From Climacium dendroides (taxonomy: Eukaryota; Streptophyta; Bryopsida; Hypnales; Climaciaceae): a stretch of DNA of 64,000 nt. The stretch lies in assembly GCA_950106755.1 (NCBI GenBank), contig OX467083.1:50730555-50794554 (forward strand). The letters run 5' to 3'. Positions 1 through 64,000 of this stretch are shown piece by piece. The first letter of the stretch is position 1. Each line of letters starts with the position of its first letter. A program made the translations under genes and the position numbers. The notes below the pieces were generated by a model that worked only from the letters and a program-made list of their open reading frames with translations, did no database searches and had not been told where the DNA came from.

Positions 1-2149
1 TGCATTCACCTAAAACAACCAAAAAAGTGAACATTTTTAGAATCTAACTATAGGATCTTGTACTATACTTGTTTGAGATCATGTGGTAAAAATTCATGAA
101 GTTTGACCATATGGATTAGAAGATATTAGCATTTAAAGTTGAAAGAAAAAAAAATTTGAATAAAGACATGCAATTTTAGTTGACTTTGACTACCATTTGT
201 GGAAATTTTTTGCACTAAATAATTTTAATTCGAATTTTCTTATGTTGAAGAATAAATCTGAAAGTCCCAGAAAAAAAATTCAAAACCCTCCCACATGATT
301 ATCATTTTTTTTAATTATTAAATAAGAGTAATTCAAAAATTGAAAGAAAACTTAAATCATCTAAGATGGGATTGAAACACAATAACCTCAATGGTGAACT
401 TCTTCTATCAAGCAAAATTAACCTTGTCCAACAATTTTTTTTTTAAAACTGTGAAAATTGCATTCAAAATTGATTCTTATAAGTAATTTTTGCAAGAAGG
501 GTCTTACATTGCCTGAAATACAAGATTGTTCATAGCTATCACATCATTAATCCAAATGGGATGAATCAAAGCTTCAAATGTAGATAAAGCTTGAACCTTT
601 AAGGGCAAAAAAATTCAAATTCAATTTCAAGTTTTTGTGGATTTTTTTTTGCCACCGACTTGAAAATTATGTTTAAGATAGCATAATTTTTGCTTTGGGG
701 TACTGATTGAAATAAAAATTGGATTCCCACGAAGCTGATAAGTTTTTCTATCTTATGAGAAAGTTTTTTAAAAAATCAGCAAAGAAGGAGGTCATGGGAA
801 CCTACCCAAAATCTTAAAAATACCCTCGAGGGACTCTTGGTCCTTTAGCGGTTAAAGGCTCTAAGTTTGTATTGTCATGAAATATTAAAGTTTAGCAATT
901 TTGAAAATGCAATGCATTGTAGGTACAAGTATATTAGGTAAGGACCTCTTCATTTGTTGGCCTTGAATTCAAATAAACATCATCATTATGGTGGTAACTA
1001 AAATAACATATATGGTAAGAACATAAAACGGCTATAATACATTGTTGATGTGATCCATAGATTAATTCCTACATATTTAGAACTGTGCTTTCACCGAAAA
1101 CACTCTAAACTACCATTTCTATTATCTGTACCAAATTTGTTGAAACAAAAGTTTAGGACACATATAATTATATGATGTTCTAGTGTGATGGTTTGAGAAC
1201 ATGTGAAACAAAAATCAATAATTTCATCAACGTACATTGCAAAGTACTAGCACTTGTATTGCAAAATTTGTTTTCCCGGCCCATGAAAAAAACTTCCTAC
1301 GTCATTAAACTTGACAAGAGTCCAATTGTATGTAAAAATTTTCAAAATGGTTGTATTTTTTTGGAATTCATTCATCGATGAAAGGAAGACGGCAACATGC
1401 TCAAGAATTTCAAATCATTTGGAAAATTCTAAATACATAATGACTCAAAGTACCAAATTGTTAAGAATTCAATGCATTGTTTTTGAATAATGCCAATTCC
1501 TATGGCTTTAATCTTGTGGTAAGCAATGTACATCCTAAAATTTTATTTCTTTCAAAAATATTGTTATTGGAATTCAAGAAAACATTCTGACATTTATTTT
1601 AGAGTATTAGATCCATTATTGCTCCAATCTACATGTCCTCATAATTTTTGCCTCACTACTCAAAATAAATTGATTTAAAGCTTTGAATATAATAATATAC
1701 AAGTCTATGATGCTAAATTTTAAAAAGTATTTTTTTTTAAAAGTATTTAAAAAAAAATTTGAATTGCCCAAAAACCAAATAAAACTACAGTCTTCTTCTA
1801 TCTTGAAAGGATCTTCTTGTTGTCTTCGGCCACATCACTAATTTATCAACTTTAGCTTCCAATAGGTATTTGGAAACAAAAAATCAATCATAGTAGTTCC
1901 TCTTGCATCCATGCCATTATGAACAGAAGAAAAGTGAAATGACTAAAGGAGTCAATCAACACTTCCTATTATTTTTTTTTCCAAAATCTCCAAAACACTA
2001 CCTAATTCAAGGAAAGGAATCTGAGTTAGGCAAAAAAGAAGTCCACAAATGATGATCTTTTGCCACCATTGAGTATCTAAAAAACGATGACCTTGAACCC
2101 AAAAATTCACTAATAGTGGTGCTCCTTAACCTCCTAAATGTCTAAATTC
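1..2149. other. AT-rich intergenic DNA without recognisable gene
   Basis: About 2.1 kb of AT-rich sequence with many homopolymer A and T runs. The open frames are short, start at arbitrary places and encode low-complexity peptides that resemble no family I know. I see no splice-linked coding exons, RNA gene or clear mobile-element ends. Confidence 0.6.
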
Positions 2150-2705
2150 ATCTCCAGAATTGATGATTTGTGGAAAACCATTATAAATTATGATTTGAAA
2201 AAATATTTTGGAATTGGTATACAAATGGAAGTTGTACATTTTGATTTTAAAGTTCTATCCATATGGTAAGATCCACTAATGCTTTCACCAATATTATTTT
2301 ATAATTTTTGAAACAAAAATTTTAGAATTTTTTTCCAAATTCAATTACAAGTAAAACACTATCATTTCTGAATAACACTTGCTGGAATGGATTTGAAATG
2401 TGGCTCTCTTGATATGGTGTTTTTTTTAAAATTTTGTGACCTTCACATCTTTGACCTCATTTTTTCACATCTTGTTTTTAACTAGAGTCAATGCAAGTAG
2501 ACCACTTCACATACTTCCACATTTGTAATTTAAAAAACATCTGTGTTCTAGTAACACCAAATCCAATCATTGGATAGGATGACAATTTGATAAAGTATCA
2601 CCAAAAATTAGAATGATTTTCATCCAAACAATAATGAGATAGAACCAAGGTACTGAATCTGTTCATTGTCCAGAAAATGCACGTCGGAGTATTCAGGGGT
2701 TAAGA
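2150..2705 (+). repeat. Dispersed ~540-bp repeat, copy 1
   Basis: This stretch aligns nearly end to end, in the same orientation, with 13082-13617. Shared landmarks in the same order are an ATTATAA near the start, GGAATGGATT, GACCACTTCACA, CACCAAATCCAA, GATAAAGTATCACCAAAA and CACGTCGGAG (GACGTCGGAG in copy 2) at the end. Divergence is substantial with many small indels, so the copies are old. No coding capacity is seen. Confidence 0.75.
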
Positions 2706-3110
2706 ACGTTCAAATAAATCAACTTTATAGTATTTGGTTATTTGACAGCTACACTTCGAAAAGTGTTTTCAAACTAAAATCTTCATGAACGAGTTCTAAA
2801 ACTTTTCGGACATGATTCTTGAAAGATACATGTGTACATGCATATTTCCCACATATTGCCAACGGGAGCTTTAAAAAACTTCATCATCAATATTTTTTAA
2901 TCAATTATTGTATGAAATTGACAAAATTTAATGAAACAATTCACCAAAAGTTGGAGTTTCGTTCTTTTAAGATCCTAATTTAGTATGTAATACAAAAAAC
3001 GTTAAACACATGTACAGTTCTATATTTTCTTTTAGACGACAATAGTGTGGACGCTAGAGATTTTCCTAGTATTGTACAATCTGGTACAATAATCTTAGAA
3101 TTGACCTTTT

Positions 3111-4850
3111 TGAGGCATTCAAATTTTCTTGTACAATGTAGGGTATAATTGGTATACTTTGGTATATTTAATTATCATTGCATCTTTACACAATTCCACT
3201 CAAGCCTACCAAATTTTAGATTCACAAAACCAAAACTCCATTTTTGGTGAATTTCCACAGTCAATTTTCATGATTTTACCAAATATTTTTGCGAAAAAAA
3301 TTGGTGGAAATTTTTTTAGGTTCAATTGTGGATATATATTGGGAACATGCACACGCACATCTTTCCATGGGCAAATTCCTTTACAAGAATTTGTCTTCTA
3401 AAGAGTTTTAAGTGTTGAGGTGACAATGTCTAGATGTTGTAAAAATAAATATCTCTATATTATAATTACATTTAGGAAATAAAATTATACCATCGTGTTC
3501 AAATGTACCAAACCAGTTACCACATGAGTGACAAACACAACATTAAGTTACAAATATAGATATACCTATTTCACAAACTTCGGTCATGGGACACTTCATA
3601 TTTAGCCCTTACTGGGAACTTATATTCCGTTACTTAATGGGGTGTTTTTTAATATGAAATATGTGCATATGAAAGATCTCTATATATCTATGCAGTCAAA
3701 CTTAAAAAATTTACCACCATTTGTTTGCAATAAAATATTTTGTAAAATCATTGACATTGTCTTTGAAAATTCATCGCAAATAGAGTTTTCTTTTGTAGAA
3801 TCTGAAATTCAGTAGGGTTCAGTGGGATTCTCTGAGAATTGAGTGTTCATTATTCACAATGAAAAATTCCAATTCTTTTGTACACTCTGCAACAAAATAT
3901 GCACAACAGAAACAGGCAATTGTTAAGTGTCTAGTACCTCACTGCACAGTCAGATCCAGTTCATTTACGGATTGCGTATTTGAGGCATTCAAATTTTCTT
4001 TTACAATGTAGAATACAATTGATAGATTTTGGAAGAGATAATCATCATTGCATCCTTAAGCAATTGCACTGAAGCCTATGAAATGATAACTTCAAAGAAT
4101 CAAATTTCCATTTGTGGTGAATTTTTTAAAGATAGTTTTCATGGTTTTACAAGATATTTTATTGCAAGTAATGGGTGGTGATTTTCTAAAGTTTGATTAT
4201 TGGCATATGTAGAGAACATTCCTACGCATGACTTTTTGTAGTCATATTCAATAAAAAAAATATGACAATTCCTTCTATAGAGTTCTAAGTGTTAGGATGA
4301 CAATGTCCAAATGTTGTTAACATAGATTTGTTTTTATTATATCTATTTTTTTTTATTTCTCACTCATGTGGTAACTAATTTGGTACATTTGATCATGGTG
4401 GTACAATTTCTTTGCTAGAATCTAATTCAAAATATAGGGATACCTATTTCACAAAGTTCCGTCATGTGACGCCTTAATTGAGACATTGGTAGCTCATATT
4501 TTTGTTACCTAATGGGGTGTTTTTAAATATAAAAGATGTGCGTTTGGATGTTAATCACATATCCATGCAATTGAATTTTAAAAATTTGTCACGAATGGTA
4601 TTCTATAAAATATTATGTAAAATCACAAAAATTAAATTCGAAAATTCACCAAAATTGAAATTTTGCTTTTTTTAGGTTCAAGTTTGGTAGGTTTTAGTGG
4701 GATAGTGAGAGAATTAAGTGTAAATAATGCAAGATGATAAATTCCAAAACTCTCCTGAGCTATGCAAGGAAGTGTGAACGGCAAAAATATACACTTAATA
4801 AATGAACTGGACCTGATTGTACAAGGCCAGGGGGATAGACCACTCACTCA
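3111..4850 (+). repeat. Tandem pair of diverged ~870-bp units
   Basis: Two head-to-tail copies, about 3111-3975 and 3976-4850. Both begin with TGAGGCATTCAAATTTTCTT followed by TACAATGTAG. They then share TCATTGCATC, an AACATGC/AACATTC block, AGAGTTxTAAGTGTT, TGACAATGTC and TAATGGGGTGTTTTT, and end in a block with AGTGGGAT, GAGAATT and ATCCAGTTC-like sequence. No protein is conserved between the copies, which suggests a non-coding repeat family. Confidence 0.75.
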
Positions 4851-5137
4851 ATCCTATGTGCAAACCCTTTGAATTATCTTTTTCACACTTGATGTTTTTT
4901 TCAAATTTTGAAAAAAATGCTTGCAATCAAAGATTCCAAATTAATATAATGATATCAATGATATACCCTAGAATGGCCCAAAGTTGAGGATTTCTTTTAA
5001 CATCCACACTTGGAAAGGTTAAGCCACAAGGGGGGCACTTCGTTATACTACTGTAAACCACATGATAACAAGCTAATTTGAATAAAATATAATTTCAACA
5101 TACAGTTTCGAGAAATCATTAATAATGAACACAGTAG

Positions 5138-5437
5138 ACTAAGGTAGGTGGCTCTTAAACCGACCCTTTAAGAGTTGATTGCATTTTTGGGAAAGCAAAA
5201 CCGCTCAAAACAATTTTCAGTGAATTTTGATAGGAAGAAAAATGGAATTGGCATTTAATCCAAGTTGTTTCATATTTTTTGGACCTTTGTGGACTTAGTT
5301 ACAAATTTTTGAAGCTGAAAAACAGTGGTTTCTAAAGCTGACCCCCTTCTGAAATGTATGCAATTGATACATTTTAGAAGTACAATGTACCAAATCGGTT
5401 TTAGAAGCGGGTCCAGATTAGAGCCACCTACCTTAGT
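5138..5437. mobile_element. 300-bp non-autonomous TIR element (MITE-like)
   Basis: The ends are perfect inverted repeats of 18 bp: ACTAAGGTAGGTGGCTCT at 5138-5155 and its reverse complement at 5420-5437. The two arms resemble each other loosely further in (a GACCC block). There is no coding capacity. I found no clear target duplication, so the superfamily is not assigned. Confidence 0.6.
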
Positions 5438-5474
5438 GCCACAATTTCCAACTTGAATAAAATATGACAAGATT

Positions 5475-6230
5475 TCTACAAGAAGTTTTTAATCGTGCAA
5501 TCAAAAATTATGGAATTTTTTGGATCTTCAAGCTATTCCTTGGGCACATGTTGTATGAAAATTTCAAAGCAAAAATAAAATCCATGCATAGTGAGTTTCC
5601 CAAATCTGCTATGTTGCCAAAAAAAGGACTCTAGTCCTTCCGAAGTTTAAATTAGGTTCTCTATTTTGTTTAGTCCACTTATTTCTCTATTTGTTATGTC
5701 AAGATATCTTACATTATATGTCCTTTAGTAGCTGCTCTGGTAATATTGCAAAGTTTTTGCAAGGAGAAGTGCAAACACTTTAATCCATGATGTTTGATCA
5801 TGTAGAATGGATGTTGTTGACATCCTAATATTTAATGAATTAAACATTTTAAAATATTTTTACATTTATTTTGATTGAGACAATACCATATGATATTGAT
5901 GGTATATTAGCTTAGACGTTACACTACATTGAAACAAATTATATGGCCTACAAGTATATTATTTGTACTACCTTTTATTTGTTCAAAAATTGGCTTCGAA
6001 CAGAAAAATGATTTTTTTTGCTATCTTGAAATAGTAAACAATTTACATTTACTTTTAAGATGTACTTCAAAACTTTTATCAAATGCATCCAGAAATTGAA
6101 TTTTTTTTTGTATTGAACTTGTACAGCGGCTACATTTACCGTTTAAATGACTATCGTTGTGGACATTTTCTGGACCAAATGTCAAACCTAATTTGTTCCA
6201 ATTAAGTGCAATGTAGTGGCTAGTGACACT
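5475..6230. other. Intergenic AT-rich DNA
   Basis: No coding region, RNA gene or repeat boundary can be supported here. The sequence is AT-rich with T-homopolymers. Confidence 0.5.
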
Positions 6231-6232
6231 AG

Positions 6233-7507
6233 CAGTGGGGCCCCTGCTACCCTTTGTTCCCTCCGTCCGTTCCCTTCACTCCCTGCCTGGGCTCCTCCTC
6301 TTCTCCCTCTCTCTCCTTCCTTGACTCCTCCTTTGGCCACAGGTTTCTTCAACCTCAACCTCGTGTCTTTGTTTTTATCCCCTAATTGTCCAAGGCACCA
6401 AATTTTCGTGTTTCAAATATTGTGAAGTTAAATAAGGCTTTAAGAATCAATTTTCTTTTCCTATGTGATCTCTAACATGTCTAGTTTGAATTTGTACGGT
6501 TACAATTTTAAAAAAATTGATTCAACTTATCAAAATGTTGGCTTTTGTTCAATTTAAAGCAAATCTCGAGAAGCTAAAAATAAGCCTTAAGCATTTAGGG
6601 GTTAAATGTTTTCTTTTGCATCAAATGTTTAACTTAAAATTTCATTCAAATACTTCTTAATTACCATTCATTCCAAAAGCATGGTTATAGTCTTCATCAA
6701 TATTTTTTTTTAAGGGAATTCAAGCATAGGATTCTTTGGTTAACTTATTCAAGTACATTGTTCTAAGATTATGAAATGACTTTTACTACCAATTGCAAGT
6801 TCAATGTACTAGAATTTAACTTCAAACATAGGCTTCACTAGCGCTTCTAAAAGGTGAAGGCTTTTGTATTTCAACATTTTTAGAAAAGAAATATGTATAC
6901 GCTATAACTTGTCCATGTAGTCAATATGTTCAAAAATCTTTCAAATTTCTTTTCACATATGAAATCTACGAAGTTGGTCACCCCCAAAATATATGAGGTT
7001 ATAAGGCCCAACATGCACAACCACAATCAATTTATGGCTTTCCAAAATCTATTCTATAATTTTTTTTAAATGAATTTCTTATATAATTTTTTTTCCACAA
7101 TCTAGTGTATTTGAGGCTCATTTCCAAGAACCCTCAATACTACGTGAAGTCAAGATTGCAATGGGTAGCCTTGCACAAAATCTTGAATAGAAAAATCATA
7201 ATCATCCATTTTTAAAATTGAATTTTTAACGCTAAAATTCAACTTCCCATAGAATTTTGCAAAAATATAAACTACTAAAAATAGAAATCTAGTTAGGTTT
7301 TATTTAACTTCACAATATTTGAAACGTGAAAATTTGGTGCCTTGGACAATTAAAGGTTAAAGACAAATACACAAGGTTGAGGTTAAAAAAAATTTGTGGC
7401 CAAAGGATATGAGTCAAGGGAGTAGGAGAGGGAGGGAGAACAGGAGGAGCCAAAGCAAGGAGCGAAGGGAACAGACGGAGGGAACGGAGGAGGAGCAGGC
7501 CCCACTC
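6233..7507. mobile_element. Foldback element with long terminal inverted repeats
   Basis: The left arm from about 6233 (GTGGGGCC, then pyrimidine-rich TTCCCTCCGT, CTCCTCTTCTCCCTC, TTGACTC, TTTGGCCAC) recurs as its reverse complement at about 7385-7507. The next part of the arm, including AATTGTCCAAGGCACCAAAT and the TTTCAAATATTGTGAAGTTA block at 6385-6435, recurs inverted at 7305-7355. The arms of ~200 bp or more flank ~850 bp of AT-rich DNA. No transposase is encoded, so this looks like a non-autonomous foldback/MULE-like element. The GC contrast of the arm tips with the core is marked. Confidence 0.75.
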
Positions 7508-7810
7508 TGCCTGACAGGCACCCCTTTTGCTCGAGCGGGGGTGTTTAACGTCCAGCGCCTGCCACTAGCCCGGCTCTGAGAGCTAGTATAAACCTGACCT
7601 AATTCTAAATACAGACAGTGGTGGAGTGGTGGTCATCATCCCCACTCAATCCGGCCAGTGGATCACTTAGCATCACAAGATATTTTTGCACTGTTCCTCA
7701 AACTCAAACAAGGCGGCTTTTCTGAAGAACCAACTTGCCATTGTCACAGTCTTGGACCGGAAGCCCGAAGCTCCTTAATTTTCCGCGATCAACTTTCACT
7801 TGTGGCGACC

Positions 7811-9962
7811 ATGGCTTCCACAACTGAGTCTATCATTTTGGTAAGTTCCACACTCTTCTCACTTCCTGCAACTTCGTAATGTTGTCCAGCTTCCATATCC
7901 TTCAATCTGTTTGATCAATTGTCAAAACGAGCTCGATCGAAATTCATAAGCATCCTCATTCGGTGATTGAATTGAACGTTTGTAGGGAAATTAAATGAAT
8001 GATGTTGTACTATACTCAAGGTGCACTCGCACGTTTATTTGGAATAACATTTGGTGTGTTTTCATTTATTAACGTGCGTACAGTACTTGGCGTTGCTGAC
8101 GATCGAGGGGGTTCCTATTTGGGAACTGAAAATGAAAATGTTCTATTTGGAAATGAACTGTACAGATAGCTAGTAAGGCGACGGGGGCAAGTGAATGAAC
8201 CTGCGTGCAGTGTTGATGAAGGGGGCAAACACGGAGTTGTCCACATTTTGCGGCAACTCCCAAAGCTTATAAGGTAAGTGCTTTTTCGTGTTCAGGAAGC
8301 GTATGGAAGATACCTAGATCTGCATGAGCTATACAATCAGTTCCTAAACTCCAAATTTGGGCAGCCTACGGAGTACTCCGTTTTTCTAGACGAGTTTTCA
8401 CAAACACATAAGATCGCACGTGGTGTCAAGTTAACAAAGTAAGTCTCGTTCTTCTTTGTTCTTTACCGTATTCCCTTGCAGTTTTGAACTTCCTGTTACC
8501 AGTCATTGTGCACCTTGAATGAATAGGTCGGGAGCATGCTCTTAACTATTTTCTGTAAATTGCAGACAATATCAAGACTACTAAAAATCAATGACAGATT
8601 ACTTGCTTTCATTTTTTGAGCGTACTCAACCTCTACAAGACGTGGATAAGATCTTTGCCAAGGTCAGTATGCATCACAATCAGCTGTTATTTTTCCCCCA
8701 GCCAACATTATGATATCAGATTACTTCCATAGCAGTATTTGGATTTCACCTGGTATGGATTTGCATAATTTTGCTCTTCTTTATTTTTTGTGCATCTTAT
8801 GTGGAGACCGTCCAGCAGGCTCTATTCTTAAGTTACATATTTTCTATGCAGGTCGAAGCAGAGTTTGAGGAGAGATGGAATGCTGGAACTGTCCAAGGGT
8901 GGGAGGACAAGGGTGTGGGAACTGAACAGACCTCCTCCAGGGTACAGCCGCTTGTTGATGTTGACGATTACGATAGTGTCGAGGAGCTCATGGAGCTTGG
9001 CCCTGATCGCCTTAAAGAGGTACATTTTTGCAGTGTCTCCTGGTACCTGAGATCAAGTGACTCAAGTCTTTTAAGTGTTATCTCGGTTTAAGGTGTTCCA
9101 AATCCAATTGTTGAATCACGAGTGAGCGTGCTTGGGTGAGTGAGCTATGTGTAAAACTGCAGACGCATTAGAATGTTACTACTTCGAAGATTTTGACCAT
9201 CTTCTTTTAAAATGTATGTTATAGTTTTAAAATATTGGTATACTTACTAACATAATTTGAGAATTTTTCCAGGCTCTTGCAGCATTGGGATTAAAGACAG
9301 GTGGCACTGTTCAACAACGTGCAGAGCGTCTTTTTCTTACTAAGGTGAGTTTATCTTGCATTATAGTTGAGGAGATTTCTCGGGAAAATGGTTAAACTTT
9401 TGGTTTCAGTATTTTTGCTCCTTTCTTGCTTATTGTAGTTCGAAGTTTACGTTGGGCGATCATTGCTAGAAAACTGTCAATCTTCGTCTAAATTCTGATT
9501 CGTTTCATGTGGAGACCCTCTGGCACCTAAATGAGTTGAGGTTTGGAATTTTGGTTGATAGGGAGTTGCGCTTGAAGACCTTGATCGTAAGCATTTTCCA
9601 AAGGGTTACCAAACCCCAAACTCGAAGAAGTCACAGAAGGAGATTGTCCAGCAAATTACTGCCTCTCAATCAGTTGCCTTGGCTAAGGTGAAGATGCAAC
9701 GTCTATGTGAGCTTTTGCAAGAGGTATACCCTTGTGACTTTGGCTGAACCTGCCTTGATTGAGCATGTCTTATCTGATTCTATCTATTGACCATTCATCA
9801 GTTAATTCAGAGGAACTAAGAGTGCAGCAAGAGACCCCCAATTCACTGGGGTGAAGATTTTGTTGAAGTTTTCATGTGGATAGACTTAATAATAAATTTG
9901 CTGCACGATTATTGCAGATGCAAAAGGTGCTACATGATGGCCAGTTCAACGACCAAGATTGC
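7811..9962 (+). pseudogene. SF3A3: Splicing factor 3A subunit 3 (SF3a60) gene copy, truncated
   Basis: SF3a60 is a U2 snRNP (SF3a complex) subunit needed for branch-site recognition. Exons with good GT-AG borders are 8296-8438 (GRYLDLHELYNQF), 8566-8662 (FFERTQPLQDVDKI), 8852-9019 (DYDSVEELMELGPDRLKE), 9273-9344 (QQRAERLFLTK) and 9562-9723 (LDRKHFPK, LCELLQE), in the order of the family. A possible last piece is 9918-9962. A TAA at 8582-8584 interrupts the second exon after QYQDY, where a leucine is expected. The N-terminal heptad region is absent apart from a doubtful start exon at 7811-7840, and the C-terminal C2H2 zinc-finger half is absent. I read it as a broken, intron-containing (not retroposed) copy. 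The family match is strong; lack of function is inferred. Confidence 0.85.
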
Positions 9963-10189
9963 GTACGTACATTTGTTCTGCAAAGCAAGTCTCGGGTGGA
10001 GGTGCTAGATCATTTTGATCTCTTCATTATGAAGTTGTTTGCAAAATTACCAAGTATCGTGCACGTAGGTTTTTTAGAATTGAAGAGTTTCTCTTCACTT
10101 TTAGGTTTTATGTTGCTCCAGTTAATGTTAATGTAGGTAGACTCCAGAAGGTGTACTTTGATTTGTGCAAATTGCAATATAATTTTATT

Positions 10190-10545
10190 TAACCACTCAT
10201 TCATCCAATTTCATCATGTAACTTTGCTTTAATTCATCCATTGTACAGTTTTCTTCTCCTACATCCATATAAAGAAATTCATCCAGAGCAATTGATTTCA
10301 TCCATTTCAAGAAAGTTTTCATCCAAGTTCTAAAAAATTTGGTCCAAATATCCAACAAAATTCATCCAAAAAGGACTAAACCTTTTTGATCATCTGCAAC
10401 TTCATTTGTTGAAGAGATTTTCATCCATTAAAAAAAACATTCATCCATTTTTGTGCAAGAAGTTGTGCCCAATTTTCAATGACATTCATCTAAAGAAGTG
10501 AAAAAATCATCCAAATTGATGGACATACATCCACATTTTTGGATG
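10190..10545. repeat. Irregular TTCATCCA motif cluster
   Basis: About a dozen copies of TTCATCCA or one-base variants (ACATCCA, TCATCCAA) lie at irregular spacing in ~350 bp of AT-rich DNA. Scattered single copies recur near 14265-14285. The function is unknown; it may be a low-complexity part of a non-autonomous element ending next to the PDIL5-2 fragment. Confidence 0.5.
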
Positions 10546-10555
10546 TGGAAAAAAA

Positions 10556-10735
10556 ATTTAGCCGGTGGCTAAAAATTAAACCCCCGGGCTAAACTTCAAA
10601 TCTAGCCTGGTATGTTGGTACAATTTAGGGGCTAGAAAATCTAGCCCCCCGCCCTTTTCTGACCCGTGTTGGAGGGGGCTAGACTAGGGGCTGAAACACC
10701 CCATTTCAGCCCGGGCTGAATGCCCCAAAGTTCCC
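10556..10735. repeat. GC-rich repeat with GCTAGCCCC/GGGGCTAG-type palindromes
   Basis: A compact GC-rich block between AT-rich DNA and the PDIL5-2 fragment. It contains repeated and inverted forms of GGGCTA, CTAGCCCC, GGGGCTAG and GGGGCTGAA...TTCAGCCC. It looks like the terminal region of a transposable element, but no matching partner end or target duplication was found in the window. Confidence 0.4.
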
Positions 10736-10740
10736 AGTGC

Positions 10741-12761
10741 GAGTCTCGATTCCGAGGCTTCCTCAACACTCACGGATCGGAGTTACCCATCTTTGTAGGG
10801 TTTGGCCTGGAAGCCGGCCTCCACGTTGGAGAAGCTGGCGCATAAATACAGAAACAAGGGCTGGTTTTCTGTGGTAGAGGAGTACTCCGAGAAGGCCCAT
10901 GAGGATTTCCAGTTGGACGAGAGGCATGCGCTAGTAGTGTTGCGAGGAGAAGACGAAGTTCAAGACGTTTTTTACGGTCCTTTCGAAGGTAATATAACCC
11001 ATTTTCTAGGAGTCCTTAGTGATCCAAGTTCATCTCAAAGTGATCCCCATTAACAAAGTTACAACCCTTAATTTAATAGTTGCTAATGGAATATCAATTA
11101 ATGCTAACTATACTAATGTGATGCAACATCAATTAACTCTATTTGCATTACCTTGGCAATAATTAGTATTAACTCAACATTAGGGCTATATGAATTGAGT
11201 GCTTATTAACTTGTTATTAAGAGTGTTGTCAATCCAATGGGAGTAGGGATGGGGATGTTATGGTGAACAATAATCTTGGGGATGTTTGTGATTGTAACAA
11301 ACTTCCTTCTTGTTCTTGCTTGCTTGTTTCCACCTAGGTCTTGAGCTAACCAATTTTGTGAAGTGGAACTTGTTGGTGTTGGTGACACCATTGAATTTTG
11401 ACAACTTGAAGTTCTTGACGGGAGACGGTCGGCCAAACGTTGTCACCTTCTTGCATAGCTACTCGTCAATTGAAGATGATGCCCTCCTCAAGAAGATGAA
11501 AGTGGTTGCCAAAATCAATCAGGACTTTGTTTTTTCAAGTGTGGTTGCCTCTGAATGGCCAAAATTTGTGCGCCCGTTTGCTCTTGGCAAAAAGCCTGTG
11601 CTACCCACTGTGATTATTTGGGACAAACAATTTTATGCTAAAGTAAGTCATTTTGAAAACATTATCTACTTAACACCTTCATTGAACACCATATGATTGA
11701 ACACCTACCTTATGTCAAAATGTTTCTAGTTTAATGTCTTTACTAGATGAATCTTTTCCTCTTGATTTGTTTCTTTTTTAAACTTTTGTAGTAATTCTCA
11801 AAATTTGAGATTTAAGGAAACTATTGTCCATTACAAGAAAGGTCTTGATAAATCTTAATCTTCAGATAACATTGATTGTGAGGAAAAGCAATGTGATATT
11901 AGTTAATCCTAAGTGTGCAATCTAAAAATTAGAAAGTCAACATTTGGAAGCCAATAGTTGATTATTGTAAATTTCAAAACATATCTCTATGGCTTTTAAA
12001 ATATAAGATATTATTTCTTCTTTCAAATTGCTACTTTTTGTTTCCTTCCATGAAGCTCTCTAAAGGATTTAATTTAACTCCTATAGATATGAAATTTTCC
12101 AATTTGGGCTATTTGGGCACACATGCAAAATTTAGTTCAAATTGAAAAATTCAAAAGAAAATGATTACATACTTGCTCCATGGACCTAGTGCGTACAATT
12201 TGTTGTGCTTTATCATCTTGATCTTCAACTTATAAATAGTGTTAAATATTGAGTTGCATAGCAGAAAGCCTGTACTTGTCTAATGTGATGTTTAGGGGTT
12301 AATTGACTTTCAATCAAAACTTGCAACAAAACTTTATATTTCTGGAATCTCTAATGCTCGTGCTCTCAATCTTGGAAGGAGACTTTGAATTCCCATCACT
12401 TCCTGCGTTCTAACGTTTCTCTTTTTCTCAGAGTGAGAAAGTGGATGCTTTTGTTGGAGACAAGCTGGAAACAAGCCTGACAGAGCTGTTGCAAGGTTAT
12501 GCAGAGAACACAATCAAGCTTCAGAAAGTGAAAGGTCCCACGTTGTATGAGAAGGCCACGGAGAACACCACTCAGATGTGGCAAGCTCTTGCTCTTGTGG
12601 GCGCATTATTTTTCCAGTGGTTTCGAAAGAACAAGGAACAAGGAGCTGTTCTTCGGCAGGAGACTCCAACAGCAGGCGCACACCCAAGTGGTGAAGGGTC
12701 AAGTGCACCAGAATCGAGAGGCATTGCTGGGTCTAGCGCTGACCCAGACAAGAAAGATTAG
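10741..12761 (+). pseudogene. PDIL5-2: Protein disulfide isomerase-like 5-2 gene, 5'-truncated copy
   Basis: This matches the C-terminal half of the plant ER PDI-like 5-2 family. Exons are about 10741-10988 (ELPIFVGFG, NKGWFSVVEEYSE, FYGPFEG), 11338-11642 (NFVKWNLLVLVTPLN, NQDFVFS, PTVIIWD) and 12432-12761 (LLQGYAENT, then a hydrophobic segment ALALVGALFFQWF and an acidic/polar tail). Borders are GT-AG. The catalytic thioredoxin domain with CxxC is not present upstream; a GC-rich repeat ends just before the first exon. Within that exon the frame changes by one base around 10810-10818: PIFVGFGLEA is in one frame, ASTLEKLAHKY in the next. Truncation plus frameshift make it a probable pseudogene, though the two 3' exons are intact. 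Confidence 0.85.
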
Positions 12762-13081
12762 ATTTAGGGTTTCGTCTGTTTGGAGGACAGTGGAGGTTTT
12801 GTATGTGTAAGATTCGACCAGTTGGAGGGAATTGTTTTGAAGTATACAGCACTGAATCGCAACAATTGGAATGTGGTTGTTGCCCTTGCGCATGAAGTGT
12901 TCTGCATTGACTGTGAACCCAGGTCAGAGGTCATCGTCTGCATTTCACTGTGTGTAGTCTTATAGATCAATCTGCATGAGTGACAGTGCTCTTTTATCAA
13001 CTTCTCAAGGTAGAATTTAAGCCCTTTTTTATTAAGGTCCACAAAGTGTCTGGACTCTTCTCCTGGAGCGTCTGGACTCTT

Positions 13082-13617
13082 CTCTGGAATTGACAATTTG
13101 GAGAAAATCATTATAAAGTGCTATTTGGATGAATATTTTAGAAGTGATATACAAAGGAAAGTTGTAGATTTTGAATTTTAGATTCCATTTGTATGGTTAG
13201 ATTCACCAATGCTATCACCAAAAAAATTCTATTAATTTGGAAAGAAAATTTCAAAATTCCTTCAAAATTTGATTACAAGCAAAATATTATCATTTTTTGA
13301 GCAAAAATTGGAATGGATTCAAAATGAGGTTCTTTTAACATGGTGATTTTTTGAAATTTGCATTCTTTACATCTATGATCTCATTTTTGCAAACCTAGTT
13401 TTGAACTAGAATCAATGCAATTTGACCACTTCACACACTTCTACATTTGTAAATTTAGAAAAATTTGTATTCTAGTACCACCAAATCCAACCATTAGATA
13501 AGACAAGAAGTTGATAAAGTATCACCAAAAAATAGGATGACTTTTGTAAGATAGAAACAAGAACTTCAATTTGTTCATCGTTCAAAAAATGGACGTCGGA
13601 GCGTTTTAGGGTTAACC
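13082..13617 (+). repeat. Dispersed ~540-bp repeat, copy 2
   Basis: Same-orientation partner of 2150-2705; see there for shared landmarks. It starts just after the PDIL5-2 3' flank and ends in GACGTCGGAG. The two copies bracket a 10.4-kb segment holding both truncated gene copies. Confidence 0.75.
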
Positions 13618-14600
13618 CCTAAATTACAATGTGAATGTTTTTTTGTCCTTGGGATGACTTCACCCAATGCTATAGGATGGAGTAGTATTGCAACTTTTCT
13701 CATTATGGTATTATTCACTTTTTTTCAATATTTTGTAGCAATATAAAGTTTGGATTTATAATCATAGTTAGTTTATTTTTTATTTTTTTATTTTAGAATG
13801 TCATGGTAACTTAAGTTTATATCGCGATGTTATGCACTGTAATGTACATTTATAGTAAAAAATTCAGAGTTTTAAATATATTCTATATTTGGTATGAATT
13901 TTTAAAATTTTTTTCTTAAAAGATTCACAGTAATTTCAAATTTTCAACAAAAAATTTGAAAAATTTATGACTTCCAATAGATATAGGACTTCATCTTTGA
14001 CAAATAAATATAAAATTTTCATTCATATCTAGTTGCAAAATCATAGTGATGGGTAGTGAAGCTTGAAATCAAAGGGCCTATTTTTCAAGGGTTTATAGCA
14101 TTCTTCAAACACTTTCGTCTTTGGCTTATTCTTTGAATTTTATTTATTTTTAATTTTTATGAAGTGTCATCCACATATTGGAAAGAAAATACCACATTAT
14201 TATTGTATCACATTATTATCACACAATAGTACATGTCACATGTCTATAATTTTGTTTTCATCCACAATCTATTGATTTCATCCAAGTGTTTTCTTAAAAT
14301 TTGAAGTTTCCTGGTGGAAAACTTCACAATTTGTTGCCATTTCTTAGCCAAATTATTGTTTTACTGGTGCGATCTAGAACTATTTTGCACCTAAAACCAC
14401 TTGCACACAAAAACAAGAACGGTATGATCGTGAGGCTCTGTCCTAGGTGAACAAGAATTTGAAATGAATTATTTTATTGGAATACAAATTAATACTAAAA
14501 AAATGAAATCAAGTACATTTTTTATACATGCAATAGAGTGTGAAGCAATGAAGAACATATTTATTTTTGTAATAATACATAAAAATCCTATTTTATACTA
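13618..14600. other. AT-rich intergenic DNA
   Basis: No gene, RNA or element boundary can be supported. The sequence is AT-rich with long A/T runs. The 3' end of the Helitron-like element, which is read leftwards, should lie near the right part of this interval, but I could not recognise a CTRR end with hairpin. Confidence 0.5.
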
Positions 14601-14607
14601 AAATAAA

Positions 14608-16598
14608 CTATGTTGAATGTTTCTTTAATGCTGGAGCAATTATTCGTTTCAACTCTTCTAATTGGATTTTGGAAGATTCTACAACATAGATTTTGGATGT
14701 TTTCAAAGTCAATTTTGACAGTTTATTAGACACTTGATTTGTAACACCTATTAAGACTAACGACCAGCTGTTTGGCATATAACTCTCAATGAGAGGTACA
14801 ATAGTTGCTTTCCCACGTTGTGATAAATCCGTGTCTTCATCATCCAAAACAAATCAAAGTTGAGGGTCAACAATACTTGGAAAATTGGGTTTGTAATTAG
14901 TGTTTTCATTTGAAGATGAGATTATAAAAATAATTTCACCAATTGTTTCAACATTGATTTTTGATTTTGTACTTGAATCAACAATTATTTGTTTTTTATA
15001 TTTTGAGGGAAACAATATACACCGTCAAATATTAAATGCGGAGTTTGGATATTTAACTTCAATTTTAATGATTTGGAATGGGCTTCAACAAGTAAAAATA
15101 AAATTGCATTCCACCTCTTGTTTTTTTGAATCTACTTGGCCATATTATGACCAAAAGATTCATAATCGTAAGTAGTCCAATTAGCCTTTTCTTTTGTTTT
15201 TCCTCCATATCTTGTATCGAAAAATAAACAAAGCATCTTCATCAATAACTATTGCATCTTCTTGAAACGAGCCTAACTTTGCTGCTATTTCAATAGGTTT
15301 TGACCATTTCAAACCTTTGGAATTTTTAATTATCTTTGTATATTTCCACGTCCATTGCTTGTGTGGTTTCAATAAATCCTTTTGGCTTTGATGATTTTTT
15401 TTGTAAAGGATAGAGATTTTTTTTGGAATTAGTTTCTCTAACTTCTTGAACTTGGAGAGGTCTTTTTTAGGCGATATATTAACCCAATTTGCCTTGAAGT
15501 CTTTGTATTCATTGCTAACAAAAGATACAAGTTGGTCTTCAGAACCATATTGAGATGTATCGTGAGAAAACATCATATCCTTAAGTAATTGATTATCTTC
15601 GTTTATCAACCATTTCAAAGCATTTTGTACTGCTGAAAGCGATTTCATTTTATTGGCCATATATGCAGCAATTTTGGGTTGCAAAATATTTGCATCCACT
15701 CCATTAAAAAAAAACATTGAGGTTTATTGCACAAGCGGCTTAACTCCTTGTGTTGTTCTGTATTTAAATTCCTCCATGGCTTCAACCATTTTATTGCAAA
15801 GGGTCTTTTGAAAAAATCTTGATTTTCTTCATGTCTTTTTTTTTCATTTTCATTGAAGAATATATATTTTTTGTCATATGCTTCACACATTTTTAACAAT
15901 TCATGAAAAGAAGCCTTATTTGGTAAAAATACATGGCATGTGTATTGATCTAAAGATTTCCAAAGGGTACTTAATGTCTTGCCTTTTGTTTTGTTAGACT
16001 GCCGATGAAGAATGTAGATCATAGCTTTGACTACATTCATACAATTGAAATCTTCTTCTCGATATTCTGGATTAGGACATGAATAATGTTCAAACACTTT
16101 TCTCATTTTTTGTAAATCTTCAAAAATAGTAGTATATTTATGTCGTTTAAAATATTCTTCATTGCAATAGGAAGACATAGCTAAATATTTTGCAGGTTTG
16201 TCATATAAAACTATAGTGGCTTGTCTTTTCTTAAATGTCTTTTCATATTCGAGTGTAGACATTTCACCTCATTCATATTTGATTGCTGCCTCTTTACAAG
16301 CCTTCACTATGTGTTGTCCATCAACAGGTTTCCATCTTACTGAAGACAAAAATGAGGTTGTTGGTCTATTATCAATTGCACAATTAGGCTTTTTAAGTGC
16401 ATTTTGAAATGTGTTATATGGTGAAAAAAGGTTGATGTCTTTTGATTCTTCATTCTGAATGCCAATGGGTTTTAATACAAGTGGAGATATTGCATTTGAA
16501 TCACTTTGTAATAATTCATGAATTTTTTTTACATTGTCTATGTTGCATTCACGTTGATTTGTTAGTGTAGATGGTTCTAAAATATGATCAATACACAC
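14608..16598 (-). pseudogene. Unidentified protein with possible ParB-like N-terminus, broken
   Basis: Read leftwards from 16598. The N-terminal part has DHILEP, then NVKKIHELL, then RWKPVDGQHIVKACKEAA. This spacing of an ILEP box, a helix and a DGQH-x-AxxEA box resembles ParB/sulfiredoxin-like nuclease domains, but that is inference only. An in-frame TGA follows near 16264, then ~200 residues continue in the same frame (STLEYEKTF...), a frameshift occurs at about 15650-15717, and a lysine-rich region goes on to about 15181. Further fragments with several stops (YPNSAFNI, CILFPSKYK) run to the last piece at 14608-14847 (IESYMPNSWSLVLIG). It lies downstream of the second OTU-like module on the same strand, so it may be cargo of the Helitron-like element. 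No firm family assignment. Confidence 0.45.
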
Positions 16599-16739
16599 AT
16601 CAAACTTATATTCACGACCAAATATAAAACCACTTTCAAGTTTTTTGTACGTATAGAATTCAATAGTAAAATCATAGTTCTTAGTTAGATCAATCTTGGA
16701 CTTTTTTGGAGGATTTGAACTTTTTGAAGGTGAATTAGT

Positions 16740-17290
16740 TTTTTATCATTGGAATATTTATCAATTTGTGGTTTCACCATGGGAATATAATGATATTGTG
16801 CATATGCAATGCATATTGGATCATTTGTTGGTGGCACTCCATCAGAATAGACCCAAACTGGATTTTTTGTACCTATTTTTAAGAAACTCTCAATATTGTA
16901 AAGATGAAATGACCGTTGTAAATATAGAGAAATGAATTACATGATACATCCATCTCCCCACAATCCATTGTGGTTGTGACTAGACTTCGCCATCAATTCA
17001 ATATATTTGTCAATAGTTGTATCTTTACTTAATTTGTGCAACTCAAAATTGTCCTTTATAACTCCAACCCATTTTTTCTTTTGTTGTTGACCATCTGAAA
17101 CATATTCTTTTAATATATGTCACAAATTGTTCTTTTGTAGAAATTTTGTTTCCATGGAGGCATGGAGCATTATATGACTAACAGCATCGAATAAACAGTC
17201 TCCAACCCTATAATTATAATTTTGAACCAATTTTAAATGTAAAGGTTCATAGTATTATGCAAATTTTTCATAATCTTTAGGTTTTAAAAT
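16740..17290 (-). pseudogene. Second OTU-type cysteine protease-like module
   Basis: On the - strand the peptide around 17240-17170 reads YRVGDCLFDAVSHIM, the catalytic-cysteine block of OTU-family proteases (GDCLF). About 70 residues on comes LWGDG, and further downstream in a nearby frame YHYIPM, a fair match to the C-terminal histidine block. A stop after KNNL and another after the LWGDG block break the frame. It is clearly related to the module at 29485-29984 (VGDCLFD and LWGD shared). OTU modules are known passengers of some Helitrons. Deubiquitinase activity is not shown and the copy is broken. Confidence 0.65.
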
Positions 17291-17849
17291 TGCTATGGTT
17301 GCAACAAAATACAAATCTAGTAAATAATGCAATATTCTATGAGAGCATGAAACTAATCTTCAAACTAGAAATGAAAAATATATTTGATAGCAATTCTATT
17401 TATACATGAAATATTCAAAAGATTTTAAAATAAAAGAAGGAAAAAATATAAAAGAATAGATTAAATTTAAAACGTAAAATTTAAAAATAAAATAAAATAA
17501 TTGTTGATCAAAATAAACTTTACTTTGTTATGATTTTAAAAATAAATCGAACTTTTCCTTGAATCTATCAAGAAAACTAAGATTGTCCATAACTTTTTCA
17601 TATTTAGTTCAAGTCCAATGAATCAAAGCTTCATATTGAATCAAAACTAAAATCCTCTCGTTTGTCCTCACATTTGTCTGTCATAAAAATTGATTTGTAT
17701 AAATTATTTTAACAATGGAGTAGAAATCTTGGAAAATTAAATATTAAAAATACAAGAAATATGAAAGAAAATAAAATTTATATATATATACATAAATTAT
17801 CTAATATAATATTATTATAGAAAGAATAAATTTTGTTTATTGCATGTAT

Positions 17850-18617
17850 AATTAGGCATTGTATTTGGAAGTTTAAATGCAAAATATATTGATTTATGAT
17901 AATTGGGCCAATAAGCATCTGTAACACCATATTTTGTATCTTGACCAAGGATATTTGTCTAGATATGATCTATTAATGAATTTGATTTAGTAGTAGGTGT
18001 TGATAATTGTTGTTTGAAGTAGTATTTAGACATGACTTGAATAGTTGTTAAGAATTGTTGTCTTTGTTTTTATTCATACATAAATCTACATTAAAATCTC
18101 TTAGAATAAAAGTAGGACATGTTAGTGGCGCTTTAGTAATTAATTCATTTATAATTTGAAGAAACATTGACATCAAAGTAGAATGAGCTCGATAAACAAT
18201 TATTATATAAATAGCACAGTGAGTGTTTTCATTAAATGTTGCTCCTATAAATTCAGATCCATTGTAATTTTTTATTGTAGTTGTTGAACACATTACGTTT
18301 TTATTATATAGCAAAAGTAGTCCGTGTTTGTCAAATGTATGTATATAGTTGTACTTGAATGTATCTATAAATTGTGATACTTCTTGTGCAAGTCTTATCC
18401 TAGTTTCTTGAAAACATAATATGTGGGATGATTGTAAATTATGATCACTTTGTATGTCAAATTGATGTTTTGGTAAAGAATTAACATTGATACTTTGAAT
18501 GATTGTATGTGAATGGTGCATGGTTTTTAACATTGGTACAAGTAAGTTCCATTTTGCTGTTGACTTTAATCTTTCCATTTCTGAAGAAACTGAATTATCT
18601 ACATAAAAATTTGACAT
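17850..18617 (-). pseudogene. AP-endonuclease-like (EEP) domain of Helentron type
   Basis: The 18617-18048 frame contains the ordered motifs of endonuclease/exonuclease/phosphatase folds: SINVNSL (like the NxNG strand), CFQETRI with the catalytic glutamate, HGLLLLYNK, IIVYRAH, and PTFILRDFNVDL, matching the GDFN motif with G replaced by R. After a stop the domain continues to about 17850 with NSLIDHI and an NYHKSIYFAF segment standing where SDHxPI is expected (D replaced by Y). It directly follows the Pif1-type helicase end on the same strand, as in Helentrons, where it is fused to Rep-helicase. Substituted key residues and the stop suggest loss of function. Confidence 0.75.
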
Positions 18618-20041
18618 GGTTAATGGATGCTATAGATACAATTTTTCTTTTGTTTTAATATGTGACAGACCAGTATATGAAAGTCCATGCTTATTGACAC
18701 CTTTTGGATTAAATGCCATTTCGTCTAAAGATAGACCTTGAGAACGATGAATGGTTCGTGCGGCAGCTAATTGTATTGGAAATTGAATACGAGTAAGGAG
18801 AGTTGTTTGAGTTTGTCCAAACATTGTTTCTTTGTTAAAGCTTCAATAGGTGTCCACAATAATGCAATGCTTTTGTCTTTGTATAAATGAGCATTTGCCA
18901 AACGTGTTAAAAATTCTATCAAAATATATTTCTTTGAATTTGTAATGTTTTGAAAAGACCATCAGCTCCATTAACCAAACCATCATGTGTAGCATAATTT
19001 CCTGCACAAAATTCTACTAGCATGTCTTTTTTAATTTTTATTATTGTATGTAATCCAATTGTTTTGCTAGGATCATTAGGAATTTCGAATGATGCGGACA
19101 AAGAAGGATGCCAAATATCAGTTGTTGTTAAATGATATGTAGGTCCTTTAGCTTGATAAAAAACTTTTGTGTTATGAGTCGTTGTGTCTTTGTTCATATA
19201 AAACAAGTGTGGAATTGTAGAATCATTTGGAGGTGTTTTTAAGCATAATGAATTGATTATGTTAACATCTACAATGGTGTGACATGCCTTTCGAAACCTA
19301 TTTAGTATGTCAATAAAGATTGGATCATTTTGTCGCATCACTATAGTTAGTTCGTAACATTGTGTACATTCATACCAAAAACTAGGTGCTAAATAATTTA
19401 GTTCATGATTTAATTTTTGAAAGACCCATTTATCTCTAACTGGAGGCACTTGATAAAAATTACCACAAACTATAATGTCTAATCCACCAAAAAATTTGTT
19501 TTGAACATGTTTAATAGAGCGAAGTCTTTGGTCAATTGCATTCAACATCCTTGCTCCAACAAGTGATATTTCATCTATTACTATTAGTTTTATTTGTTCA
19601 TATTGATCTGTTAACTTATTTAGCAATTCTGATGACAATTTTTCAATGTTTGATAGTAATTGATTTATTGGAATGTGTAAAGTTGAATGTATAGTACATC
19701 CATCTATATTAAATGCAGCTTTTCCAGTATATGCCATTAGTAGTGCTTTTCGCTTTAAAGGATCTGATTCTATATCACTATGATAAAAGCAGAGTAATTC
19801 TAATACAATAAGTTGTAACGTGAATGTTTTACTAGTACCAGCACCTCCGTTTAGAAATAAATGTATAGGAATAATTGCCTTAACACGCTTTCTATACATG
19901 AGATCATCGTAAATTGCTCTTTGTTCTTCATTTAGATTGCAAAGTAATTTGAAGAAATCTAATTCATTCATTAAATCAACATTTCAAAAAGTATGATGTT
20001 CTAAATTATTGTTGGTGTAATGCTTGGCATGCGGTTGGTTC

Positions 20042-20191
20042 CACTACTAGAAAATTTAGTTTTTCTGTTGTTTTGGTCGCATTGATCCGGTCAAAATCTG
20101 ACAGAAATCTGTTAAAATCAACAGATTTCTGTCAGATTTTGACCGGATCAACGCGACCAAAACAACAGAAAAACTAAATTTTCTAGTAGTG
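20042..20191. mobile_element. CACTA-type hairpin MITE (150 bp) with TTC target duplication
   Basis: A nearly perfect palindrome: two 72-bp arms with one mismatch flank a 6-bp loop. The ends read CACTACTAGAAAA and its reverse complement, the CACTA/En-Spm terminal signature. Flanking bases are TTC at 20039-20041 and TTC at 20192-20194, the 3-bp duplication expected for the superfamily. It has no coding capacity and sits in the linker before the helicase. Confidence 0.92.
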
Positions 20192-20194
20192 TTC

Positions 20195-20226
20195 TATCTG
20201 TCTGTCTATCTATCTATCTGTCTGAA
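20195..20226. repeat. TCTG/TCTA microsatellite
   Basis: A short run of TATC and TGTC tetranucleotides directly after the CACTA hairpin's target duplication. Confidence 0.8.
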
Positions 20227-20883
20227 GCAAGATCATATTTTTCAATATTTTCTATAATTGTGCATAAATCCATTGTATTTACTTCTACATCATTCCATAT
20301 ATTGTAATTTTTGTTGATTTGCAATTCATTTGCAATTTGTTGTAAACGGTCCCACTCTAAATTACAATTTTCTTTAGTTGTAGCAATTTGATAGTTGAAT
20401 TTTTTACTTATATTAATAATATCATTGATTTTCTCATCATAAGTTTCTTTCCAAGTATTTTTGTTATTTTTTTGAGAAGCTTTTGTTTTAAAAAATGGTA
20501 TATATAATAATAATTGTTCTTTTGCCCAATGTTCTAAATCTCTATCTCTATGTTTGTTGTAATAAACAAATCTTATAATTTTTTATATTTGACATTTTAT
20601 TAATTTATTTTTTAACCAATAATAATTTGATGCAAATTCAACTAAACATATATTATTCAATGAATGAGGTCTTTTTATGTATTTATCAATAATAGATTTG
20701 CACATAACATCAGAAGATTCAGGAGTCAATTTCGACAATGTTTTTTGTGGTTTCAAAAAGAAAGTATGTTCCTCATGTAGTAATGTATTTATAAATTTAA
20801 ATGTTTGTGAACTATGTGTTGCAGCATAGGGTAAGTGAAATTCCCTATTATACTCACAAAAACTGCTTGAAAGCATAACAAAG

Positions 20884-21956
20884 TGACTCTAAAGATCGAA
20901 CCCAAGAGACTTTGTGAAGTGTTTCGCGTTACTAGGTAGTTTGGGGGTAAATATTAGTACAAATCCTCTTACTTCTCTCCGGTTCTCCTTTCTCCCAAAA
21001 TCGGATAACTCCTTCAACCAATGATCATTGATCTGGACTATACTTCTACATGATCCGAACCAAGATTCGGTCACTCAATTAACTCAAGATCCACTGGAAC
21101 TAACACATCTGTCCGGATTTCGTTACTACACCCAAGGATTTCTTTCTTCCTCGGTTTCTATTCATGTTTTGTTTAACCTCTATTGGCACTTCAGAGGGAT
21201 CCGCCACTTGTTCTCAGAGAGGTAGGCCCGCCACTCCTTCCAGTCTCTATAGTGACGAAAGACTCACTTAACTAATCTAATCCCCTATTCTAACAGGATC
21301 TAGTTTGATCTTTTACAACAAGTCAAAAATGATTCCAACCTACAGATTACACAAAAATCACCCGTACGGTCCTCTTCCAACTACAACAACCTTAATGCTT
21401 CCTCAGATCCGTGCAAAACTAAGGTGGCTACAAGTGTATCCGTCTGTACCAATGCAACCCAGAGTTCTTTCGTTTATTATTTCAGATGGCGAAACCTCTC
21501 AAGCGATCGGATGCTACACTAGATATCCCATCCGGCAGCTCTAGCGCAGTTAAAAATCCCTTCCCTAACCGCTTAGCCTAACACTAGCTATTTCACCTAG
21601 AATAACGAACTCTAAATCCACTGAGGTGCAATGACTTACTTACAACACTTACAACCCGTTTACATGCACATGCAATAAAAGGAAAACACTAAGGGGAGAA
21701 ATTCCTCTTACAATCCGCTCATCGACACTCAATCTCTCATTCACTCACCCAGCCACTCTTTAGAAAGGTAAGGAAACAATAGAAAATGCAAGAAGACACA
21801 AAATATGCAAAGGAAAACTCTCTCCGCGTCTTAGTCTTGAGACTTGACTTATATACAAAATTTACAAAAAGTGACCCCGGAAATCCGGCACTTATGCGGC
21901 CGAGATTTTCGGATCTGACCTTTTCCTAATTTTCCGGGATAAGGTCCGGTCTAACA
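20884..21956 (-). repeat. Candidate 3' LTR of the gag-bearing element
   Basis: On the - strand it begins TGTTAGACCGG and ends AGAGTCA, giving TG...CA ends over 1073 bp. It is preceded by a purine-rich tract (AGGAAGAGTAGGTAG and AGAAGTAGGAAA) as expected for a polypurine primer. A TATA-like TGTATATAAG lies ~105 bases in. The missing partner LTR keeps this tentative. Confidence 0.5.
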
Positions 21957-21981
21957 AAATTTCCTACTTCTAAATTCCTAA

Positions 21982-23359
21982 CTACCTACTCTTCCTATGG
22001 GGGTCCACCACTATCATTGGTGATAGTTCGCTAAGGTTCTTACTCCTGTCTCCCCCTTCCGGAATGCGTTCCGATTCCACAGAGAAGGTTTTCCCTATCA
22101 TTGGCCTTAGAGCTCTTGACGTGGAAGTTCTTCCTCCTTCCTTCTCCTTTGAGACTGGAGTCTCAAACTTCCCTTCCAAGATCTCAAGGTCATCTAATTC
22201 ATTCGGGATCGAAATCCTCGATAAAGAGATCAGATCACTTTGGAGCTTCCGGATGCTCTCTTCTATCCCTCTAGCATCCTTCCAGAACTCCTTCATCGTA
22301 TCCTCTATCTCCCTAGTGAAGTCAGCGAGGATGCGGGCAATCCGGGTCCCGAAAAGCTTCTGGTCTTTGTGCACTCCCTCATCAAACAACTTGGCCTTCA
22401 CCATCACATCACCAGATGCCTCCATCACTAGGGTCATCCGCTCGATTGCTGCCTTGGTCTCCTTCTGCAGAGACTTTGCAACCCTCACCTACTCGTGGTT
22501 GGTCTCCAGATCCTTCCGGAAGCCTTGAATCTCCCCTCGCAATCGGAGTACCAACTCGTCTGTCTTTCGCAAGTTGATGTTGTGCTTCAACACCTGGTCT
22601 TCCAATTCTCGGATTACATTCGGGTTGTTGATGCAGTTCATCACCGCTTCCGGCAGTGCACTATTCACCTTTCCTCCCACCAAGTCCGCTACTTCATGGA
22701 GTGTGGTGGTTTTAACTTCCCAATCCGCTCTCACTACGCTGAAAATCCAGATTAGGTCATTGTATAGACGTAAAGTCCGTCAATTGAGCCAACGGAACCG
22801 CTTTGGGCTTGACTACCTCTACTAGCTCCACTTTCTTTGGAACGGCCGGTTCCGCTCTAACCACCGATTCCGGCTTCTTGTCCTTGCTGGGTCCGGAAGG
22901 GGAGCCCCGTAAGTTAGGCGTCCACTTGCTCCTTCTTCTGTTGAGGGGAGGTTCTTCTTCCTCCTCCTCGTCCTCCCAGGCCCTCTTTCTTGGGTTTCCA
23001 CCCTTGTCCTCCGACTCTGGGCTATTTGGTTTGGTCTCAGATCCCTCCTCATCCGATCCTCCGAACTTCCGGAGAGCCATCTGAGCTCTCCACTTCTTGT
23101 TCTCCTCCGTGGTCGAGAGGCTCTGGTTCTTGTATAAGTGGAAAAGGTAGGGGAATATCGGAGTAGCCCTACTCTTTCCTATGTTGGCTACTAGGGCGTT
23201 CACCAGCCCCTGGATGTAGCTTGCCCAATCCATCTTCTTTTCCCCGCTCAAGGCTCTAAAGATGGGTTTCCGATTGTGGAAGTAACCCGTGTGGGTTTTT
23301 CCGGATGCAGGATTGGCACCAAGAACTCTAGCAATCGACGGTGTCGCCGGTTGACACAA
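21982..23359 (-). pseudogene. Gag-like protein of the retroelement, broken
   Basis: Read leftwards. 23359-22757 encodes a ~200-residue protein: an N-terminal globular part (NRKPIFRALSGEKKMDWASY, IFPYLFHLYKNQ) followed by an acidic, charged linker with a run of glutamates. A frame change near 22760 leads to 22734-21982, one frame split by a TAG at 22489-22491, with long heptad-like helices (ELEDQVLKHNINLRKTDEL; LFGTRIARILADFTREIE) that suggest a coiled coil. This arrangement resembles plant retroelement gag proteins or plant-mobile-domain-like ORFs lacking a zinc knuckle. No protease or pol frame follows. Family assignment is inferred from context. Confidence 0.5.
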
Positions 23360-23579
23360 TCTTCAATGGCAAATCCGACCTTGGGGTTGGCCGCGCCCTT
23401 GAACTTCCCCTTCTTGAAGTCCCCCTTCCGACTGGCCTACATTGTGCTTCTTTCTTCAAACTCGTATACTCCTCTCCAGATCTCCTGTATCCACATGGGC
23501 GGAACTGGCTGGATGGAGTTATCGAATTGGTTAGGGGCTCCTTCTATGAGCTCCCTAACTATGGCTTGTAGTTACGTTT

Positions 23580-25575
23580 AGATCCTATTTGGAATATCTA
23601 AACTAATAGCTAAGTTCGTTCCAAGGGAGACTATTTTAATAGGATTACTTCTACAACGACATTAGGACCACTAATTAGGGAATAAAATAACTAAGAAAAC
23701 CATACTTCCAACTAATATTAATTTAATTCCTTACAATTTCTCTAATAATTACTAAATTAATTAATCACTCCATTCTTAAAACACCAAGTTTAAGTATCAC
23801 CCAATTAAATTTGATCTTTAATCTTCAAGTTGGATTCTTTCATCTTTCCACCAAATCGGAATTGGTGCTGCTGATGCAAGCTCATTGCAGCACTTTGACT
23901 CCTAATTTGGATCAATCACTTGTCAGCCTTGTTCTTGTCACCAACACAGGGAACCACCAGATCTTCTTTCACCAACTTGGTCTTCATGTCTTTATATTCA
24001 CGATTTGGCTTGATGTAATTTTTATCACCGCACCATTGACACTTCTTACAAACCGGTTTGAAATCAACCTTTACACTCTTGTATTCTTCCTCATCCTTCC
24101 TCCTCAACTTGGATAATTTATCTTCTTATAAACGCTCACAGACTCTCCAAATTGCACATATCACTCTCTCCTTTATACATATGTCTCAGAACCCCAAACA
24201 TGACGACAACTAAATTTAATTGACCCGATTTGGTATTCACTCATGGCATTGTGCAGCACACATATAGAGTCATCCACTCAGGCTCATAACACACATGTTT
24301 AATGACACTCAAACTTCCCATTTGGCTTAACAGATTTTATATGGTACACAGCCCATCGCTTCAACAAATTCCACCATTTATATTCGCTTTAACCCGGTAT
24401 TCAATCAAGCTCATACAATCATTTATAATACACCCAATTGCTTCAAAGATCCATTATATTCATCCGACTTGGTGAACAAATCACCGTTAATACATTTGGC
24501 ACAAGCTTGTAGCTTATTGTTTTTCTCATTTGTTTACTGCGACCTCAATCCATACTAAATCCTTCCTTCTAATTTCCAATTGGGACTCAGTCATGGATTC
24601 CTTAATTCTCCATTACTACTTCTACAAAGCCTTGATTTCACTTAACCATAACCTCATCAACAAATTTCACATCACCACACTCACATCAACTGCTATATCT
24701 CCGCAGTTGGGTTCATTTTCACTCTTCACATCTCAGTTTCTCACCCACTCGGTGAATTCTTCACTTTCTGCACACACCGAACATACAAACTTCCACCAAT
24801 CCCCGACTTGGACGCAGATAGCTCTTTCAAATTTCTCTCATCAAACATAATAAACTTTCATTCTTACGACAAATTTCCAATTTGCTCTCACATCATCAAC
24901 ATAACATACAAGCATCACTACTTGACACAACCAAACATTCACATACACCAAAACAACCAAACACACAAAACCAAAAAATACGTAGCCAACTTGGGACTGG
25001 GACTTGCACTGAACTTCGCTCAAACAGTGGGTGCCTTCAAAATCGGAAAATTTCCCTTTAAAATCCCGAGCTAGGTAGTTCCTTAACCAACTCGGACATC
25101 ACCTCAATACTCACAAACTGCCAATTAGGAACCTCAAACATAACTGCCCACCAATTACACACACAAACTCCCAAATTAGTACTTGCAGCTTCCCGCACAA
25201 CCCTAACTGCCGACCACAGGCAAACCAATTTGGAAACCACAACAACTCCGACCTAGTTGGCTACAGACAGTTCCTACTTGGACGAAAACACAGAACATTC
25301 CAACTCGGAATTGTCATCCTGCATTTCAAGTAGGAATTACCCTCAGACAACTCGGAACAACCTTCACTCTCCAAATTGGCTTCCCTTCCGATTCCACCTC
25401 CGTGGCTCATGCTTAACTGCTTCTGACTAAACACAAAGAAAGGACTCCCAAATTGGTTAATAAACATTTTAAAATCACCTATTTAGAACACCAATCAAAC
25501 AAAACATAACTAAAACCATGCAAAATCACACAAAATAACTCAAAAAAAATGAAACTGAAAATCCAAATAGGTTAT
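23580..25575. other. Long non-coding leader of the retroelement
   Basis: About 2 kb with no credible protein. It is rich in CCAA and ACTTGG/CCAATTGG-type words, quite unlike the AT-rich Helitron on either side. Its position upstream of the gag-like frame suggests an untranslated leader of a LARD-like element. Confidence 0.4.
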
Positions 25576-26309
25576 TTACATGGCTTCATTTCTGAAGCCC
25601 CAGGGTTTCTCGTAGAAACCCTCACACCCCATGGCGGAGAGATCCTCCATCAACTCCGCTCTCTCTCTGCCCCCACTAGGCTCTAAAGGCGCCACCTTTC
25701 TAACCTTAATCTCTACTACGGGTGCGCTTGCTTGTCCCTGAGATCTATGACGCTTTAGTTGCGGCATCTGGTTCCTCACCGATTGGCTACCTTACTTCTC
25801 TCCTAGCCGCACATCCCGTTCTTTACAATCTCTCCTCGGTCTCAACCGAGTTACCACCTGTGGCAATCCTCCAACAGATTCTCATAATGCTCACCCAATC
25901 ACAACTGGCCACACTCAGATTCACACAACCAACTCTTCCCTCAATCCAACCTCTAATCAGAGCAAAGAAAACAAACACACTCACACACTCACACACAAGT
26001 GGTTTAAACAGCTAAGAGCGTGGGAAGGCTAAATCTCTCAGAAGCAAATGGGAGGTTCAAACCCTAAAGGAGGCTTTTTGTACACTAGAAACCTAATCAT
26101 TACTTTTTTCCGATTTTCCGGGCGTAGATCCCGGATCCGTTCCTCCAGCTTTGGATCTAGACCGGATTCATTTCCAATATCCGCTCTATATTTTTTCCGG
26201 TTGATGATTGCTTGTTTCCCTAATTATTCTAACTTTTAATTTTTCCCTCCTTCTGGTACCAATCCGGGTATACCTTTTCCGAATTCCGTGTTTCAAAACA
26301 CAATAAAGA

Positions 26310-28400
26310 AAAAAAATTAAAAAGTTGGGTTGTAACACTATGATACAAAGGTAAGGAAAGAATTAAATAAACAGCAAGTTGTGCTAACATTTGTTGTGCA
26401 TTCAAAAATGCATTACCGAGTTTTAAAATCCGTTTATCAGCATCCGTTTTATTTTCTATACATTTTTGAATAATTGATTTTAATTCTATGGTTATACTTT
26501 TATCAACTTTTGTCATGTATGAAGTGCAATAGGTAGCTATAGCATACGAATCTAGTATGAATTGAATATTTGTATTGGCATACCATGTATTTGCTATAGT
26601 TTTATTGAATGCATTAGTACATATATCACAAAGTTTACGTTTCAAAAGTATTTGTGGTCTCTTAAATTGAGTACGTAAACATGTAGTGTAAGTTGACTTG
26701 TCTATATTAAAATGTATTAGAAATTCATCAAAAGTCATTTGTGATTCAATGCCTAACTCTTTTAGAAAATCAAATATGTCTTTATTTTTATTTTTTTGGA
26801 TTTTCTATGTCCTTACTATCAATTGATTCTAAAACCATTGTTGTTTCCATTGGTGGAAGAGGATAATGAAATCTACACACCGGTTGCCCTTTTTTTCTAC
26901 ATGTTCGTGAATGCTTATGAGTTTGAGCTTCTTATAAGGGAAAAAGAAGAAATAATTTGTTTGATGAAATATATTTGTCAACAAAAGTAATAATTTCTTC
27001 ATTAGAATTTATTTTATATTTTGGTGCATTCTTAATCCATATTACTGCATGTTCATGTTCACTACCCCTATGTTGAAATTCAGTGATAAAAAAGAAATTT
27101 ACCACTTCGCCTATAATTGAAGTTTCTTTTTTAATTAATTTTCAAAATGCTTTACAACGATTATTATAATATAATGCACATGTTATTGGATCAGACCTTA
27201 TTAGTTCTGCTATATGAATAGATTCAAGAGAATTGAAATGAGGTAAATTTAAATATTTGGCATTTAATTTGTACAAAGCTTGTATTAGAGGGGTCCACAG
27301 ACGCTCTGCACTTGTCAAAGTAATGAAAAATGTCGAAGGACCTAATTGTCTTATCATTACAAATAAACTTTTCTGTAATCCTTCTATATAATCAGGTGAT
27401 GTACGCAACCTTTCTAAATTACGAAATCCAATGTATGATTGTAAAATTTTATCTAAATTAGGTTCTTTAGCAACCTCATTAGCTGTCAATATTCTTCCAC
27501 TTAATTTTCCTTTTCTGATTCGAATCCAACTAGAATTTTTAACTTTTTCAATGCAAATTTTAATTGCTTTGAAAAAAATGTTTTGAATATTTGTAGCAAA
27601 ATCATGACTTTTATGTAGTAGTTCCCATTTTGCTATTTTATGATAAGACATATTGTTATATATTTTTTCATTTTGAGGATGACCAAAAAACAATGTTGGA
27701 AAATTAAGTTCTTCACTATATTTGTCTTTGAAGATTCTTATAGGATGATACTCTTCATTGGGTGCAATAGATAAATCATTTTTACAAGATGTTGATATTT
27801 TATCATAATCTTGTATAGCTTCAGAGTCTAAAAAATTATGCACCATTGTTTCTGTAAAAACATCTTCGATTTCTTCTTCAAAATTGTCTTGGTTTGCAAT
27901 ATCATCTTCAAAATTATCATTTTCAATTTTTGTTTGCAAATGTATAGCAAACTAACTATTCCATAGAGGATGAATTTTAACATTTAATTCTCTATGCAAT
28001 GGAGTATTCAACAAATCTTTCAATGCTAACATAATCATATTAGGGCGTACATTTCCAGACATAAAAGGAGATTTATAAACTAAACAATGTTTTATAAAAA
28101 TCCCTATTGTACTACCATCTTCAAGTAAACGAGGAAGAACTGATTGTGTTTTATCAATATTTGCAAGAACATTTATAATACTCCGATGCATTTTATATTG
28201 ACCGTAGTTATGTAACTTGTAAATTTGTGAAAATGCTTGCTGGGGTGAAATCAATCTTTCTTCTAAAATGGTAAGTTGCTTCATAGATGGTATAATTGAA
28301 TTCCTATGTATATTATTAGGGACAAAATATAATGGAATTTTATCTTTCTTGATTGCATTCAAACATTGATTGCAAATATACAAATGAATGATTCACTTGC
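26310..28400 (-). pseudogene. Helitron Rep domain (HUH endonuclease), broken
   Basis: Read leftwards: ICNQCLNAIKKDKIPLYFVP with YKMHRSIINVLAN (DUF6570-like N-terminus, 28383-27952), a stop, then the Helitron-like N domain (27939-27142) with PSTFFITLTSAERLW and DPITCALYYNNR. After another stop come GEVVNFFFITEFQHRGSEHE then HAVIW, giving the HUH motif as HEH, a QTHKHSRTC...CRFHYPLPP zinc-type block, and at 26738-26310 IATYCTSYMTK with the paired tyrosines (Y2) of the nicking active site. The product would nick and join single strands at the TC and CTRR ends. Several stops and frame changes make the copy inactive. The retroelement joins at the 26302 end. Confidence 0.9.
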
Positions 28401-28712
28401 AATAAAATCACATTGTAATAAAGATTTGATTGTTTGTTGCAAGTCAGGTGTTATTATAGTGCAAAGTTTCAAAGAGTTTAATCTTTGACATACATAGCAT
28501 ATATAAATTAGTACATCATTTATTTCATCATTAAATTAATTAAATGTTCTTCTGTAGGTGATAATGATTTTGTGGCTTTCTTTGTTTTGCCTTTTTTTGA
28601 TATATTTAATTATGCTTTAGTAAATTTTTTTGTTTTTTTAATTTTTTAATGATCAATATTTAATTATTTCAAAATGTTAGAAATTTTGTTTTTTGATTCT
28701 AAATCATTTTTT

Positions 28713-29355
28713 TTATGTCATTGAAATAACTTGATTAGCTTCTTTATCTATTTGATTTTGTATATCATTGTTTATATTGAGTTTTGTAATATTTTTTACA
28801 TCAATTTTTTGTGTATGTTCAATATATTTTAAACGTTTTATAACTTGATTGTATATTAGTTTACTATTTGGAAAAAAATTTAAGAGATGATTTGCTTTAT
28901 TTTCAATACTATTACTTTTTAAATCTATTAAAAGTGTTTGAATACAAGAATTGTATTGTTTCCAATTTTGTATAAGATCATTTTCTATTTTGCATATTAT
29001 CATTTTTATTATTTTGAGCATTTGCATTGATTTCTTTATTGTTTTTCATTTTTAGTAAATTAATATGTTTAAATACTTGTTGAATAGTAATATTCAAATG
29101 ATTATATAAAGACATAAATTTTTTTGCTATTTCAATGTTGGTTAAACATGAATTTGTCATTAAATTTTTCATTTTATCATTCATTTCAATTGACCAATAC
29201 ATCCTTTTAGATTTATTCATTTCATGATTTATATTGTTACAACTCTTGATATTAGTAGGACTTTGAAAGAAAACATTAGGTGTACATTGGTTAATGTGTG
29301 AATTGTTTAAACAATTGAATTTGACATTTATATCATTTTTTAATTGAGATTCCAT
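28713..29355 (-). pseudogene. Unknown Asn/Lys-rich ORF of the Helitron-like element
   Basis: Two overlapping - strand frames (29355-28978 and 29027-28713) form one AT-driven, Asn/Lys-rich protein with a frame change near 29000. YWSIEMNDKMKNLM...IAKKF resembles a SANT/Myb-like helix pattern, but weakly. I do not recognise the family. It lies between the OTU module and the Rep N-terminus. Confidence 0.35.
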
Positions 29356-29484
29356 TAAATTTTTTGTTTGTGTGCATTTCCATTGATTTTACATTTGTTC
29401 TTGTATTGTTTCTTTAACATTATTGTCTGCATATTCTGAATCCAAATCTATAATATCATTTTGCATTGTTTCAATTGGTATTGC

Positions 29485-29984
29485 TATTTAACAAGTCTTA
29501 AACCATCTAAAACTTCAATTGGTTCAAAATGGCTATTTCCAAAAGCTATATGCAATGTTTCATTATTAAATTCTCTACCGAAGGTACTAAGTATTATTCC
29601 ATTTTCTTTATTCCAAACACTAATTTATTTTTTCAAGTAATCAAATATCCACTTAATTGTAGTAAAATCACCCCACAATCTACTAACAGTTGCGCTTATT
29701 GACATTTTCTCTATGTATTCATCTTTGTTTAAAACTAGTCCATTATATAAATCATGTAGAAAAGATTCATTTAGTTCCATTGATCGAGTTTCACATGCTT
29801 TTGGAGTATTGATTGCTAAACATTGTTTTAAATGACGCATTACATTTATTCGTAAATTTGTTGATGATTCGGTATATTGCAATAAGTATGCAATAGAATC
29901 AAATAAACAATCTCCTACATTATATTTGTAACATGTATTTCGTCGAAGATTATAACATTTCAATTTCTCATCTAATTTTGCCAT
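29485..29984 (-). pseudogene. OTU-type cysteine protease-like module 1
   Basis: Starts at 29984 with MAKLDEKL. Residues ~20-35 read YKYNVGDCLFDSIAYLL, the OTU catalytic cysteine block. LWGDFTTIKWIFDYL follows ~80 residues on, and after a stop in a nearby frame LHIAFGNSHFEPIEVL supplies the histidine block. OTU domains cleave ubiquitin-type linkages in host proteins and are known as accessory domains in some Helitrons; the role in transposition is not established. The stop after LKK interrupts this copy. Confidence 0.7.
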
Positions 29985-30171
29985 GTTTGTGAATCAAATA
30001 CAAATTTTTCCACAAATTGTACAAACCTATACAAAGTCGTTATAGTACAAATATACAAATATACAAATATACAAATATATCTGCAAAAGGAATGAAGAAA
30101 TATTAGTTTGATAAAACAAAATTTATTAAAGTAAAATTCAAACAAAATTACAATCTATATACAATTACTTC

Positions 30172-30765
30172 TTACTTCTTGTTTTTCTTATCAATTGTAT
30201 CATCCAATTTCTGCTTCATACTCGGCTTCACACTCCGGGAGTGTGATGGAGATGGTATGATATCTAGAAGTGCTATAGAAGTTGGAGTGACATCCTCCAC
30301 AAATGAAGGTGGAATAGAAGAGAGAGGTGTGCATTGAGAAGAAACAAAATCTAAACTATTATTTGCTAAAACTAACTCACTATTTGATGGTTCATCTTCA
30401 TGATATTCTTCAAAACCAACTAAACATGAAGTTGTTGTCAATTGAAACTTCTCAGTAATGTGAACCTTTGATAAGATTCTAATTTGTACTTTTTTCGTTT
30501 CATTCAAGAATTCTACTTCAGACATATGAACAATAGTTGACAACCATAGGCCCTTAATGGATACTTCAATCTTTTCCGCATCTTGTGTAGTGATTTTACC
30601 TCGTACAAAAGGTTGTTGTTTTGTCAATTGGTTGCGTTGACAATTCTTGCAAAAATACTCTTTAACAGAAACCACTGTTACATTTGCCAATTGACAAATT
30701 GAACAAACGTGCTTGAAAAGTGGAACAGTTGGATTTAGAATTGATAATTCACCAATGATTTGCAA
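30172..30765 (-). pseudogene. RPA-like protein, C-terminal zinc-ribbon part
   Basis: A 197-residue frame with VPLFKHVCSICQLANVTVV then EYFCKNCQRN, a CxxC...CxxC ribbon as in the C-terminal OB-fold of replication protein A large subunits, followed by beta-rich segments and a polar tail ending in DKKNKK. Plant Helitrons carry RPA-like proteins that are thought to bind single-stranded intermediates. It lies downstream (on -) of the N-terminal part and the junction contains frame breaks, so the whole gene is probably dead or spliced. Confidence 0.75.
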
Positions 30766-31333
30766 AATTTAATAAACAAATATTTTAAATATATAATATA
30801 AATATAAATATAAATATAGATATAAAAACATTAACAATACAAATACATACCTCTCTAAGATTCTTGAATGAAGTGCTAGAGTTTGTTATTTGGACATGAA
30901 TCTTGATCAATCAGTCACGTTCTTCTTCATCAACCACAAGAGTCACAATTGTGTAGGTCTTAGTTTTCAGAAACCGATCATATTTTGATGTTACGCTCAA
31001 GTGCTTGAACACCACGAATACACACTCTCCTACATTAAAACATTCTTGGATCTTCAAATACTCCTTTTGAAATGCATGAGTAAAACCAATTGTATCGTGA
31101 TTATCATGGGTGACTCTGTCATCAACAACTATTTGAAAAATATCCTAATAGTGGCCTTTGATTTCAACTCCAACTGCACTAAGTAGCCACTGGAAAATTT
31201 TCATGACATCATTTCTTGAAATCTTTAATGGAATCCTTTGTATAAAGACAGGGAGAAATCTTGGGACAAACGGAGGAAGAACTGTGATACGAGTAGTAGA
31301 CTGCACAAAAATTACATACGGCATGTCTCCCTT

Positions 31334-31630
31334 CTAAAATCCACCACCACTCTTGGCCTTCACTGCAAAATTCTCTACCCTCACATAGCTCCCTGGTTGC
31401 AATTTTGTCTGATGATGTTCTATCAAAGGTGTATACACAGACAAGGTTATGGTTGTTAAACACTCCTTGTCTATCAAATCACAATGCAAATAAGCATAAC
31501 CTTGATCCTTTGTTTTGTTTGTACGAATGTAATTAAAAGTTCTATAACGACTCAAGATCTTCCCTTCAAATGCTACATCTCGAGTGTTGTCATCTATGTC
31601 TACAACTGACACCACCATTTTATTAGCCAT
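31334..31630 (-). pseudogene. RPA-like protein, N-terminal OB-fold part
   Basis: From an ATG at 31628-31630: MANKMVVSVVDIDD, EGKILSRYRTFNYIR, GYAYLHCDLIDKECLTTIT, then LQPGSYVRVENFAVK. This is the pattern of single-strand-binding OB-folds in plant RPA70-like and Helitron RPA proteins. The frame continues upstream of the ATG but without conservation. The connecting region 30766-31333 contains matching fragments (for example KYDRFLKTKTYTIVTLVVD) broken by stops, or it holds introns. Confidence 0.65.
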
Positions 31631-31799
31631 TGCAAATAGCAAAATGAACAAAAGCAAAATGAACAAGTTGCAACAATGAAGGAGCAGAAGGAAATGAAGA
31701 ACACACTCACTGCAAGTGCAACAAGCAGAACAAATGAAACAAACACCACCACTTCCACCATCACCTAATCTATACACCATGTTTCCGCCGTCCAAATGT

Positions 31800-32217
31800 A
31801 CATGTCATAAATGTTCATCTAACATATTCCTTTAAAAATAGCCTTTCCACGTAAACTAGCATCTTCGTTTAAAAAATCCCATCTTTACGTAGTAAACCAA
31901 CATCTCCATTAGATTCTAGAAAAAAGATCTTTTTTGGATTTATTACAAATTTTTTTTTTCTACTTTTAAATAATCTCTACAAGTCTAATAAGTCTAACCT
32001 ATTTAAATCTAATGTCTAATAAGTCTAAGTCTAACCTATCTAAGTCTAATGTCTAATAAGTCTAATCTATCTAACAAAATGAACCTCTAAGCCTTCTATG
32101 GATGTTGATGCTTGATGATGTTGAGTTATTCCATCAATTAACATTATCTGTAAATCTAGTAAAATTCATCATAAATCCAGTAAAAATTAAAAAATTAAAA
32201 AATACCGAAGTATTATA
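31800..32217. other. AT-rich spacer with TCTAATAAGTCTAA words
   Basis: The 5' flank of the Helitron-like element. A short irregular repeat of TCTAA(T/G)xxAAGTCTAA lies at about 31985-32070. No gene is seen. Confidence 0.5.
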
Positions 32218-32575
32218 GAACAGGGGCGGATTGGTCAACCGAACAAAGAAGGCAAATTTTTTCTTATATTAAAATATTTAGAAATTAAAATATTTTAAAA
32301 ATAAAAATATTAAAAATATTAAAAACTAAAAATTATCCAATTTAGGGATCCGACTGGTCGAATCCCAACAAGAACAAATATTTTTTTATATTAAAATATT
32401 TAAAAATTAAAGTATTTAAAAATTAAAAAAATTAAAAATAATGAAAAATAAAAATTACCCAGTTTAGAGGTCCGACTGGTCGGACCCCAATAGGAAGCAA
32501 ATATTTGTTTATATTAAAATATTAAAATATTTAAAAATAATGAAAAATAAAATCTGTGACTCAGGGACTGACTGG
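32218..32575. repeat. Three ~120-bp tandem units with a CCGACTGGTCGG core
   Basis: Three units start near 32222, 32341 and 32467. Each has a GC-rich head, best seen as TCCGACTGGTCGGA (a near-perfect palindrome), then a ~70-bp AT-only tail with TATATTAAAATATTTA and AAATTAAAA words. The third unit is shorter. The contrast between conserved heads and slipping tails suggests a minisatellite. Confidence 0.75.
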
Positions 32576-33124
32576 CTTTTGAGGAGTTCAAGGACTTCAA
32601 CCTGATCATGCATTTATGGAAAGTGCGGACAGGCTTTCTTGCTTGGAGGGCTAGCGAGTCTATTCTTGATTGCATTGAATGAATAATCTCATCTTAACTG
32701 TGGAACAATTGAAACAACACTGGCGGTCTCATGATTCATAAGAGATAAAATGTTGGACTCACTCCCTCTTAGTACGCATTCTATTTATCGTTTTATTATC
32801 GAAGGAATGACACCTTGAGACATCCGACCAGCTCTACTTCACTACTTGTGTACATTGACAGTAATGAGCTTTTGTAAGTTCCAGAAAAAGAGCACTACAA
32901 TTCTCAATTGCAACAAAACTCCGGCAATGGAACAAGTTACCATCCCAATATCTTGATGTGCCCAATAACCAACTTGAAATGGCAACAGAGGCAAACATAT
33001 CTGAAGATTCTGAACAGCTAGACAACGAAGAACACTGACTTGGATGAGGATAAACAATACCAGACCCAGCAAGCTAGATTTGTTCTTTCAGATTCACGCA
33101 TCCAGGGACCTAGATAAAGAGGTA

Positions 33125-33374
33125 CTCCCTGTCCTGAAAGGATTGTCCACAATTTTGTTGATATTCTTTTGAGTCAGTTTCATTGACCGTATTGTCAAAA
33201 ACATAATTAAGAAAGGTTTGAAATTTGATATCACTAGAATCAATGAAGAACACTGCATATGCTCATTGCAACCTAAATAAAATTAGCCACAAGGAAGTAT
33301 GTTTTCAACCTACTCAAAACAACTTTAGAAAAACCTAACATTCAAAGTGAACAATCATTTTGGGACAGAGGGAG
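33125..33374. mobile_element. Stowaway-type MITE (250 bp) with TA target duplication
   Basis: The left end is CTCCCTGTCCTGAAAGGATT and the right end, reversed, CTCCCTCTGTCCCAAAATGA, the widespread Stowaway (Tc1/mariner-derived) terminus. Both are flanked by TA (33123-33124 and 33375-33376). It has no coding capacity. Confidence 0.85.
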
Positions 33375-33594
33375 TATAAAGAGGAACTGAAGCCCCAGAA
33401 ACCCACCAAGTAGGAGAAATTCGAAAAGAAAGACTGTTACCAAAAAGGTTACCAAAAACATTGCAAACCAAAGATAGAGCCTCGTTTGCAAGAATTAAGA
33501 ACTGTATCACTTCCCCATAAACGCTCCAACAAACCTAAGTAATCACAATACTCTAACATGTGTGAAACTCTAGCACCAAGATACCGAAAAAAAC

Positions 33595-33665
33595 ACTACT
33601 TCTCCTTCTTCTTCTCCTCCTCCGTCTCCTCCTGCTTCTTCTTCTCCTTCTCCTTCTTTGCCGCC
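33595..33665. repeat. CTT/CTC-rich microsatellite
   Basis: An imperfect CTT, CTC and TCC trinucleotide tract about 70 bp long, 2.2 kb upstream of the VARICOSE start. Confidence 0.8.
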
Positions 33666-33669
33666 GCTT

Positions 33670-35833
33670 CTTCTCGCAAGTTCAAACCAAAGCTCCCAAA
33701 GTTACCTCAATGGACAAAAACGCGGCATCTCCGTCCAAGGCAACTCTACAAGTTGGGGGAGCAGATGAAGCGAACAACAAGACTAGAGAACCATATTGAA
33801 CCCTAACCCTCTTCGACGAGAGCGAATGAATGAACCCAGAACAAACGACAACGAACGAAGACTCTAGAAAAGTCATGCAGTGTGAAAACGGTTCTAGATA
33901 AGATTTAGAAACGCTGAACCATAGTCGATGCCATGGTCCGTGTCCAAAGGACAGAGCCAATAAAAAAACCTGCTTCAGACTAATCAAGTTTCATCGGCCC
34001 TTCGACCTTATCCCGCAAGTCCTAAATGTAATGTAATGTAGATCAGTTTGTGTTTGAGGAGCTTACCATCGAATCTAGGATCACGCTACAATTCCAGGAC
34101 CAAAATCTGATTATACTGTTCATTCGGATGAATGAATGTACCCATTTTTGGATGATTATCGTTCTCCTTCGTGTTTCCATGATATTTCATCCATGAAAGT
34201 GGATGAAAGTTGCCTCATCACGCCAGTGAAAGATCCGGCGCTTTCTTCCGTGGCCAACGTAGATGAAGTGAAACAAACCCTGCCTGACCCCTCTAAAGTT
34301 AAGTTAGCAAGGAACGTCGCGAAGGATCGGGAGCTTGAGTGCGTTCCTGCCTTGCCAAGGTCAGACTCCCTTCCGTTTTTTCGCCGCTGCTGGAGCGATC
34401 ATCCACTTGGGGATTCGCATGCATCTGTCTTCTTTCGAGCAATTACTACACTTAGTTGTAACCTCAGTTGGTTTCGCAACGGCATCTACAGCGAGCACAG
34501 CCCGTAGTAGTGGTCGCTTAGGTTTTTACACTCATGCTTTGGGAGCTCAGCACCAGAACTCGCAGCGTTGGAGGTTTACAAGAAGGTTGTTGGAAGAGGA
34601 GGCACATTCAAGACGTTCCTGGCAGAGCGGCTTGTGACTTCGTTCGAGGAAATTTTGCGGGAAAGACCATCGTTTGGATGGTGTGATCCGTTGAGGGTTT
34701 TGGTATGTACAGGAACGTGGGTGGGTTCGGAATTTTCAATTCTTGAATTTTTAGGTAGGATGAGTTGGGTTATCTTCCAAGTGTGGTTCAGGTGGGTTAA
34801 GGCCTGGCTTTAGGTCGCGTGTGTGGGGTGCGTTTAAGAGTTTTGAGTTTTTGACACGGAGGATTGTTGAGGCAGGTGATGTCGATTAAAAGATGGGTAA
34901 TGTTTTGGGGTTTTGAGGAGTCATTTTGTGTTTTCCCAGACCGTGGGTGCTTGCTTTGGAAAGGAAGGGGGTTTGGATTTGGGGAATGACGAGACGCTCA
35001 TTTTAATCGATTTGTTGGCTGAAGCTCTGCTTTCCTTACGTCTGAAGGAAGTTTTTTCTCACGTGCCAAGGATTGCAGTGGTCTGGATACAAGCGAGATT
35101 TGTTTCGTTTGCTTGATGTCTGTGTAGTCCGTTTGTTTCTGTAGGTATCTTTTCTTCGTCTAGTTGCCGTCTGAATTTTGGCTCATAGGGTACTTGGGAT
35201 GAACTTAGCTGTTCATTCGTCATTTTTTTGAGCTTGTTGTAGTGTTGTTTCCGCCGTTTCTGTTCACTTGATGGCTTGGAAACTTTTGTATTCGTTTCTT
35301 TTGAAGCGCAACTTGTCATCGGCGTGCCCTAATGATCATTCTACAGTAGGCATGCCTTTATGCCCGAGCTTCTGGATATAATTCGAAGAAGGATGTACTT
35401 GTTTGTAGAATGTATGAGAGCAATACTGTTCTAGATGAACGTTAAGGTCGGTCGTGTACTTGGGGGCGATTTTGTTCTGCAGGTATGTTTGCTTGTTTGG
35501 AATATTGGATTGTTTTGTAACTGTACTCTGCTGGGGCTACTTGATACCTTAAGAAACAGTAAGTATTATGGTGAAGGTCAAGTTTGTCTTGTGTTTTTCG
35601 GTGTCACAGGGAGATGGAGGTGACGGAGAGACGGTCTGCTGGTTCTATGTTCTCCTCCATTGCAAATTGACTTAAAGATCAGTATGAATCTGGGCTGGCA
35701 GGAGTTGTGATCCTAGTGTTTGTGAGTTAATGGTCGTTGTCTTCGTTTCTATTTCAATCTGATTCTTCTCTTTTGATTGGGATGCCAGAATCGAAAAGTG
35801 AAGGGTCTATAAGCTCTAAAGTGGATCAACATT
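33670..35833 (+). promoter_or_regulatory. Upstream region and probable 5'-UTR of the VARICOSE/EDC4 gene
   Basis: No conserved protein was found in ~2.1 kb. The sequence becomes GC-richer and transcript-like from ~34150. A GT site at 35479-35480 (TCTGCAG then GTATGTTTG) and an acceptor-like GATGCCAG at about 35782-35789 are consistent with a 5'-UTR intron. An in-frame TAA shortly before the ATG at 35834 supports that start. The transcription start cannot be placed from sequence alone. The short frame at 34136-34507 is unrecognised. Confidence 0.4.
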
Positions 35834-43148
<7,315 letters not shown>

Positions 43149-44095
43149 GTAGAGACTGGCACACCTTTCATCAAGAGTGAAAGAGGGTTCAGCAGCCTTT
43201 GGGGTATGGGTTCGGAAGTGCAGGACCAAGGACTTGATACCCACGGATTGGCATCTTTCTGTCCATGTCAGGATCAGTGCAAACTGATAAAAGAGTTGGT
43301 CACGAATTCTATCATTGAGTGGTCGGTCATGTTAATGTTAAAAAAGTTGGAAATTCTACTCAAGTATTTCGAGATAGTGGACGGACTAGAAATTTGTACA
43401 GATACATAGGCAACATTTTGGACAGTTTAGGCTAAAGTTATTTTGGATGTCCCATTTTGACTTTAGCCGATCTATTTTCTCTTCTATGGCCTATGCTGGG
43501 TTACAATCTTTGGTAGAGTCAGTAGGTTTGAAAAGTTTGGTTGTGTTAGTACTGAAGGTTGCTGCTTCAGAACTTTTGATTTTAATGTTGAAATTGTCGT
43601 TGTAGAGTTTTAATCTAGATCCTGCGTCTTGGGTGGTAATCTAGCTGGTGCTCTGTTCATGGTACCCCTGAATTTCATGCAGGACAGTCTTTGAAATGGG
43701 TCCCTGCTGCTGCACCTTTGTCTCTTTTCATTTCCTTGTTTCTTTCTGTTTTCTATTTCTTTCTGATCATACTGTAGTAAAGGTTAACTTGGTTTGTAGA
43801 ATTGAGGAGAGCCATCCATCTTCAATACTGATTCTTCTAATGACATGTGTTTATCATGTGCTTAACTGTGAGATGTTTCTAACACCTCAGTTTCTAACAG
43901 GCCAAGGGGCTTTCCTTTATTGAAGATTTCTTATAGATGAAGATGCAAGGTTGATCCAGGAACTTAGTGTTCAAATGAAACCGTGGGATGATTGATATCT
44001 GACATTATTCTGTTGGTCATCTACTACATACAGTAGGACTTTCGTGTTGAATGAAAGTCGAGGATAAATGATATTAGACATGTCATTTGTTATAT
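43149..44095. other. 3' flank of VARICOSE and intergenic DNA
   Basis: The first few hundred bases after the stop codon are probably 3'-UTR. No AATAAA signal stands out that I would defend. No other gene or element is recognised. Confidence 0.5.
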
Positions 44096-44430
44096 CAATA
44101 CGTGCATTGACCAAACCCACAAGGAAAAAAAATTTAGAATTTGTGAACAAATTTTTTGGGCCCATTTAAATTGGCCTTGATTGAATTTCATGACTTCGGT
44201 ACCAAAAAGTACAATCAATTTTTAACAGTTTAGGTTTATAAAAACATGTTGGTCATTAATTTTTTTTTTTTCACACATGCATTGACCAAACTCACTAGCA
44301 AAAATAATTTAGAACTTATGGATAAATTTTTTGGGCCCATTTAAATTGGCCTTAATTGAATTTCATGACTTCGGTACCACAAAGTATAGTCAATTTTAAT
44401 AGTTTAGGTTAACAAAAACATGTGCGCCAC
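44096..44430 (+). repeat. Two ~180-bp tandem units (TTGGGCCCATTTAAATTGG family)
   Basis: Units of about 44096-44275 and 44276-44430 share, in order, GCATTGACCAAAC, AAATTTTTTGGGCCCATTTA then AATTGGCCTT, GAATTTCATGACTTCGGTAC and AGTTTAGGTT. The copies are about 90% alike by eye. No coding role is seen. Confidence 0.85.
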
Positions 44431-44451
44431 TTATTTATTTTTTTTAAACAT

Positions 44452-44990
44452 GGATTGTTCGAGAAAGTTGAAAAAAATGCAATGGAAGTGCAAATGGAAA
44501 AAGAAATTAATGTAGAAGTTGGAAACGCCTTCTTCGATGATAATCCATGGGCACCTCTTGAAACAAATAATGTAATTGAATTTTTCCACGTGGCCCAAGT
44601 TCATGCAAAAATGGCCAGGGCTGTATTTTGTTTGAGAAAGTTGGAAAAAACATGCAACGGAAGTGCAAATGAGGAAGGAAAAATAGGTAGAAGTTGGAAT
44701 CACACTCGTTAATGATAATCCATGGGCTCTTCATCAAAAAAATAATGTAATTGAATTTCTTCATGTGGCCCATAGTTCATGCAAAAATGGTTTGGCCTAT
44801 ACTTTGTCTCACATAGTCGAGAAAATTATGCAATGGAAGTGCAAATGATGAAGCAAAAATAGGTAGAAACTGGAATCATGCTCTTCAATGATAATCCAAT
44901 AATCCATGGGCACTTAATGAAAAAAATAATTTAATTTAATTTTTCTATGAGCCCCTGCGTTTATGTAGATATGGCTAGGCCTTGAATTTT
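44452..44990 (+). repeat. Three ~180-bp tandem units (GATAATCCATGGGC family)
   Basis: Three head-to-tail units begin near 44455, 44632 and 44815. Each contains GAGAAA(G)TT, GCAA(T/C)GGAAGTGCAAATG, a GTAGAA-GG block, GATAATCCATGGGC, AATAATGTAATTGAATTT (AATAATTTAATTTAATTT in the last) and ATGGCCxxGxCTxTA. Unit three is more diverged. The frames across it are simply repeat-driven and not real genes. Confidence 0.85.
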
Positions 44991-45354
44991 GAAGTTCTTG
45001 TATGCATTACTCTTTTCACCTGACGTTTTTCTATCGTTTTGAATTAGAACTTAATTAACCTTAGAATGAAAGTACAACCGTGACGGCTACTTTGTTGTTT
45101 TTTCATTTTGAAATAAAAAATTCTTTTTTCTAAGAAATGGTTATAGATTGTACATTTCGAATTCATTTAGAACTTGTATTTTGTTGTTCGTTTTGAACTC
45201 CATATTTTCCGCTTTGGTTTGCATGGGTAAAAATTAGAACCTCTTCAAATACAAAGGCAAGGTTAAAAGAATTTAGGAATGGTAAATGTAATTTCCTTCC
45301 AAATTTTTTTGATGACTTGCTGGAAGCAATTTATTTGAATTTAGGGCGTGGTTT

Positions 45355-45380
45355 CCAAGCCCTAAACCCTAAACCCTGAG
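45355..45380. repeat. Short interstitial telomere-like CCCTAAA run
   Basis: CCCTAAACCCTAAACCCTGA, about two and a half plant-type telomere units. A similar run lies in VARICOSE intron 10 at 42124-42140. Such teloboxes are common in plant genomes; no function is claimed. Confidence 0.7.
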
Positions 45381-45599
45381 ACCGTGAATCCTTGAAATTG
45401 AAGCCAAATTTTTCCCATCGGAAACCCTCGAATCTGCTGCAAGAAAAAGAACATTCTTTAAACATTCCAACATTATTAGTAATTTTTAAAATCATACTTT
45501 TCATTCACTTTAGAAGAAGAACAATATTCCTACCGACTAATGGTGGGGAAGTTTGCAGTAAAGGCACTTTCCATCCAAAATTAACATTATTCTAGCGTG

Positions 45600-46530
45600 T
45601 GCTATATATATGGTAAGCCGCGTTACGTGCCACTTGGTTAGTGTAAGTAACGGAACCTTCATTTCCTAATAATGAACTTAGGTGCATTGTAAGGTCAACA
45701 ATTCGGCTTAAATTTTGAAGTCAAAGTAGAAAAGGGTTTAGATAGTAGCTTCTGCTGTCCGCATTTGAAGACTGCCAAAGGGGATATGCCACTATGGTAT
45801 TCAAAAGTCAACACAAACTTAATGAAAAGTGTAGTGACCCCATTATTTTCGTGGAGCCAGCCACTAAATTCAGGATTGCATGTAGATATTGAAAGGTTTA
45901 TGTGGCAAGGCCGTCATGATTCTGGGGACATTTGATATTAGAATGTACACCGTTCAAAAATGAGAACTGACTTCGCGCTCTTTCCTTCCCGCCGAGGAGT
46001 TTAGTGGACGTCGGTACTTTAGTTGCATTCCAGTCATTCTACCTTTCTCTTCAACTACATCAACTTCGTGCTTTGCTTTTGTTCTCTGTGTTTTCAACTT
46101 GTTTTATTATGTTTTTAGAAGAGTTTCAGTAGTATTGTTCCGCAATTGTATTAGTACAACGCCGGTTGTTGTCCGTTGTATTGTTCGAGCAGGAGATCCA
46201 TCGCATAGGAATTACAGTAAGCCACTCCGATCCCTTCGAAAACATGAGAATTCTCCATTTAACAACTTCTAGGATCTGTCATTCCAGCTTCTAGGTTTGC
46301 ATAGGATCTGCCATTCCATACTTGGCAGTTGTTTTGCGTAGGTGTTGAATGATCTCCATCACAGTTCATGTTGTGATCAGTCAGTTCGACTACTGTCCAT
46401 GAAATGTTCAGGTTTTCAATTCGTTCGACGAGCGCAGTCTAAAGAATGCGCATGACTCTACATAAATCCCTCCGCGAAAGATGGAATTACTATAAATAGA
46501 AATTCATTGACTAAAATGAAAATGAAATGC
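45600..46530. other. Intergenic DNA before the palindrome field
   Basis: No gene is recognised. The left end of element A copy 1 may lie in or near this interval, but I could not find a sequence matching its right terminus. Confidence 0.4.
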
Positions 46531-46534
46531 ACTT

Positions 46535-47210
46535 CAGCGTGAATCGCACTGAAGTGTTTCTACCAGAGTTCCCATTGTCTTTATGTAGATGCTTCACCTA
46601 GACTCGCGCTGAATTGATATTCATCCCTGGTCTGGTTGAAGTGTCTTCACAAAGGTAAAGGAATATCTAATGACGACACTTCAACACGAGTCGCGTTGAT
46701 GTGCATTGAAGTAAGCTGGTCTAGATCTAGTTTCTTGAAAAACGTGATGGAATATACTCTGGAGACACTTCAGAGCTGATTGCAATTCAGCACGATTCGT
46801 GCTGAAGTGTAGATACGCACATAGTGAAATGTATTGTGACGATATTCCACCACGACTAATGCCTAATTGCAATTCAGTGTGACTCGCGTTGAAGTGTCGT
46901 CACGGAGGGAATGAAATATATTGTGACAGTATTCTAGCATGAGTAATTCCGAATTGCAATTTAGCACGTAGAGAATGAAATATGTTCTGATGCTATTTTA
47001 GCTCGATTGGCGCTCAATTGTCTTTACGCAGGGAGTGGAATTAGTGACGACGATATGTCAGTGTTGTGGGCGCTAAATTGCAATTCAACGTTGGTCGCGC
47101 TGAAGTATAGTCACCCATTGTATGAAATTAGTTGCGACGATATATTAGCATTGCGGGCACTGAAATGCAATTCAGCGCCAATCGTGCTGAATTGCCATTC
47201 GGATATTAAT
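46535..47210. repeat. Cluster of TTCAGCxxxxTCGxGCTGAA-type palindromes
   Basis: At least seven imperfect palindromes built from CTTCAGC/GCTGAAG or ATTCAGC/GCTGAAT half-sites around a TCGC/TCGTG centre, for example at 46540-46557, 46680-46705, 46762-46812, 46872-46897, 47070-47107 and 47166-47200. They are spaced about 85-100 bp apart together with conserved words TGACGATAT, GGAATGAAAT and TTGCAATTCAG. The field lies just upstream of, and partly overlaps, the element A open frame, so it could be a subterminal binding array or a decayed minisatellite. Confidence 0.7.
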
Positions 47211-49095
47211 GCCGCTCAGAAATACCAACATCATTTACTGCGTCATTCAAGTCGATTTGAGTTTGAGCCTCTAGCATCTGCACGACCATATTCAAGTATC
47301 CTTAGGAATCCACCTCGCGTGACATCCTGCAGATCTAAGGAACTCCTCATTCTAGAGTCCATCAACTTGGTATCTAGCAAAGTCTATTGTTTCCAAAATT
47401 GTGTTCAGCCATTTAATAGGGAGAAGATTCGGGCCTTCCGCGAGCGAATGTACTCCAATACATCATTCAAGTTCAGGTCACACATGAAGACTGATGTACA
47501 TAGGTCAGTGCATCTTGATTGACGTGGGAGGAAGATAGTGACCGTTGAAGGCATCAACGTGTGCATGCGAGCTTGGATGCATATTTCTGGGGTCCTGGAG
47601 GCTACATTCTATCGATACCTCAAATATTGGAAGGACGAACGAGAGGCAAGAGACCATGGAAATACAGGATTGGAGAAGCCGAGAAAGCACACTCAACAAG
47701 CAACTGCCACGCTAAAGTGCATCCTTGAAAAGGAGGTAGATCACATGCCACATCGTACTCGGATTTTGAAGTCAGGGGACAAGGTCATATCCATGTGTCT
47801 TCCCTCTATATTTCAGTGGAAGGGTAAGATGAAAGAAATCAACGATGTCAATATAGCCTTCGGATTACCCGAAGTTTCCACTTCGAACCTGAGCAAGATT
47901 AGGTCCTCGAAGTTCTCAGAGTACGAGGTGAAAAAACCTGGTGATAATTTTGCTTGGTGTTCAGTGTGTGACAAATTACAAGAGCTGTGAAAGAGTTGTA
48001 TTGTTGGATCTCAAAGTGCTTTGATATGGTCAAGGAGGCTTGATAAACATTTGGTTATTGCTCGAGCACATAGGGAGCTCTACTACGCAAATCGTTACCG
48101 CTCGCATGAGTTTCCACATGAATGTTTGACGATCATGCATGACAAGATGGACCATGCCAAGACCGCTTCTCCGGTCTTTTCCCACAAGACTAAAGAACTT
48201 GATGGGTTGATGAAGTTGCCCGTCTTAGTCACTGGCATGATTGCGCATGGTCATGCTGATGTTCGATATGCGCATTATGGCTTGGATATGTTTCCCCACG
48301 ACTCAAACTACACTATTGGCTCCATGGCGAAGTTACTGCGAGATTTGGAATTGCCACCAAAATCGTCTTTTCGGCAATTGTTTACGGGGTCTGGATCTAC
48401 AAATTTATCCAGGGCAATACTGAAGGGTGCCGAAGTTTGGGAAGCATCGCTACCTCCGCTATCAGAAAGATTATGTCCAGAGATGCCGTTGCCTCCTATT
48501 TTGAATGTGCAGATGGATAATGCCACCGGAGATAACAAGAATAGATTTGTTTTCTGTTATTGGTTTCTAGTTGTTGCAAACAAGATCTTTTGTGAAGTGT
48601 ACGTGAACTTTATGATTGTGGGTCATACTCATGACGACATTGATGCACTCTTCGGAAGATGGAGCATGCTTTTGAAGAAGAAAAACTTCTTTACAATTCC
48701 TGCACTTATGAAGTCATTCATGGATGTTGAATCCATTCCGACAATCCCTCACCTCATCGAAGAGGTGCCAGATTTCAAGGGTTTCATAGCAGGCAAAGTT
48801 TTGGACGGCAATGACATCATGGTTAGACACACAAAGCCACAACAAGTGAAGTTCTACCTTGACTCGACTGGGTGTCCAGTCATGAAGTACAAAATGCTGT
48901 GCACTGATGTGGAGTGGTTGCCGAAGGGGACTGGTCATGGAATGAAATTGTAGAAGGAGGACTCTGAAGGGCAAAGTTTGTGGCCACGTGGAGTACCAGA
49001 AGCAATTCTGTCGAGTCCAATAAAAAGTGCAAAGGACATCTTGAAGGGCATATCCAGATTCGTGAGGTATTGGGAGAATTTGTGCAATCAAGATC
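47007..49095 (+). pseudogene. DUF7869-type transposase-like protein, 5' part (element A copy 1)
   Basis: One frame with three in-frame stops: TGA at 47520-47522, TGA at 47988-47990 and TAG at 48951-48953, where copy 2 has tryptophan in KLWKED. Conserved parts: CFQNCVQPF with IRAFRERMYS (~47390-47460), VEGINVCMRAWMH, PVLVTGMIAHGHADVRYAHY, LNVQMDNATGDNKNR, and NFMIVGHTHDDIDALFGRWS. The D in QMDNATGDNKN and the HTHDDID cluster are characteristic of this family, thought to be a transposase/RNase-H-like core; that role is inference. The N-terminal start is uncertain since the first ~70 residues come from the palindrome field. The frame is cut by element B at 49095 and resumes at 57226. Confidence 0.85.
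49088..49095. repeat. 8-bp target-site duplication of element B, left copy (TCAAGATC)
   Basis: TCAAGATC directly precedes CTCGGGGGGTG; an identical TCAAGATC follows the right terminus at 57218-57225. Removing element B with one copy rejoins the element A frame exactly. Confidence 0.95.
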
Positions 49096-49106
49096 CTCGG
49101 GGGGTG
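49096..49106 (+). repeat. Left terminal inverted repeat of element B
   Basis: CTCGGGGGGTG, perfect inverse of 57207-57217. Confidence 0.93.
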
Positions 49107-49529
49107 TAGTCATCGGGCGGATTAGCAAACTATGAGCGAAAAAATGATAGGGTATTTTTTATTCATTTGGGCTAAAAATTATAAAAGAGTTTAGAGTACT
49201 ATAGGGTATAGAATATGGCATTGGATGTCTTTAAAGTACTATAGGGTATGGAATAATAGGCCCCATTAGAAAATGCAGTAGTACTAAAATAGCCCCCTTT
49301 ATATTAAATTCTTTGGCCAAATGTCTGAAATTGCTTATTGTACTATAGGAAATATACATCTTAGTTCATGTAAGACTCTCGGATTCCTACAGTGACTTAA
49401 CTACTCTTACAACTAATTTGTTATACATTGTACATGGATACATAATTTAGGGTCTGACTATTGTAAGTTAATACGGAGTATGATTTAATATTACAGAATA
49501 CAAGATTGTGCAGATCTCGTTTAGGGTAC

Positions 49530-49640
49530 TCAGTGATGGTTTACTGCGCTTAGGGGTCAGTTCAATCTGGCTCAGTGATGGGGTTTTCGGCTTAGGGGTC
49601 AGGGCAATCTGGCTCAACTCGGCTTAGAGGTCAGTTCACT
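49530..49640 (+). repeat. Tandem GGCTTAGGGGTCAG units in element B 5' flank
   Basis: Three imperfect units of ~45 bp each carry CTCAGTGATGG or CTCAACT, then GCTTAGGGGTCAG (GGCTTAGAGGTCAG in the last) and CAATCTGG or a variant. Confidence 0.75.
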
Positions 49641-49759
49641 TGAAGCCGACCGTTGCGTCTGAGTTTGCAAGGAAGAGGTTTAGGGTTTGTTCAATTGGTC
49701 GGGACTGGGTGCAATCTCCCGACGTGTGCAAGAATCCGGCCGTGGCGTGTGCAAGGACC

Positions 49760-50075
49760 TGAGTTTGCTGTTGACGAGGTGGAGGGTTTGTGCAATCAAT
49801 TTGCTTTGGACGAGGTGGAAGGTTTGTGCAAGGACCTTAGTTTGCTGGATACGGGGTTTACGGTTTGTGCGCCCGTTCAGTTTCGGGTGTCCCACAGCAG
49901 CCCTCGTTACGGTTTGGGGCGAATCTGTGTTGTGCATGTAGGGTTTACGGTTTGTGCAATCAATTTCGTTGGATCTGTGTTGTGCGTGTAGGGTTTACGG
50001 TTTGTGCAATCAATTTCGTTGTTTGGCTACGGGTTTGTGCAATCAATTTTGTTGTTTGGCTACGGTTGGTTCGTT
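49760..50075 (+). repeat. Tandem GTTTGTGCAATCAATTT units in element B 5' flank
   Basis: GTTTGTGCAATCAATTT recurs five times (about 49787, 49950, 50000, 50031 and variants). Two near-identical 50-bp units occupy 49923-49972 and 49973-50022 (GTAGGGTTTACGG core); two ~32-bp units with GTTGTTTGGCTACGG follow. A GTGGA(A/G)GGTTTGTGCAA pair lies at about 49780 and 49817. This is upstream of the transposase frame, where a promoter or transposase-binding array would be. Confidence 0.8.
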
Positions 50076-50456
50076 GGGAGCATCCCCAAGCAGCCCTCGT
50101 TACGTTTTGTTGCAAATCCGTCACGGTTTGGTGCAGATCTGTGTTTTGGTTTTAGGCTTTACGACTTCAGGGTTTGGGGAATTGTTTTTTCTGTGTCTTT
50201 TTCTTGCGTGACAGTGTCACATGGTGCCTGGGGTCGCTGCGATCATCTTGGCACCTGCTGCTTTGAGGTATTGCTAGTCTCTGAATTGGGCAACGTAGGG
50301 TTTTGTATTGCGGTTGTCTTGTAGTCTTCAAGCTCTTGTTAATTTGTAGTTTACCTTTCAGGGTTTAGGGTGCATTGTTCTTGCGTTCTAGATCCAGATG
50401 TGCTGCGTGGTGTAATGACAGATTCGATTTGTTGAACGCAGGGTTTAGGGGCGTGG

Positions 50457-53400
50457 ATGATGGCGCTCAATTACAAGATCAGATTGTACTCTGTGGAGGA
50501 TGATGTGGGGTGGCCGGAGCTACTCAGTCCGTTTTTTTGCAACTCCAGCGATACTTATGCGGATTTGCGCATGCGCTTGGAGAACGGGGAATGCGTGGAG
50601 TGGCCTTTCCTTTTTTGGGACTTAGATGATGCATGCCGAATACCAAAGCGGTTCGAGGCCATGAACCCGGTTAAAGAACGCGTTTATGTAATTCCGTCGG
50701 TGGAGGGCGACGCCGGACGTTGCAAGCGGTGTCGTGTTGGGGACCAGGCCGACACGAGGAGCAGCGACTTGGCAGCGGAGCAGCCAGGGCAACTTACGGG
50801 TTTGGGAGGTGTCCAACCGTGTGGCACAGATGTCTTGCACGCCGGTGCTGCACGGACGTTGGAGGAGGCAGGAGTTGTCGGTTTAGGGCATCCCACTAAA
50901 GTTCCAGAATTTCCTGAAGACGACGAGGCTGAGCCACAGCCGACACTGTCACCTACTGATGTGCTCGAGGAGACCCTGCTACAATCCACGCTGTTAGCCA
51001 CTGATGTGCTTGAGAATTACAAGTAGGGTGCAGAAAAGTTGAGAAGGGAGCTAGAGTCACTTGATTTTGCAGATCACAAGTGGGACCTAAAAACTTACGA
51101 TCACTGTGGCTTGGCTGTTGTGAAGATATATTGCGGGGAGTGTAAGAGAGAAATTGGGGGTACGGGCCGTGATCACTCCCGGATTGCAGTGCAAAACCTA
51201 TTTGCAAATTTCAAGAAGAGTCATTTACATTCAACTCTCCACATCAAGCAATGGTGTAGGAAGAGGGGTTTAGTGTACAGCGACCACCCAAAGGAGGGCA
51301 AGTCCAGCAAACCCATCATTTTGACACCAGCAGATCACCGGCGACTCGTGGAGGAAGGCGTTAGCATTCTTCAAAGTGTGAATGACTTGATCTCCTCAAA
51401 TGATCCTCCGTTTGTAATAGTTGGAGATGTGGGTGTTCCCCAGTTGAAGTCCTTTTGGTTCAAGGTGCGCTGCAAGCTCGATGGAGAACTACTGCTCCTG
51501 TGCCCGCAGAAGGGGAACCTTAGACAGAACTTAGAGAATCACGTCCATGGCCTGGTTCATACGAAGTGCTGTGAAGACTTGGCTGCGGCAAGCAGTTCGT
51601 CGAAGAGTTCATGTGCAGTCAGCTCCGGAAAACGGGGGAGACCCACCGCAAAGTCGAGGTCGACCACCGGCAATCAACGCGACCTCCATTTTTGGTTCAA
51701 CAGTTCAGGCAGTGTAGGTTCCGAAGCAGCAGGAGAATCCCCGTTAGGTATGCACTCCGACTCTATTTTGTCGTTGTTGTATTGGGGATTTAGGAAGAAA
51801 ATCGTTGAGTACGCTGGGAAGTCCTATAGAGTCGAGTCGTTGCAGAATGATTCAAAGATTGAATCGGTGTGGATGGCGGAGCCAAGCACAACTGCCGATT
51901 TTGTATTTCGAGGTCAACTTGTTCTTATAAGAGGGTGCTTCCGGCATGTACAGTGTAAACGGTTGTGTGCCACGGGAGAACCCTTTACGAATTTCATTTG
52001 TTCCAATTGCATGGAAATTGAGCAAGCCAATGATTTCAGACTTAGGGTACAAAGGGAAGGTCGTGCTCTTGTCAAGCGTGGTCGCAGGGATATACAACAA
52101 GGAAGAAGGATAGGCTATCTACAGATCACTGAACTGGCCTCACAGTCAAGGACGTTAGGCAGGAAATACCGTGATGAAAAGGCTAGGCACTGGCTCATGA
52201 AGTCTAGGGTCGCGCAATTGAAAGTAAGTCAGCGTGGTTTGAAACTTAGTGCTGTAGAAAATTTTAATAGAAAAGATGTTCTCTCTTTTTGTAACAACAT
52301 ACTGGTGGCTCACAGAACCAACGCCTTCGGGGGAAAGCCAGCTTTGTGGGACTTCCTCAGGGACGTTGCCACAAACTTAAATCGTGTGAGGCAGGGTCAC
52401 AGATTCTCCAAAAATTCAAAGTCATTTGCTCAAGCTATGAGGATATATGGTGGTAGGCGAATGTGTGATTTGTTTACCTTGAATTTTGGTGGGCCGTCCT
52501 ATGATTGTACTAAACGGGAAAATAAGAAAGGGGTTCAATTCATTGCTGGGGAGCATTCTGCATTGTTTGCTGCTGTGGTTGACATTTACAGGGAGGCCAA
52601 AGCGAATCACGGAGTAGAAGGACTTGTTCCTGTCATCTTGGCAGAGGACGAGACAAAAGTCAAGGCTCGTATATCTTGGGACGCTCGGTCTGATGGACTG
52701 GTGGGCTTTTGTGGAGTGAAGGAGAATCATCGATGCGTATCCACCTTCAGGCCTCACGTAGGGAATGGTGAGAGTGGGTATGCAGCCATAGTAGATTCTT
52801 TCCGTCAGAATGACAAGGGGAGTTTTGCTCGTGTCATCATGGTGAATCCTTTGTATGCTTTGTTGCCACGACTTGTACTTGTTGTGTCTAGCACTTGCAA
52901 CCGTTTCAATTCCGACTGGGTCCATAATCAATGGAATACTATTGACACGCTTTGGCAAGACAACTGTGGGCTTGTTCTCGGACCGATTGTGGGGCATTCT
53001 TCCGATGGGGATTCTAGGAAGAGGCAGCTCATGGTCCATGACTACTGTAGCAAGGCGGGGTTCAGGTATGAAATCCCATGGGAAGGCTGGTCCTTATCTT
53101 GTGAATGGCTTGGCGAGAATAAAGTGAGAGGCTTGCATGATCAGGATTTTATTCACAACAGAAAGAAATTAATCAACCCCCTTGACAGCGCTGTAAAGAA
53201 CCTGCAGCTAGGAGCTGATGTCTATTACTTAGATCACCTTGGTCAGGTTTATCAGAGTTTTGGTATTGATCAACATGGTCTTAGAAAGGAAGATGTGGAG
53301 CGCACAGATAGACAGAATTGGGCAAGTGCACAACGAATTTGTGCGAAGAAGGCCAGAACTTGTTTGCAGGAACTGCGAACTACAAGGGACGCACATCAGG

Positions 53401-55073
53401 AGAGAACTTTGGGGACCGAGCTGTATCTGTCTATTTGTGCTGACTATATTGACATCTTCCTTTCCGTGTCCTTGACTTTGAGGGAGAGAGTGGTGCTTGC
53501 TGGCAAAGTGTCATTCTTTTTCAGGATTTGGAAGTTGTGGTTTAGCCATGGTGACCACGGTGTAGGAGGAAATACAAAGAATCTAACGTTGCAAGAATGC
53601 TTCGTAAGCAACCAGTGCTACCTTGACGTGCAGCTCTCGTGCCATTTCGTGGTCTTACTCATAAGGTATTTTCGTGATGCATTTTCTCACTTGCCGGTTC
53701 CACTGCACCTCACAGGATCTGATTCATGTGAAATTTTTTTTAGCAAGGTGGGGGGAATGCAAGGTATGGAGAGAGCGTATGATTTCCAGGAGCTTGTGGG
53801 TTGTGCTAACACGGTGAACCACCTGGCTGCGATTGAATACAGATCTAATGGACTGCAATTTGGTAGAGCGCATAACAAGCAGAAAAACATGTGGGCGGAC
53901 TTGCATCCTCTAGAACGTGGGTAGGCACCTGCAGATTTGGGAGATTATAGCACCCTTGCCACAGATGAGGACTTCGTGGCAGCGTTGAAGGAAGGTCTGA
54001 AGGCAGCCCAATCCCAGTTGAAGGCACTAAATATGGCTCCATCGACTTATGCTAGAAGGAAACAATGGTTCTTACAGCCTTGGACGGTGGAGGGGTCGGA
54101 TCCGAAGCACTGGGCATACGTACCGCCCGAAAAGCCAGTCCCCGGTGAAGATGGCGACGGAGAGGTCATGAGGGACTCCCTTGTTGTGCAGGAAGAGGGA
54201 GACACTGTGGAGCATGACGGTGAACCCTTAGCCCCGGACGAGAGTGCGTTGGACGTTGAGAGTGCCAACCTTGACGCCGACAGGACTGCTGCTGACGCAT
54301 CCTTGGAGAGTGCGGAACACGTTTTGAGTGTTGCCGAAGAAGAGTGCCGGGATGCAATCTCGCAAATGCTGGATTCAGCTGAGTCCAGCCCACCAGTGGA
54401 GCTAACTTCTCAGAACCCTGCACAGAAAATAGAGCCAGTGGTGCATTACAATGGCAGGGCCATTTACAAATCAACGTTGGTGGGCGAATTGAACGGGAAT
54501 CCCTTCCTGTCAAAGGACCGCTTGACTCGCATCAAGAACTCTGTCTACTTCAACAACGCTGAGGATTATCTTGTTGCCGCTAATTCGACCACGACCGCTT
54601 TCTTGGGCCTTGGAACTGACTGCGGAGTGCTATTTATGCAATCTCCCACTGTAGGCCAGAGTTCTGCAGTGAGATCCGCGCAAAAGAGGAACCGCTGTAG
54701 TGCTCAAGTGGGACGCCCGGCTGTTGTGACCACTGGCCCTGACATTGGCACTTGGTGGCTCGGCAGGGTGCAGAAAATGCGGAGGAGGGTTGGACGAATG
54801 TGGGGATTGTGTAGGAACCCAATCGACCTCATGGCTCACACGCCAGCAGGTAAGAAGGTAGGTTCTTCCCCGTCCATTCAAATAATGCTCAATTGGTTCA
54901 AATCAGTGCCAGGGAGGAACAAGTACAAATACGACGTGACGGACACCCAATGGATTGACATTGAGAGCGTGATTTGCACCATTGCACTGTCATTCAATTC
55001 GAATACCAGCGTTTATACCCTACGAGAGGCTGATCGACAGGTGCTAGACGAATTTGTGTCACAAAATACTTGA
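50457..55073 (+). pseudogene. Element B transposase-like protein (one frame with two TAG codons)
   Basis: From ATG 50457 a single frame runs 1539 codons, interrupted only by TAG at 51024-51026 and TAG at 53922-53924. The middle 961-codon block holds YCGECKREIGG then SHLHSTLHIKQW (C2H2/BED-like finger), LCPQKGNLRQNLENHVHG and CKRLCATGEPFTNFICSNC (further Cys/His clusters). A core follows with LAEDETKVKARISWD, GHSSDGDSRKRQLMVHDY and TGSDSCEIFFSKVGG, acidic motifs spaced as in RNase-H-like transposases. The N-terminal ~190 codons (WPELLSPFFCNSS) and the C-terminal ~380 codons (heptad-like LESAEHVLSVAEEECRDAIS; FLSKDRLTRIKNSVYFN) match nothing I know. Catalytic assignment is inference. The TAGs could be inactivating mutations or recoding sites. 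Confidence 0.75.
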
Positions 55074-55269
55074 GCACTGCAGGTGGTCCAAGTAGTTGTA
55101 CCTTGAGCATCCCGGTCTTACAGTTAGCTCTTATTTGTTGTCTAACATGGGAGTTTTGCAACTAGAGTAGCCCTCGCATTTGAAACAAGCAACCTTAGAA
55201 GCTCCTGGTTATGTGTGTGAGGAGAGCTGGCGGAGATACTCGCTCAAGAGCAGGTGAATTCCATCTTGA

Positions 55270-56425
55270 TTGCTGTAGTTTAGGGCATGAACTCCTCCGA
55301 GACGAGTAATGATGTTCGACTTGCTGCTACGCATGCTCTATATAATGCCCTAGACTTTGCTCAAACTAACTTCGAGAATGATATGGAGCGCAACTATATT
55401 ATGAGGGTGGTTTGTGAGACCAACCTCTCACCAGATGTCCGAGTTTGTCGTTGCTGCCTTCGAATGTCTAGTCTCCATTGGCTGCACTTATTATGATAAA
55501 CTTGCCCCATACATGCAAGAACTATTTTGTCACTTCGAAAGCAGTGCAGGAAGATGAAGAGCCAGTTGCACTTCCAGCGATCGAGTTTTGGAGCTCTATT
55601 TGCAATGAGGAGATCGAGATTCAGGAAGACTACCAAGGTGATTTCTTTGGACCTGTAAATTTTTGAAACTCGCTTGTGAACCGTGATCATATCGGTGAAA
55701 TTTTTAGGGGCTGCTTATTAGTACTTGGCTGTGAAGTCCCCTAATACTAATTGTCTTCGATTCAGAGGTGCCTTACTTTCACTTCATGAAACAAGCGTTG
55801 CCTGCCCTCGTTCCGATGTTGCTGGAAACGTTGACGAAGCAGGAGGAAGATCAAGATCTAGACGAAGGGGCCTGGAATTTGTCTATGGCTGGTGGGACTT
55901 GTCTGGGCTTGGTAGCTCGTGCTGTTGGAGATGATGTTGTGCCTCTTGTCATGCCCTTCGTTCAGGAGAACATTTCAAAGGGTGACTAGATATTTCGAGA
56001 GGCTGCTACCTACGCTTTTGGATCCATTTTGGAGGGACCTTCGCTGGACAAGCTAAGTACTCTTGTACATGATGCTCTCCCCTTCATGTTGCAAGCAATG
56101 AAAGATGAGAACAACCATGTGAAGGATACTACAGTGTGGATCCTAGGAAGGATCTTTAAGTTCCTACATGGACCTTCTCTCGAGGCTCCAGTTATTACTC
56201 AATCCAATGCGTGTTCTTGCTTTTACATGAGCTAACCTTTCCATTCTCCGTTTTGCAGCTAAGTTGCAGGCCAAAGCGACCCTCTGGAAGCCACGCAGGT
56301 CCATGGCGGCTGCGGCGCCTGGGCCTCTTGTTCGTCAGCCTGTTCGCCGAGAAGAACTACGTCCAAGCTGGAGCGGTACTTGGAAATATTTCGCCAGACT
56401 TTGAAGAGTATCAGGTATGTACACA
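55270..56425 (+). pseudogene. KPNB1: Importin subunit beta-1 gene fragment captured inside element B
   Basis: Importin beta carries cargo through nuclear pores; here only a middle part of the gene is present. Blocks: VRLAATHALYNALDFAQTNF with NDMERNYIMRVVCE (55312-55420), AAFECLVSI...YYDKLAPYMQ (shifted frame), AIEFWSSICNEEIEIQEDYQ, then an intron of ~130 bp (GTGATT...TTCAG), LPALVPMLLETLTKQEEDQD, GGTCLGLVARAVGDDVVPLV, and after a stop EAATYAFGSILEGPSLDKL and NNHVKDTTVWILGRIFKFLH. The 3' end near 56405 (DFEEYQ) matches a later importin exon end. At least two frameshifts and a stop kill it. The retained intron shows capture at DNA level. A GC-rich piece at 56260-56390 joined to it is unidentified. 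Confidence 0.9.
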
Positions 56426-56579
56426 TTATTTTGTTTACAACCTGTCACCATGCTGGAACTTGGAATGCATTTCGTTTTAGCATAGTTGGTGTACATTTCC
56501 ATTGATGCAAGTGTGTTTGTTGCAATGCAGGTGCAGGGGATTTTGAGCACCGGTTACAGTAGTGTAGGTTAGCCTTAGT

Positions 56580-56735
56580 TTTGTTCATGGACCCATAATG
56601 TGCAAATTCTGGTCCTATTCACTGTGTTTGTAAACACAATGAGAACATTGTTTTTCTTAACTTCTATTATGTTCATGGATACATAATATGCTAACTTTGG
56701 TCCCATTCACTGTGTTTGTAAACACAATGAGCATT
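56580..56735 (+). repeat. ~80-bp tandem duplication with TGTGTTTGTAAACACA palindrome
   Basis: Two units, about 56583-56660 and 56661-56735. Each has GTTCATGGA, CATAATxTGC, GGTCC(T/C)ATTCACTG and the palindromic TGTGTTTGTAAACACA followed by ATGAG. It lies in the element B 3' flank. Confidence 0.8.
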
Positions 56736-57206
56736 ATTTTTCTTACTCCATCATTGTGTACGAAAACTATGTTTGATGTGTGTCCTAATACAGCTCCCAC
56801 ATAAGACTGAATCTTGTGAGATATCAAGTAAAGGGTGACACCAAAGTTTTTTTTGGAGTAAAAGCTTTCTTCTGTCAAATTTCGTTGTAACTTAAATTGT
56901 CGTTGGTCTGAAATTTTCTCAACATTTTTTGGGTCCATGCTGCATTATATATGTCGAGAACATTCCCTAAACCAAACCACCCCATTCAATTTTGGGCCAA
57001 AATTATAGTAGAATAATTTTTCAATATAATTTACCATATCATTTATTCATAGAAAATTGGAATTGTAAGTAATGCAAGCCCCTTCTCTATTAACCCAAAT
57101 TAGAAAATTACATAATTGTAGCATGTGAAAAAAAAAAAAAAAAAGTAATAGCCCCCTATAAAATAGTAGTTGGTCGCTCATATATCCTTATTTTTTTAAG
57201 GCACAG

Positions 57207-57225
57207 CACCCCCCGAGTCAAGATC
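57207..57225 (+). repeat. Right terminal inverted repeat of element B and right target duplication
   Basis: CACCCCCCGAG (57207-57217) is the inverse of the left end; TCAAGATC (57218-57225) repeats the left duplication. Element A coding sequence resumes immediately. Confidence 0.93.
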
Positions 57226-57832
57226 GCACTAGAGAGTACCGAAGACGCTATGAGCACGTAGTGCACTACTGGCAAGGTGTCAAGGTAGCATTGCTAGAAC
57301 CACTACCTTCATCTTCTGTTTTGAAGGATGATTTTTGGCCAACGAGCCGTGTTCAAACAACTTAGGTGGATGAATTAGACGAAGACGGCGAGGATCGTGA
57401 AGAGTTTGGAGAAGATGACGTGTACGTAGGCCTTTTGAGAGGTCGCCCACAGCCATCCTTTAGGGTGGGTCGAGATCTCTTTGAAGGATATTTTGTTGCA
57501 ATTTGACTTGCAAATGGTGACAGTCATCCAGTTTGGATTGCAAGGGCGTTGTCTGATCCAAATTGTAATCTAGAAAAATCTAATTGTGTATTCATTCAAT
57601 ACTTTCGTCCAACATCAAGAGATTAAGATGTTTAAGACTTCTACAGTGGATGGGACAGCGACAGAGGTCTACATTGGAAAGTGGATGAAACTGAACCGCC
57701 ACTTTGGCAGCATACAGATGCTCTTATGATAGTGTGGAAGTCTAGCATCCGAAAAGATACTCGTCAATGCATGATCAAGATTCTTGCTGCTCAAATTGAT
57801 GTTATCAACCAAAGTCTTACATCCTACACTTG
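57218..57832 (+). pseudogene. DUF7869-type transposase-like protein, 3' part (element A copy 1)
   Basis: Continues the frame cut at 49095: QDRTREYRRRYEHVVHYWQG, PLPSSSVLKDDFWP, YVGLLRGRPQPSFRVGRDLF, PVWIARALSDPNCN, VFIQYFRPTSRD, WDSDRGLHWKVDETEP, ending INQSLTSYT and TGA. It is collinear with the intact C-terminus of copy 2 (62458-63160). Four stops break it: after VQTT, after FVAI and twice near RPTSRD. The block FVAxRxxxGDSxPVWIARAL looks like a small beta-barrel reader domain (BAH/PWWP-like), which is only a guess. Confidence 0.85.
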
Positions 57833-58204
57833 ATATCTGTAGCTATGCATGCATATGAATTGCAGGTTTTATAATTATGTTGTTTTCATCGTCATGTTTT
57901 GTGTAACAAAGGGAATTCATATAGTAGATTAGATGGTATAGGTTTGAATGGATTGATTTTATTTTATTGCTTGGTATTGCATTATTGTTTTCAAGGGTAT
58001 ATTTTGTGTTTATAGAACATTGGAATTTAAGTATAGTCTCAATATACTTCTTTTTATATTCTTCAGCTCTCTTTTCTTTATTTTTTACTTCATTATCTTA
58101 TTTATTTATCAGTGAGTATGTTTTATTTCAAATTACATTGTTATTGGAAAAAAAAAGTAGTAGATATATCTACTATTTATTTGGTTAACATATAAAGTAC
58201 TTGT

Positions 58205-58395
58205 CACATTCTGGGTAGGGGGTCGGTTGGTTGTTACAACTTTCCTACCTGCAAAGCTCACTTAGCAACACCAAGTTATGTTGTTCTCTCATACGCTCAT
58301 ACAAGTCCAACGAAAATCGAACCTAGACCGCTTCAATGAGATGAACAACCCCTCACAACCAACCGCGGAGCTCATGACTTGGTGTTCAGAAGATG
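58205..58395 (-). mobile_element. tRNA-derived SINE, copy in element A 3' flank (copy 1)
   Basis: On the - strand: GAGCTCCGCGGTTGG (A-box-like) and, ~45 bases on, GGTCTAGGTTCGATTTTC (B-box-like), then GTGAGCTTTGCAGG and an end at CAGAATGTGACAAG. It matches the + strand copy at 61840-62030 base for base over most of its length. The B-box is slightly decayed here. Confidence 0.65.
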
Positions 58396-58604
58396 ACGTA
58401 ATCTTTATTTATATTAATTATAACATTTACTCTAAACTGAATTACATGTGTTTGAATAGACCATCACTCAAAAGACTCTCATTTTAATGGAAATTGCGCA
58501 TTACAACTAGCAAATTCAGTGTTTGCCCACCTAAATTGGCTAAAATTACAATTCATTTGTTAGGGTCTAAATGGACAATATTATTATGAGAGGCCCCAAA
58601 CCTC

Positions 58605-60560
58605 TCAAAATATTGAATATAGTGTTCCATCAGTAGTACACCCTAAACTAGTGAATTTCCGCTTCACAGTTTTTTCTTGAATGTTGGAAGTTTGCAATTT
58701 AGATTGAGAACTCTTTGAACCCCTCAAAGTAGTACTACCACTTCCACCGTTCAACAATGAGCGTGGAGCGGGTGGAGGATTGGTATGAGGTGGACATTGT
58801 GAACTTTGGACGGTGTCATTTTTGCTATGGCCATTGTGGACCATATTCGGACTTTCGCACTCTTTCAAACCTGAATCCGCCTTGTCCAGTACCTCTAGCG
58901 GTTTAGGGAATAGGGAGCTTGGTCCCTCGATGCTCTTGTCAGCTAATTTTTCTCCAAATTCCAAGCTTGTTTTGTCCACATTCATTTTCTCCCAAGCATG
59001 TAGTTTGTCATTTTCTCCAAGTTGGCCTAATAGTATGGATCACTATAAGAAAACTGCGTCTAAGTTGACGTGGTTTTTTTGGACACCCATGTCGCAACTG
59101 ATGTTTTTATGTCAACAATGATGTCCACTGTAAAATCTTCATATTGTATTGGACATCATTGTTAACATAAAAACATCACTTGCAACATTGGGTGTCCAAA
59201 AAAACCACGTCAACTCAGACATCTGGTTTCTAAGTTTCTTATAGTCGATGGAGACTTGTCACGCTCAATTACTTCATTTTCTTGTAAAGTTTGGCCACTA
59301 GTAACTGTTATCCCGTTTTGAACTGCCTTTTTCACATTCGTGTCCTCTTTGTTTGCCAAAACATTATGGCTATTCAGAAGTCGGCTCCCATCTACAAATC
59401 TCACTATAGAAGGTAGACCTTTGTCTTCTAAAAATTCATACTCATCTCGGTCATTTGGGCCCAAGTCAATGATTTCATCATCATACTCATTTTGTCTTTG
59501 TGACGGTCTACCACGAAAAGCGTGCGTGTCTTCATTCATATCCTCTTCTTCATCGGATTTAAGGTTGTCATCACTTGTGTCTGGTTCCAATTCGGATTCC
59601 CCTCCGTCGTCACTGACCTCCTCATTTCCACGCCGTGGAACATGTTGTTCCTCGACATCATGATCACTGCTTTCATCATCCTTGATAGGCCCCTCGAATT
59701 CCTTTGACTCCACATTCTTGCGGTACCACATCTTCTCATTGTTCTCCTTCAAGGCAGCAAGGACTCTGAAATTGGTAGACACATACACCAAATCCATGGC
59801 TTTCAACTTGTTTCAAGATTTATTATGAACAAAGGAATAGCTACTCCAATTTCGCTCACATGAAGAGGAAGAGACCAATTGCCCTAAAATTCTCCTTGCA
59901 ATCGAAGCAATGAACTTCCCACCAACACCTTCACAATCCCACCAAGAATGTGCCAATAATTTGGACTCGCTTGGATCCAACATATTGTGGAAAGACAGTT
60001 CTTTATGTCGGAAAGCCATGAATTCTTTCACGACGTCAGCGTACTCTCCACGTTTACAAATTCGCAAGAGGACACGCTTGCATGCGTTAATCGCCTTACC
60101 ATCGTCTGCTAGTTCTTTGTCATGAAGCAAGTAGGGATTCAGAAGAGCCCCTGCATATTGAATATCGGTCTCCACCATTTCCCATTGCTCTTAGAATGCC
60201 ACCCTCAATGGTTTTGCAAGCTCCGAACTTAGTTTAAAAGACAAATTCTCCAAAATAATTCGCCACATACTTCCGTATTTTCCTCATGATATGTAAAACC
60301 TTGCCTGTGCATGGCGTCTTTGCATCTAAATCACGCAGGCCATGTACCACGGGGCCCAGCAACTGAACAAAATTGGTGCAACGCTTCCAAAAGTAGCCAT
60401 TGTTAATTATCTTTGTCGCATTTGTAGACTCCTTGCTACCGTTCTTTTTTTTCAATGTCCTCGCATATTCTCACCAACGAGGGTCTGTTACACATTGTTT
60501 TAAAGCACCCTTTACCTTCAACAAACAGTGAAGCGCCATGTAATTAGAGGCGAATCTTAA
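58605..60560 (-). pseudogene. hAT-family transposase, C-terminal part, broken
   Basis: Read leftwards: MRKIRKYVANYFGEF (60300-60240), then 60178-59813 with LLAHSWWDCEGVGGKFIASI and RRILGQLVSSSSCERNWSSYSFVHNK, the hAT C-terminal dimerisation domain, then NKLKAMDLVYVSTNFR. A TGA at about 59822 stands where arginine is expected in KSRNKL; the frame then goes on through an acidic region (DDESSDHDVEEQH) to 59247. A CACTA hairpin (59041-59246) splits the tail, which continues in the same frame to 58605. The N-terminal BED finger and catalytic core are not present; the right end abuts a GC-rich block. It is the remnant of an autonomous element truncated on both sides. Confidence 0.85.
59041..59246. 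mobile_element. CACTA-type hairpin MITE (206 bp) with GAT target duplication
   Basis: The left end is CACTATAAGAAA and the right end TTTCTTATAGTC (last base differs from a perfect inverse). The arms pair through GACGTGGTTTTTTTGGACACC and GATGTTTTTATGT(C/T)AACAATGA blocks. GAT flanks both sides (59038-59040; 59247-59249). Removing it with one GAT restores the hAT frame across the site. Confidence 0.9.
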
Positions 60561-60576
60561 TTCCCCCGGCATTAAT

Positions 60577-61581
60577 TGTCACGCCCCTATCTACTTGGGC
60601 TGCCCACTGAACCTTAGTGCGCAAGGGGGGACCTTGGGGGTGACTTCCCAAGCCTTGCAATAGACTAGGTAGGGAGAATGGAGAGACTCCCGATCAAACA
60701 GGGCGCAATGACGCCCTAATTTTGAAGTGAACGGTAGAGTGTCACACATTCTTGGAAAGATCTTGACAATACGCTTCTAATGGCGCAATGAACGCGCAAT
60801 TTGGAGTTGTGAGCTAAAAGTTATGGCCGCTCAAAGTTGACTGGATCCCGGGGGCGCCGGGACACTTGAGGGCTAGGTGTGAGGGGTTCTTAAAAAATCC
60901 CACAAGAAAGTATGGCATGTGGCATATCACTGGAAAGCTATGAACACAAGGAACCTAGAATGACAAGCATTACAAGGTTCTAAGACATGAGTCAAAAGTT
61001 ATGGCCAAAAGAAGAGCTGTGGTGAAGGCGTGACGCCCCCCCTAGTGAATCTGAATGTTTAGAGGGCCATAACTTTGCACAAACTTGTCCAAATGGGACG
61101 AGTGAGCAGTCCATTGGCATCTACTCGTCACGTATATGTCTAAAATGGTCTTGCATGTTAGATTTGGAGCTTTGAGCGCAAAGGTACGCCGGTTGGAAGT
61201 TCGGGAGTTCAAACGGTGACATAACTTGGCGATTTGGGTTGGAAGTGGGTGGTCTTCCACAACCCAAGGTTATCCAAGGACTTCCTTCGACTTAGGACGG
61301 GGGGATCTGCCGAATATCATAGAGAGTACTATAGGAGGGATTGGTCTCCCTCCTCACTTCCTCTTGAAGCCTTGGTGAGTCCCGGTGACTCATAGTTGTT
61401 GGTGACAACTTCACCACCACTTCAAGGCACCATGAGACACTTGTGTGTGTCCCGTGGCATCGGTTGGGTGGAGTCCCGCTTCTTGCTAGGTCTCCTTAGA
61501 TGTGTCCCGAGTTGTGAGCGTCGGTTACCTCTAATGGATGAGTAGCAAATGCAAAAAGGGCTAGCATAGAGTGGGGTGACA
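60577..61581 (+). repeat. Possible solo LTR (TGTCACGCCCC start)
   Basis: A 1-kb block with much higher GC than its neighbours. It starts TGTCACGCCCC, as many plant LTRs do, and ends GGGGTGACA, so the tips are inverted (TGTCAC/GTGACA). It contains leader-like words such as AAAGTTATGGCC (twice). No 5-bp duplication was found (TTAAT left, CTCAA right), and the right side directly meets the end of element A copy 2, so rearrangement is likely. Confidence 0.4.
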
Positions 61582-61839
61582 CTCAAGGGCGGTTAGAACA
61601 CAATATTCAATATTTTGAGAGGTTTAGGGCCTCTCATAATAATATTTTCCATTTAGGCCCTAAAAAGTGAATTATAATGTTAACTAGTTTAGGTGGGCAA
61701 ACACTAACTTTGCTAGTTGTAATACACAATTTCCATTAAAATGAGATTCTTTTTAGTGATGGACTGTTCAAATACATGAAGTTTGCTTTAGGGTATATAT
61801 TCTGATTTATATAAGTGAAGAGAATGACATCTTTTGAAC

Positions 61840-62030
61840 ACCAAGTCATAAGCTCCGCGGTTGGTTGTAAGGGGTTGTTCATCTCATTGAAGCGGTCCGG
61901 GTTCGATTCCCATTGGGTTTGTATGAGCGCATGAGAGAAAAAACATGACTTGGTGCTACTAAGTGAGCTTTGCCGGCAGAAAAGTTGTAACAACCAACCA
62001 ACCCCCTACCCAGAATGTGACAAGTGCTTT
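61840..62030 (+). mobile_element. tRNA-derived SINE, copy in element A 3' flank (copy 2)
   Basis: AAGCTCCGCGGTTGGTT (A-box-like, ~61850) and GGTCCGGGTTCGATTCCC (B-box GGTTCGATTCC at 61900-61910) are spaced as in RNA polymerase III promoters. GAGCTTTGCCGGCAG and CCCCCTACCCAGAATG follow. The family is unknown to me. It sits at the same place in both element A copies, so it was inserted before they separated. Confidence 0.7.
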
Positions 62031-62457
62031 ACATGTTAACCAAATAAATAGTGGATATATCCACTACATTTTTTTCTCCAATAGCAATGTAATTTCAAAT
62101 AAAATATATTTAGTGATACACAAATAAGAAAATGAATTAAAAAATAGAGAAAATATAGCTCAAGAATAAAAAATATATATATATATATTAAAGACTATAT
62201 TTAAATTCCATTGTTTTGTAAACACAAAACATACACTTGAAAACAATCATGCAGTATCAAACACTAAAATAGAATCAATCAACGGAAACCTATATCCTCT
62301 AAAAAAAACTGAAACGACTATCATCTATTATAATATTAAGGGTCCAACACTTATGCAATGAAAAACAACTTCATATAAGATGTAGAAATAAAACAATACC
62401 CTCCATATGAATGTCATAGTTAAAATGCATCCAATGTATGTACATGATTTCTCCATA

Positions 62458-64000
62458 TCATGTATATGAAGCCAAACTCTGGTTGATGATTTCGATTTGA
62501 ACTGTAGGGATCTTGATTCTGCATTGGCAAGTACCTCTTCTGTTTTGAGACTTCCATGCTGTAATTAAAGCGTTTGTTGTCTCCCACGCAGATTCTTCGG
62601 TTTCATCAACCCTCCAAAGCAAACCTCTATCACTATCCCATCCTTCATAGAAGTCTTGAACTTCTTGATTGCGTGATGTTGGCCGAAAGTATTGAATGTG
62701 CACACAGTTTGGTTTCTCGGGGTTAGAGTTTGGATCAGACAATGCTCTGGCAATCCAAACTGGTTTGCTGTCACCGTCTACAGGGCGAACTGCAACAAAA
62801 TACCCTTCGTATACATCTCGAGCCACCCTAAAGGATGGTTGTGGACAATCCCTCAAGGGCCCAACATAAGGCTCATCCTCTCCATGCTCTTCGAGATCTT
62901 CACCATCTTCGTCTAAATGATCAGCTTCTGTCACTTGAATACGAGTAGTTGGCCAGGAACCGTCTTTTAGAGCACTAGAAGTAGGAAGTGGCTCTTGAAG
63001 AGTTGCCTTTACACCATGCCAATAGCACACCACATTCTCATAGCGTCTACGATGTTCTCCACTCACGTCTGCTCTGCACAAGTCGTCCCAATAGTTTATG
63101 AATCTTGATAAACCTTTGACAATGTCATTGACACCTTTCATTGGGTTGAGTGGTACTGGCAAAGGCACACCACGTGGCCACAGACTCCGTCCTTCATCGT
63201 CTTCTTTCCACAACTTAATGGCTTGACCGTGCCTGCCTAACCAGTTTTCATCCGTGCACTTCAACTTGTACTTCATGACTAGGCATCCAACAGAGTCTAG
63301 GTAGAACTTCACTTGTTGCGGTCTTGTGTGTCCCACAAGGATTTCATCACCATCCATCCATTTTCCTGCAATGAAACGCTTGAAATCAGGCACCTCCTCT
63401 ATGAGGTGAGGGATAGTAGGAATGGACTCAACATCCATGAATGACTTCATGAGCGTCGGAATTGTTGGGAAGTTCTCCTTCTTCAACAGCATGCTCCATC
63501 TTCCAAACAATGCGTCAATGTCGTCGTGTGTGTGACCAACAATCATGAAGTTCACATACACTTCTTTGAAGATCTTGTTAGCAACAAGTAGAGACCAGAA
63601 ACAGAAAACATATCTATTCTTGTTGTCGCCGGTGGCATTGTCCATTTGCACATTCAAAATAGGAGGCAAAGGCACTGCTGGAACTGCATTCATTGGAGGT
63701 GGTGGCAGTGACGCGTCGCACATTTCTTTACCCTGTAGCACTGCCCTGAACAAATTTGAAGACCCTGACCTAGAAAATAATTGCCGAGAAGAAGACTTCG
63801 ATGGGAATTCTAGATCCCGCAACAACTTTGCCATAGAACCAATTGTATAGTTTGAATCGTGTTTAAAGAGATCCAAACCATAATGTGCGTAACGCACATC
63901 TCCATGACCATGAGCAATCATGCCAGTGACAGACACAGGCAATTTCACAAGGCCATCAAGCTCCTTACTCCTGTGGGAAAAGACTGGAGAAGCAGTCTTT
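62458..64000 (-). CDS. DUF7869-type transposase-like protein (element A copy 2), N-terminus beyond window
   Basis: An open frame of 514 codons reaching the window edge with no stop. Family blocks in order: SPVFSH, PVSVTGMIAHGHGDVRYAHY, GSMAKLLRDLEFP, LNVQMDNATGDNKNRYVFCF, NFMIVGHTHDDIDALFGRWS, MLLKKENF, VESIPTIPHLIEEVPDFK, LSRFINYWDDLC, RRRYENVVCYWHGVKA, then an acidic hinge (DEDGEDLEEHGEDE) and a C-terminal domain with YFVAVRPVDGDSKPVWIARA, IQYFRPTSRN and WDSDRGLLWRVDET, ending INQSLASYT at TGA 62458. The DN and HTHDDID blocks are the signature of the family. DNA-cutting activity is suspected, not shown. The intact frame contrasts with copy 1 and suggests more recent activity. Confidence 0.88.
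   Translation of the reverse strand, partial: KTASPVFSHRSKELDGLVKLPVSVTGMIAHGHGDVRYAHYGLDLFKHDSNYTIGSMAKLLRDLEFPSKSSSRQLFSRSGSSNLFRAVLQGKEMCDASLPPPPMNAVPAVPLPPILNVQMDNATGDNKNRYVFCFWSLLVANKIFKEVYVNFMIVGHTHDDIDALFGRWSMLLKKENFPTIPTLMKSFMDVESIPTIPHLIEEVPDFKRFIAGKWMDGDEILVGHTRPQQVKFYLDSVGCLVMKYKLKCTDENWLGRHGQAIKLWKEDDEGRSLWPRGVPLPVPLNPMKGVNDIVKGLSRFINYWDDLCRADVSGEHRRRYENVVCYWHGVKATLQEPLPTSSALKDGSWPTTRIQVTEADHLDEDGEDLEEHGEDEPYVGPLRDCPQPSFRVARDVYEGYFVAVRPVDGDSKPVWIARALSDPNSNPEKPNCVHIQYFRPTSRNQEVQDFYEGWDSDRGLLWRVDETEESAWETTNALITAWKSQNRRGTCQCRIKIPTVQIEIINQSLASYT

Follow-up and report, generated by a model that had tools for sequence, protein, structure and literature searches.

The DNA analysed here, called the window, is a stretch of 64,000 nucleotides from Climacium dendroides in which a gene of the DUF7869 family is split by an insert of about 8 kb (Table 1). 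A second, unsplit copy of this gene lies in the same window, inverted relative to the first, and its open reading frame is uninterrupted across the insertion site. When the flanks were joined, with the element taken out and one copy of the target duplication (TSD) left, and were aligned with this paralog, there were no gaps at the junction, the nearest being an indel of 3 nt some 170 nt upstream of it; the left flank was 76.8% identical over 930 columns and the right flank 72-85%. The same encoded stretch reads GISRFVRYWENLCNQDRTREYRRRYEHVVHYWQGVK in the split gene and GLSRFINYWDDLCRADVSGEHRRRYENVVCYWHGVK in the paralog. Since only 3 of the 8 TSD bases match the diverged paralog, the latter gives the boundary and the length of the insertion, not the exact target letters. 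This paralogous empty site is the decisive support for the insertion of the element. The split gene also carries several further stop codons of its own. Taken as whole regions, the inverted copies (47991-48953 with 57226-58627, both on the + strand, and 61596-63999 on the - strand) are 72-91% identical. The unsplit copy has a C-terminal stretch of its own (PVWIARALSDP...VHIQYFRPTSR) that is BAH-like in appearance by eye, and the DUF7869 protein may itself be that of a mobile element. Elsewhere in the window, a Helitron_like_N match (E 1.4e-8, 27145-27951, - strand) and a PIF1-like helicase (E 1.5e-29, 18922-19983, same strand) are probably the remains of a Helitron; open frames of 324, 248 and 640 codons at 35813-40378 (+ strand) have no clear Pfam family and one weak WD40 match, and at 20042-20191 there is a nearly perfect hairpin of 72 nt, with 99% complementarity and a loop of 6 nt.

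Table 1. Features of the element and its surroundings (positions in the window).
Feature	Position	Strand	Basis
DUF7869 gene (PF25273) split by the element, left part	47991..48953	+	Pfam scan, E 1.5e-41
Left TSD TCAAGATC	49088..49095	.	identical flanking 8-mer
Whole element, 8122 bp	49096..57217	+	ends, TSD, paralogous empty site
Left TIR CTCGGGGGGTG, 11 bp	49096..49106	+	word search of window
Inner inverted word TATGAGCGA, 9 bp, offset 36-44 of left end	49131..49139	+	end comparison
Repeats of 50 bp and 33 bp in tandem, ahead of coding frame	49923..50067	+	repeat search
Transposase frame, 1539 codons including stop, ATG 50457 to TGA 55073	50457..55073	+	translation; uninterrupted relatives
N-terminal domain of ~84 residues, common to 7 plant-group relatives, possibly ubiquitin-like (weak)	50457..50710	+	alignment, PDB profile
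C2H2-like finger 1 (C-x2-C-x26-H-x5-H)	51132..51242	+	sequence, alignment; no Pfam finger match
C2H2-like finger 2 (C-x2-[CD] ... H)	51471..51560	+	alignment; no Pfam finger match
FRH-x2-C ... C-x2-C cluster, in plant-group and animal-group consensus	51930..52016	+	alignments
Predicted RNase H-like core, first part: D541 (52647-52649), D660 (53004-53006)	52626..53144	+	AF2 model, fold match, conservation
Predicted helical insertion domain, standing where P has its GTP-binding domain: D707-x2-H710 at start, D761-x2-N764	53145..53720	+	model, conservation
Predicted RNase H core end: D899-x2-E902 (E at 53730-53732), then second TAG	53721..53924	+	model, conservation
LSKDRLTR motif, recurring in plant-group, animal-group and other relatives	54507..54530	+	alignments
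C-terminal BAH-like module	54591..55064	+	fold match; PF01426 in relative P0116; module profile
Captured host gene fragment, importin subunit beta-1, several frames, intron-like sequence retained	55183..56287	+	PDB profile/Pfam
Inner inverted word TATGAGCGA, 9 bp, offset 36-44 of right end	57174..57182	-	end comparison
Right TIR CTCGGGGGGTG, 11 bp	57207..57217	-	word search of window
Right TSD TCAAGATC	57218..57225	.	identical flanking 8-mer
DUF7869 gene, right part, with downstream homology to paralog	57226..58627	+	alignment
Unsplit paralogous DUF7869 ORF (empty site), 513 aa, runs off window	62458..63999	-	alignment, ORF

The initial annotation had described a complete 8.1-kb DNA transposon with a perfect 8-bp duplication, 11-bp TIRs and mirrored subterminal words, and its coordinates proved exact, with the gap-free paralogous site now standing beside the duplication. 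The terminal sequences of the element are CTCGGGGGGTG...CACCCCCCGAG. The TIRs, whose sequence is defined from the two ends of one element copy, are perfect and inward-facing, and they are the sole two matches to their sequence in the window at up to one mismatch (shuffled controls gave a mean of 0.28 matches, with at least two matches in 2 of 100 shuffles). Across the whole window there was no second 11-bp inverted pair with identical 8-bp flanks at a distance of 0.5-20 kb. Such a TIR and TSD pair arose in 8 of 300 order-1 Markov windows, none of them with a GC-rich end, and in 1 of 30 in a smaller initial run, so that these letters alone are no proof; with a chance of about 3% per window they are suggestive by themselves. 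The inner word occupies an identical offset at both ends, and a same-offset run of at least 9 bp was seen in 10 of 20,000 simulations. Both transferred strands terminate in G, for which the chance is 1 in 4 by itself. The tandem 50-bp and 33-bp repeats are possible subterminal binding sites. Close to the right end, two 88-bp tandem copies (56579-56745) contain the palindrome-like TGTGTTTGTAAACACA.

The transposase frame is broken only by in-frame TAG codons at 51024-51026 and 53922-53924, two positions through which the relatives P0001 and P0003 read. It agrees with the 961-codon block and the transposase of up to ~1540 residues that had been anticipated, and it contains the motifs then singled out (among them HSSDGDSRKR and GSDSCEIFF). 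Because of the two TAG codons, a whole protein in one frame is impossible from this copy, which, judged from its sequence, is dead as a source of that protein; it would have moved before its frame broke, or in trans. The importin-beta fragment lies downstream of the coding frame, before the right end, in the same orientation as the transposase; PDB importin-beta chains matched one searched piece of it (best E 8.7e-14) and HEAT repeats were found in one of two further pieces. Intron-like sequence ending in CAG is kept between the pieces, which therefore look like a genomic fragment and not a retrocopy, and a piece of a host importin-beta gene would have been picked up at some stage.

The middle piece of the frame (51027-53924), used as a query, retrieved 37 relatives, including proteins from Calypogeia fissa (a liverwort) and Adiantum nelumboides (a fern); identity is 81-84% in the closest of them, and lengths go up to 1530 residues. 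A further protein, P0095, shows 96% identity along 453 residues, which makes it probable that this genome or a sister one has the family in several copies. With a distant member as query, the second search gave 66 proteins including the query and three known before, from Mytilus (mussel), Amphiura (brittle star), Desmophyllum (coral) and Nymphon (sea spider) where organisms were named; a third gave 20 proteins, of which 18 were new. The sets used below are A1 (22 of the 37 middle-piece relatives and the window), A2 (25 of the 66), A3 (21 hand-picked rows) and A7 (60 members). The profiles of the plant group and the animal group could be aligned along 980 columns (hhalign probability 100), in a comparison not between disjoint sets, since A1 and A2 share P0033. 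In a tree of 44 rows from 118 sequences, all 17 rows of the plant group fall on a single branch (SH-aLRT 100); the animal and third groups, labelled by the search that found them and with organism names for few rows only, are not single branches. Six proteins (P0097, P0100, P0102, P0104, P0106 and P0107) make up a deep third branch of the family. Where the initial annotation had spoken of a new or poorly described plant lineage, the words "poorly described" hold and a plant lineage is likely, given the nearest named relatives. In general classification tables of transposons, the P superfamily is entered for both plants and animals. Two profile scans of viral contigs, with A1 and A2, found no relative and so gave no virus-borne copies with readable ends. 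Literature searches, their scope mostly outside subscription papers, returned among the top-ranked matches nothing on P elements in bryophytes or ferns and nothing on BAH domains in transposases.

The N-terminal domain had a ubiquitin domain as its best match in a PDB profile search (E 1.1, not significant), and a DIX-like family was matched in 2 of the 60 A7 members at E 0.019 or worse; a PRKD1 ubiquitin-like match was disregarded, as it falls inside the core of P0115. The initial annotation had proposed modelling the fold in search of an RNase H core, and in the AF2 model the core is predicted to take a P-type RNase H fold that contains an insertion domain. Throughout the 21 rows of A3, D541, D707, H710 and E902 are invariant; D660 is kept in 18 (one N, two gaps), D761 in 20 (one R), N764 in 20 (one D) and D899 in 17 (three N, one E).

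Background on transposons was drawn from passages of PMC8230255, PMC7776569, PMC7466625, PMC4455052 and PMC1562414. According to these, the P signature consists of a DDE triad and a [C/D](2)H motif after beta-5 (PMC8230255), the catalytic residues of the fly P transposase are D230, D303 and E531 with D339xxH, and its GTP contacts include D444, N447 and D528. Here the triad and the motif are found, on predicted secondary structure, as D541, D660, D707xxH710 and E902, with D707 directly after the predicted strand 703-706, as the P motif stands after beta-5, and this catalytic signature is conserved in relatives from plants and from animals. The fold and this signature together place the core, as modelled, in the P superfamily. 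The label of "unassigned superfamily" given initially was thus superseded, P having been among the three superfamilies then set aside. With no THAP among the Pfam matches listed and C2H2-like fingers where it would stand, the protein falls outside classical P/THAP9 membership; PMC1562414 places the THAP domain N-terminally in "all the known P proteins".

The likeness to the Drosophila P transposase (PDB 6p5a, 6pe2) covers the predicted RNase H fold with its D-D-[D]xxH-E signature, a helical insertion domain of ~190 residues with D-x2-N and D-x2-E patterns (192 residues from first to last Asp here, 189 in fly P), the 8-bp duplication and the terminal G on the transferred strand. In contrast, identity in the aligned core is 14%, the distance between the first two Asp residues is 46 residues longer here, the TIRs have 11 bp versus 31 and the element 8.1 kb versus 2.9 kb, and, unlike Drosophila P, the protein has ~1540 residues and a BAH-like C-terminal module, with no THAP shown by Pfam. 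The spacing from [D]xxH to the catalytic E is 195 here and 199 in hTHAP9. By its published description, the zebrafish P-like element shares the 8-bp TSD, short TIRs (13 bp) and subterminal repeats; it and THAP9 differ in having a THAP domain, and we know of no BAH-like module in either. Transib, which makes 5-bp duplications, and RAG1 matched the core far more weakly.

The reading preferred here, with a probability of roughly 0.86, is that of a decayed full-length cut-and-paste DNA transposon whose transposase core forms a deep branch of the P superfamily. The initial annotation had held that a confident match to an existing superfamily would count against a new lineage; by structure such a match was obtained, and by sequence a weak one. 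PF21787 (TNP-like RNase H N) was matched at E<=1 in 3 of 23 members of A1, 1 of 25 of A2 and 5 of 60 of A7; the best values, 2.6e-4 and 2.2e-3 (hmmscan), came from two fern members and lie under the Pfam cut-off, which was exceeded only in three composite Nymphon models. PF21788 (GTP-binding insertion) gave 0.13 against P0018, similarity to P at the sequence level was found in none of eight cases in a further test, PDB sequence-profile searches with A1, A2 and A3 gave no P transposase match, and no transposase family came out of the Pfam scan of the ORFs in the window itself. The Pfam matches listed for these ORFs and for the 23, 25 and 60 members (for A7, the best 25 of 29 families) included no hAT family or hAT dimerisation domain, no KDZ family and no THAP, the last absence being limited by the N-terminal incompleteness of many scanned members. 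It is possible, though less likely than not, that the family makes up a separate superfamily, sister to P, with the shared core being ancient. This reading is partly compatible with the preferred one, and a name of its own would be justified by the distance in sequence, the lack of THAP, the additional insertion and the family-wide BAH-like tail. It is further favored by the Repbase rule, given in part of PMC4455052, that superfamilies are separate when PSI-BLAST fails to make their transposases converge at E<0.005; against it, the two fern values fall under that line, though by hmmscan and not by PSI-BLAST, and the fold and the GTP-site pattern are P-like.

The length of the duplication also recalls other groups, as KDZ/Zisupton, Novosib and hAT elements all make 8-bp duplications. 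An origin from KDZ/Zisupton or Novosib is very unlikely: TSD length alone speaks for it, and neither KDZ nor a like family stands among the Pfam matches listed, a result of profile scans (no Novosib model is known to us). Still less likely is a hAT element, a group often bearing BED-type fingers, since the fold match is at the level of P: the closest solved fold to the core is not a hAT transposase, Hermes matched far more weakly, and the P-type DxxH motif is found here. Kolobok (TTAA), Dada (6-7 bp) and Academ (3-4 bp) were set aside on account of the 8-bp TSD. In weighing these groups, no significance was attached to the lack of an entry in the VIA fold comparison. Hardly any credence is left for ends that match by chance around a frame that is a host gene, with no single element involved, although TIR and TSD pairs do occur in simulated windows at the rate given above; that account is refuted by the paralogous empty site, gap-free at the junction, and it also has against it the shared offset of the inner word, the predicted transposase fold and the near-identical second copy, P0095.

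The C-terminal module of the family resembles, in its predicted fold, the BAH histone readers. Its model folds like the BAH domains of AIPP3, Rsc2 and EBS, with 82-88 residues superposed at 2.6-3.5 A (top rows of the VIA fold comparison: AIPP3 7.7, Rsc2 7.4, EBS 7.4), the window's own module never rising above the usual significance against the compared set of AIPP3, EBS/SHL, Rsc2 and DNMT1. PF01426 was matched in P0116 (residues 699-793, E 3e-5), and a profile of the module matched all 16 further hand-picked members tried, 14 of them at E<=5.4e-13 and two weakly; a PDB sequence-profile search with the module gave two matches, no BAH among them. Within the third branch, the module was present in all five members tried (P0097, P0100, P0102, P0106 and P0107).

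For the preferred P-type transposon, a sequence of events may be proposed. Binding of the TIRs and the inner words would fall to the C2H2-like fingers together with the helical region that precedes the core, and D541, D660 and E902 would cut the element ends by DDE hydrolysis. In the insertion domain, D761, N764 and D899 may hold a nucleotide, probably GTP, which would position the terminal G of the transferred strand, and the cut ends would be joined to the target DNA in a staggered manner, 8 bp apart. The BAH-like module would probably anchor the complex on a histone or nucleosome; it may also bias the choice of target. A tentative extension of this is an ancient branch, common to plants and animals, of P-type, possibly GTP-dependent transposases that carry their own BAH histone reader and choose chromatin by its histone state; if true, it would be the DNA-transposon counterpart of the chromodomain integrases of retrotransposons.

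In the parts of the literature drawn upon, the P group has so far been described in dipterans, several vertebrates and Ciona. A P-type branch in a liverwort and a fern, with kin in a mollusc, an echinoderm, a coral and a sea spider, would imply that the P core is far more ancient and widespread than its THAP-bearing textbook form. If the branch holds, it would show which parts of the transposase are essential (the RNase H core and the insertion domain) and which are exchangeable (THAP), and proteins now listed as "hypothetical protein" without a Pfam family would gain a name and a mechanism. Should the tail prove to be a working histone reader, chromatin-guided target choice by a DNA transposase would become directly testable.
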